Shown: in pieces, positions 1 through 32,836 of the stretch | How positions within the stretch are numbered: position 1 is the stretch's first letter | Layout of the letters: each line of letters opens with the position of its first letter | Origin: Peptococcaceae bacterium | GTDB taxonomy: Bacteria > Bacillota > Desulfotomaculia > Desulfotomaculales > JACDOK01 | Assembly (NCBI GenBank): GCA_017656185.1 | Contig: JACDOK010000022.1 | Coordinates: 1-32,836, forward strand | DNA: 32,836 nucleotides | Reading direction: 5' to 3' | The notes under the pieces: generated by a model | Database searches by the model: none | What the model was told of the DNA's origin: nothing | The model's input: only the letters and a program-made list of their open reading frames with translations | Position numbers and translations under genes: made by a program

Positions 1-223
1 ATACCGGGGGCTCAGGCGGATACCGTGAAGCCAATATTTCCCGGTGACAAGGTATCGGCCAAGAAACCGGTACTGGACGATCAACTGGTGCAGCAGTTCC
101 TCAATACCCATGCCGGACGCCAGACCGTATTATCCCGGGGAGACCGTCAGGTACAGGTGAATGCCAGGATACCGGGGGCTCAGGCGGATACCGTGAAGCC
201 AATATTTCCCGGTGACAAGGTAT
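1..223 (+). repeat. 168-bp tandem duplication inside fliK
   Basis: Bases 1-55 are identical to 169-223, so the period is 168 bp (56 codons, in frame). The left copy starts at the window edge, so more copies may lie upstream. Identity at synonymous sites indicates a recent duplication or gene conversion. Confidence 0.9.
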
Positions 224-930
224 TGGCACCCAAGGACGGCCCTCCGTTAAGCGAGATGGGGAAAGATCACGGGACGCCCGGTGTAAATGGAAGTGTAAAT
301 AACTCGACACGCGTGACATCTTGGTATGCGGAGAGCAATTTCGGCCGGGGACAAAACCAGGTGAATGTTCAGACCAATGCTGCTCCCGCCGGGACGGACA
401 AGCAGGTAGAGTTGCCGGCAGCAGACGGCCGGGGGAGTATTGCAGGGCCGCCAAACACTGCGGCTTCCCAGGCGCAGGCCGTAGGGTCTTCTTCGGATGC
501 TCTACCCCTGCCTCCGGGCGAACAGGTGGTGCACGAGGTGCTGCGGCAGCTGCATATCGTCCGTGACAGGCCCGGCCAGGTAGTCCAGGCCCGCCTGACG
601 CTGGATCCGCCCCACCTGGGGCAGATCACCGTTAAGCTGTCCCTGAACGGGGGCGAGCTTACGGCCCACTTTCTCACGGGAGATCCGGGGGTGAGGGATG
701 CCATTCAGGCCGCCCTGCCGCAGCTGCGGGAGTTTCTGGCGCAGCAGCAGCTGCAGTTGGGCCAGGCCAGCGTAAACCTTGCTCACGGTGATGGCCATGA
801 GGCTCCTTCGCGCGACCAGGCGGGGGGACAGCGATTTTACCACCCGCAAGCCGATGTGGCTCCGGGGGGAGACAATGTGTTCCACGCCCGGGAGGGCCCG
901 GCTATAGGGCTGGTTAATTATCTGGCGTAG
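1..930 (+). CDS. fliK: Flagellar hook-length control protein FliK, C-terminal part (5' end outside window)
   Basis: The frame is already open at base 1, so the N-terminus lies outside the window. FliK is an exported molecular ruler that stops hook growth and switches export specificity through FlhB. The conserved C-terminal Flg_hook domain lies at about 495-790 and includes LTLDPPHLGQITVKLSLNGG and a Gln-rich helix (EFLAQQQLQLGQ), typical of the FlhB-contacting part. The part before it is Pro/Gly/Gln-rich and poorly ordered, as in the ruler region. The first 55 bases recur exactly at 169-223, giving a 56-residue tandem repeat unit (IPGAQADTVKPIFPGDKV in both copies). flgD follows directly, as in clostridial flagellar operons. 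Function is clear from the domain and context; full length is unknown. Confidence 0.9.
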   Translation: MPGAQADTVKPIFPGDKVSAKKPVLDDQLVQQFLNTHAGRQTVLSRGDRQVQVNARIPGAQADTVKPIFPGDKVLAPKDGPPLSEMGKDHGTPGVNGSVNNSTRVTSWYAESNFGRGQNQVNVQTNAAPAGTDKQVELPAADGRGSIAGPPNTAASQAQAVGSSSDALPLPPGEQVVHEVLRQLHIVRDRPGQVVQARLTLDPPHLGQITVKLSLNGGELTAHFLTGDPGVRDAIQAALPQLREFLAQQQLQLGQASVNLAHGDGHEAPSRDQAGGQRFYHPQADVAPGGDNVFHAREGPAIGLVNYLA

Positions 931-944
931 TGGGAGGTGAGTTC

Positions 945-1424
945 TTGGACATTCAACCACTGTCTACCGCCGGTAACTTGACCGGCAAAACCGGGAGCGT
1001 AGGCAGCATCCTGGACAAGGATGCCTTTATGAAGCTTATCCTGGCCCAGTTGAGCAATCCCAATCCTTTTAAGCCACAGGATATAGAACAGATGATGAAC
1101 CAGTTCATACAGTTGGGCCTGCTGGAGCGCATGCTTTCCATCGAAGACCAGATCAAGAACCTCAACCGTACCCAGGCGCTGGCCCAGGCTTCCGCTCTCA
1201 TAGGACACGAGGTAACCGTGGCAGACGGGGAAGCTACCGTTACGGGGATTGTTGACCGGGCCACCATCAGTGGAGACCGGGCCTCCATTATTATTGACGG
1301 GAAGGCCTACGCTTTGAGTAACGTCATTCAAGTTGGCAAAGAAAAGGTCGACCAAACGGAGCAGCTGGATCAAGTCATTGCACTGCTGCAGCAAATTAAG
1401 GAACAGGGTGAAAACAGCGGCTAG
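945..1424 (+). CDS. flgD: Flagellar hook capping/assembly protein FlgD
   Basis: FlgD is the scaffold at the tip of the growing hook that lets FlgE subunits polymerise. The 159-residue protein has the conserved N-terminal signature (KDAFMKLILAQLSNPNPFKP, then a Gln/Met-rich helix MMNQFIQLGLLERM) and the core stretch ASALIGHEVTV. TTG at 945 is preferred because GGGAGGTGAG at 931-940 sits about 5 bases before it. The GTG at 930 overlaps the fliK stop and would put the ribosome site inside the gene. The length is short compared with enteric FlgD (~230), as is usual for Firmicutes. It is followed by a 67-base gap with a weak stem (GGAAGACA/TGTCTTCC, 1424-1460). Confidence 0.92.
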   Translation: MDIQPLSTAGNLTGKTGSVGSILDKDAFMKLILAQLSNPNPFKPQDIEQMMNQFIQLGLLERMLSIEDQIKNLNRTQALAQASALIGHEVTVADGEATVTGIVDRATISGDRASIIIDGKAYALSNVIQVGKEKVDQTEQLDQVIALLQQIKEQGENSG

Positions 1425-1491
1425 GAAGACAGCAGCAACAGTGCAAGCTCTTTGTCTTCCGGTTCCTGAAGTTGAGGAGTAGGTGAGGAGA

Positions 1492-1890
1492 ATGGCGATT
1501 GACAGAGTGCCGGGAGCGTCAATAACACCGGTACAAAAGGTTTCCCAGTCGCAACCGGCGCGGGGTCCGTGGGCACCGCAAAGGCCCGGCGTCCAGCCGT
1601 CCTTTAAAGACGTTTTGGCCGGGGTCCAAAAGCGGTCACTTAAAATTTCGGCGCACGCGCAGCAAAGGCTGCAGGAAAGGCGGATCAATTTAACGCCGGA
1701 TGACATGGCAAAAATTGAGCAGGCGGTAGCCCGTGCCGAAAGCAAGGGCGCGCGGGACTCGCTGCTCATTTACGGTGACTTGGCCCTGGTAACCAGTATC
1801 AAGAACCGCACCGTGGTGACGGCTGTGAACGGGCCGGCGATGAAAGAACACGTGTTTACCAATATCGATAGTACTATCATCATAAAGTAG
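1492..1890 (+). CDS. Conserved flagellar operon protein (TIGR02530 type)
   Basis: A 132-residue soluble protein of a family found almost only between flgD and flgE in Firmicute flagellar operons; its exact role is not established. The conserved C-terminal half reads FKDVLAG, then ISAHAQQRLQERRINLTPDDM, then a stretch ending LIYGDLALVTSIKNRTVVTAV. ATG at 1492 is chosen because AGGTG at 1481-1485 lies 6 bases upstream; a GTG at 1483 overlaps that site. The position directly before flgE suggests a helper in hook assembly, but that is inference from context. Confidence 0.85.
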   Translation: MAIDRVPGASITPVQKVSQSQPARGPWAPQRPGVQPSFKDVLAGVQKRSLKISAHAQQRLQERRINLTPDDMAKIEQAVARAESKGARDSLLIYGDLALVTSIKNRTVVTAVNGPAMKEHVFTNIDSTIIIK

Positions 1891-1940
1891 GCAGCCGGTC
1901 CTTCGGGAGGCTGCGGGCTGCGGAATGACCGAAGCAGCCC
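1891..1940 (+). promoter_or_regulatory. Paired alternative stem-loops before flgE
   Basis: Four complementary arms lie in the 78-base gap before flgE: GCAGCC 1891-1896, GGCTGC 1909-1914, GGGCTGC 1915-1921 and GCAGCCC 1934-1940. They can fold as two small hairpins or as one nested long hairpin. No U-run follows, so this is not a simple terminator. It may affect mRNA stability or translation of the hook gene. Confidence 0.4.
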
Positions 1941-1968
1941 TAGTTCTTAAGAAAGGGAGGACAAGGAT

Positions 1969-2862
1969 ATGATTCGATCGCTTTATACCGGTATTTCCGG
2001 TTTGCGCAACCACCAAATCCGCATGGACGTGGTGTCGAACAACATCGCCAATGTAAATACCACCGGTTTCAAGGCCGGGCGGGTGAACTTCCAGGACGTC
2101 CTGGCCCAGACCGTCGGTACTACCGGTATCAACCCGGCTCAGGTGGGTTTGGGTATTACCCTGGGCGGTATTGACACGCTGCACACCCAGGGTGGTTTGC
2201 AGAATACGGGCCGGTCGCTGGACCTGGCCATTGAGGGTAACGGGTTTTTTGTACTAAATACCAAGAATGATGCGAGTGGTAAGTACACCTACACGCGTGA
2301 TGGTACTTTTTATGTCAGCGGAGATGGCTACTTGGTTACTGCCCAGGGCCAGTATGTGATGGGCAGCGATGGTACTAACAATGTGGCGATCAACCTTACG
2401 CAGCTGGATACGGATGGCGACGGCACATACACTGCTGCCGACCAAAAGGACTGGGACGGCGTTGCCGGTGTGGAAGACTTACCTGTACAGCAGATCGACT
2501 CCATCCAGATTGATGAAAACGGCTATGTCTATATCAATGGTTATAATGTGGCTACCGGAACCGGCAAAATACAGATATCCATAGCTAACTTCGCCAATCC
2601 TATGAGCCTTACCAAAGCTGGTAGCAACCAGTTCGAACATACCCCAGGGTTAACTAAACCTGACACCGAGACCGACGCTTTTGGTGCACCGGGAACTCCG
2701 GGACGGGGTATTATCCGCTCGGGCTACCTGGAGATGTCCAACGTAGATTTGGCGCAGGAGTTCACCAACATGATTACCACCCAGCGCGGCTACCAGGCCA
2801 GCGCCCGGGTCATTACCGTTTCGGACAGTTTGCTGGAAGAGCTGGTCCAGCTCAAACGTTAA
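1969..2862 (+). CDS. flgE: Flagellar hook protein FlgE
   Basis: FlgE polymerises into the hook joining rod and filament. At 297 residues it is near the size of Bacillus FlgE (264) and much shorter than the enteric form (402). The N-terminal rod/hook motif is MIRSLYTGISGLRNHQIRMD followed by VVSNNIANVNTTGFKAGRVNF. The C-terminus has the matching coiled-coil motif SNVDLAQEFTNMITTQRGYQASARVITVSD. The middle domain contains DTDGDGTYTAADQKDWDG, an acidic loop that resembles a Ca-binding loop. The start is ATG at 1969 with GGGAGGA about 8 bases upstream. It could be called FlgG-like, but context after flgD identifies it as the hook protein. Confidence 0.93.
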   Translation: MIRSLYTGISGLRNHQIRMDVVSNNIANVNTTGFKAGRVNFQDVLAQTVGTTGINPAQVGLGITLGGIDTLHTQGGLQNTGRSLDLAIEGNGFFVLNTKNDASGKYTYTRDGTFYVSGDGYLVTAQGQYVMGSDGTNNVAINLTQLDTDGDGTYTAADQKDWDGVAGVEDLPVQQIDSIQIDENGYVYINGYNVATGTGKIQISIANFANPMSLTKAGSNQFEHTPGLTKPDTETDAFGAPGTPGRGIIRSGYLEMSNVDLAQEFTNMITTQRGYQASARVITVSDSLLEELVQLKR

Positions 2863-2911
2863 TTGGCTGGTTAACAAAATAAAGTAAGAAGTAAAGGAGC
2901 AGGGGGACATA

Positions 2912-3373
2912 ATGCCGGAAGAACAGAATGCGGGATCACAGCAGCAACCCAAGAAAAAACCCTGGTTGATCATTGTGCTGGCAGCAGTCGCGCTTTGCGG
3001 CGCGGCTGCCGCCGGGTACTTCTTCTTCCTGACCCCAGGCGGGGAGTCCGGGGAACCCGAGTCCTTACCGCTGCACAGCTTCAGCTTGGGCAACACGGTG
3101 GTCAATCTGGGTAAACCTTACAGCAGTAGTTACCTGCGCGTGGGTATATCCCTTGCTTACCGGGACGAAAGCACAGTCGAGTTGCTTAACGAGAAAAAAG
3201 ATCAAATCAAAGATCTCATCATTGATATTCTGCGAAGTAAGGACATAGATGACGTGGCTACTGTTGAAAAAACGGAAGCCTTGCGCCGGGAGCTAATGCA
3301 GGCCGTAAACAAGGTACTGGAAGGTAGAGGCGAAATACAAGACGTTTATTTCACCGAATTTATCGTCCAATAG
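2912..3373 (+). CDS. fliL: Flagellar basal body-associated protein FliL
   Basis: FliL is a single-pass inner-membrane protein around the stator-rotor interface that affects torque and stator stability. The 153-residue protein has a Lys-rich cytoplasmic start, one membrane segment at about residues 18-38, and a periplasm-side domain with FSLGNTVVNLGKPYSSSYLRVGISLAYR and the typical C-terminal region ending DVYFTEFIVQ. The ATG at 2912 has AAAGGAGCAGGGGG upstream. No flbD or motAB gene lies between flgE and fliL, although many clostridial operons have them there. Confidence 0.93.
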   Translation: MPEEQNAGSQQQPKKKPWLIIVLAAVALCGAAAAGYFFFLTPGGESGEPESLPLHSFSLGNTVVNLGKPYSSSYLRVGISLAYRDESTVELLNEKKDQIKDLIIDILRSKDIDDVATVEKTEALRRELMQAVNKVLEGRGEIQDVYFTEFIVQ

Positions 3374-3384
3374 GGGGTGGCGGT

Positions 3385-3765
3385 TTGCTTACCCAGGAGC
3401 AAATCAACGAACTAATCGGCTCGTTTGAAAAACAACCGCAGGCGTTGGTGCGCAAAGTACGTTTTCCGGAGCTCACACCCGGCCAAGGTTCAAGAATAAA
3501 GACCGGTATCAATTACCTGGGCAACGTGAAAGTCACCTTGATGGCCGTACTTGGTGAAACCTCCTTGAGGATACGGGATATTCTGGCCCTGGAGGAAGGT
3601 TCGGTGGTCCCGCTGGATTGTTCCTCCGGGGATGCCGTACAATTGTGGGTCAACAATCAGAAGTTTGCCAAAGGGGAAGTCCTGGTCATCAACGATAACT
3701 TCGTGATACGGCTGCACTCGGTGGACGCTCCTCGCAAAATGAATCCGGAAGCGGGGGGCAGCTGA
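3385..3765 (+). CDS. fliN: Short FliN-like C-ring protein with a FliM-type N-terminal peptide
   Basis: A 126-residue protein with one SpoA (surface presentation of antigens) domain: VKVTLMAVLGETSLRIRDILALEEGSVVPL, then VNNQKFAKGEVLVINDNFVIRL. This domain forms the lower C-ring. The N-terminus MLTQEQINELIGSF resembles the CheY-P-binding peptide of FliM/FliY (LSQDEIDNLL in FliM of this same operon). The start is TTG at 3385 with GGGGGTGG upstream. A second SpoA protein (FliY) and FliM are encoded 14 kb downstream, so the operon has three C-ring-type proteins. Its stop overlaps the fliO ATG (TGATG). Confidence 0.85.
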   Translation: MLTQEQINELIGSFEKQPQALVRKVRFPELTPGQGSRIKTGINYLGNVKVTLMAVLGETSLRIRDILALEEGSVVPLDCSSGDAVQLWVNNQKFAKGEVLVINDNFVIRLHSVDAPRKMNPEAGGS

Positions 3766-4139
3766 TGGACGGCGAATTCTGGGGCGCACTTTTGAGATTA
3801 TGCATTGCCCTACCTATAACCTTGGGACTGGCCTATGCGGTACTCCGCTTTGGACTGGCACGTCGCTACGGGATCACAGGTGGGCTTTCCCGAAGAATGC
3901 AACTGGTAGAACAGATCCCCCTGGGACCCAAAGCGGGGCTCAGCTTGGTGCGGGTCGGGAAAAAGTACTATCTGCTGGCGCATAACGAAGAAACGGTCAC
4001 CGTGGTGAGAGAGTACGACTCCCTACCCGAGACAATTCCTCAAACGCTGCCGCAACCGCAGTTGGGTAACCTCAAAGATTTGGTGGGTTACTGGAAAAGA
4101 CGCGGCAGAAGAGGTGAGCACCACGGCCATGAGATTTAA
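3765..4139 (+). CDS. fliO: Flagellar biosynthetic protein FliO
   Basis: FliO is a small membrane protein that helps assemble the FliP ring of the type III export gate. The 124 residues hold one N-terminal membrane helix (LLRLCIALPITLGLAYAVL) and a small cytoplasmic domain, MQLVEQIPLGPKAGLSLVRVGKKYYLLA, the hallmark FliO beta pattern. The ATG at 3765 overlaps the fliN-like stop, and its end overlaps fliP by 11 bases. Confidence 0.9.
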   Translation: MDGEFWGALLRLCIALPITLGLAYAVLRFGLARRYGITGGLSRRMQLVEQIPLGPKAGLSLVRVGKKYYLLAHNEETVTVVREYDSLPETIPQTLPQPQLGNLKDLVGYWKRRGRRGEHHGHEI

Positions 4140-4878
4140 CTGGGTGGCACTGTGCTGTTTGGGGATCTTTTTTGCTTTGGTGCCGGCTGCCTATGCCCAA
4201 CCACTGCCCATTCCCGGTATCGATATTAATATCGGCGAGGCCGGTTCGCCGGGCGAGGTTGTCAACTCCGTCAAACTGCTGATCCTGCTGACCGTTATCG
4301 CGCTGCTGCCGGCCTTTATCATAATGGTTACTTCCTTTACCAGGATTGTCGTGGTGCTGTCGCTCCTGCGCACGGCGCTGGGAACCCATAACGCGCCGCC
4401 CAACCAGGTCCTGATCGGGCTGGCCCTCTTCCTGACGATTTTTATTATGGCCCCGGTTTACGAGCAGATCAATGACCAGGCCATACAGCCTTTTTTGAGG
4501 AACGAGATCGACCAGGAGCAGGCCCAGGAAGCAGCGGCCGCGCCTTTGCGGGAGTTTATGCTGAAACAGACCCGGGAAAAGGACCTGAATTTGTTTATCC
4601 GGCTGGCCGAAATTGAAAACCCGCAGCGGGACAGCCTGCCTTTGACCGTCGTAACGCCCGCCTTTATGATTTCAGAGCTCAAGACGGCTTTCCAGATGGG
4701 GTTTATGCTGTACCTGCCCTTTGTGATTATTGACATGGTGGTGGCCAGTATCCTGATGTCTCTGGGCATGTTTATGCTGCCGCCGGTGATGATCTCGCTG
4801 CCCTTTAAAATACTGCTGTTTATCCTGGTAGACGGCTGGTACCTGGTGGTGAAGTCGCTGGTGGAGAGTTTTGCATGA
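4129..4878 (+). CDS. fliP: Flagellar export gate protein FliP
   Basis: FliP forms the core pentamer of the flagellar type III export channel. The 249-residue protein has a cleavable signal peptide (MRFNWVALCCLGIFFALVPAAYAQP) and the signature TSFTRIVVVLSLLRTALGTH followed by PPNQVLIGLALFLT. The C-terminal helices are PAFMISELKTAFQMGF and LGMFMLPPVMISLPFK. The ATG at 4129 is preferred over GTG 4114 because GAGGTGA (4111-4117) lies upstream of the ATG but would overlap the GTG. Unusually, fliQ does not follow at once: 295 bp of tandem repeats intervene. Confidence 0.96.
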   Translation: MRFNWVALCCLGIFFALVPAAYAQPLPIPGIDINIGEAGSPGEVVNSVKLLILLTVIALLPAFIIMVTSFTRIVVVLSLLRTALGTHNAPPNQVLIGLALFLTIFIMAPVYEQINDQAIQPFLRNEIDQEQAQEAAAAPLREFMLKQTREKDLNLFIRLAEIENPQRDSLPLTVVTPAFMISELKTAFQMGFMLYLPFVIIDMVVASILMSLGMFMLPPVMISLPFKILLFILVDGWYLVVKSLVESFA

Positions 4879-4880
4879 AC

Positions 4881-5030
4881 AGTGGGGACACGGTAGAGAT
4901 ACGGTAGAGATACGGTAGAGATACAGTGGAGATACAGTAGAGACACGGTAGAGATACGGTAGAGGTACAGTGGAGATACGATAGAGATACAGTGGAGACA
5001 CGGTGGAGATACAGTAGAGACACGGTGGAG
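4881..5030 (+). repeat. 11-bp minisatellite array between fliP and fliQ
   Basis: There are 13.6 head-to-tail units of 11 bp, consensus RGTRGAGAYAC (for example GGTAGAGATAC). Units differ almost only by transitions at positions 1, 4 and 9. The same family occurs in the opposite orientation at 21158-21201 and 29325-29584. All three frames stay open on the complementary strand, which creates spurious ORFs rich in TVSPLYLYRIS; these are not genes. Confidence 0.95.
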
Positions 5031-5162
5031 AACCTCGAACGTTGAACGTTGAACGTTGAACATTGGACCTCGGACTTCGAACTTCGGACTTCTAACTTTG
5101 AACATTGAACCTTGAACGTTGAACATTGAACGTCGCACGTCGAACGTCGAACGTCGAACGAG
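5030..5162 (+). repeat. 7-bp tandem repeat array (GAACGTT family)
   Basis: About 19 heptamers of the form GAACNTY/GGACYTC (GAACGTT, GAACATT, GAACCTT, GAACGTC, GGACTTC) run directly from the 11-bp array up to 12 bases before fliQ. Positions 1-4 are the most constant. Other arrays of this family are at 28275-28332 and 32769-32803. They resemble the heptameric STRR repeats known from cyanobacteria in type, not in sequence. Confidence 0.93.
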
Positions 5163-5173
5163 GACGGTGAGCA

Positions 5174-5443
5174 ATGTCACCCACAACTGCGATTGAAGCT
5201 ACCCAACACGCCTTGATGATGGTACTGCTGCTGGCGGCGCCGGCCTTAATCATCGGCACCCTTGTGGGGCTCGTGATCAGCATCCTGCAGGCAATGACGC
5301 AGGTTCAGGACCAAATGCTGACTTTTGCCCCTAAGATCATTGCCATTCTGCTGGCTTTGCTGCTGCTGACCCCCTGGTATGTCAATACGCTGATCAGCAT
5401 CGGGTCCAAATATTTCAACCAAATGGCCGGGGCAGTCGGGTAA
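5174..5443 (+). CDS. fliQ: Flagellar export gate protein FliQ
   Basis: FliQ is a two-helix membrane protein that wraps the FliP/FliR core of the export gate. The 89 residues match the usual family length, with the conserved first helix region (LLLAAPALIIGTLVGLVISI) and QAMTQVQDQMLTFAPKIIAI. The start ATG 5174 has only a weak ribosome site (GGTGAG 5166-5171), supplied by the junction with the upstream repeats. This may lower its translation relative to fliP. Confidence 0.95.
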   Translation: MSPTTAIEATQHALMMVLLLAAPALIIGTLVGLVISILQAMTQVQDQMLTFAPKIIAILLALLLLTPWYVNTLISIGSKYFNQMAGAVG

Positions 5444-5458
5444 CGGGAGGTCGAAGCA

Positions 5459-6229
5459 TTGCCGGGATATGAATATCTGGCTGTCTTTTTACTGGTAATG
5501 GTGCGGCTCACGGCGTTTGCCGTCTCCTGTCCCTTCTTTACCCAACCATCGGTCCCTCCTATGGCAAAAATAGGTATCGGGTTTACCCTGGCGGCCATCA
5601 TTTCTCCGCTGGTATGGTCGGCGGCGCCGCACGTAGCCGGTAACATGTTCGGGTTTTTAATGCAGGTGATTGTAGAAGCCGCCGTGGGTTTGGGGATGGG
5701 TATTTTTACCAATTTCTTTTTTCAGGCCCTGCGTATTGCCGGGGAGGTAGGCGGCTTGCATATCGGTTTCGCAATGGCCAATATTGTTGATCCCCGGTCA
5801 GGGGCGCAGACCTCGGTGCTGGCCAATTTTTTATATGTCTTTGGTCTTGTTTTCTTCCTGGCCATAAACGGGCACCATGTCCTGGTTATGGCCCTTGATA
5901 AAAGCTTTGAAATAATACCGCTTGGAGGTGCGGTGTTTACCGGGGCGAGCGCTCAAATTATCACGAAGGATTTTGCCGGGGTGTTTGTGGCGGCTTTAAA
6001 GCTCGCGGCACCGATCCTGGCCGTGGTTTTTGTGATCGATGTGGCGCTGGGACTCCTGGTCCGCATGGTGCCCCAGATCAATGTCTTCATGCTTGGTTTT
6101 CCGATTAAAATTATGGCCGGTATTTTCGCGGTGGCTGTCACCCTTCCGCTTTTAGGCAGTCTTCTGACCCGCCTGTACGACACCATGGTCCGTGACCTGA
6201 TGATCTTGATGAAGGGGTTGGCCGGTTAA
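5459..6229 (+). CDS. fliR: Flagellar export gate protein FliR
   Basis: FliR completes the FliPQR export gate. The 256-residue protein has about six hydrophobic segments and family features such as MVRLTAFAVSCPFF near the N-terminus and IGFAMANIVDPRSGAQTSVLANFL in the middle. The start is TTG at 5459, 8 bases after GGGAGG; its last base overlaps the flhB start (TAATG). Confidence 0.95.
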   Translation: MPGYEYLAVFLLVMVRLTAFAVSCPFFTQPSVPPMAKIGIGFTLAAIISPLVWSAAPHVAGNMFGFLMQVIVEAAVGLGMGIFTNFFFQALRIAGEVGGLHIGFAMANIVDPRSGAQTSVLANFLYVFGLVFFLAINGHHVLVMALDKSFEIIPLGGAVFTGASAQIITKDFAGVFVAALKLAAPILAVVFVIDVALGLLVRMVPQINVFMLGFPIKIMAGIFAVAVTLPLLGSLLTRLYDTMVRDLMILMKGLAG

Positions 6230-7311
6230 TGCCGGGAAACGACCAGCAGCAAAAAACCGAACAACCTACACCGCGAAGGATCAGCGAGGCCCGCAAAAAG
6301 GGGCAGGTAGCGAAAAGTACGGAACTGCAGGGAGCGCTGCTCCTGCTGGTGGTGGCGTTGTTCTTCTACTGTACCCGGGAACATTTCATATGGACCCTGG
6401 AACGGTTTATGAGGATGTTTTTACGTAGCTTCACCAGTTATGTGCCCACGCCGGACAATATCCCCCACCTGGTGCTTACCGGAGGCTATTTCCTGGTGCA
6501 GGTTTTGGGGCCGGTTTTTGTGGTGGCGGTTATGGTAGCGCTGGTCACCGGCCTGGCCCAGGTGGGCTTCCTTTTTGCGCCCGAAGTTCTCAAGCCCCAG
6601 GCATCCCGGATCAATCCGGCCGAAGGTTTCAAGCGCATTTTCAGCACCAGAGGGCTGATGGAGCTTGCCAAGTCGCTTTTAAAGATCTCCGCGGTGGGGG
6701 CGCTCTTGTTCTTCCTTATTAAGACCAGGATCCAAGAACTGCTGGTGCTTGCCGAGGCCACGCCCGGGGCGGCCACCTGGTTGATGGCCAGGTTTCTGAT
6801 CATCGTTATCGGAGCGGCGGGCGCGGCCTACCTGGTCATTGCGCTGCTCGATTTTATCTACCAGCGGCACAGCTATCACAAGCAGATGATGATGAGTAAA
6901 ACGGAACTCAAGGAAGAACTGCGGCAGACCGAGGGTGACCCGCAAGTTAAGAGCTGGCTGCGCCGGCGGCAGCGCGAGGTGGCCCTGAACCGCATTAAAG
7001 ATGAAGTACCTAAAGCGACCGTAGTGGTTACCAACCCGGTTCACCTGGCCGTGGCATTGCGTTACGAGGAAGGCGACGAGGCACCCAAAGTAGTGGCCAA
7101 GGGGGCCGGCGACTTGGCCAAACAAATCAGGAAGTTGGCGCGGGAACACAATATCCCGCTGGTGGAAAACCCACCGGTTGCACGCATGCTTTTCCGCCTG
7201 GTCAACGTTGGGGATACTATTCCGACCAGTTTATACCAGGCGGTAGCCGAAATTCTGGCCATGGTTTACCGCCTGAGTGCAGAACGTAACAGGAAAAAAG
7301 CCGCAATGTGA
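6229..7311 (+). CDS. flhB: Flagellar export switch protein FlhB (NPVH cleavage site variant)
   Basis: FlhB is the export-gate subunit that cleaves itself and changes substrate class from rod/hook to filament, with FliK as trigger. The 360 residues start with the typical QQKTEQPTPRRISEARKKGQVAKS, have four membrane helices (about residues 35-210) and a cytoplasmic domain. The autocleavage site at residues 269-272 reads N-P-V-H rather than the usual N-P-T-H (bases 7033-7044). Asn and Pro, the residues essential for cleavage, are kept, so cleavage is probably retained; the effect of Val is uncertain. Confidence 0.96.
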   Translation: MPGNDQQQKTEQPTPRRISEARKKGQVAKSTELQGALLLLVVALFFYCTREHFIWTLERFMRMFLRSFTSYVPTPDNIPHLVLTGGYFLVQVLGPVFVVAVMVALVTGLAQVGFLFAPEVLKPQASRINPAEGFKRIFSTRGLMELAKSLLKISAVGALLFFLIKTRIQELLVLAEATPGAATWLMARFLIIVIGAAGAAYLVIALLDFIYQRHSYHKQMMMSKTELKEELRQTEGDPQVKSWLRRRQREVALNRIKDEVPKATVVVTNPVHLAVALRYEEGDEAPKVVAKGAGDLAKQIRKLAREHNIPLVENPPVARMLFRLVNVGDTIPTSLYQAVAEILAMVYRLSAERNRKKAAM

Positions 7312-7393
7312 CGAATATATGAGAAAGATGGCGCGTTTCGCCGCTCGTTTGTGGGTGTTAATGTTCGGGTAAGGGATAGAAAGGGGGAATAGG

Positions 7394-9472
7394 ATGCTAC
7401 CGGCAGGTCTGGCCCGGGTAGGAAACTTTACCAAAGAGCATACCGACCTGGTCATCGGAGCGCTTGTCATCGGTATTATTCTCCTGATCATTATTCCGCT
7501 GCCACCCCTGGCCTTGGACCTGTTTTTGATCCTCAGTTTTACCCTGGCCCTTTTGATCCTGTTGATCCCCCTGTTTATTACGGATGCCCTGCAGTTTGCC
7601 GCTTTCCCGACCCTTCTTCTGGTGGTGACTTTATACCGGCTGGCGCTCAATATATCATCCACGCGCCTGATCTTGGGACAGGCGCAGGCGGGCAACGTCA
7701 TTAACGCCTTCGGGCAGTTTGTGGTGGGCGGCAGCTATGTGGTCGGCTTTATCATCTTCGTGATTATTACCGTCATTCAATTTGTGGTGATCACCAACGG
7801 TGCCGGGCGCGTGGCCGAGGTCGCGGCCCGGTTCACCCTGGACGCTATGCCCGGTAAGCAGATGAGCATCGACGGCGACTACAACGCCGGGCTCATAACC
7901 GAGGAAGAAGCGCGGGCCAGGCGTAAGCGCCTGCAGCGCGAGACGGACTTTTTCGGGGCGATGGACGGTGCCACCAAGTTTATCCGTGGTGACGCCATTG
8001 CTGGTATTGTCATTGTGCTGGTAAATATTATCGGCGGTCTTGTTATCGGCATCGCGGTACACAACATGGACCTTATGACCGCACTGCAGACCTACACGAT
8101 ATTGACCATCGGCGACGGGTTAGTGAGTCAAATTCCGGCCGTGCTGGTGGCCACCGCCACAGGCGTGCTGGTGACGCGGGCCAACCCCGACGCCAGTTTC
8201 GGAAAGGATATATCGCGGCAGTTTTTGACCTTCCCGCGGCTGTTGTTTATTGTCGCCGCCATCCTGCTGATCATGGGCTTCATACCGGCCATGCCCAACC
8301 TGCTGTTCCTGACTATGGGCGGTATACTGGGCTATTTCGGTTATATGCTGACCCGGGAGGAAAAGCGCCGGGAAATCAGCCGAGCGGAAGAGGCGGCCGC
8401 GCGCAAGGCGCCGGAAAGCCGGGAACCCGAAAACGTGCTGGCTTACCTGCAGGTGGACCCGCTGGAAATAGAAATCGGTTACAATTTGGTACCCCTTGCC
8501 AACGAGGAGCAGGGTGGTGATCTCCTGCACCGGGTGGCGGCGCTGCGGCGGCAGTGTGCCCAGGAACTGGGGATCTTCGTGCGCCCCATACGCATCCGGG
8601 ACAACCTGCAGCTGCAGCCTAACGGCTACGTGTTCAAGCTGCGCGGGGTGGAAGCTGCTTCCGGTGAGGTTATGCCCGGTCACTACCTGGCTTTGGACCC
8701 CACTGGGCAGGGCCAAATCAAAGGGATCCCGACCACCGAGCCGACCTTCGGCCTGCAGGCCTGGTGGATTACCGCGGCGCAGAAAGAAGAAGCGGAGCTC
8801 CAGGGGTTCACCGTGGTAGATCCTTCTACGGTATTGGTGACCCACCTGAATGAATTTATCAAACAGCACGCCGCCGAGCTGACCGGCCGGCAGGAAGTCA
8901 GCGAAATGTTGGAAACGGTGAAGGAAAAGCATCCCGCCGTTGTGGAAGAACTGGTGCCCAACCTTTTGAGCCTGGGCGAGGTCCAAAAGGTGCTGCAGAA
9001 CCTGCTGAAAGAGCGGGTGCCGATCCGGGACCTGGTGACGATCCTGGAGGCCGTCGCGGATGCGGCCAGGGTCAACCGGGAGACGGACTATCTCACCGAA
9101 TCCGCGCGCCAGGCACTATCGCGCAGCATCACCAGGATGTACGCCGGGGCGGATAACAAGGTACAGGTAATCACCCTGCATCCCAAGTGGGAACATGTGA
9201 TCTCCGATTCCCTGCAGCAAACCTCGGTAGGGGTTTACCCGGCCCTGGAACCCCAGGTGATGCAGGCGCTGATAAAGCGCCTGGGAACGGCCATCGAGAA
9301 GGTGGCCCAGAAGGGCTTGTCCCCGGTCGTGGTCTGTTCGTCCAAAATCCGCCTGGCGCTGCGCCGGCTGACGGAACGCTACTACCCGCACCTGGCGGTG
9401 CTGGCTTTACAGGAAATCGACCCGCAGACAGAGATTGAGGCCCTGGGAACGGTGATGTGGGATGAAGATTAA
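7394..9472 (+). CDS. flhA: Flagellar export apparatus protein FlhA
   Basis: FlhA is the large export-gate protein that uses proton flow and docks chaperone-substrate complexes. At 692 residues it has the normal length. The N-terminal half has about eight membrane helices, and the FHIPEP signature lies near residues 105-165 (GNVINAFGQFVVGGSYVVG, then RFTLDAMPGKQMSIDGDYNAG). The C-terminal half is the cytoplasmic nonameric domain. ATG 7394 follows GAAAGGGGGAATAGG. An 82-base gap separates it from flhB; flhF overlaps its end by 11 bases. Confidence 0.97.
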   Translation: MLPAGLARVGNFTKEHTDLVIGALVIGIILLIIIPLPPLALDLFLILSFTLALLILLIPLFITDALQFAAFPTLLLVVTLYRLALNISSTRLILGQAQAGNVINAFGQFVVGGSYVVGFIIFVIITVIQFVVITNGAGRVAEVAARFTLDAMPGKQMSIDGDYNAGLITEEEARARRKRLQRETDFFGAMDGATKFIRGDAIAGIVIVLVNIIGGLVIGIAVHNMDLMTALQTYTILTIGDGLVSQIPAVLVATATGVLVTRANPDASFGKDISRQFLTFPRLLFIVAAILLIMGFIPAMPNLLFLTMGGILGYFGYMLTREEKRREISRAEEAAARKAPESREPENVLAYLQVDPLEIEIGYNLVPLANEEQGGDLLHRVAALRRQCAQELGIFVRPIRIRDNLQLQPNGYVFKLRGVEAASGEVMPGHYLALDPTGQGQIKGIPTTEPTFGLQAWWITAAQKEEAELQGFTVVDPSTVLVTHLNEFIKQHAAELTGRQEVSEMLETVKEKHPAVVEELVPNLLSLGEVQKVLQNLLKERVPIRDLVTILEAVADAARVNRETDYLTESARQALSRSITRMYAGADNKVQVITLHPKWEHVISDSLQQTSVGVYPALEPQVMQALIKRLGTAIEKVAQKGLSPVVVCSSKIRLALRRLTERYYPHLAVLALQEIDPQTEIEALGTVMWDED

Positions 9473-10823
9473 GAAATATATAGCGGCCAATATGGGAGAG
9501 GCGTTGCGGCTGGTGAAAAACGACCTGGGGCCGGACGCCGTGATCATAGCGACGCGGAAAGTAAGGCGTAAAGGTATTCTTGGCTATTTCCTCCCGCCGC
9601 GCCTGGAGGTAACGGCGGCCCGTGATGAACAACCCGAGACCCCGCAGGAGAAAAAAGCAGGGGACGTCCCAAAGGAAGCGCCTTCGCGGCAGCGGTTTGA
9701 CGGGAATCCGGTCACCATTCCCCGTGTTCTGTCCGGGCGCGCGTACCAGGCGGCACCGGCGGCCATACCGGCAGCCACAAGCAAGCCCCGGTACTATACC
9801 CTCGAAGAAGCGGCCGTGGTACTGGGTGTCAGTATTACCACAGTACGCAACTATATTAAAAGGAAGGTTCTCAAGGCCGAAAAGAAGGGGCGCCACTGGT
9901 ATATTGACCGCGCGTCGGTAGAGCAGGCTCGCGAGCAGGTCGGCGGCGGCCGCCCGCAGCCGGCAGCAGTGACGGCACCTGTGGCCGGAGTACCTACCCC
10001 CGGCCAAGCCGGTGAAAATGGCAGTTTTTTTGACCGCTGGCACCGGCGGCTGCGGGATATGGAAATAGAAGCGCCCATTGCGGAAGACTTGATGGCTGAG
10101 ATGCGTGCCCGTATTGACCCTGCCGCTTCTGATGCTGAGAACACGGCTGAGAATTTCGTCAAAAGCCGGCTGAAACAGATGTTGGGACGGGCCTACGGGG
10201 GACAGGAATTGCAGCAGTGCCTTTTCCTGGTGGGCCCGACCGGGGTAGGTAAGACTACGACGCTGGCCAAGCTGGCGGCCCGGTTCACGCTGTTTCAAGG
10301 CAAGAAGGTCGCCATTGCCACCCTTGATACTTTCCGGCTGGGTGCCGTCGAGCAGCTGAAAAGCTACGCCGAAATTATCGGGATCCCCGTAGAAGTGGCC
10401 ATGGGCCCGCGCGACCTGGACGATATACTGCAGCGCTACCGCCATATGGACCATATCCTGGTCGACACGGCGGGGCGCCCGTTCAATGATGCCGAACAGG
10501 TACGGGAACTGCAGAGCTTTTTGGAGGTAGTGGATCTGCCGCACGATGTCTTCCTGGTGTTGGGCAGCAACACCAAGATGCGGGACATGCGGCGCTGTCT
10601 CCGGGAATTTGAGAAAATACAGTATTCCAAGCTGATCTTTACCAAGATTGACGAAACCGAAGCGTTGGGATGTGTTGTAAACACGGTACATAATGTCGGC
10701 CTGCCGGTAATGTACGTCACCAACGGCCAGAACGTGCCTGACGATATTAAGCAGGTGGGGGCGGCGGATATTGTCGACCTGCTTTTCAGGGGTGCAGAAA
10801 ACAATGCGCGATCAAGCCTATAA
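9462..10823 (+). CDS. flhF: Flagellar placement GTPase FlhF with an inserted helix-turn-helix domain
   Basis: FlhF is an SRP-type GTPase that sets where (and how many) flagella form. Residues 1-55 are the usual B-domain start (MKIKKYIAANMGEALRLVKN then DLGPDAVIIATRKV). Residues 190-245 are the N domain and 250-450 the G domain, with P-loop GPTGVGKTTT at 258-267, DTFRLGAVEQL, DTAGR and the TKIDE motif. In the normally disordered B-N linker there is an extra folded unit at residues 110-157, RYYTLEEAAVVLGVSITTVRNYIKRK followed by GRHWYIDRASVEQ. This closely resembles excisionase/MerR-type DNA-binding winged helix-turn-helix domains (helix 2 plus a wing). The start overlaps flhA, and flhG overlaps its end. 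Confidence 0.94.
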   Translation: MKIKKYIAANMGEALRLVKNDLGPDAVIIATRKVRRKGILGYFLPPRLEVTAARDEQPETPQEKKAGDVPKEAPSRQRFDGNPVTIPRVLSGRAYQAAPAAIPAATSKPRYYTLEEAAVVLGVSITTVRNYIKRKVLKAEKKGRHWYIDRASVEQAREQVGGGRPQPAAVTAPVAGVPTPGQAGENGSFFDRWHRRLRDMEIEAPIAEDLMAEMRARIDPAASDAENTAENFVKSRLKQMLGRAYGGQELQQCLFLVGPTGVGKTTTLAKLAARFTLFQGKKVAIATLDTFRLGAVEQLKSYAEIIGIPVEVAMGPRDLDDILQRYRHMDHILVDTAGRPFNDAEQVRELQSFLEVVDLPHDVFLVLGSNTKMRDMRRCLREFEKIQYSKLIFTKIDETEALGCVVNTVHNVGLPVMYVTNGQNVPDDIKQVGAADIVDLLFRGAENNARSSL

Positions 10824-11685
10824 GCTCCGGAAAATGGTACAACAGCAGCGTTTTGTAACCTGTAACGAGGAACCGGGGCTGGGACCGCGGGTTATCGCCG
10901 TGACCAGCGGCAAGGGAGGCGTAGGGAAGACTAACCTGGTGGTTAACCTCGGCCTTTCGCTGGCCAAGATGAACGAGCGGGTGCTGCTGTTTGATACCGA
11001 TATCGGGCTGGCCAATGTGGAGGTCTTCCTGGGTGTTACCGCCCGGTACAGCGTGCGGGACGTGCTGTTCGGAAATAAGAGCATTGGCGAGATTGTGGAG
11101 TCGGGGCCGCATGGCCTGCGCTATATTTCGGGTGGCAGCGGTTTTCTGGAACTGGTCGACCTTGATAACACGCAGCGTTCGCGTGTTTTGGAACTGCTGC
11201 GTTACTTTCGAGAGAACACGGACTACATTTTGATTGACACCGGGGCTGGTATCTCGCGCAACGTTTTGAGTTTTGTGGCCGCAGCCGACGAGACCATTAT
11301 AGTAGTGACGCCGGAACCTACTTCGCTTACGGACGCCTACAGCCTGATAAAGATCCTGGTCAAAATCCGTATGGTGCCGCGGCTGTATGTCGTTGTCAAT
11401 CGTGCCGGCGATCTCAAAGAAGCGCAAAACACGTTCCAGCGGCTGCGCATGGCCGCCGAAAAGTTCCTGGAGGTAAGTTTAATGCACCTGGGGACGATCT
11501 ACGAGGACCGTACGGTGGTCTCGGCGATCAAGAAACAGGAACCGCTGGTGATATCGCAGCCAAGGTCGGTGGCGGCCAGGAATGTGGAGGAGATTACGCG
11601 CAACCTGGTGCTGGAAAGACCGCACCGGGACGCTGCTAAGGAAACCTTCTTTAGAAAAGTACTACGTGTGTTCGGCTTGGGCTAG
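10804..11685 (+). CDS. flhG: Flagellar number regulator FlhG (MinD-like ATPase)
   Basis: FlhG (YlxH) is a membrane-cycling ATPase that activates FlhF GTP hydrolysis and limits flagellar number. The 293 residues begin with DQAYKLR, the known FlhF-activating DQAxxLR motif, which fixes ATG 10804 as the start (AGGGGTG is upstream at 10788-10794). The deviant Walker A is SGKGGVGKTN (residues 35-44). Switch regions LLFDTDIGLANVEVFLG and ILIDTGAGISRNVLSF follow. The C-terminal Arg/Lys-rich tail (FFRKVLRVFGL) could be the amphipathic membrane-targeting helix. It overlaps flhF by 20 bases. Confidence 0.95.
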   Translation: MRDQAYKLRKMVQQQRFVTCNEEPGLGPRVIAVTSGKGGVGKTNLVVNLGLSLAKMNERVLLFDTDIGLANVEVFLGVTARYSVRDVLFGNKSIGEIVESGPHGLRYISGGSGFLELVDLDNTQRSRVLELLRYFRENTDYILIDTGAGISRNVLSFVAAADETIIVVTPEPTSLTDAYSLIKILVKIRMVPRLYVVVNRAGDLKEAQNTFQRLRMAAEKFLEVSLMHLGTIYEDRTVVSAIKKQEPLVISQPRSVAARNVEEITRNLVLERPHRDAAKETFFRKVLRVFGLG

Positions 11686-11695
11686 GAGGGTATCA

Positions 11696-12373
11696 TTGAA
11701 AAATCCGATTACGCTCAAAAAAAAGATTGAGGTTACACGTGTCGGCGAAGAAACTTACTACAATTCCTCAATACAGGATGTCGACAGGGATACGTTTGCC
11801 ATTGAAATGCCTTATCGCAACACACAGCCCCTGGACTTGCAAAAGGGAGACACGGTCAGCGTGCGCTTCCCCGTGGAAGGTGCCGCTATCGCCTTTGAAA
11901 CGGTTTGCCTCGGCAGGTTCAAGGAAAACAATGTGGTGTTTTACCGCCTGCGAATGCCGAGCAAGGTACGGCGCATCCAGTTAAGAAGATTCGTGCGGCT
12001 CGACTGTTGTCTCGACGTAACTTATGCCGTAGAAACCGCGGGGGATAAAAAGCGTTCGTACCGCACGGCCAAAGCGCTGGACATCAGCGGCGGGGGGCTG
12101 CGCTTCGCCGACGAAAAAGAGTACCGGGTAGGTGACGTTCTCCATTTAAAATTCAGCTTACCGCTGCCTGAAGGCAGGACTGACTTTGCCACGCGCGGGC
12201 GCATTGTGCGCCGCTACAAAGTTGAAAAAAAAGGCGGCGACTACGTGTGGCATTACGGGATAGAGTTTCTCGATCTCAAACTCCAGGAACAGGATATGAT
12301 AGTGCAGTACATTTTCCGTAAAATGGCGGAGGGCCAGCGACTGCGCTGGGATGTAAGAATATGGCGGCCATAA
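11696..12373 (+). CDS. PilZ-domain c-di-GMP receptor, YcgR-like
   Basis: A 225-residue protein that starts with a YcgR-N type beta domain (residues 1-90) followed by a C-terminal PilZ domain. The c-di-GMP-binding motifs are present: R97-RFV-R101 (RxxxR) and D129-I-S-G-G-G134 (D/NxSxxG). Family members bind c-di-GMP and brake the motor at FliG/MotA, or in Bacillus (DgrA/YpfA) inhibit motility. The TTG at 11696 has AGGAGGG 5 bases upstream and starts 10 bases after flhG; longer in-frame starts lie inside flhG and are unlikely. It overlaps fliA by 13 bases. A brake role is inferred from the family and the operon. Confidence 0.9.
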   Translation: MKNPITLKKKIEVTRVGEETYYNSSIQDVDRDTFAIEMPYRNTQPLDLQKGDTVSVRFPVEGAAIAFETVCLGRFKENNVVFYRLRMPSKVRRIQLRRFVRLDCCLDVTYAVETAGDKKRSYRTAKALDISGGGLRFADEKEYRVGDVLHLKFSLPLPEGRTDFATRGRIVRRYKVEKKGGDYVWHYGIEFLDLKLQEQDMIVQYIFRKMAEGQRLRWDVRIWRP

Positions 12374-13137
12374 AGAAAGTATGGTTTGAATACTACCAAA
12401 CCAAAGCTCCGGAGCTCCGGGAACAGTTGATCCTGGAATATCTCCCGCTGGTGAAAACGATTGCCGGCAGGTTGGCGGTTCGTTTTGCTTCTTATATTGA
12501 TCAGGAAGACCTGGAGAGCTATGGCGTTTTCGGGCTCATCGAGGCCGTGGAAAAGTTCAACCCCCACCAGGGGGTGGATTTTGAGGCTTTTGCCTACCGC
12601 AGGGTGCGCGGCGCCATACTGGACCAGGTACGCAAGATGTCCTGGCTGCCGCGTCCTCTGTGGCAGAAATTGCAGCATCTCAATAACGTCCGGGAGCGCT
12701 TGGAGCGGGAGTCCGGGGGCCCGGTACCGGATGCCGAAGTGGCGGCGGCGGCCGGGCTGGAACTTGCCGAGTTTACCCGGCTGACCAAACATTTTTACAC
12801 GGCCTCGGTATCCAGCCTGGATGAAGCGGTGGCCCTGCCGGGCGGTGAACAGGTGAGCTGGGGTGACCGGGTGGAAGACCCTCACGGTACGGACCCCCTC
12901 CATGTCATCACCGAGCGGGAAGATCACGAACTTCTGGAGCAGGCTGTTAATGATCTGGATGAAAAAGACCGCCTGGTGCTGGCGCTTTACTACCAGGACG
13001 GTCTTACTCTGAAGGAAATCGGGCTGGTGTTGGGGGTATCGGAGTCGCGTGTCTGCCAGCTGCACGGGAGGGCGATCAAACGGCTGCGCGACAAGCTGGC
13101 CGCCCTGCAGAGCCCTGAAGGAGGTCGTACCGGGTGA
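12361..13137 (+). CDS. fliA: RNA polymerase sigma factor FliA/SigD (sigma-28)
   Basis: A sigma factor for late flagellar and chemotaxis genes. The 258 residues hold region 2 (LVKTIAGRLAVRF, DLESYGVFGLIEAVEKFNP, DFEAFAYRRVRGAILDQVRK), region 3 (ERLERESGGPVPDAEVAAAAG) and region 4 with a helix-turn-helix (YYQDGLTLKEIGLVLGVSESRVCQLHGRAIKRL). All are diagnostic for the FliA/WhiG class. No clear TAAA-N15-GCCGATAA promoter was recognised elsewhere in the window, so its targets are probably elsewhere. Confidence 0.96.
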   Translation: MAAIKKVWFEYYQTKAPELREQLILEYLPLVKTIAGRLAVRFASYIDQEDLESYGVFGLIEAVEKFNPHQGVDFEAFAYRRVRGAILDQVRKMSWLPRPLWQKLQHLNNVRERLERESGGPVPDAEVAAAAGLELAEFTRLTKHFYTASVSSLDEAVALPGGEQVSWGDRVEDPHGTDPLHVITEREDHELLEQAVNDLDEKDRLVLALYYQDGLTLKEIGLVLGVSESRVCQLHGRAIKRLRDKLAALQSPEGGRTG

Positions 13138-13586
13138 CCAACCCCTGGCTGTTCACCTTGATATACATCTTTATAACGGCCGGGCTTGTGGGCCTAGTAT
13201 TCCTGGCGGTCTGGTTCATCATCAAGAAGCGGCAGGGGAAGTCTTTTAACTATTTACTTACCACCGCCTTCCCCGATATTAACGAGGAGCTGGATACCCG
13301 GCTGGCCAACCTGGAAAACCGGGTGGACCGGGTCATAACTTTACTCGAGGAAACCAACAGGCGCTTGCAGGGCCTGGAAGAGCGGTGGCCGCAGATGCTG
13401 CGGGAAGGCAAGACCGCGGGTGATGACTATGAGCTTTGGTACCGGGTGGGGCGTGCCTTTGAAGAGGGGCGGTCCGTGGAAGACCTGGCGCGCGAGCTGG
13501 GCCGGGGCAAGGGTGAAATCGAGTTGATGATTAACCTTTACCGTCTCCAGGCCAAGGCTTCCCCAAAGATGCTGCCGGGGGGATGA
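13134..13586 (+). CDS. SwrB-like membrane-anchored coiled-coil protein
   Basis: A 150-residue protein with one N-terminal membrane helix (residues 6-30), a heptad-rich coiled coil (NEELDTRLANLENRVDRVIT and onward to about 85) and a C-terminal helical motif GRSVEDLARELGRGKGEIELMINL. This layout and its place right after sigD match SwrB of Bacillus and DUF6115-type proteins. SwrB helps activate the assembling basal body and so sigma-D output. GTG 13134 overlaps the fliA stop (GTGA), implying coupled translation. Assignment rests on architecture and synteny. Confidence 0.75.
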   Translation: MTNPWLFTLIYIFITAGLVGLVFLAVWFIIKKRQGKSFNYLLTTAFPDINEELDTRLANLENRVDRVITLLEETNRRLQGLEERWPQMLREGKTAGDDYELWYRVGRAFEEGRSVEDLARELGRGKGEIELMINLYRLQAKASPKMLPGG

Positions 13587-13661
13587 TGCCGGCCGCCTGG
13601 CAGGTGAGCAGGAAAATGTATCGAATTGTGGAAGATAAAGCAGGAAGAGGAGGTGGGGCTT

Positions 13662-14414
13662 TTGAACAGGGGTATTTACATCGGCGGGGCGGCTATGAAT
13701 GTGGCGCAGACCCGGGCCAGGGTGCTGGCCAATAACCTGGCCAACGTGGGAACGCCCGGTTTCAAAGAGGACCGGGTCAGTTTCACCACCTACCTGGAAC
13801 ACGCTGTTAACGCCCGGCAGTCCGGCCGTTATCATCCTGTCGGCCCGATGGACTACGGGGTGGCGGTCAATGGTATTACGACCAACCTGGCTGGTGGACC
13901 TCTGAAGTACACGGGCAATAAATACGACCTGGCATTGCAGGGTGAGGGCTACTTTACGGTGCAGGCCGGAGAGGACACCCTTTATACCCGGGACGGCAGT
14001 TTTCACGTGGATGCCAGCGGGTCGCTGGTGACGGCCGACGGGCGGCTGGTATTGGGCCAAAACGGGCCCATTACGTTGGCACCGGGGGACTTTGAGGTGC
14101 GGCCGGACGGTACCATCCTGCAAAACGGCGCCGAAGTGGACCGCCTGCGGATAATGCGCCTCCCTGCGGGTGAGCCGGAGGCGTGGCAAAAAAACGGTGA
14201 GAATTATTTTGATTACCAAGGGAATACCGGGATGGAAGAGGCAACAAGCTGTCAGGTACAACAAGGCGCCCTGGAAGGTTCCAATACAGACCTTGCTGCG
14301 GCGATGTTGGAAATGCAGACCGTAGTGCGGACCTACCAGGCCGGGCAAAAGATTATCAGTGCCCATGACCAGTTATTAAACAAACTGATTAACCAGGCTG
14401 GGAAAGTAGGATAA
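13662..14414 (+). CDS. flgF: Flagellar basal-body rod protein FlgF (FlhO type)
   Basis: A 250-residue rod protein of the FlgF/FlgG class. The N-terminal motif is NRGIYIGGAAMNVAQTRARV followed by LANNLANVGTPGFKEDRVSF. The C-terminal motif is LEGSNTDLAAAMLEMQTVVR followed by TYQAGQKIISAHDQLL. The TTG at 13662 is preferred: GAGGAGGTGGGG lies 6-13 bases upstream, while an earlier ATG-less in-frame start at 13626 would swallow that site. It is paired with flgG as in the Bacillus flhO-flhP pair, which makes it the proximal rod member by order. Confidence 0.9.
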   Translation: MNRGIYIGGAAMNVAQTRARVLANNLANVGTPGFKEDRVSFTTYLEHAVNARQSGRYHPVGPMDYGVAVNGITTNLAGGPLKYTGNKYDLALQGEGYFTVQAGEDTLYTRDGSFHVDASGSLVTADGRLVLGQNGPITLAPGDFEVRPDGTILQNGAEVDRLRIMRLPAGEPEAWQKNGENYFDYQGNTGMEEATSCQVQQGALEGSNTDLAAAMLEMQTVVRTYQAGQKIISAHDQLLNKLINQAGKVG

Positions 14415-14429
14415 AAGGGGGTGTCTTGA

Positions 14430-15191
14430 ATGATCGCAATGCTGCAGTGTGCCGGGTCCGGTTTAAACGCCCAGCAAATGCGTGTGGATATGGCGGCCGA
14501 TAACCTGGCCAACGTCAGTACCACGGCCTTCAAAAGCAGCCGGCCGTCTTTCGGGGATCTCCTGTACCGGGCTCTGCAGTATGATGCGGTTCCCCGGTCA
14601 GAAGGCGCGCGGAACGGGTTGGTTGGCGCCGGCTGCGGGGTTCACGAGGCGCGCCGCGATTTCCGGCAGGGGGGCTTAATGCCTACCGGCCGCGGTCTGG
14701 ACGTGGCTATCGAGGGCCCTGGCTTTTTTGCCGTGCAGGGCGACGATGGTCAAGTGCTCCTCACGCGGGACGGCCGGTTCAGAATCGACAGCGAAATGCG
14801 CTTGGTGACCTCTGCGGGACATCCGCTTGAAGGTGAAATAACTCTGCCCGACGGTACTCAGGATTGCTGTATCGCCGCCGACGGTACCGTTACCGTCACG
14901 AACTCCGAGGGTGACAGTGAGGAAATCGGCCGGATCAAGGTTTATAACGTGCTTAATCCAGGAGCCCTGGAGTCGCGGGGGAATAACCTGTATGCGGCCA
15001 ATGAACTGAGCGGTGAACCACAGGAACTGGACCGCGCTGTTTTGCGCTCCGGGTACCTGGAGAGATCCAACACCGATATCGCCGCTGAAATGACAACCCT
15101 TATTGAAACCCACCGCGCTTACCAGGTCAACATAAGGATGGTCCGGACGACCGACGAGCTTTGGGAGCTGGCGCATCGCATTAAGGAGTAA
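14430..15191 (+). CDS. flgG: Flagellar basal-body rod protein FlgG (FlhP type)
   Basis: A 253-residue distal rod protein. The N-terminal motif is MLQCAGSGLNAQQMRVDMAA followed by DNLANVSTTAFKSSRPSFGD. The central FlgG signature is DVAIEGPGFFAV, and the C-terminal motif is LERSNTDIAAEMTTLIETHR followed by AYQVNIRMVRTTDELWELA. The start is ATG 14430 after AAAGGGGGTG, 15 bases past flgF. Confidence 0.93.
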   Translation: MIAMLQCAGSGLNAQQMRVDMAADNLANVSTTAFKSSRPSFGDLLYRALQYDAVPRSEGARNGLVGAGCGVHEARRDFRQGGLMPTGRGLDVAIEGPGFFAVQGDDGQVLLTRDGRFRIDSEMRLVTSAGHPLEGEITLPDGTQDCCIAADGTVTVTNSEGDSEEIGRIKVYNVLNPGALESRGNNLYAANELSGEPQELDRAVLRSGYLERSNTDIAAEMTTLIETHRAYQVNIRMVRTTDELWELAHRIKE

Positions 15192-15200
15192 TAACGATTA

Positions 15201-15713
15201 ATGATACAAAAGAGCTTAGCGGTAAACGACAAATTTCAACAATGGCATGTCGGCATCGGCGACTATAAAGTGGCGTCTGCGCCGGACACCTTGATAACAC
15301 TGGGTTTGGGTTCCTGTGTCGGCGTAAGTCTTTATGACCCGCTGCGCAAAGTGGCCGGGCTCCTGCACGTAATGCTGCCGGAAAGTACCGCCTTTAACAA
15401 AGTGACAAACCCGGCCAAATACGCGGATACAGGGCTTCCGCTTCTTGTCAAGGCGCTGGAGGAAGCGGGGGCGCTGCGCCGGCGTTTGGAAGCCAAACTG
15501 GTGGGCGGTGCTCAGATGTTTTCCGGTAACCGTAACAGCATGTTGAATATCGGGGAACGTAACGTTACAATGGTACGGCATCTTTTGCAGCAGCTCGGGA
15601 TCGGTATCAAAGCCCAGGAAGTGGGGGGCAATGTCGGTCGTACCATGATCGTCGATACCGCTACCGGTATTGTGATCGTACGTATACTTGGTAATAAAAC
15701 AAAGGAGATCTAA
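15201..15713 (+). CDS. cheD: Chemoreceptor glutamine deamidase CheD
   Basis: CheD deamidates glutamines on chemoreceptors and, in Gram-positives, is held by CheC to form a feedback loop with CheY-P. The 170 residues include the catalytic motifs LGLGSCVGVSLYD (Cys39) and GLLHVMLPES (His56), and the late motifs KLVGGAQMF and IGERN. ATG 15201 lies 10 bases after flgG. cheC is two genes downstream. Confidence 0.95.
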   Translation: MIQKSLAVNDKFQQWHVGIGDYKVASAPDTLITLGLGSCVGVSLYDPLRKVAGLLHVMLPESTAFNKVTNPAKYADTGLPLLVKALEEAGALRRRLEAKLVGGAQMFSGNRNSMLNIGERNVTMVRHLLQQLGIGIKAQEVGGNVGRTMIVDTATGIVIVRILGNKTKEI

Positions 15714-16505
15714 ATGGACTTTGAACAGTTTGTCAAAAAGATGCATGCCAAGTTCGGCCTTGATCTTACAAGTTACAAGCGTACCCAGCTTCAGCGCCGT
15801 ATTAACAGTTTGATGGCGCGGCAGCAGATTCCTGACTATGCCGCTTATTTTCGCCATCTCTCATCCAATTCCCAGGCCCTGGGGCAATTTATCGATTACC
15901 TGACCATTAACGTGACCGAGTTTTTCCGCGATATCAAGGCCTTTCGCGTGCTTGAAGAACAAATACTACCGGAACTGCTGCAGCGAAAAACGCGTCTTAA
16001 GATATGGAGTGCGGCGTGTTCCAACGGAGCGGAACCGTACAGCCTGGTTATGATTTTGGAGGATCTGACCCCCGGAAGGAAACACCGCATTGAGGCCACC
16101 GATCTCGATCCCAATATTCTCAAGGTGGCGGCCCGCGGGGAGTATCTGCCGCAGCTTTTACGCAATGTTTCACCCGAGCGTAAACAAAAGTATTTTGAAA
16201 AAAGGAACGGCTTGTTCGTATTTGATCCCCGCTTGAAAAAGAGGGTTGCGTTTCGGGTCCATGACCTGCTCAGTGACCGGTACGGTACGGGATACGACCT
16301 GATCGTGTGCCGGAATGTCCAGATTTATTTTACGAGGGAAGCCCAGCACCGTATCAACAGCGGTTTTTACCGGGCTCTGAGTCCCGGGGGCGTGCTCTTC
16401 CTGGGGGCCAGCGAAAGTATGTTTGAATACCAGACATTGGGCTTTGAGCGGTTTAAGCTGTCATTTTATCGTAAACCGTTGGTTGTCCGCACTCTCGCCA
16501 CGTAG
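15714..16505 (+). CDS. cheR: Chemotaxis receptor methyltransferase CheR
   Basis: CheR uses S-adenosylmethionine to methylate receptor glutamates for adaptation. The 263 residues have the N-terminal all-helical domain (about 1-70, with RRINSLMARQQIPDYAAYF) and the methyltransferase domain with IWSAACSNGAEPYSLVMILE, EATDLDPNIL and YDLIVCRNVQIYF. The usual GCSTGEEPYS motif is here ACSNGAEPYS; the key Glu of the EPYS element is kept. AAAGGAGATCT precedes ATG 15714, which begins directly after the cheD stop. Confidence 0.95.
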   Translation: MDFEQFVKKMHAKFGLDLTSYKRTQLQRRINSLMARQQIPDYAAYFRHLSSNSQALGQFIDYLTINVTEFFRDIKAFRVLEEQILPELLQRKTRLKIWSAACSNGAEPYSLVMILEDLTPGRKHRIEATDLDPNILKVAARGEYLPQLLRNVSPERKQKYFEKRNGLFVFDPRLKKRVAFRVHDLLSDRYGTGYDLIVCRNVQIYFTREAQHRINSGFYRALSPGGVLFLGASESMFEYQTLGFERFKLSFYRKPLVVRTLAT

Positions 16506-16515
16506 AGGTGATAAC

Positions 16516-17127
16516 ATGGGCGACAATTATCAAGTTACGAGGGAAAAACTTGATGTTCTCAAAGAGGTAGGCAACATCGGTGCCGGTAACGCCGCTACTT
16601 CTCTGGCATCCCTCCTCGGGTTACGCGTGGACATTGCGGTGCCCCGTGCTGCTTTTCTTCCTATGGAGGAAACTATCAACGACATGGGTGGAATGGAAGA
16701 GCCGGTGGCCTGTGTGCAGCTTGAAGTGGAAGGGGACATCAAGGGGCTCGTAATCTACCTGTTTGATCAGGACAGCAGTTTCAGGCTGGTTGATATGCTG
16801 CTCGGACAACCGGCAGGTACCACCACTGAGCTGGGGGATATGGAAAGTTCGGTGCTGTCCGAGGCCGGCAACATTCTAACAGGTGCTTTTTTGAGTGCCA
16901 TATCTTCAATGACCCGGATGGACCTGAAACTGAGTGTACCCCTTTTAGCCTTTGATATGCTCGGTGCCGTACTGGCCTCGGCGCTGCTTGAGGGTGGCTA
17001 TGCCGAGGACCAGGTACTGACGATCAAAACTGAATTTGCCCAGGGTGGGTCTCGGATCGGGAGCCGCTTTATCCTGGTTATGGACCCGGAGTCATTAGAG
17101 AAAATAGTAAACCGGTTAATGGTTTAA
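16516..17127 (+). CDS. cheC: CheY-P phosphatase CheC
   Basis: CheC dephosphorylates CheY-P and binds CheD. The 203 residues contain two copies of the phosphatase motif, each with Glu and Asn: LKEVGNIGAGNAATSLASLL ending in VAVP-like IAVPRA, and LSEAGNILTGAFLSAISSMT ending SVPLL. Both appear intact, as in active CheC. ATG 16516 follows GAGGTGATAAC; longer starts lie within cheR and are rejected. Confidence 0.93.
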   Translation: MGDNYQVTREKLDVLKEVGNIGAGNAATSLASLLGLRVDIAVPRAAFLPMEETINDMGGMEEPVACVQLEVEGDIKGLVIYLFDQDSSFRLVDMLLGQPAGTTTELGDMESSVLSEAGNILTGAFLSAISSMTRMDLKLSVPLLAFDMLGAVLASALLEGGYAEDQVLTIKTEFAQGGSRIGSRFILVMDPESLEKIVNRLMV

Positions 17128-17164
17128 TAGTATAAAATATTTAGTTCTGTAGGAGGTAATGGAA

Positions 17165-17530
17165 GTGGCTGTGAAGATTTTAATTGCAGATGATGCGGCT
17201 TTTATGCGGATGATGATTAAAAACATCGTCACCAAAAAAGGATACGAGGTCGTGGACGAAGCCGAAAACGGGGCGGTGGCCGTGGAAAAGTATAAGGAAC
17301 ACAAGCCGGACCTCGTAACGATGGATATTACCATGCCTGAGATGGATGGGATCACCGCCGTCAAAAAGATTATCGCCGAAGATCCTAATGCCAAGATTAT
17401 TATGGTAACGGCCATGGGCCAGCAGGCCATGGTAATGGAGGCCATTCAGGCGGGTGCCAAGGATTTTATTGTTAAACCTTTCCAGCAAGAGCGTATTGTG
17501 CAGGCCATTGAGAAAGTCTTAAGTCAGTAA
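17165..17530 (+). CDS. cheY: Chemotaxis response regulator CheY
   Basis: A single receiver domain (121 residues) that, when phosphorylated by CheA, binds FliM/FliY to change flagellar rotation. All active-site residues are present: Asp9-Asp10, phosphoacceptor Asp54 (TMDITMPEMDG), Thr82 and Lys104 (VKPF). GTG 17165 is chosen because AGGAGGT at 17151-17157 ends 7 bases before it; the ATG at 17159 lies only one base after that site. No cheA, cheB or cheW is in the window. Confidence 0.94.
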   Translation: MAVKILIADDAAFMRMMIKNIVTKKGYEVVDEAENGAVAVEKYKEHKPDLVTMDITMPEMDGITAVKKIIAEDPNAKIIMVTAMGQQAMVMEAIQAGAKDFIVKPFQQERIVQAIEKVLSQ

Positions 17531-17545
17531 ACGGGGGCGCTGCTT

Positions 17546-18553
17546 TTGCCGTTACAAGACATGTTATCGCAGGATGAAATTGACAATTTGTTATCGACCG
17601 TAAGCACCGGCGCTTTGTCCATAGAAGACATCCGGGAGCAACAGCCGGCGGAAAAGGAGTACAAGTCGTACGATTTCAGACGCCCGAACAAGTTTTCTAA
17701 GGATCACCTGCGCCGGTTGCATACCATACATGACAATTTTGCACGTATCATATCCGGCTTTGCTTCGGCCTATCTGAATGCCAACATTCAGATCCATGTT
17801 GATACCATTGACCAGTTGACTTTCGAGGAATTTACACGCTCGGTGCCCACCCCTACCGTGTTAACGGTTTTCAGCGTCAAGCCTCTAAAGGGCCTGGCGG
17901 TGCTGGAGACGAACGCTTATTTTATGTTTCCCGTTATTGACCTTTTGCTGGGCGGCAAAGGGACCATGCCGGAAGAGCTAAGGGAACTGACCGATATCGA
18001 ACTGGCCGTGATTAAGAAGATGAATACCAAAATGCTGGACCACCTGCGGTTGGTCTGGCGGGACGTTTACGAAATCAATCCCCAGGTGACTTCCTTGGAG
18101 ACCAACCCGCGTTTGCAGCAGGTTATTTCTCCCAATGAAATTGTGGCCTTGATTACCTTTACGGTCAATATCGAGGACACATATCAGGGTATGCTCAATC
18201 TCTGTTTCCCGTACAACGTGTTGGAGCCGGTGCTCTCGAACCTTACCAGCACCCGGACCTATGGTATGGAAATCGGCGAAGAGGATGCGCAGGTTGTCAA
18301 ACAGCGCCTGCAGCATTGGGTTGAGATGGCAGAAGTGGATTTATCGGTGGTTCTCGGGGAAACGGAGATTACGGTCGGGGAGTTTCTACAGCTGCAGGTC
18401 GGCGACATTATACCTTTGGAACGGCGTTATAATCAGGATCTGGACTTATTGGTGGAAGAGGAACTCAAGTATAAAGTGCAAGCCGGTATTTTGGGAAGGT
18501 TTCTGGCGGTACAAGTAACAGGATTAGTAGAGGCGGTGGATGACAATGGCTGA
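17546..18553 (+). CDS. fliM: Flagellar motor switch protein FliM
   Basis: FliM forms the middle C-ring and receives CheY-P. The 335 residues start with the CheY-binding peptide LSQDEIDNLLS, then YDFRRPNKFSKDHLRRLHTI, the central CheC-like domain (without phosphatase residues), and a C-terminal SpoA domain (VDLSVVLGETEITVGEFLQL, then LQVGDIIPL). The start is TTG 17546 with GGGGGCG 7 bases upstream; an ATG at 17561 is too far from any ribosome site. It is placed after cheY rather than next to fliL, as in other clostridia with split operons. Confidence 0.95.
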   Translation: MPLQDMLSQDEIDNLLSTVSTGALSIEDIREQQPAEKEYKSYDFRRPNKFSKDHLRRLHTIHDNFARIISGFASAYLNANIQIHVDTIDQLTFEEFTRSVPTPTVLTVFSVKPLKGLAVLETNAYFMFPVIDLLLGGKGTMPEELRELTDIELAVIKKMNTKMLDHLRLVWRDVYEINPQVTSLETNPRLQQVISPNEIVALITFTVNIEDTYQGMLNLCFPYNVLEPVLSNLTSTRTYGMEIGEEDAQVVKQRLQHWVEMAEVDLSVVLGETEITVGEFLQLQVGDIIPLERRYNQDLDLLVEEELKYKVQAGILGRFLAVQVTGLVEAVDDNG

Positions 18554-19679
18554 TAAGTTTCTGGAACAGGAAGAAGTTGATATGTTAATGGGGGCCTTGC
18601 AAAATGACAAAGTCCCGGGCGATGACGATGCCTTCTCCACCGAAGAAAGGGACGCCCTGGGCGAAGTTTTCAATATTGCCACGGGATCTGCTGCTACCTC
18701 CCTTTCAACCCTGTTAAACCGGCGTGTTTCGATCACCAGCCCGCGGGTGGAGGTCATCGGCCGGGCGGAGCTGCTGGAAAAATTCCAAACCTCTCACCTC
18801 TTAATTGAGATTACCTTCAGCGAGGGGATGGAAGGAGTCAGCGTGCTGGTCTTGAGTACGCGCGACGCGGCCGTGGTGGCCGACCTGATGATGGGCGGCG
18901 ACGGTTCTTCGCCAGCAGAAGAATTGGGGGAAATGGAGATCAGCGCCGCGGCCGAGGCTATGAACCAGATGATGGGATCCGCCGCGACGGCGATGGCTAC
19001 GATGTTTAACAAACCGGTCTCTATCTCGCATCCTACCACTAAAATCCTCAAGGCACCTCCGGCCGAGCAGGAAAAGCTTGACGAGAGCCTGGGAAATCCC
19101 ATAGTCGTGGTGTCTTTTAACATGACGGCCGAGGATGTTATCAATACGGAAATAATGCAGTTGATGAGCCTGCAGACGGCCAAGGAAATGGCGGCCCATT
19201 TACTCAACGGGTATCAAAGTGAAGAGACAATCCCGGCGGGAGAGCCAGCGCCCGAAGCCGGTACGTCGCCATCTGTGGAAACGGTGACTAAGGAATGGGA
19301 CGACCACGACACCGGGGGCCGGGCCCCGGACTTGAGTGCCCCGCCCGCCGAAAGTCCTGTGTCCGGGCAAATTTCGGGATCAGAACAAGCTAAACCCGGT
19401 GAGTACGTCGATAAGAAAAAACTCGATCTTATCCTCGATATTCCCCTGCGGGTCAGTGTGGTACTGGGACGGACCCGGCGGCCGATAAAAGAGGTGCTTG
19501 CACTGGCCCCGGGTTCTATTGTTGAGCTGTCGTCTTTGGCCGACGAGCCGGTGGAAATTTTGGTTAACGATACCCCGGTGGCCCAGGGTGAGGTTGTCGT
19601 GGTTAACGAAAACTTCGGTGTCCGCATCACGAATATTGTCAGCCCGCAGGACCGCGTCCAATCTCTGCGCAAAGAGTAA
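18540..19679 (+). CDS. fliY: Flagellar motor switch phosphatase FliY (CheC-FliN fusion)
   Basis: A 379-residue C-ring protein that combines CheY-P phosphatase and FliN functions. Order: a FliM-like N-terminal peptide (LEQEEVDMLMGAL); a CheC-like domain with two Glu/Asn motifs (LGEVFNIATGSAATSLSTLL and AEAMNQMMGSAATAMATMF); a Pro/Glu-rich linker (about 225-285); and a C-terminal SpoA domain (LDIPLRVSVVLGRTRRPIKE, then VNDTPVAQGEVVVVNENFGVRI). ATG 18540 overlaps the fliM end; ATG 18546 is equally possible. It is the last gene of the operon. Confidence 0.94.
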   Translation: MTMADKFLEQEEVDMLMGALQNDKVPGDDDAFSTEERDALGEVFNIATGSAATSLSTLLNRRVSITSPRVEVIGRAELLEKFQTSHLLIEITFSEGMEGVSVLVLSTRDAAVVADLMMGGDGSSPAEELGEMEISAAAEAMNQMMGSAATAMATMFNKPVSISHPTTKILKAPPAEQEKLDESLGNPIVVVSFNMTAEDVINTEIMQLMSLQTAKEMAAHLLNGYQSEETIPAGEPAPEAGTSPSVETVTKEWDDHDTGGRAPDLSAPPAESPVSGQISGSEQAKPGEYVDKKKLDLILDIPLRVSVVLGRTRRPIKEVLALAPGSIVELSSLADEPVEILVNDTPVAQGEVVVVNENFGVRITNIVSPQDRVQSLRKE

Positions 19680-19690
19680 TATTTAAGAAA

Positions 19691-19941
19691 AGACAGGATT
19701 AACAGGATTTACCGGATAGATGAAAAAATAATTTAGACAGGATGAACAATTCCCGTCTGAAAACCATATAATCATATTATCCTGTCAATCGTGTCTACCT
19801 TAACAAATCTCTTGCAAATACCCGCTTTCTTAAATATATTTTTAAATCAGAGGAACCTCCAACTTGCTTTTTTTAAACTAACTAGCTGAGGTTTCTTTTT
19901 TTTTGTGCTAATCTTTGCCGATCCTGTTAATCCTGTCTATT
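19691..19941. repeat. Inverted GACAGGATTAACAGGAT repeats around the operon end
   Basis: AGACAGGATTAACAGGAT at 19691-19708 is matched by its complement at 19919-19940 (ATCCTGTTAATCCTGTCT). Degenerate copies lie at 19735-19745 and 19780-19798. The 288-base gap between fliY and bpsA holds nothing else except the terminator-like hairpin. Confidence 0.75.
19852..19904 (+). terminator. Probable terminator of the flagellar operon
   Basis: GGAACCTC (19852-19859) can pair with GAGGTTTC (19888-19895), with one G-U pair, followed at once by nine T residues (19896-19904). The loop is long (28 bases), so efficiency is uncertain. Confidence 0.5.
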
Positions 19942-19967
19942 TAAGATCCAGCTTATCCGGAGGTGGT

Positions 19968-21002
19968 ATGGTGGACCAGACGGAGAAACAGATTTTGCGT
20001 GCCTTAATGGCAAAACCCCGTACCTTTTGGCAGTTGATCAGAGAACAGGACGGATACTTGGCCCGTTATGTTGAGGTCATAGGTGACATGGTTTCCCGGG
20101 GCTTGATCCATAACCGGGATGATCATCTTTACCTTACGGAGCAGGGTCAAAGGATCGCTCGGGAACAAGGTCTGACTCCTCTGGAGCAGGTTACCTGCCC
20201 GACCTGTGAGGGGAAAACTGTCACCCTGGAGGGCAAGTTTACGCGTGTACGTGACGAGTTTGGAGAGATTGCCCGGCAGCGGCCTCCGGCCATAGCCGAG
20301 TTTGATCAAGGGTATGTAGACATAACGAGTACGATAGCCCGCGTAGCCGTAATGTACCAGCGGGGTGATTTGGAAAACCAGAATATTTTTCTCATCGGCG
20401 ACGACGATTTAACCAGCATTGCCATCGCCTTGACCGGGATGGCGAAACGCATCACGGTGCTGGAAGTGGACGAGCGGCTGGTTGATTTTATTGGCGGTGT
20501 CGCCCGCGAGCGCGGGTGGAATAATCTTACCGTGCACAAGTACGACGTGCGGCATGCTCTCCCGGCGGAACTGCAGGGCCGGTTTGACACCTTCCTGATT
20601 GACCCTGTGGAAACCCTGCCGGGTATCACTCTGTTTTTGTCCCGGTGCGCTCAATCCCTAAAGGGTAAGGGCAGCGCGGGTTATTTCGGTTTGACCCATC
20701 TCGAGGCTTCCCGGGACAAGTGGTACGCGATCCAGAAGCTGCTCCTGGATATGAATTTTGTTATTACTGACATCATCCACAATTTTCAGGAGTATGAGCT
20801 GGAAAGGGAAGGTTTTGTAGCCAAAAACTATCCCCTGGTCAAACGCGCTTTCAAGCAGCTGCCCGTTCCGGATGTCAACTGGTACACTTCGAATTTCATC
20901 CGTTTGGAGGCAGTAGCGAAGCCGCGAATTCCCGACATGGAAATCCCGGCTGGCCGTGCGTTCTACTTTGATGACGAGGCCTACGCCACCCTCCCCGAAT
21001 AA
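19968..21002 (+). CDS. bpsA: Branched-chain polyamine synthase, BpsA-like (DUF43 family)
   Basis: BpsA adds aminopropyl groups from decarboxylated SAM to spermidine, making N4-bis(aminopropyl)spermidine, a polyamine that protects nucleic acids in thermophiles. The 344 residues hold an N-terminal winged-helix-like part (1-70), a CPTC pair (Cys77, Cys80), and a Rossmann methyltransferase-like domain with the diagnostic FLIGDDDLTS (GDDD at 144-147) and VLEVDERLVDFI. The DPVE segment follows FDTFLI. The length is near that of the archaeal enzyme (351). ATG 19968 follows CCGGAGGTGG; GTG 19971 is an alternative. It stands alone, with repeat-filled gaps on both sides. Confidence 0.88.
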   Translation: MVDQTEKQILRALMAKPRTFWQLIREQDGYLARYVEVIGDMVSRGLIHNRDDHLYLTEQGQRIAREQGLTPLEQVTCPTCEGKTVTLEGKFTRVRDEFGEIARQRPPAIAEFDQGYVDITSTIARVAVMYQRGDLENQNIFLIGDDDLTSIAIALTGMAKRITVLEVDERLVDFIGGVARERGWNNLTVHKYDVRHALPAELQGRFDTFLIDPVETLPGITLFLSRCAQSLKGKGSAGYFGLTHLEASRDKWYAIQKLLLDMNFVITDIIHNFQEYELEREGFVAKNYPLVKRAFKQLPVPDVNWYTSNFIRLEAVAKPRIPDMEIPAGRAFYFDDEAYATLPE

Positions 21003-21011
21003 GTTTTGTAA

Positions 21012-21142
21012 TGGGACAGGATTAACGGGATTCCATTGGAATTTAGACAGGATAAACAGGATTAAAAATAGACAGAAGGATTTATAGGATAAGACAGAAA
21101 AATTAATTTAGACAGGATGAACAGGATCAACAGGACGAACAG
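21012..21142 (+). repeat. Degenerate GACAGGATTAACAGGATT repeats downstream of bpsA
   Basis: Six or more partial copies of GACAGGAT(TAACAGGAT) follow each other (21014-21030, 21044-21064, 21070-21090, 21111-21142). They run into a short 11-bp minisatellite array at 21158-21201. Confidence 0.8.
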
Positions 21143-21157
21143 TATGGATAGATCTAC

Positions 21158-21201
21158 TATGTCACCACCGTATCTCTACCGTGTCTCCACTGTATCACAG
21201 C
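21158..21201 (+). repeat. Short 11-bp minisatellite merging into a hairpin linker
   Basis: Four units: TATGTCACCAC, CGTATCTCTAC, CGTGTCTCCAC, TGTATCACAGC. The last one equals the 9-bp linker (GTATCACAG) of the hairpin-chain family and is followed by the hairpin CGCCCGAAGGGCG, which lies in the 3' end of the next gene. Confidence 0.85.
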
Positions 21202-21764
21202 GCCCGAAGGGCGCGTATTACCGCCTCATAAATCTCCGGCCATGTCGCCGCCCTTCTTATCAACGGGTGCTCAACATTCCGATTATACGGCGCATCCACC
21301 AGAACCACAGGGATCCCTGCTTCCGCCGCCTCCCTGGCCGTATCGGGGTTGTCTTCAACGATGGCCGCTGCGTCTTGCTCCCGGCAGGTCTGTATCTTGC
21401 CGCGATGCCCCAGCATAATCAGCTCGTCATAAACTATACCGTGTTTTTTAAGCCAGCTTTCGGTATCCTGCCGGTATTTCTCCGAACGGGCCGTGATAAG
21501 TATTACTTTTGCCAGTTTCCGCAGTTTGGCTGCGTACTCCTTCGCGCCGGACACCGGCGCCGGTTTGCCTATCAAAAGCCTTTCCTTGTCCGCCAAGAAC
21601 TGGGCCAGCTGGTTCTTGTTTATGCCGTATACGCGGCAGATATCATACGTAGTAACATCGTCTGCCGTGAGATTATGTCCAAAATAGGCATTCAGCTCTT
21701 CCAGCAAAGCAGGCAGGCTGTCCGCAATCACCCCGTCAATATCAATCGCAATCGACTTCCGCAT
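21195..21764 (-). CDS. HAD-family 5'(3')-deoxyribonucleotidase-like phosphatase (NT5C type)
   Basis: A 189-residue HAD phosphatase. Motif I is IDIDGVIADS (DxD nucleophile pair near residue 8), motif II is ILITARS, Lys in the KHGI region, and motif IV is IVEDNPD. The NT5C-type cap (YFGHNLTADDVTTYDICRVY) follows motif I. It probably dephosphorylates nucleotides or a related small substrate; the exact substrate is unknown. ATG 21764 is preferred, with AGAGG 6 bases upstream; a TTG six codons earlier lacks a site. The last codons (encoding VIRALRAL) and stop lie inside a repeat hairpin (CGCCCGAAGGGCG), so the C-terminus has been shaped by the repeat. The only gene in this part on the minus strand. 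Confidence 0.85.
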   Translation of the reverse strand: MRKSIAIDIDGVIADSLPALLEELNAYFGHNLTADDVTTYDICRVYGINKNQLAQFLADKERLLIGKPAPVSGAKEYAAKLRKLAKVILITARSEKYRQDTESWLKKHGIVYDELIMLGHRGKIQTCREQDAAAIVEDNPDTAREAAEAGIPVVLVDAPYNRNVEHPLIRRAATWPEIYEAVIRALRAL

Positions 21765-21952
21765 CTCCAACCTCTTTCTCAATCCTATCTATTTCATAAT
21801 TAATTTAAGGAGGGTTTTCCCTGTCGATCTAGAATGAAAATTGTGGTAGGTATGGCAAATACGTGCCGCGAATTTACCAAAACGGCAATCCAAATCATAT
21901 TGTAACACGTTATATGGATAAAGGTCACTTTTTTAAGGGGAGGTTGAAATTC

Positions 21953-24193
21953 TTGCGGGTGAGGCCGTGGTTGACGCTGGTTTTGACCATCTGTTTGATT
22001 TCTGTCACGGGTTTGGCGGCTGCGGAAGCGAGTGTAATGGGCTTTACGGATACCGAAGGCTTGTGGGGTGACGAAGCCATTAGCCAGGCGCAGGCCTTGG
22101 GGTTGGTCAAAGGTAAGCAGCCCGCTATTTTCGCGCCCAAAGATAACGTTACCCGCCAGGAAATGATCGTAATGCTGCTGCGGGCCCTGGGCAAGGATGA
22201 TGAGGCATCGAATTTAGACCTTGGCACTCTTAATCTGGAATTTCCTGATTCAGCTGAAGATTGGGCTCGTAAACATATTGCGTTGGCAGTTCAGGAAGGA
22301 TTGATTCAGAAAAGCAAACTGCCAAATATTAATTTCAAAGGGCCTGCCTCGCGTTTAGAGGCGGCGGTATTAATCGCCATGGCGCTCGACCTCCCGCAGG
22401 GCGATGCCGAGCTGCCCTTTGGGGATATAAACCAGATTGACAGTTATTACATCCCGTACGTTAAAGAAGTGGTAAACAACAATATTATGAAGGGTCGCTC
22501 CGGGGACGTGTTTGCCCCGCAAGAAAACATTTCCCGCATGGAAATGGCCACGCTGCTGTGCAGGCTGGTGGATTCCGGTTACGTCAACCCGGCACCGGGA
22601 CGGTATTTTATCGGTAAGGTCCTGCTTGTTAACAGTGCCGACAACAGCATTACTTTGCAGACTACCGGCGGCACCAGTACCTACCATCTTTCTCCCCAGT
22701 GTATGGTATACGTTGACGGCCAAAGGTTGCAGCTCGGTTCCCTTAGTGTGGGTAGTAATGTCAAGGTGGTGCTGGACGGTTCAGGACGGTGTTCTTTCCT
22801 GGCCGAGACCAACGCCGGCGTCTGGACGCCCTCTGCGGGTACGGGACAGGAAGGCGGTACGGCAGGGAGCCGTAACACGGGTTACGTGGTGAACAAGTTT
22901 ATTAACTCTTTCACCGTACGGTACAACGACGGTACCACCGAAGAGCTTGATGTTTTGCAAATAACCAAGTTTGAGGAGGACGGTTTTCCGCGCCAGTACT
23001 GGAACCTCAAGCCGGGCTACAAGGTACGCCTGCAGCGCTTGGGAAACATGCTGACCGGCGTGCAGATACTCGATAATACGCCGCGTTTCTTCGGCGAAGT
23101 GCTCGACATCAACAGCCGTGAAATTGAAATAAAGGACGCTGACGGCTATGAAAGAGATTACGACCTGGCCAGCGATTGTACCATCAAGGACCGCGAGGGT
23201 TACCGGGTTGACCGTGAAGATATTGATGAACACGACGAGGTCGAGCTGGTGCTCAACGGCGACGGCGAAGTGGTCACCATCGTGGTTACGCCGCGGGAAA
23301 CGGTGGAAGGACGGGTGGCTTATGTTAACGCAGGTGACCGGGAAATTATCATCATTGATGAGTTCGGCCAGGTAAGGCCTTTCAAGGTGCTTCCCGGAGC
23401 TGCGATCAGGGATGAAGATGCAGACGATGATGAAGATTTAGACCTGGACGACATTGATACCGGGTTTGAGGTCGTCCTGGTGGTGAATGATGAGAATGAA
23501 GTTATCCGTATTGAGGTGGACGACCGTTCCATCCTGTCGGGTAAAGTAACTGAGTTAGACCTTACCAGTGATGAAATTACGATTGAAGACGAGGACGACA
23601 ACGACGAGACATATGACCTTGCCGAAAAAGTGGTGGTATATGATGAGGACGGTGATGAGACCTATTTGGGCGACCTGAATGTGGGTGACGAAGTAACCTT
23701 GACGCTGGACCTGAACGACAGTGTGACCAGGATTCAAATTACCGCCCGCCGGTTGTTGGAAGGAATAGTCACCAATATTGATGACAGGGACAATGAAATA
23801 CGAATTGACCCCGAGGAAGGCCGCCACCAGTGGTATGACGTGGATCGCGACGCCGAGATTGTGCGCGACGGTGAGGACATCGACCTCGATGAGATCCTGG
23901 TCGGTGCTGAGGTGGAATTCCGCCTGAGCGGGGGCGACATCATCTATCTCGAGGTCGTCGACGATGAGGATATTACGGTTCGCGGAAAAATTACCAATGT
24001 CGACGAGAATGACAGGGAAATAACCATTAAGCAGGTCAGCGGCGAGAGATTTACTTTTGAATTTGAGGACCGGGCCGACCTGGAAGACGAAGACGGTAAG
24101 GATATCGAGATCGATGACCTCCGCGACGGCTGGGAAGTGGAGCTGGAACTTGACGACGGCCTCATTGAAGACCTCCGCGTCCTGGAAAGGTAA
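21953..24193 (+). CDS. SLH-domain surface protein with seven acidic beta-type repeats
   Basis: A 746-residue exported protein: a signal peptide (VRPWLTLVLTICLISVTGLA then AAEA), three S-layer homology domains (about residues 25-215; MGFTDTEGLWGDEAISQAQA, LEFPDSAEDWARKHIALAVQ, LPFGDINQIDSYYIPYVKEV), then about seven repeats of 70-75 residues starting near bases 22614, 22880, 23095, 23313, 23540, 23763 and 23984. The repeat pattern is G-x-V-x-x-I-(D)-x-x-x-x-E-I-x-I, an acidic middle and G-D-E-V-x-L-x-L. Acidity rises towards the C-terminus (DEDADDDEDLDLDDID). SLH domains bind pyruvylated wall polymer; the acidic repeats may bind cations. TTG 21953 lies 9 bases after AAGGGGAGG. Upstream in-frame starts exist (21914, 21863) but would bury the signal peptide. 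Confidence 0.87.
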   Translation: MRVRPWLTLVLTICLISVTGLAAAEASVMGFTDTEGLWGDEAISQAQALGLVKGKQPAIFAPKDNVTRQEMIVMLLRALGKDDEASNLDLGTLNLEFPDSAEDWARKHIALAVQEGLIQKSKLPNINFKGPASRLEAAVLIAMALDLPQGDAELPFGDINQIDSYYIPYVKEVVNNNIMKGRSGDVFAPQENISRMEMATLLCRLVDSGYVNPAPGRYFIGKVLLVNSADNSITLQTTGGTSTYHLSPQCMVYVDGQRLQLGSLSVGSNVKVVLDGSGRCSFLAETNAGVWTPSAGTGQEGGTAGSRNTGYVVNKFINSFTVRYNDGTTEELDVLQITKFEEDGFPRQYWNLKPGYKVRLQRLGNMLTGVQILDNTPRFFGEVLDINSREIEIKDADGYERDYDLASDCTIKDREGYRVDREDIDEHDEVELVLNGDGEVVTIVVTPRETVEGRVAYVNAGDREIIIIDEFGQVRPFKVLPGAAIRDEDADDDEDLDLDDIDTGFEVVLVVNDENEVIRIEVDDRSILSGKVTELDLTSDEITIEDEDDNDETYDLAEKVVVYDEDGDETYLGDLNVGDEVTLTLDLNDSVTRIQITARRLLEGIVTNIDDRDNEIRIDPEEGRHQWYDVDRDAEIVRDGEDIDLDEILVGAEVEFRLSGGDIIYLEVVDDEDITVRGKITNVDENDREITIKQVSGERFTFEFEDRADLEDEDGKDIEIDDLRDGWEVELELDDGLIEDLRVLER

Positions 24194-24220
24194 CCTGCCG
24201 CCACACTATATGCTCACCGT

Positions 24221-24246
24221 AAAGGGCACGCCCCCGCGTGCCCTTT
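24221..24246 (+). terminator. Strong hairpin after the SLH gene
   Basis: A perfect 10-bp stem AAAGGGCACG/CGTGCCCTTT with a 6-base loop, 27 bases after the stop. The U-tract is only the TTT of the stem, but the AAA/TTT ends would allow bidirectional use. Confidence 0.7.
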
Positions 24247-24250
24247 AAAT

Positions 24251-24350
24251 ATGGATTTGGACAGAATGCACAGTATAATCCAGTCAAAATAATCTAAAAA
24301 GGAAATCCTGTAAATCCGTCGAAATATAGACCGTCAATCCCGTCTGAAAG
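24251..24350. repeat. Degenerate GACAGGAT-type repeats before the ligase gene
   Basis: Decayed copies in both orientations: GGACAGAATGCACAGTATAATCC (24254-24276), AATCCTGTAAATCCGTC (24304-24320) and GACCGTCAATCCCGTCTG (24329-24346). No gene lies in this 168-base gap. Confidence 0.6.
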
Positions 24351-24361
24351 GAAGGACCCGA

Positions 24362-26728
24362 ATGGCCAAACGCAAAAGCAAACGCAAAACTAAAGATACC
24401 ACCGCACCGGCACGAACAACAACACCAGCCGCATCCCGGCCCCTAATCTGGGAAATCGCCTTCTGGGGCCTCGCGGCCTTGCTCTTTTTCTCCCCCTATT
24501 TCCGCGGCCTTTTCTTCCCTTCGGAGCAGTACAAATTCCTCGTCCTGGCCGCCGTGGTCTTCTGGCTGGTCTGGTTGGGTAAATGGGCCCTGCGGCAGAA
24601 CAAGTTCTTCGAACACCCTTTGGACTACCTGGTTTTCGGCCTGCCGGTCGTCTACCTCTACAGCGCCTTCTTCGCGGTCAACACCGGCGATGCCGTCAAC
24701 GAGGTGATCAAGTACACCCTCTACTTCCTGGCCTTCTGGTCGGCCGCCCGCCTGCTGACTGGCCGTAAGGACATCAATACCATGTTCAAGGTCATTTACG
24801 GGGCCGCCATCGTGGTGTCCCTGGCCGGTCTGGCCACCGCTACCGGTATTGTGTATATTAAAGACGGCTTTTTAAACGGCCGCATCTATTCCTCTTTCCA
24901 GTACCCCAATGCTTTAGCCAGTTATCTAATGGCCGTGTTCTTCATCGGGCTTTACCTCTGGCAGGACGCTGTTATAAAAGGAAAGAAAAGTTTTTATCCC
25001 TATCTCTACGCGGCGGGGAACTTCATTATCTTTACGGTCTTCTTGGGCACGCAGTCCAACGGCGGCACGCTGGTATTCCTGCTGATGCTGCCGCTGTTCA
25101 TCACCGGCGTGGCGAAAGAATGGCGCATCCCCCACATCTGGCATTTTGTCCTGGTGGCCCTCCCCTCGGCTCTGGCGATCAACCGCTTTCTCGCTGCTGT
25201 GGCCGCCGAGAAATTTAACGCCGCCTGGGGATGGGTTTTTATAGGGTTACTCCTGGCCGCAGCCGGACAGGCCTTGTTTGACCTGTGGGACCGCCGGGGC
25301 CTTTCAGCCAAGCTGGGAGGTTACCGCCGGATAATTACCTGGGGTTCCTTTGGCGCTTTCGGTGCTACCATCCTCGGCGCGCTGGTTTACGCCTTTACCA
25401 ACCCGGCGCTGCAGGGCAAAATTCAGGGACTGGTAAAGATGCGCAGCGCGGTAACTCGCCTTGACTTTATCGGTGACGCTTTGGAAATGATGACGGCCCG
25501 GCCCCTGACCGGCTGGGGCGGCGGCGGGTGGCAGGAGGCCTATCAGGCTTTTTTAAACTATAACTTCATTTCCCGCCAGGTCCACAGCCACTACGCCCAG
25601 GTTGGGGTGGAGACCGGCATTATCGGTGTCGCCCTGTTTGCCGTCATCTGGGCAGTGTTCCTTTGGACCGGCCACAAACTGTACCACGGTTCTAAGGGCC
25701 AGCCGGAACGCCGCACGCTGGTCTGGGTAACCACCGTCGCGGCCCTGGGCATCGGCCTGCACGCCGCCATCGACTTCGACCTGTCCCTGAGCGCTTTGAC
25801 CCTGGTGTTGTTTACCCTGATGGGCGTTATGGCCGGTTTGGCCCGGCAGGCCGGCGCGGCGGCAGAAGCCGGCGCGGCGCACAGCAGAGGTAAGTACGTA
25901 CCGCCTGATAACCTTCGCCTGGTAGCGGTATCGGCTGTTACGGTATTGATAATAGCCGCCGGGGTCTGTTTCTCCCTGGCGAGCAGCTATGCCGTGCAGG
26001 GAGCGGCCCGGTTCAACAAGGGTGATTTCAAGGGCGGGTTAGAGCTTTTACACAAGGCGCAGACCTGCAATCCCTTTAAAGCCGACTACCATACCGCCCT
26101 GGCTCAGGCTTACAAAGCACGGGGTGAACTCGACAAGGCCCTGGAGCAGGCCGAACTCGCGGTCTCCAAGAGTAAGTATGACCCCGCCCGCTACCAGATG
26201 CTGGCGACCGTGTATTACGCCAAAGAAGATTACGAGGCGTCGGTTCAAAATGCCGAAAAGGCCGTCTCTGTTGCGCCGTTGAAACGCCAGGTATATGAAT
26301 TTTTGACGGAAGCCTGTTTCTTGGCGGGGCAGGGGGCACTGGAGAAAGGCGAAAAGGATGCGGCCCGGGGATACCTGGAAAAGGCGCTGAACGTACCCGA
26401 GCGCATGCAGCAGATTATGGCGGGGCTCAGTGAAGATGAAAAGAAGCTCTGGCAAAATCCAAAGCTGGTTCCATCGCGTAAAATGCAGCTGCACCTCGGC
26501 GCCTCTCACTACCTGATGGGCAATTTTGATGCGGCGGTTGAGAACATGGAAAATGCCGCCAAGGACAAAGACCTTAAACCCGAGGCCCTGATGTGGCTGT
26601 CCCTGGCCCGCGAGCAGCAGGGCAAAACCCAAGAAGCTGAAAAACTTCTCAACGAAGCCAAAAAACTCAACCCCAACATCACCGCTAAATACGACCAGGC
26701 CAAACAACTCCCTGTTCTAAGCCAGTAA
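24362..26728 (+). CDS. O-antigen ligase-like membrane protein with C-terminal TPR domain
   Basis: A 788-residue protein. Residues 1-30 are a Lys/Arg-rich cytoplasmic start. About 11-12 membrane segments follow (35-540), and the Wzy_C/WaaL-type loop includes NGRIYSSFQYPNALASYLMA, an external loop with LTGWGGGGWQEAYQAF, and VHSHYAQVGVETGIIGVALF. After the last helix (near 535) come at least four TPR-type repeats (ARFNKGDFKGGLELLHKAQ; AQAYKARGELDKALEQAELA; ATVYYAKEDYEASVQNAEKA; ASHYLMGNFDAAVENMENA). Such proteins transfer or polymerise glycans, including onto S-layer proteins or pilins. With an SLH protein just upstream, a role in surface glycosylation is plausible but inferred. ATG 24362 follows AAAGGAAGGA. 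Many codons end in C. Confidence 0.85.
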   Translation: MAKRKSKRKTKDTTAPARTTTPAASRPLIWEIAFWGLAALLFFSPYFRGLFFPSEQYKFLVLAAVVFWLVWLGKWALRQNKFFEHPLDYLVFGLPVVYLYSAFFAVNTGDAVNEVIKYTLYFLAFWSAARLLTGRKDINTMFKVIYGAAIVVSLAGLATATGIVYIKDGFLNGRIYSSFQYPNALASYLMAVFFIGLYLWQDAVIKGKKSFYPYLYAAGNFIIFTVFLGTQSNGGTLVFLLMLPLFITGVAKEWRIPHIWHFVLVALPSALAINRFLAAVAAEKFNAAWGWVFIGLLLAAAGQALFDLWDRRGLSAKLGGYRRIITWGSFGAFGATILGALVYAFTNPALQGKIQGLVKMRSAVTRLDFIGDALEMMTARPLTGWGGGGWQEAYQAFLNYNFISRQVHSHYAQVGVETGIIGVALFAVIWAVFLWTGHKLYHGSKGQPERRTLVWVTTVAALGIGLHAAIDFDLSLSALTLVLFTLMGVMAGLARQAGAAAEAGAAHSRGKYVPPDNLRLVAVSAVTVLIIAAGVCFSLASSYAVQGAARFNKGDFKGGLELLHKAQTCNPFKADYHTALAQAYKARGELDKALEQAELAVSKSKYDPARYQMLATVYYAKEDYEASVQNAEKAVSVAPLKRQVYEFLTEACFLAGQGALEKGEKDAARGYLEKALNVPERMQQIMAGLSEDEKKLWQNPKLVPSRKMQLHLGASHYLMGNFDAAVENMENAAKDKDLKPEALMWLSLAREQQGKTQEAEKLLNEAKKLNPNITAKYDQAKQLPVLSQ

Positions 26729-26880
26729 CACATAACTTAGAAGGATAAGCGCTGGCGTTGTAGAGTAGGAACATTTCGTATAATTTATACAGTGGATATG
26801 GAAGAACTGATAGTGGCTGTGTCGGCAGTATTGCCGCGTGGTAAGGTTTATAAAAGGTAAGAGAACTTGGGGCCAACAAT

Positions 26881-26927
26881 GTAAGGGAGGGTCTTGACCC
26901 TCCCGTAACTTTAAAGTAATGCCAAAG
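26881..26927 (+). repeat. Hairpin cassette, GTAGG...CCCCAAAGGAATGCC family, copy 1
   Basis: GTAAGGGAGGGTC, loop TT, GACCCTCCCG, then the degenerate tail AACTTTAAAGTAATGCC. Relatives at 28116-28164, 28167-28220, 28225-28272 and (truncated) 32208-32250. Confidence 0.7.
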
Positions 26928-26978
26928 TTCAGCGAATGCAGTAAGCATTATCACAGGCGCTCAAGCGCCGTATCACAG

Positions 26979-27067
26979 CCCAGCACTAGAAGTTTTCCGT
27001 GATCTTTATGGTTTTTCAACGTTACTTTGATGCTGCTATCTATCAGTAATTACCCCTGAGTGCTGGG
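26979..27067 (+). repeat. ~100-bp inverted-repeat-bounded element, copy 1
   Basis: Begins CCCAGCACT and ends CTGAGTGCTGGG, which are complementary ends. It lacks 11 bases (CAGTGAACAAT) present after the left end in copies 2 and 3. The interior (AGAAGTTTTCCGTGATCTTT onward) is otherwise identical to copy 2 at 27699-27798. Both ends are flanked by GTATCACAG linkers. Confidence 0.9.
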
Positions 27068-27109
27068 CGTATCACAGCGACCGAAGGGAAGCGAGAAATG
27101 TAATCGCTT

Positions 27110-27478
27110 TTATTCTCCCATTTCTCTTGTGGATGTAAGCAGCTTGTTCAATCTTACTGATAAATCACGAATGCGTTTTTCCAAATTATCTAAAGATTCA
27201 TCGGTGAGAAAACTTAACTCGTGAGCGATTAATAAGTGGCTACGAAGTTCAGTAAGTGAACCCCGGGCAGTAATAAAAAACTTACATTTATCCCTGAAAT
27301 GATATCGTCCAAAGCCTTCAGCAATATTTGCGGCAACAGAAACAACTGCCCGCTTGATTTGTGCTGTAAGTGCATATTGCTCATCAGCAGGAAATATATT
27401 AAGTATCTTGTAAGTTTCTATAGCTAAGTCTTTTGCCAGTTGCCAAACTTTCAGATCAGTAAACGAACCTTGCGGCAT
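27110..27478 (-). CDS. Four-helix-bundle protein (23S rRNA intervening-sequence type)
   Basis: A 122-residue protein of the four-helix-bundle/S23 family: FTDLKVWQLAKDLAIETYKI, LTAQIKRAVVSVAANIAEGF (conserved helix 2 motif), ITARGSLTELRSHLLIAHEL (helix 3) and a basic last helix. The family was first seen in insertions in 23S rRNA genes and is related to the Avd accessory protein of diversity-generating retroelements; it forms basic pentamers, but its role outside DGRs is unknown. ATG 27478 has GAGGAGGG about 9 bases upstream. It is bracketed by two same-orientation copies of the ~100-bp element, which suggests movement or duplication as a unit. No reverse transcriptase was seen. Confidence 0.88.
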   Translation of the reverse strand: MPQGSFTDLKVWQLAKDLAIETYKILNIFPADEQYALTAQIKRAVVSVAANIAEGFGRYHFRDKCKFFITARGSLTELRSHLLIAHELSFLTDESLDNLEKRIRDLSVRLNKLLTSTREMGE

Positions 27479-27567
27479 CTACTTATCCCTCCTCAATACT
27501 AGGAAAGTAATTGGGCAAGTTTTTCCGTATTCCTTTAGATGGCATATTTTCTAGCGGACATAGCCCG

Positions 27568-27698
27568 GTATTACAACGGCTTTGCCGCGTATCTCAGCAA
27601 CCGCAAGGAGCGAAGAATGTCGTATCTCAGGGCCGCAGGCCCGTATCACAGCCCAGCTTATGCTGGGCGTATCACAGGCACGAAGTGCCGTATCTCAG
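27568..27698 (+). repeat. Chain of 9-bp linkers alternating with variable hairpins
   Basis: Linkers GTATCTCAG (27589, 27622, 27690) and GTATCACAG (27643, 27669) separate short palindromes of different sequence: CGGC/GCCG, GGGCC-GCA-GGCCC, CCCAGC-TTAT-GCTGGG and GGCAC-GAA-GTGCC. Arms differ from unit to unit, yet each pairs with its partner. Confidence 0.92.
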
Positions 27699-27798
27699 CC
27701 CAGCACTCAGTGAACAATAGAAGTTTTCCGTGATCTTTATGGTTTTTCAACGTTACTTTGATGCTGCTATCTATCAGTAATTACCCCTGAGTGCTGGG
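27699..27798 (+). repeat. ~100-bp inverted-repeat-bounded element, copy 2
   Basis: Ends CCCAGCACTCAG and CTGAGTGCTGGG are perfect 12-bp complements. The interior matches copy 1 and, less closely, copy 3. No coding sequence is inside. Confidence 0.92.
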
Positions 27799-27829
27799 CG
27801 AATCACAGCGACCGAAGGGAGCGAAAACT

Positions 27830-28045
27830 ATGCTCTTCGGCTTCGGCTTCAAAAACAAAACCGTCAAAGAACTCCGCAAAAACCAGGGCCTCACCGCCAA
27901 GGAACTGGCCCAAAAACTGAAACTCGACACCATCGACATCCTCAAATACGACCACACCAAACTCAAAGACGTCCCGGAACCCCTCCAAACCAAACTCATT
28001 CCCATCCTCCGCGGCGACTACATGGACAAAATCCCCTGGCTGTAG
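27830..28045 (+). CDS. Small helix-turn-helix protein (71 residues)
   Basis: MLFGFGFKNK, then a short helix-turn-helix (VKELRKNQGLTAKELAQKLK, then LDTIDILKYDH) and a basic C-terminal part ending DKIPWL. It resembles XRE-type minimal DNA-binding proteins; the target is unknown. ATG 27830 is chosen because GGGAG (27817-27821) lies 8 bases upstream. That ribosome site is the right arm of a repeat hairpin, so the repeat supplies the translation signal. Codons are strikingly C-ended (CTC, ATC, ACC, AAC), like the ligase gene at 24362, which argues that it is a true, native gene. An upstream GTG at 27791 lies in the repeat and is unlikely. Confidence 0.7.
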   Translation: MLFGFGFKNKTVKELRKNQGLTAKELAQKLKLDTIDILKYDHTKLKDVPEPLQTKLIPILRGDYMDKIPWL

Positions 28046-28047
28046 GA

Positions 28048-28096
28048 GCGTGAGGCGTAAGGTGTGAGGAGTAAGGAGTAAAGGGTGAGGAATGAA
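28048..28096 (+). repeat. 7-bp repeat array (GAGTAAG/GTGTGAG family)
   Basis: Seven heptamers: GCGTGAG, GCGTAAG, GTGTGAG, GAGTAAG, GAGTAAA, GGGTGAG, GAATGAA. A nine-unit array of the same type lies in the opposite orientation at 32145-32207. Confidence 0.8.
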
Positions 28097-28115
28097 ATGA
28101 GCTTAAACAGAATGT

Positions 28116-28272
28116 AGGAGCACATCTTGATGCGCCCGTAAGCCCAAAGGAATGCCTCAGAAGTGTAGGAGCGGTTCTCCGCGTCTGCCCGCCAAGGACC
28201 CCAAACCAAATGCTTTCAATAAACGTAGGGGAGGGTTTGCAACCCTCCCGGACCCCAAAGAAATACCCTCAA
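28116..28272 (+). repeat. Three tandem hairpin cassettes (GTAGG...CCCCAAAGGAATGCC family)
   Basis: Units at 28116-28164, 28167-28220 and 28225-28272. Each starts GTAGG, has a variable palindrome (for example GGGAGGGTT-TGC-AACCCTCCC at 28229-28249) and ends in a conserved CCCAAA-rich tail. Confidence 0.8.
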
Positions 28273-28274
28273 TC

Positions 28275-28332
28275 CAACGTCGAACGTCGAACGTTGAACC
28301 TTGAACGTCGAACGATTATCGTCGAACCTCGA
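28275..28332 (+). repeat. 7-bp repeat array (GAACGTC/GAACGTT family)
   Basis: Heptamers CAACGTC, GAACGTC, GAACGTT, GAACCTT, GAACGTC, then an interrupted pair ending GAACCTCGAC; same family as 5030-5162. Confidence 0.85.
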
Positions 28333-28353
28333 CAGCGAAGCGCAGCGAGCGAA

Positions 28354-28980
28354 TCACAGCGTTTGCATCAACTCCCTCTGCTGCCGCAAAAAATATTCCT
28401 TAACATCTTCCCACTTCACCGGTTTCAACATCAAGGGGTTAACTTCTCTCTCGGCATCTTCAAAGTAACCGATACTCCTAATCAAATGATACTTGCTGTA
28501 TGCCACACGCTTGTATTTCTTTTCAAACAACCCCATTAAGCTTTTAAGGTCAATTATTTCTTGGGTAATAAAATACAGGTCAATAAAGTCTTTTTTACTG
28601 CCCCGGCTTGAAATAGCCGTTATTTTCATCAGAGCAATGTCTCTTAGATCCGCAAGTTGACATCCCATAAAGCTTTCAGTGGGGTACAGTAAAGGGTACT
28701 TATAAAGTAAAAAGCTGAGCTTAACTCCATTTAATAACCCGTGTACGGTGCCGTGGTCCTCCCTGGAAAGGGCAAAAGATCCCAATTCACTCAATCGTTG
28801 TATAAGGTCAAAAGTATTAAAGTCGTCCCGGCTGAAAAAATCAAAATCCTCGGAGATACGGTGCCCTAAATATAAAGCTGCCGCCGTCCCACCTGCAAGA
28901 TAAAAGTTTTGCAAAATGCCGTGGCGGGCTAGTAGTTCCAGAAGACGTTTCCGGTCTTTGGAGATGACTTCTTCAAACAA
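28354..28980 (-). CDS. AbiEii/AbiGii-type nucleotidyltransferase (toxin-like)
   Basis: A 208-residue protein of the AbiEii nucleotidyltransferase family. It has the signature NFYLAGGTAAALYLGHRISE then DFDFFSRDDF (GG at 30-31, DFDFF Asp45/Asp47) and DLRDIALMKITAISSRGSKK DFID, the distal Lys/Asp motif. Relatives are toxins of type IV toxin-antitoxin or abortive-infection systems that modify tRNA with NTPs. TTG 28980 is preferred because GGGAGG lies 7 bases upstream; a TTG 13 codons earlier has none. It overlaps the DUF6922 gene by about 50 bases, so the pair is cotranscribed. The C-terminus meets the repeat block at 28333-28358. Confidence 0.82.
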   Translation of the reverse strand: MFEEVISKDRKRLLELLARHGILQNFYLAGGTAAALYLGHRISEDFDFFSRDDFNTFDLIQRLSELGSFALSREDHGTVHGLLNGVKLSFLLYKYPLLYPTESFMGCQLADLRDIALMKITAISSRGSKKDFIDLYFITQEIIDLKSLMGLFEKKYKRVAYSKYHLIRSIGYFEDAEREVNPLMLKPVKWEDVKEYFLRQQRELMQTL

Positions 28981-29237
28981 ACTATTTCCTCCCGGGGCAA
29001 ATTGAAATAATTCTGCCAAAGATACGCCGTCTTTTTAGAAATATTCCGACTTTTTTTTACTACTTCTTGCAGTTGCTCATCTCGATAAAATGCCATTAAC
29101 CACCTTATGGCATCATCGTTGCCGTATTCCAAAAGCCTTTCAATTACGAAAAAATAGTCCCCAACCGGATTGATCGTTGATGCATCTACATCCCAAAAAA
29201 AGGGATGGGTAAACTCCGGCAATGAGTCCTCCCGCAT
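28929..29237 (-). CDS. DUF6922-type protein, probable antitoxin partner
   Basis: A 102-residue protein with the family pattern LPEFTHPFFWDVDASTINPV, then DYFFVIERLLEYGNDDAIRW, a helical part with VVKKSRNISKKTAYLWQNYF and the tail REEIVCLKKSS. Such proteins usually sit before AbiEii-type nucleotidyltransferases and are thought to be the antitoxin or regulator. The start is ATG 29237 (AAGGG 11 bases upstream); ATG 29246 is the alternative. It follows a good promoter. Confidence 0.75.
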   Translation of the reverse strand: MREDSLPEFTHPFFWDVDASTINPVGDYFFVIERLLEYGNDDAIRWLMAFYRDEQLQEVVKKSRNISKKTAYLWQNYFNLPREEIVCLKKSSPKTGNVFWNY

Positions 29238-29258
29238 ACCTATCATCACCCTTCTTTC

Positions 29259-29267
29259 ATTATACCA
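29259..29267 (-). promoter_or_regulatory. Extended -10 promoter of the DUF6922/AbiEii pair
   Basis: On the minus strand TGGTATAAT is a perfect extended -10 element 22 bases before ATG 29237. A poor -35 region is expected with an extended -10. The leader would be short. Confidence 0.65.
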
Positions 29268-29324
29268 AAACCAGGAAACAATAAAAAGGAAACTGCTCAC
29301 TGCTGGCTGCTTACTGCTTTCTGA

Positions 29325-29584
29325 GGTATCTATCGTATCACCATTGTGTCACCACTGTATCACCACCGTGTCTCCACTATGTCACCACTGTGTCTCCACG
29401 TATCTCTACCGTGTCCCCACCGTATCTCTACCGTATCACCACCGTATCCCCACCGTATCCCCACCGTGTCTCCACGTATCTCCACCGTATCTCTACTATG
29501 TCACTACCGTGTCTCTACTGTATCTCTACCGTGTCACCACCGTGTCTCCACTGTGTCTCTACCGTATCCCCACCGTATCTCGCC
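29325..29584 (+). repeat. 11-bp minisatellite array, about 24 units
   Basis: Consensus YGTRTCNCYAC (for example CGTATCTCTAC, CGTGTCTCCAC, TGTATCACCAC). Two units are 10 bp long (29400-29409, 29476-29485). It is the complementary orientation of the array at 4881-5030. The gap 29268-29608 holds only this array and the unrecognised 29268-29324; long ORFs in it are repeat artefacts. Confidence 0.95.
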
Positions 29585-29608
29585 GGCGCAGTACGCCGTA
29601 ACATATCC

Positions 29609-29660
29609 TGGAAATTTACGCAAAATCGTAGTACAATAAATGAAATACGCTTAAGCGTAT
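29609..29660 (+). promoter_or_regulatory. Promoter with palindromic operator for mntA-hepT
   Basis: TGGAAA (29609-29614), a 17-base spacer and TACAAT (29632-29637) form a likely sigma-A promoter. A perfect 16-bp palindrome ATACGCTTAAGCGTAT at 29645-29660 covers the expected start site, as expected for an autorepressed toxin-antitoxin operon. Confidence 0.55.
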
Positions 29661-29695
29661 AGAAAAGATGGCTATAGCTTATGGGAGGTCTGGCC

Positions 29696-30058
29696 GTGCT
29701 GACTCCCCAGCAGAAACAAAGGTATGTCTCCGGTTGGTTAAAGAGAGAAAAAGAAAGAGAGGCCCGGCTGAAACAGCAGCACCAGCTGGCATTGAAAAAG
29801 GCCTTTGAAATTGCTCAGATGCTAAAGGCAAAATACGGAGTAAAGAAAGTTGTGCTGTTCGGGTCAGTTGTTAACGGCAAGTATTGGGCACATTCGGACA
29901 TCGACATCGCCGTTCACGGCATGGACGAAGACCGCTATTTGGATATGGCCTGGGAAGCTTCCCAGATCGCTCTGCCTTTCAAGGTGGATCTGCTGCCTTT
30001 CGAGAAAGTTAGCAAGGCTTTGCAGAGAAAAATTACAGATGAAGGGCTGGTAATATAG
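29696..30058 (+). CDS. mntA: MNT-domain minimal nucleotidyltransferase (MntA-type antitoxin)
   Basis: A 120-residue protein with a basic helical N-terminus and a pol-beta type nucleotidyltransferase core: VVLFGSVVNGKYWAHSDIDI (GSxxxG at 56-61, DxD at 68-70) and a third acidic strand FKVDLLPFEK. In MntA-HepT systems this enzyme AMPylates and so disables the HepT RNase. GTG 29696 is the better start: GGGAGG (29683-29688) is 7-8 bases upstream; an ATG at 29681 overlaps that site. It is followed after 0 bases by the hepT start. Confidence 0.8.
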   Translation: MLTPQQKQRYVSGWLKREKEREARLKQQHQLALKKAFEIAQMLKAKYGVKKVVLFGSVVNGKYWAHSDIDIAVHGMDEDRYLDMAWEASQIALPFKVDLLPFEKVSKALQRKITDEGLVI

Positions 30059-30124
30059 ATGATCCAGAAATTGCTGGTACTTCGTGATGAGATCGAAGAA
30101 GAGCTGGCAAATATCGCCCAGCTT
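30059..30124 (+). pseudogene. hepT: 5' fragment of hepT-like toxin gene, split by TnpB element
   Basis: ATG directly after the mntA stop encodes MIQKLLVLRDEIEEELANIA-QL, the first helix of a HepT-like (HEPN) protein. Then the reading frame enters the mobile element and ends at 30208. The rest of the gene resumes at 31509. Joining codon CTT (30122-30124) to ACA (31509) gives one intact reading frame, so the gene was whole before insertion. Confidence 0.75.
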
Positions 30125-30167
30125 AACTCTCCCGCCGGGAAGTCCCCGTCCGTGAGGGCGGGGATGA

Positions 30168-30272
30168 GGGGCGGGACTGGCGATCATCGAAACACTTGTT
30201 CCGTCTAATTTTCTTCGGTACGATATAGGCATAAAACGGCAACTAAGTAAAGGTGAAGCCGGAAAATGGTAA
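30168..30272 (+). pseudogene. Unrecognised C-terminal protein fragment upstream of TnpB
   Basis: An open frame after a stop at 30165 encodes about 34 residues ending LAIIETLVPSNFLRYDIGIK RQLSKGEAGKW and stops at TAA 30270-30272, overlapping the TnpB ATG (ATGGTAA). The composition looks protein-like, but I do not recognise it. It may be the tail of a gene carried with the element. Confidence 0.35.
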
Positions 30273-31396
30273 GCAATACGTCCCATCCCAGAGCCATCCG
30301 CAACTACAAATTTCGCATTTACCCCAATAAAGCACAGGAACGCAAACTCTTACGCTGGCTTGAGACCTGCCGCCGGATATACAATACCGCCCTGGCGCAG
30401 CGCAGAGACGCCTGGGAACGGGAAAAACGCTCCATCACGCGGGTAGAACAGCAGGCCTGGCTTAAAGAAGCCAAAAAAGAAAACGATTGCTACAGAGAAG
30501 TTCATTCCCAGGTGGCCCAGGAAGTATTATTCCGGGTAGAAAAAGCCTTCGCCGGGTTTTTTCGCCGGGTAAAGAACGGTGAAACGCCCGGTTATCCCCG
30601 GTTCAAAGGCAAAGGCCGGTATAAATCTATCACCTACACCCAGTTCGGTGAGGGTAAGGGTGCTTCCTGGCACAACGATAAGCTCAAACTTTCTAAGATT
30701 GGCCTGGTCAAGATAAAACGGCACCGGGAAATACCCGGTAAAATAAAGACCGTCACCATCAAGAAGGATGCCAGCGGCAGGTGGTACGCTGTCTTTGCTG
30801 TTGAAATAGAACTTGAGCAAGTAAAGACTCATCCCGGTTCTGCTGTGGGGCTGGATGTTAGGCTGGAAAAATTCGCGGCGCTTTCGGACGGCAGCATTAT
30901 TGAGAATCCCCAGTATCTCCGGAACACGGAGAAGAAAATCAAACATGCCCAGCGTCATCTTTCCCGTAAACAGAAAGGCTCCCGCAACCGGGCAAAAGCC
31001 AGGCTCAAGCTAGCCAAACTGCACGCGAAAGTCAGGAACCAGCGCCGGGATTTTCTGCATAAAGAAGCCCGTAAACTGGTCAGTAATTACAGTTTTATTG
31101 CCGTAGAAAAGCTGAATGTAAAAGGCATGGTACAAAATCACCACCTGGCTGAAAGCATTTCCGATGCGAGCTGGAGTGAGTTTCTTGCCATGCTCTGCTA
31201 CAAAGCGGCGGAGGCTGGTAGCAGGGTAATAAAGGTAAACCCCTCCGGTACTACGCAGGAATGTTCAAGTTGCGGGAACAAAGTACCCAAAGGTTTGTCG
31301 GTTCGGGTACATAAATGCCCTCATTGCGGGCTTGTGTTAGACCGGGATGTAAACGCAGCCCGAAATATACTAAGGAAAGCCCTGGAAGTGGCCTGA
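30266..31396 (+). CDS. tnpB: TnpB RNA-guided nuclease/OrfB
   Basis: A 376-residue TnpB, the ancestor-type of Cas12. The N-terminal helix-turn-helix-like domain (YKFRIYPNKAQERKLLRWLE) is followed by a RuvC fold. Catalytic acids are Asp197 (AVGLDVRLEKFAALSDG), Glu281 (IAVEKLNVKGM) and Asp361 (LDRDVNAARNI). The zinc finger has C333-SSC336 and C351-PHC354. All are intact, so it is likely functional. Gly of the usual GLDxG motif is Arg199. ATG 30266 with AAAGGTG about 10 bases upstream overlaps the stop of an upstream fragment. It cuts DNA guided by the omega RNA at its own 3' end and helps keep the element in place. Confidence 0.95.
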   Translation: MVSNTSHPRAIRNYKFRIYPNKAQERKLLRWLETCRRIYNTALAQRRDAWEREKRSITRVEQQAWLKEAKKENDCYREVHSQVAQEVLFRVEKAFAGFFRRVKNGETPGYPRFKGKGRYKSITYTQFGEGKGASWHNDKLKLSKIGLVKIKRHREIPGKIKTVTIKKDASGRWYAVFAVEIELEQVKTHPGSAVGLDVRLEKFAALSDGSIIENPQYLRNTEKKIKHAQRHLSRKQKGSRNRAKARLKLAKLHAKVRNQRRDFLHKEARKLVSNYSFIAVEKLNVKGMVQNHHLAESISDASWSEFLAMLCYKAAEAGSRVIKVNPSGTTQECSSCGNKVPKGLSVRVHKCPHCGLVLDRDVNAARNILRKALEVA

Positions 31397-31397
31397 T

Positions 31398-31530
31398 AAC
31401 TTCCCTACCGTGGGGACCACGGGAGGTTACGCCTGTTGGAGCGCACCAGTAGGTGCCCGATGAAGCAGGAAGCCCCTTCCTGAGCGTTAGCGAAGGGAGG
31501 GGTAGTTCACAGAAGACTTATGCGGCATAA
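31398..31530 (+). ncRNA. Predicted omega RNA (reRNA) of TnpB with guide from hepT
   Basis: Downstream of tnpB there are typical scaffold hairpins: CCGTGG-GGA-CCACGG (31408-31422), GCACC-AGTA-GGTGC (31443-31456) and the terminal stem CCCCTTCC/GAAGGGAGGGG (31474-31502), then GTAGTTCA(C). By analogy with known TnpB systems, the guide is the ~16-20 nt just past the right end (31509/31511-31530), which is hepT sequence. Confidence 0.55.
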
Positions 31531-31919
31531 AAGAAAGAAGATTGGATCCTGAAATAGAGAAGCGTGTATGTGCTTCTGTTCTTGCTGATTTTTATATGGC
31601 GGTAGAGCGGATTTTTAAACTAATAGCTAAAGAAATAGACGGTGAATTACCCGAAGGAGAAGACTGGCACAAAAAATTACTGCGCCAGATGTCTATAGAA
31701 TTACCGGAAATTCGTCTGCCTGTTATTAATAAGAAGCTTTTTCGCCAACTGGAAGAATACCTCAAGTTCAGACACCTGGTACGCAATATCTACGGTTTCC
31801 AACTGGAATACAAAAGATTTGCTCATCTGGTTGAAAATTTGCCTGCCGTTGCTGCTGATGCGGAACATCAAATAACCACATTTCTGGATGACATGCAGGA
31901 AATAGCAGAAAACTTTTAG
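31509..31919 (+). pseudogene. hepT: 3' part of hepT-like (HEPN/DUF86-type) toxin gene
   Basis: Open frame continuing hepT after the element: TEDLCGIKERRLDPEIEKRV, then ADFYMAVERIFKLIAKEIDG, WHKKLLRQM, and the HEPN-type motif FRHLVRNIYGFQLEYKR (R-x4-6-H-like core). It could be translated alone from TTG 31542 (125 residues), but the first helix is missing and no good ribosome site precedes it, so the toxin is probably disarmed while the antitoxin remains. Its stop is followed in the same frame by the tail of another MNT gene. Confidence 0.75.
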
Positions 31920-32063
31920 AGTTATCGTTCAGAATTCAAACATGCGGGGAATACTTTAGAAGATTTATTTAAGTGCAAGGTTGATCTTGTAGTCGTTGAG
32001 GCTATAAAGCCGGATTTAAAACCGTATATCTTAGGGAGTGTGAGATATGCTTCGGGAGCATAA
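31920..32063 (+). pseudogene. 3' remnant of a second MNT nucleotidyltransferase gene
   Basis: The open frame encodes LEDLFKCKVDLVVVEAIKPD LKPYILGSVRYA, which matches the end of MNT-domain antitoxins (KVDLV-x-EALKP). The catalytic GSxxxG and DxD parts are missing. It begins directly after the hepT stop, so the deletion point is near 31920-31945. Confidence 0.65.
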
Positions 32064-32142
32064 AGCTTACCTTAAAGATATTCTAGAAGCTATCCGTAAG
32101 ATTGAAAAATACACTAAAAACCTATCTTTTGATAACTTTTAA
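32047..32142 (+). pseudogene. 5' remnant of a second HepT/DUF86 toxin gene
   Basis: ATG 32047, overlapping the MNT remnant by 17 bases as in intact MNT/HepT pairs, encodes MLREHKAYLKDILEAIRKIE KYTKNLSFDNF and then stops. This is the typical first helix of DUF86 proteins (usually ~110 residues). The rest is replaced by a 7-bp repeat array that starts 3 bases after the stop. Confidence 0.7.
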
Positions 32143-32144
32143 CC

Positions 32145-32207
32145 CTTATATTCCCATTTCTAACCTTACACCTCTCATTTCCAACATCCAACTTCTCACC
32201 TCTCAAA
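32145..32207 (-). repeat. 7-bp repeat array, opposite orientation to 28048-28096
   Basis: Nine heptamers on the + strand: CTTATAT, TCCCATT, TCTAACC, TTACACC, TCTCATT, TCCAACA, TCCAACT, TCTCACC, TCTCAAA; the complement is the GTGAGGAGTAAG type. Confidence 0.75.
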
Positions 32208-32277
32208 TGGTCTCCGCGCCCACCCGCGACCCCAAAGGAATGCCCTAACCTCAGTGACCGTATGTCACGAATGACAG

Positions 32278-32376
32278 CCCAGCACTCAGTGAACAGTAAA
32301 AGTTTTTCATGATCTTCCAGTTTTTCAGCATCACTTTAATGCTGCTATCTATCAGTAATTACCCCTGAGTGCTGGG
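32278..32376 (+). repeat. ~100-bp inverted-repeat-bounded element, copy 3
   Basis: Same CCCAGCACTCAG/CTGAGTGCTGGG ends. The left half differs from copy 2 at about a dozen positions, but the right 36 bases (from GCTGCTATCTATCAG) are identical, so the 3' half is under more constraint or was converted. Confidence 0.9.
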
Positions 32377-32497
32377 CGAATGACAGCAGGCGTAGCCTGC
32401 GAATGACAGCGAGCGCTACAAGCGCGAGCGAATGACAGGCGCGCCTGCGCCGTATCACAGGCCCGCAGGGCCGTATCTCAGCGAACGCAGTGAGCGA
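32377..32497 (+). repeat. Second chain of linkers and variable hairpins
   Basis: Linkers GAATGACAG (three times), GTATCACAG and GTATCTCAG alternate with GCAGGC-GTA-GCCTGC, GAGCGCT-ACA-AGCGCGAGC, GGCGC-GCCT-GCGCC, GGCCC-GCA-GGGCC and CGAACGCAGTGAGCG. The first linker joins directly to the end of the inverted-repeat element. Confidence 0.92.
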
Positions 32498-32564
32498 TCT
32501 TGTCACACATTGCAGGAATATGCAAAACCATGACGTAATACAATTAACAGCCAAAAAATACATA

Positions 32565-32620
32565 GTCTTCCGTTAAGAGCAAACTTGTCCGAAAGGCAAG
32601 GGCGCAAAGCCACGGTTCGG
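32565..32620 (+). ncRNA. Truncated c-di-GMP-I (GEMM) riboswitch-like aptamer
   Basis: GCAAACTTGTCC-GAAA-GGCAAGGGCGCAAAGCCACGG (32579-32616) matches the GEMM-I core: a GCAAAC strand, a stem capped by a GAAA tetraloop, and the near-invariant CGCAAAGCC. The second half of the aptamer (tetraloop receptor stem) is not found; after 32620 the sequence becomes the tail of a four-helix-bundle gene. It is probably a broken riboswitch. Confidence 0.5.
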
Positions 32621-32776
32621 TCAGCTACTGAGGCCCAGTCGCACCTTTACGTCGCCCTCGACCAGGGATATATAAACAAAGCTGGGTTCGACGAGTTATA
32701 TCAACAAGCACAAAAAGTTAAGAGCGTTATATGTGGCTTGATCCGTTACTTGCGTTCTAACCTTAGAAAACCTTGA
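32621..32776 (+). pseudogene. 3' remnant of a second four-helix-bundle (S23-type) gene
   Basis: The open frame encodes TEAQSHLYVALDQGYINKAG, then FDELYQQAQKVKSVICGLIR YLRSN, the last two helices of the four-helix-bundle family (compare the intact gene at 27110). No start codon or helices 1-2. The stop TGA lies in the GAACCTT heptamer array. It is a different subfamily from the intact gene. Confidence 0.7.
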
Positions 32777-32803
32777 ACCTTGAACCTTGAACGTTGAACT
32801 TTG
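32769..32803 (+). repeat. 7-bp repeat array (GAACCTT family) at window end
   Basis: AACCTT, GAACCTT, GAACCTT, GAACGTT, GAACTTT. After it, 32804-32836 shows no recognisable feature. Confidence 0.85.
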
Positions 32804-32836
32804 GTGCGCCACGAGGCTGGTGCGTGGCTGCCGGTG

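Follow-up and report, generated by a model that had tools for sequence, protein, structure and literature searches.

Linker–hairpin arrays with REP-like features in a Peptococcaceae genome

The intergenic regions of this Peptococcaceae genome contain arrays in which a constant linker alternates with short hairpins. We consider these arrays to be a REP-like, non-autonomous palindromic repeat that is both inserted and maintained in the form of a single folded strand of DNA, probably the template for lagging-strand synthesis, and give this reading a probability of about 0.5. That the arrays work like REPs, as a non-autonomous repeat recognised as a folded single strand, is the most economical account, and we infer the mobility of the units, the duplication of linkers and the action on the lagging strand from the sequence pattern. 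The window described here is a stretch of 32,836 nucleotides from a draft genome (2.3 Mb in 82 contigs, 99.9% complete); it contains two long chains, a small chain and single units (Table 1).

Linkers and units of the arrays

The linker G[TA]AT[CG][AT]CAG occurs 17 times in the window, all on the + strand, compared with 1.12 expected and a maximum of 4 in shuffled sequence. An earlier, sequence-only reading had staked its proposal on enrichment of this motif across the genome, and such enrichment is present: there are 156 matches genome-wide to 46 for the reversed control pattern, 63 to 2 for CGTATCWCAG, and 38 to 5 for GAATGACAG. Pairs of GTATCWCAG spaced 8-30 nt apart number 22 in the genome and none in the control. 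Linkers were found where that reading had placed them, in chain 1 (27589-27800), in chain 2 (32269-32473), and at 21192, 26970, 27069 and 28351. Its description of a palindrome after each linker holds at most places, the exceptions being 24007 (inside a gene), 28351 (a hairpin before but none after), and 27598-27621 (no hairpin). The boundary that it drew between a 9-bp linker and the palindrome has moved, as the palindrome runs from the linker's last G to the C before the next linker, and the invariant part comprises 8 nt followed by that G.

A unit thus consists of the 8-nt linker G[TA]AT[CG][AT]CA and a palindrome that opens with G and closes with C immediately before the next linker. Most palindromes measure 13 to 21 nt, their stems spanning 5 to 9 positions and their loops 3 or 4. 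In approximately 0.7 Mb (700 kb) of stretches around matches, a part of the genome chosen largely for holding linkers, a hairpin of 13-21 nt starts exactly at the last G in 54 of 121 strict linkers and at nine other offsets in 0-4; the reversed pattern carries a hairpin in 1 of 11 cases, and its scarcity in these stretches limits its value as a control. All units inside a chain are head to tail, the arrays are intergenic, and their size varies from one to five or more units.

Table 1. Linkers, hairpins and related features of the window.
Positions	Strand	Feature
21192..21214	+	Single unit: linker GTATCACAG and hairpin GCGCCC-GAA-GGGCGC; 11-bp repeats before
26948..27077	+	Small chain: degenerate linker TTATCACAG, hairpin GGCGC-TCAA-GCGCC, linker GTATCACAG, truncated element A (26979-27067), linker GTATCACAG
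27589..27597	+	Linker GTATCTCAG, first of chain 1
27598..27621	+	Non-hairpin spacer with ribosome-binding-site/ATG-like remnant (AAGGAGCGAAGAATG)
27622..27630	+	Linker GTATCTCAG
27630..27642	+	Hairpin GGGCC-GCA-GGCCC
27643..27651	+	Linker GTATCACAG
27651..27668	+	Hairpin GCCCAGC-TTAT-GCTGGGC; outer arms as in element A; identical hairpin at locus L054
27669..27677	+	Linker GTATCACAG
27677..27689	+	Hairpin GGCAC-GAA-GTGCC; identical copy at locus L054
27690..27698	+	Linker GTATCTCAG
27698..27799	+	Long form of element A, G-CCCAGCACTCAG...CTGAGTGCTGGG-C, occupying an inter-linker site as small hairpins do
27800..27808	+	Linker GAATCACAG
27808..27822	+	Hairpin GCGACC-GAA-GGGAGC, tandem G·A; 3' arm Shine-Dalgarno-like for ORF starting at 27830
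28335..28359	+	Hairpin-like GCGAAGCGCAGCGAGC, then linker GAATCACAG; no hairpin downstream of linker
32269..32277	+	Linker GAATGACAG, first of chain 2
32277..32377	+	Long copy of element A, 88% identity with that at 27699
32378..32386	+	Linker GAATGACAG
32386..32400	+	Hairpin GCAGGC-GTA-GCCTGC
32401..32409	+	Linker GAATGACAG
32409..32429	+	Hairpin GC-GA-GCGCT-ACA-AGCGC-GA-GC, tandem G·A
32430..32438	+	Linker GAATGACAG
32438..32451	+	Hairpin GGCGC-GCCT-GCGCC
32452..32460	+	Linker GTATCACAG
32460..32472	+	Hairpin GGCCC-GCA-GGGCC
32473..32481	+	Linker GTATCTCAG
32481..32495	+	Hairpin GC-GA-AC-GCA-GT-GA-GC, tandem G·A

Within chain 1, the spacer without a hairpin may be a trapped former gene start, and the hairpin with arms like those of element A is possibly an internal deletion of that element. 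A c-di-GMP-I riboswitch (32568-32632) lies just past chain 2.

The window contains several other short repeats. Tandem arrays of the 11-bp GTRTCWCYACY are present at 29312-29606, 21153-21190, and 4893-5023 (minus strand), and have GTATCAC in common with the linker; at several loci such arrays run directly into the first linker of an array. There are 51 matches to this motif compared with none in the control, and none in 119 other genomes. There are also 7-bp tandem repeats of the AACGTTGAACCTTG type (28269-28327 and 32769-32813), degenerate 9-bp repeats (21009-21139), and a GTAG-tagged hairpin (GTAGGGGAGGGTTTGCAACCCTCCC; 28225-28249) of a type named REP elsewhere, in a genome in which no REP-associated tyrosine transposase (RAYT) was found.

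Pairing, loops and the strand that probably folds

We identified 59 distinct hairpins located directly at linkers, short, GC-rich, present in many copies and nearly all outside ORFs. They fall into two classes, 40 being paired throughout (G·T allowed) and 19 having G·A/A·G mismatches in tandem at the third and fourth stem positions. The claim that the palindromes differ while their pairing is kept is borne out, as is pairing above that of shuffled sequence, the second point on which the sequence-only reading had rested its case. Among 54 distinct inter-linker spacers, 3.43 of five tested positions are Watson-Crick paired, compared with 1.62 after random reassignment of partners among units (highest value in 2000 shuffles, 2.07), although these shuffles ignore the relatedness of units, which are not all independent because the arms belong to a limited number of families. 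All 65 cells of the 13-nt class are paired, with compensatory change on both sides in four of the five pairs and a covariation score of 0.523, against 0.154 in shuffles that likewise ignore relatedness (reached in 0 of 500) and at most 0.095 when the alignment is slid. In the 15-nt class 80% of cells are paired, and those that are not fall at the G·A (or A·A) positions. Where a single pair departs from Watson-Crick, it is G·T in seven cases and A·C in none (p 0.016); the one C·A listed comes from a hairpin whose stem can also be read as perfect. Identical copies of a hairpin occur at several loci, as do loop variants on the same arms.

The loops distinguish the two strands. GNA or GNNA loops are present in 35 of the 59 hairpins when read on the linker strand, in one of 59 on the complement, and in 41 of 849 (5%) control hairpins (Fisher 2e-26). 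Loops of these types closing on at least two G-C pairs form unusually stable, nuclease-resistant DNA mini-hairpins (PMC4686876). The third base of the GNNA loops is a purine, as in GNRA, in only 4 of 13, and GCCA, GTCA, GCTA, GTTA and GATA are commoner than GNRA tetraloops. Folding energies (ViennaRNA) favour the linker strand under DNA and RNA parameters alike and therefore cannot choose between the two, so that the case for DNA rests on loop type and orientation. The loop rule, together with G·T pairs in the absence of A·C, suggests that it is the linker strand that folds.

Orientation follows GC skew more closely than it follows the genes. The right-hand gene is sense to the array in 16 cases and antisense in 10, and the left-hand gene is divided 15 to 12, both near random. 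With GC skew taken over the surrounding 10-30 kb, 22 of 26 clusters (p 0.0005) and 15 of 18 regions have their linkers on the strand richer in G; ori and ter are unmapped, and gene direction is a partial confounder that few loci separate from skew. The split is 30 to 11 (18 to 8 for regions) in a looser set that includes likely chance matches, 15 to 3 for the linkers on either side of element A, and 72 to 65 at linker-like sites that lack a hairpin. In genomes of the Firmicute type, G is enriched on the leading-sense strand, which serves as lagging-strand template when it is the parent.

On these observations a single folded strand of DNA is more likely than a cruciform, in which neither strand would be distinguished, or a transcribed RNA, the GNNA loops being mostly of types other than GNRA and the orientation following GC skew more than genes. 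The proposal that the hairpin itself is the selected product is supported by the covariation, the strand-specific loops, the G·T pairs without A·C and the kept tandem G·A, but the forms then suggested for it, RNA or cruciform, are less favoured than a folded single DNA strand. We regard it as unlikely that the hairpins are selected as transcribed RNA, within the untranslated region at either end of an mRNA, where they would act on its stability, processing or translation. RNA would account for the covariation and for G·T without A·C as readily as DNA would, the RNA energies favour the linker strand, and at six places a Shine-Dalgarno-like sequence of the next ORF lies within a hairpin unit directly before an ATG (27808-27832, and loci L241, L243 (two), L245 and L257). 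However, apart from these six co-oriented units there is none of the consistent gene orientation of an RNA regulatory element, the tetraloops are mostly not GNRA, no Rfam family matches the arrays, and the number of units per array varies.

Distinctly less likely is template switching during replication, in which a nascent or template strand pairs with itself around a C-GNA-G nucleus and uses one arm as the template for the other, so that arbitrary sequence is turned into new perfect palindromes while the units themselves stay in place. This would explain why the arms are arbitrary, why stable loops are favoured and why strand bias would be linked to replication, but it would remove the G·T pairs and the tandem G·A found in 19 of 59 hairpins, and leaves unexplained the constant linker, the similarity of neighbouring linkers, the exact hairpin copies at several loci and the loop variants on the same arms. 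The related suggestion of the sequence-only reading, that copying makes a new palindrome at each linker, is not needed and fits poorly, as it would erase the tandem G·A that is kept in a third of the hairpins and gives no reason for neighbouring linkers to resemble each other.

Enzyme search and comparison with known repeats

A linked RAYT, which had been put forward as something to look for, was not found: the Y1 transposase family of RAYT and IS200 (PF01797) has no match in the whole genome, while the control gave matches in five of 14 genomes including Escherichia coli. A Y1 gene may lie in a gap of the draft assembly, and more generally the enzyme may be lost, unrecognised or in such a gap. 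No IS110-type transposase was found in the genome; an IS91-type transposase was also not found, but the control for that search was silent and the result is uninformative. An orphan tnpB (30266-31396) is situated between a nucleotidyltransferase gene and a HepT-like gene (29681-31919), apparently splitting a toxin-antitoxin pair, and has no linker at either end.

The arrays appear to be private to this genome. Paired linkers in 149 other genomes amount to one chance-like pair with no hairpin between. A scan of approximately 85,000 species genomes, from which own or near records may be left out, returned 49 stretches, about the number that we estimate for chance, and none of the spacers printed is a perfect palindrome of at least 5 bp. 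IMG/VR, with the same proviso for own or near genomes, gave seven stretches, none with such hairpins, and searches with chain 1 in plasmids and chain 2 in phages gave no match. The G·A hairpin GCGARCGNAGYGAGCG is scattered through the phylum, but not in arrays.

Among known repeats the arrays are most readily compared with REPs, BIMEs and REPINs (GTAG- or CGTC-tagged), which are likewise short GC-rich intergenic hairpins in many copies and clusters, with a fixed tag 5' of the hairpin, a strand-specific structure and some compensatory change in the stem (PMC3733652, PMC8266576, PMC2817692). Unlike REPs, the foot of the units is G[TA]AT[CG][AT]CA rather than GT[AG]G or CGTC, the chains are strictly head to tail, there is a GNA/GNNA loop rule and a tandem G·A class, no RAYT was found, and the stem is not shared, both neighbouring and between-chain hairpins being 0.44-0.48 alike. 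REP dimers are usually inverted and head-to-tail ones rare (PMC3733652). We have not filed the arrays as REPs because they differ in four tested features, these being tag, RAYT, fixed stem and inverted dimers. To call them an undescribed system, as the sequence-only reading did, is nonetheless too strong, and they are better described as a REP-like repeat with unusual features.

The ends of IS200/IS605 elements and their TnpA (IS608, ISDra2) also involve a folded single strand with a 5' tetranucleotide guide beside it, which we count as a likeness, and are known to target the lagging-strand template (PMC6006769), to which the GC-skew bias of the arrays may correspond. However, tnpA was not found, the units are 21-30 nt without cargo, and the nearby orphan tnpB lacks linkers at its ends. 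It is very unlikely, in our view, that the units are true REPs with another tag, left behind by a RAYT/REPtron or IS200/IS605 system that has lost its Y1 transposase or has it hidden in an assembly gap. Such an origin would fit the position of the tag 5' of a short hairpin, the strand-specific structure, the lagging-strand-type bias, the intergenic position and the orphan tnpB, and Group 3 REPs can be small perfect palindromes; against it are the lack of a Y1 match in a 99.9%-complete genome with the control positive in E. coli, the tag, and the usual inversion of REP dimers (PMC3733652) with arms common to a REP family.

Palindromic repeats in Volvox organelles are intergenic hairpins with a preferred short loop (TAAA/TTTA) and proliferate and nest within one another, but differ in being organelle DNA and longer palindromes that share sequence, and, so far as described, without a fixed linker (PMC2670323). 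CRISPR arrays have a constant repeat and non-palindromic foreign spacers, whereas the spacers here are palindromes. Integron attC sites are recognised as a folded single-strand structure, with arm sequence largely free, and occur in arrays. No attC core motifs are seen here, however, and no genes lie between the sites.

Proposed growth of the arrays and its meaning

Adjacent linkers are identical in 33 of 72 cases, compared with 26.5 (p 0.002) when linkers are shuffled within chains and 14.2 when they are shuffled globally, whereas adjacent hairpins are no more alike than random (none of 32 at >=90% similarity; mean 0.439 versus 0.476 permuted). The order of hairpins GGCACGAAGTGCC and GCCCAGCTTATGCTGGGC in the window is reversed at L054 / contig C5. 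Alike linkers beside unlike hairpins argue for insertion with linker duplication and not tandem duplication of whole units, the duplication itself being suggested by the likeness of the linkers. Slippage or unequal crossing-over of linker–hairpin units, followed by divergence under a pairing constraint, would give head-to-tail units and repeated linkers, but is highly improbable when neighbouring hairpins are not alike and neighbouring linkers are.

Element A (CCCAGCACTCAG...CTGAGTGCTGGG) is palindromic and MITE-like, 47 or ~100 nt long, with 156 arm matches in the genome and no match in 111 other genomes of the order. It obeys the G...C rule between linkers, and copies without linkers also occur. 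The long copy in chain 1 is identical to one on contig C6, and because these two long copies are identical the element probably moved recently. Copies outside arrays have no clear target-site duplication; inside arrays the flanking linkers are often identical.

For a REP-like repeat inserted as a folded strand, the preferred reading, new units would insert next to an existing linker, which would be duplicated, while the linker strand is single-stranded and folded as the lagging-strand template. A putative enzyme would read the linker and the folded shape and not the arm sequence, so the arms could drift in a paired way. Element A, which is flanked by these linkers too, would then be a larger cargo moved in the same way, and some units may later have been co-opted as ribosome-binding-site leaders. 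A bolder and rather unlikely possibility is a single-stranded DNA insertion system new to description, in which a non-Y1 enzyme would recognise the constant linker and no more of the mini-hairpin than its shape (a GNA/GNNA loop, with or without tandem G·A). Units could then join head to tail at the same linker almost regardless of arm sequence, like a gene-less integron of hairpins.

If the units come and go, the enzyme that moves them remains to be found. Repeats that keep structure but not arm sequence evade ordinary repeat finders, and would point to shape-only recognition of folded DNA. The loop rule is that of the most stable DNA mini-hairpins known from chemistry, and the arrays may record the folding of single-stranded DNA in a living chromosome.
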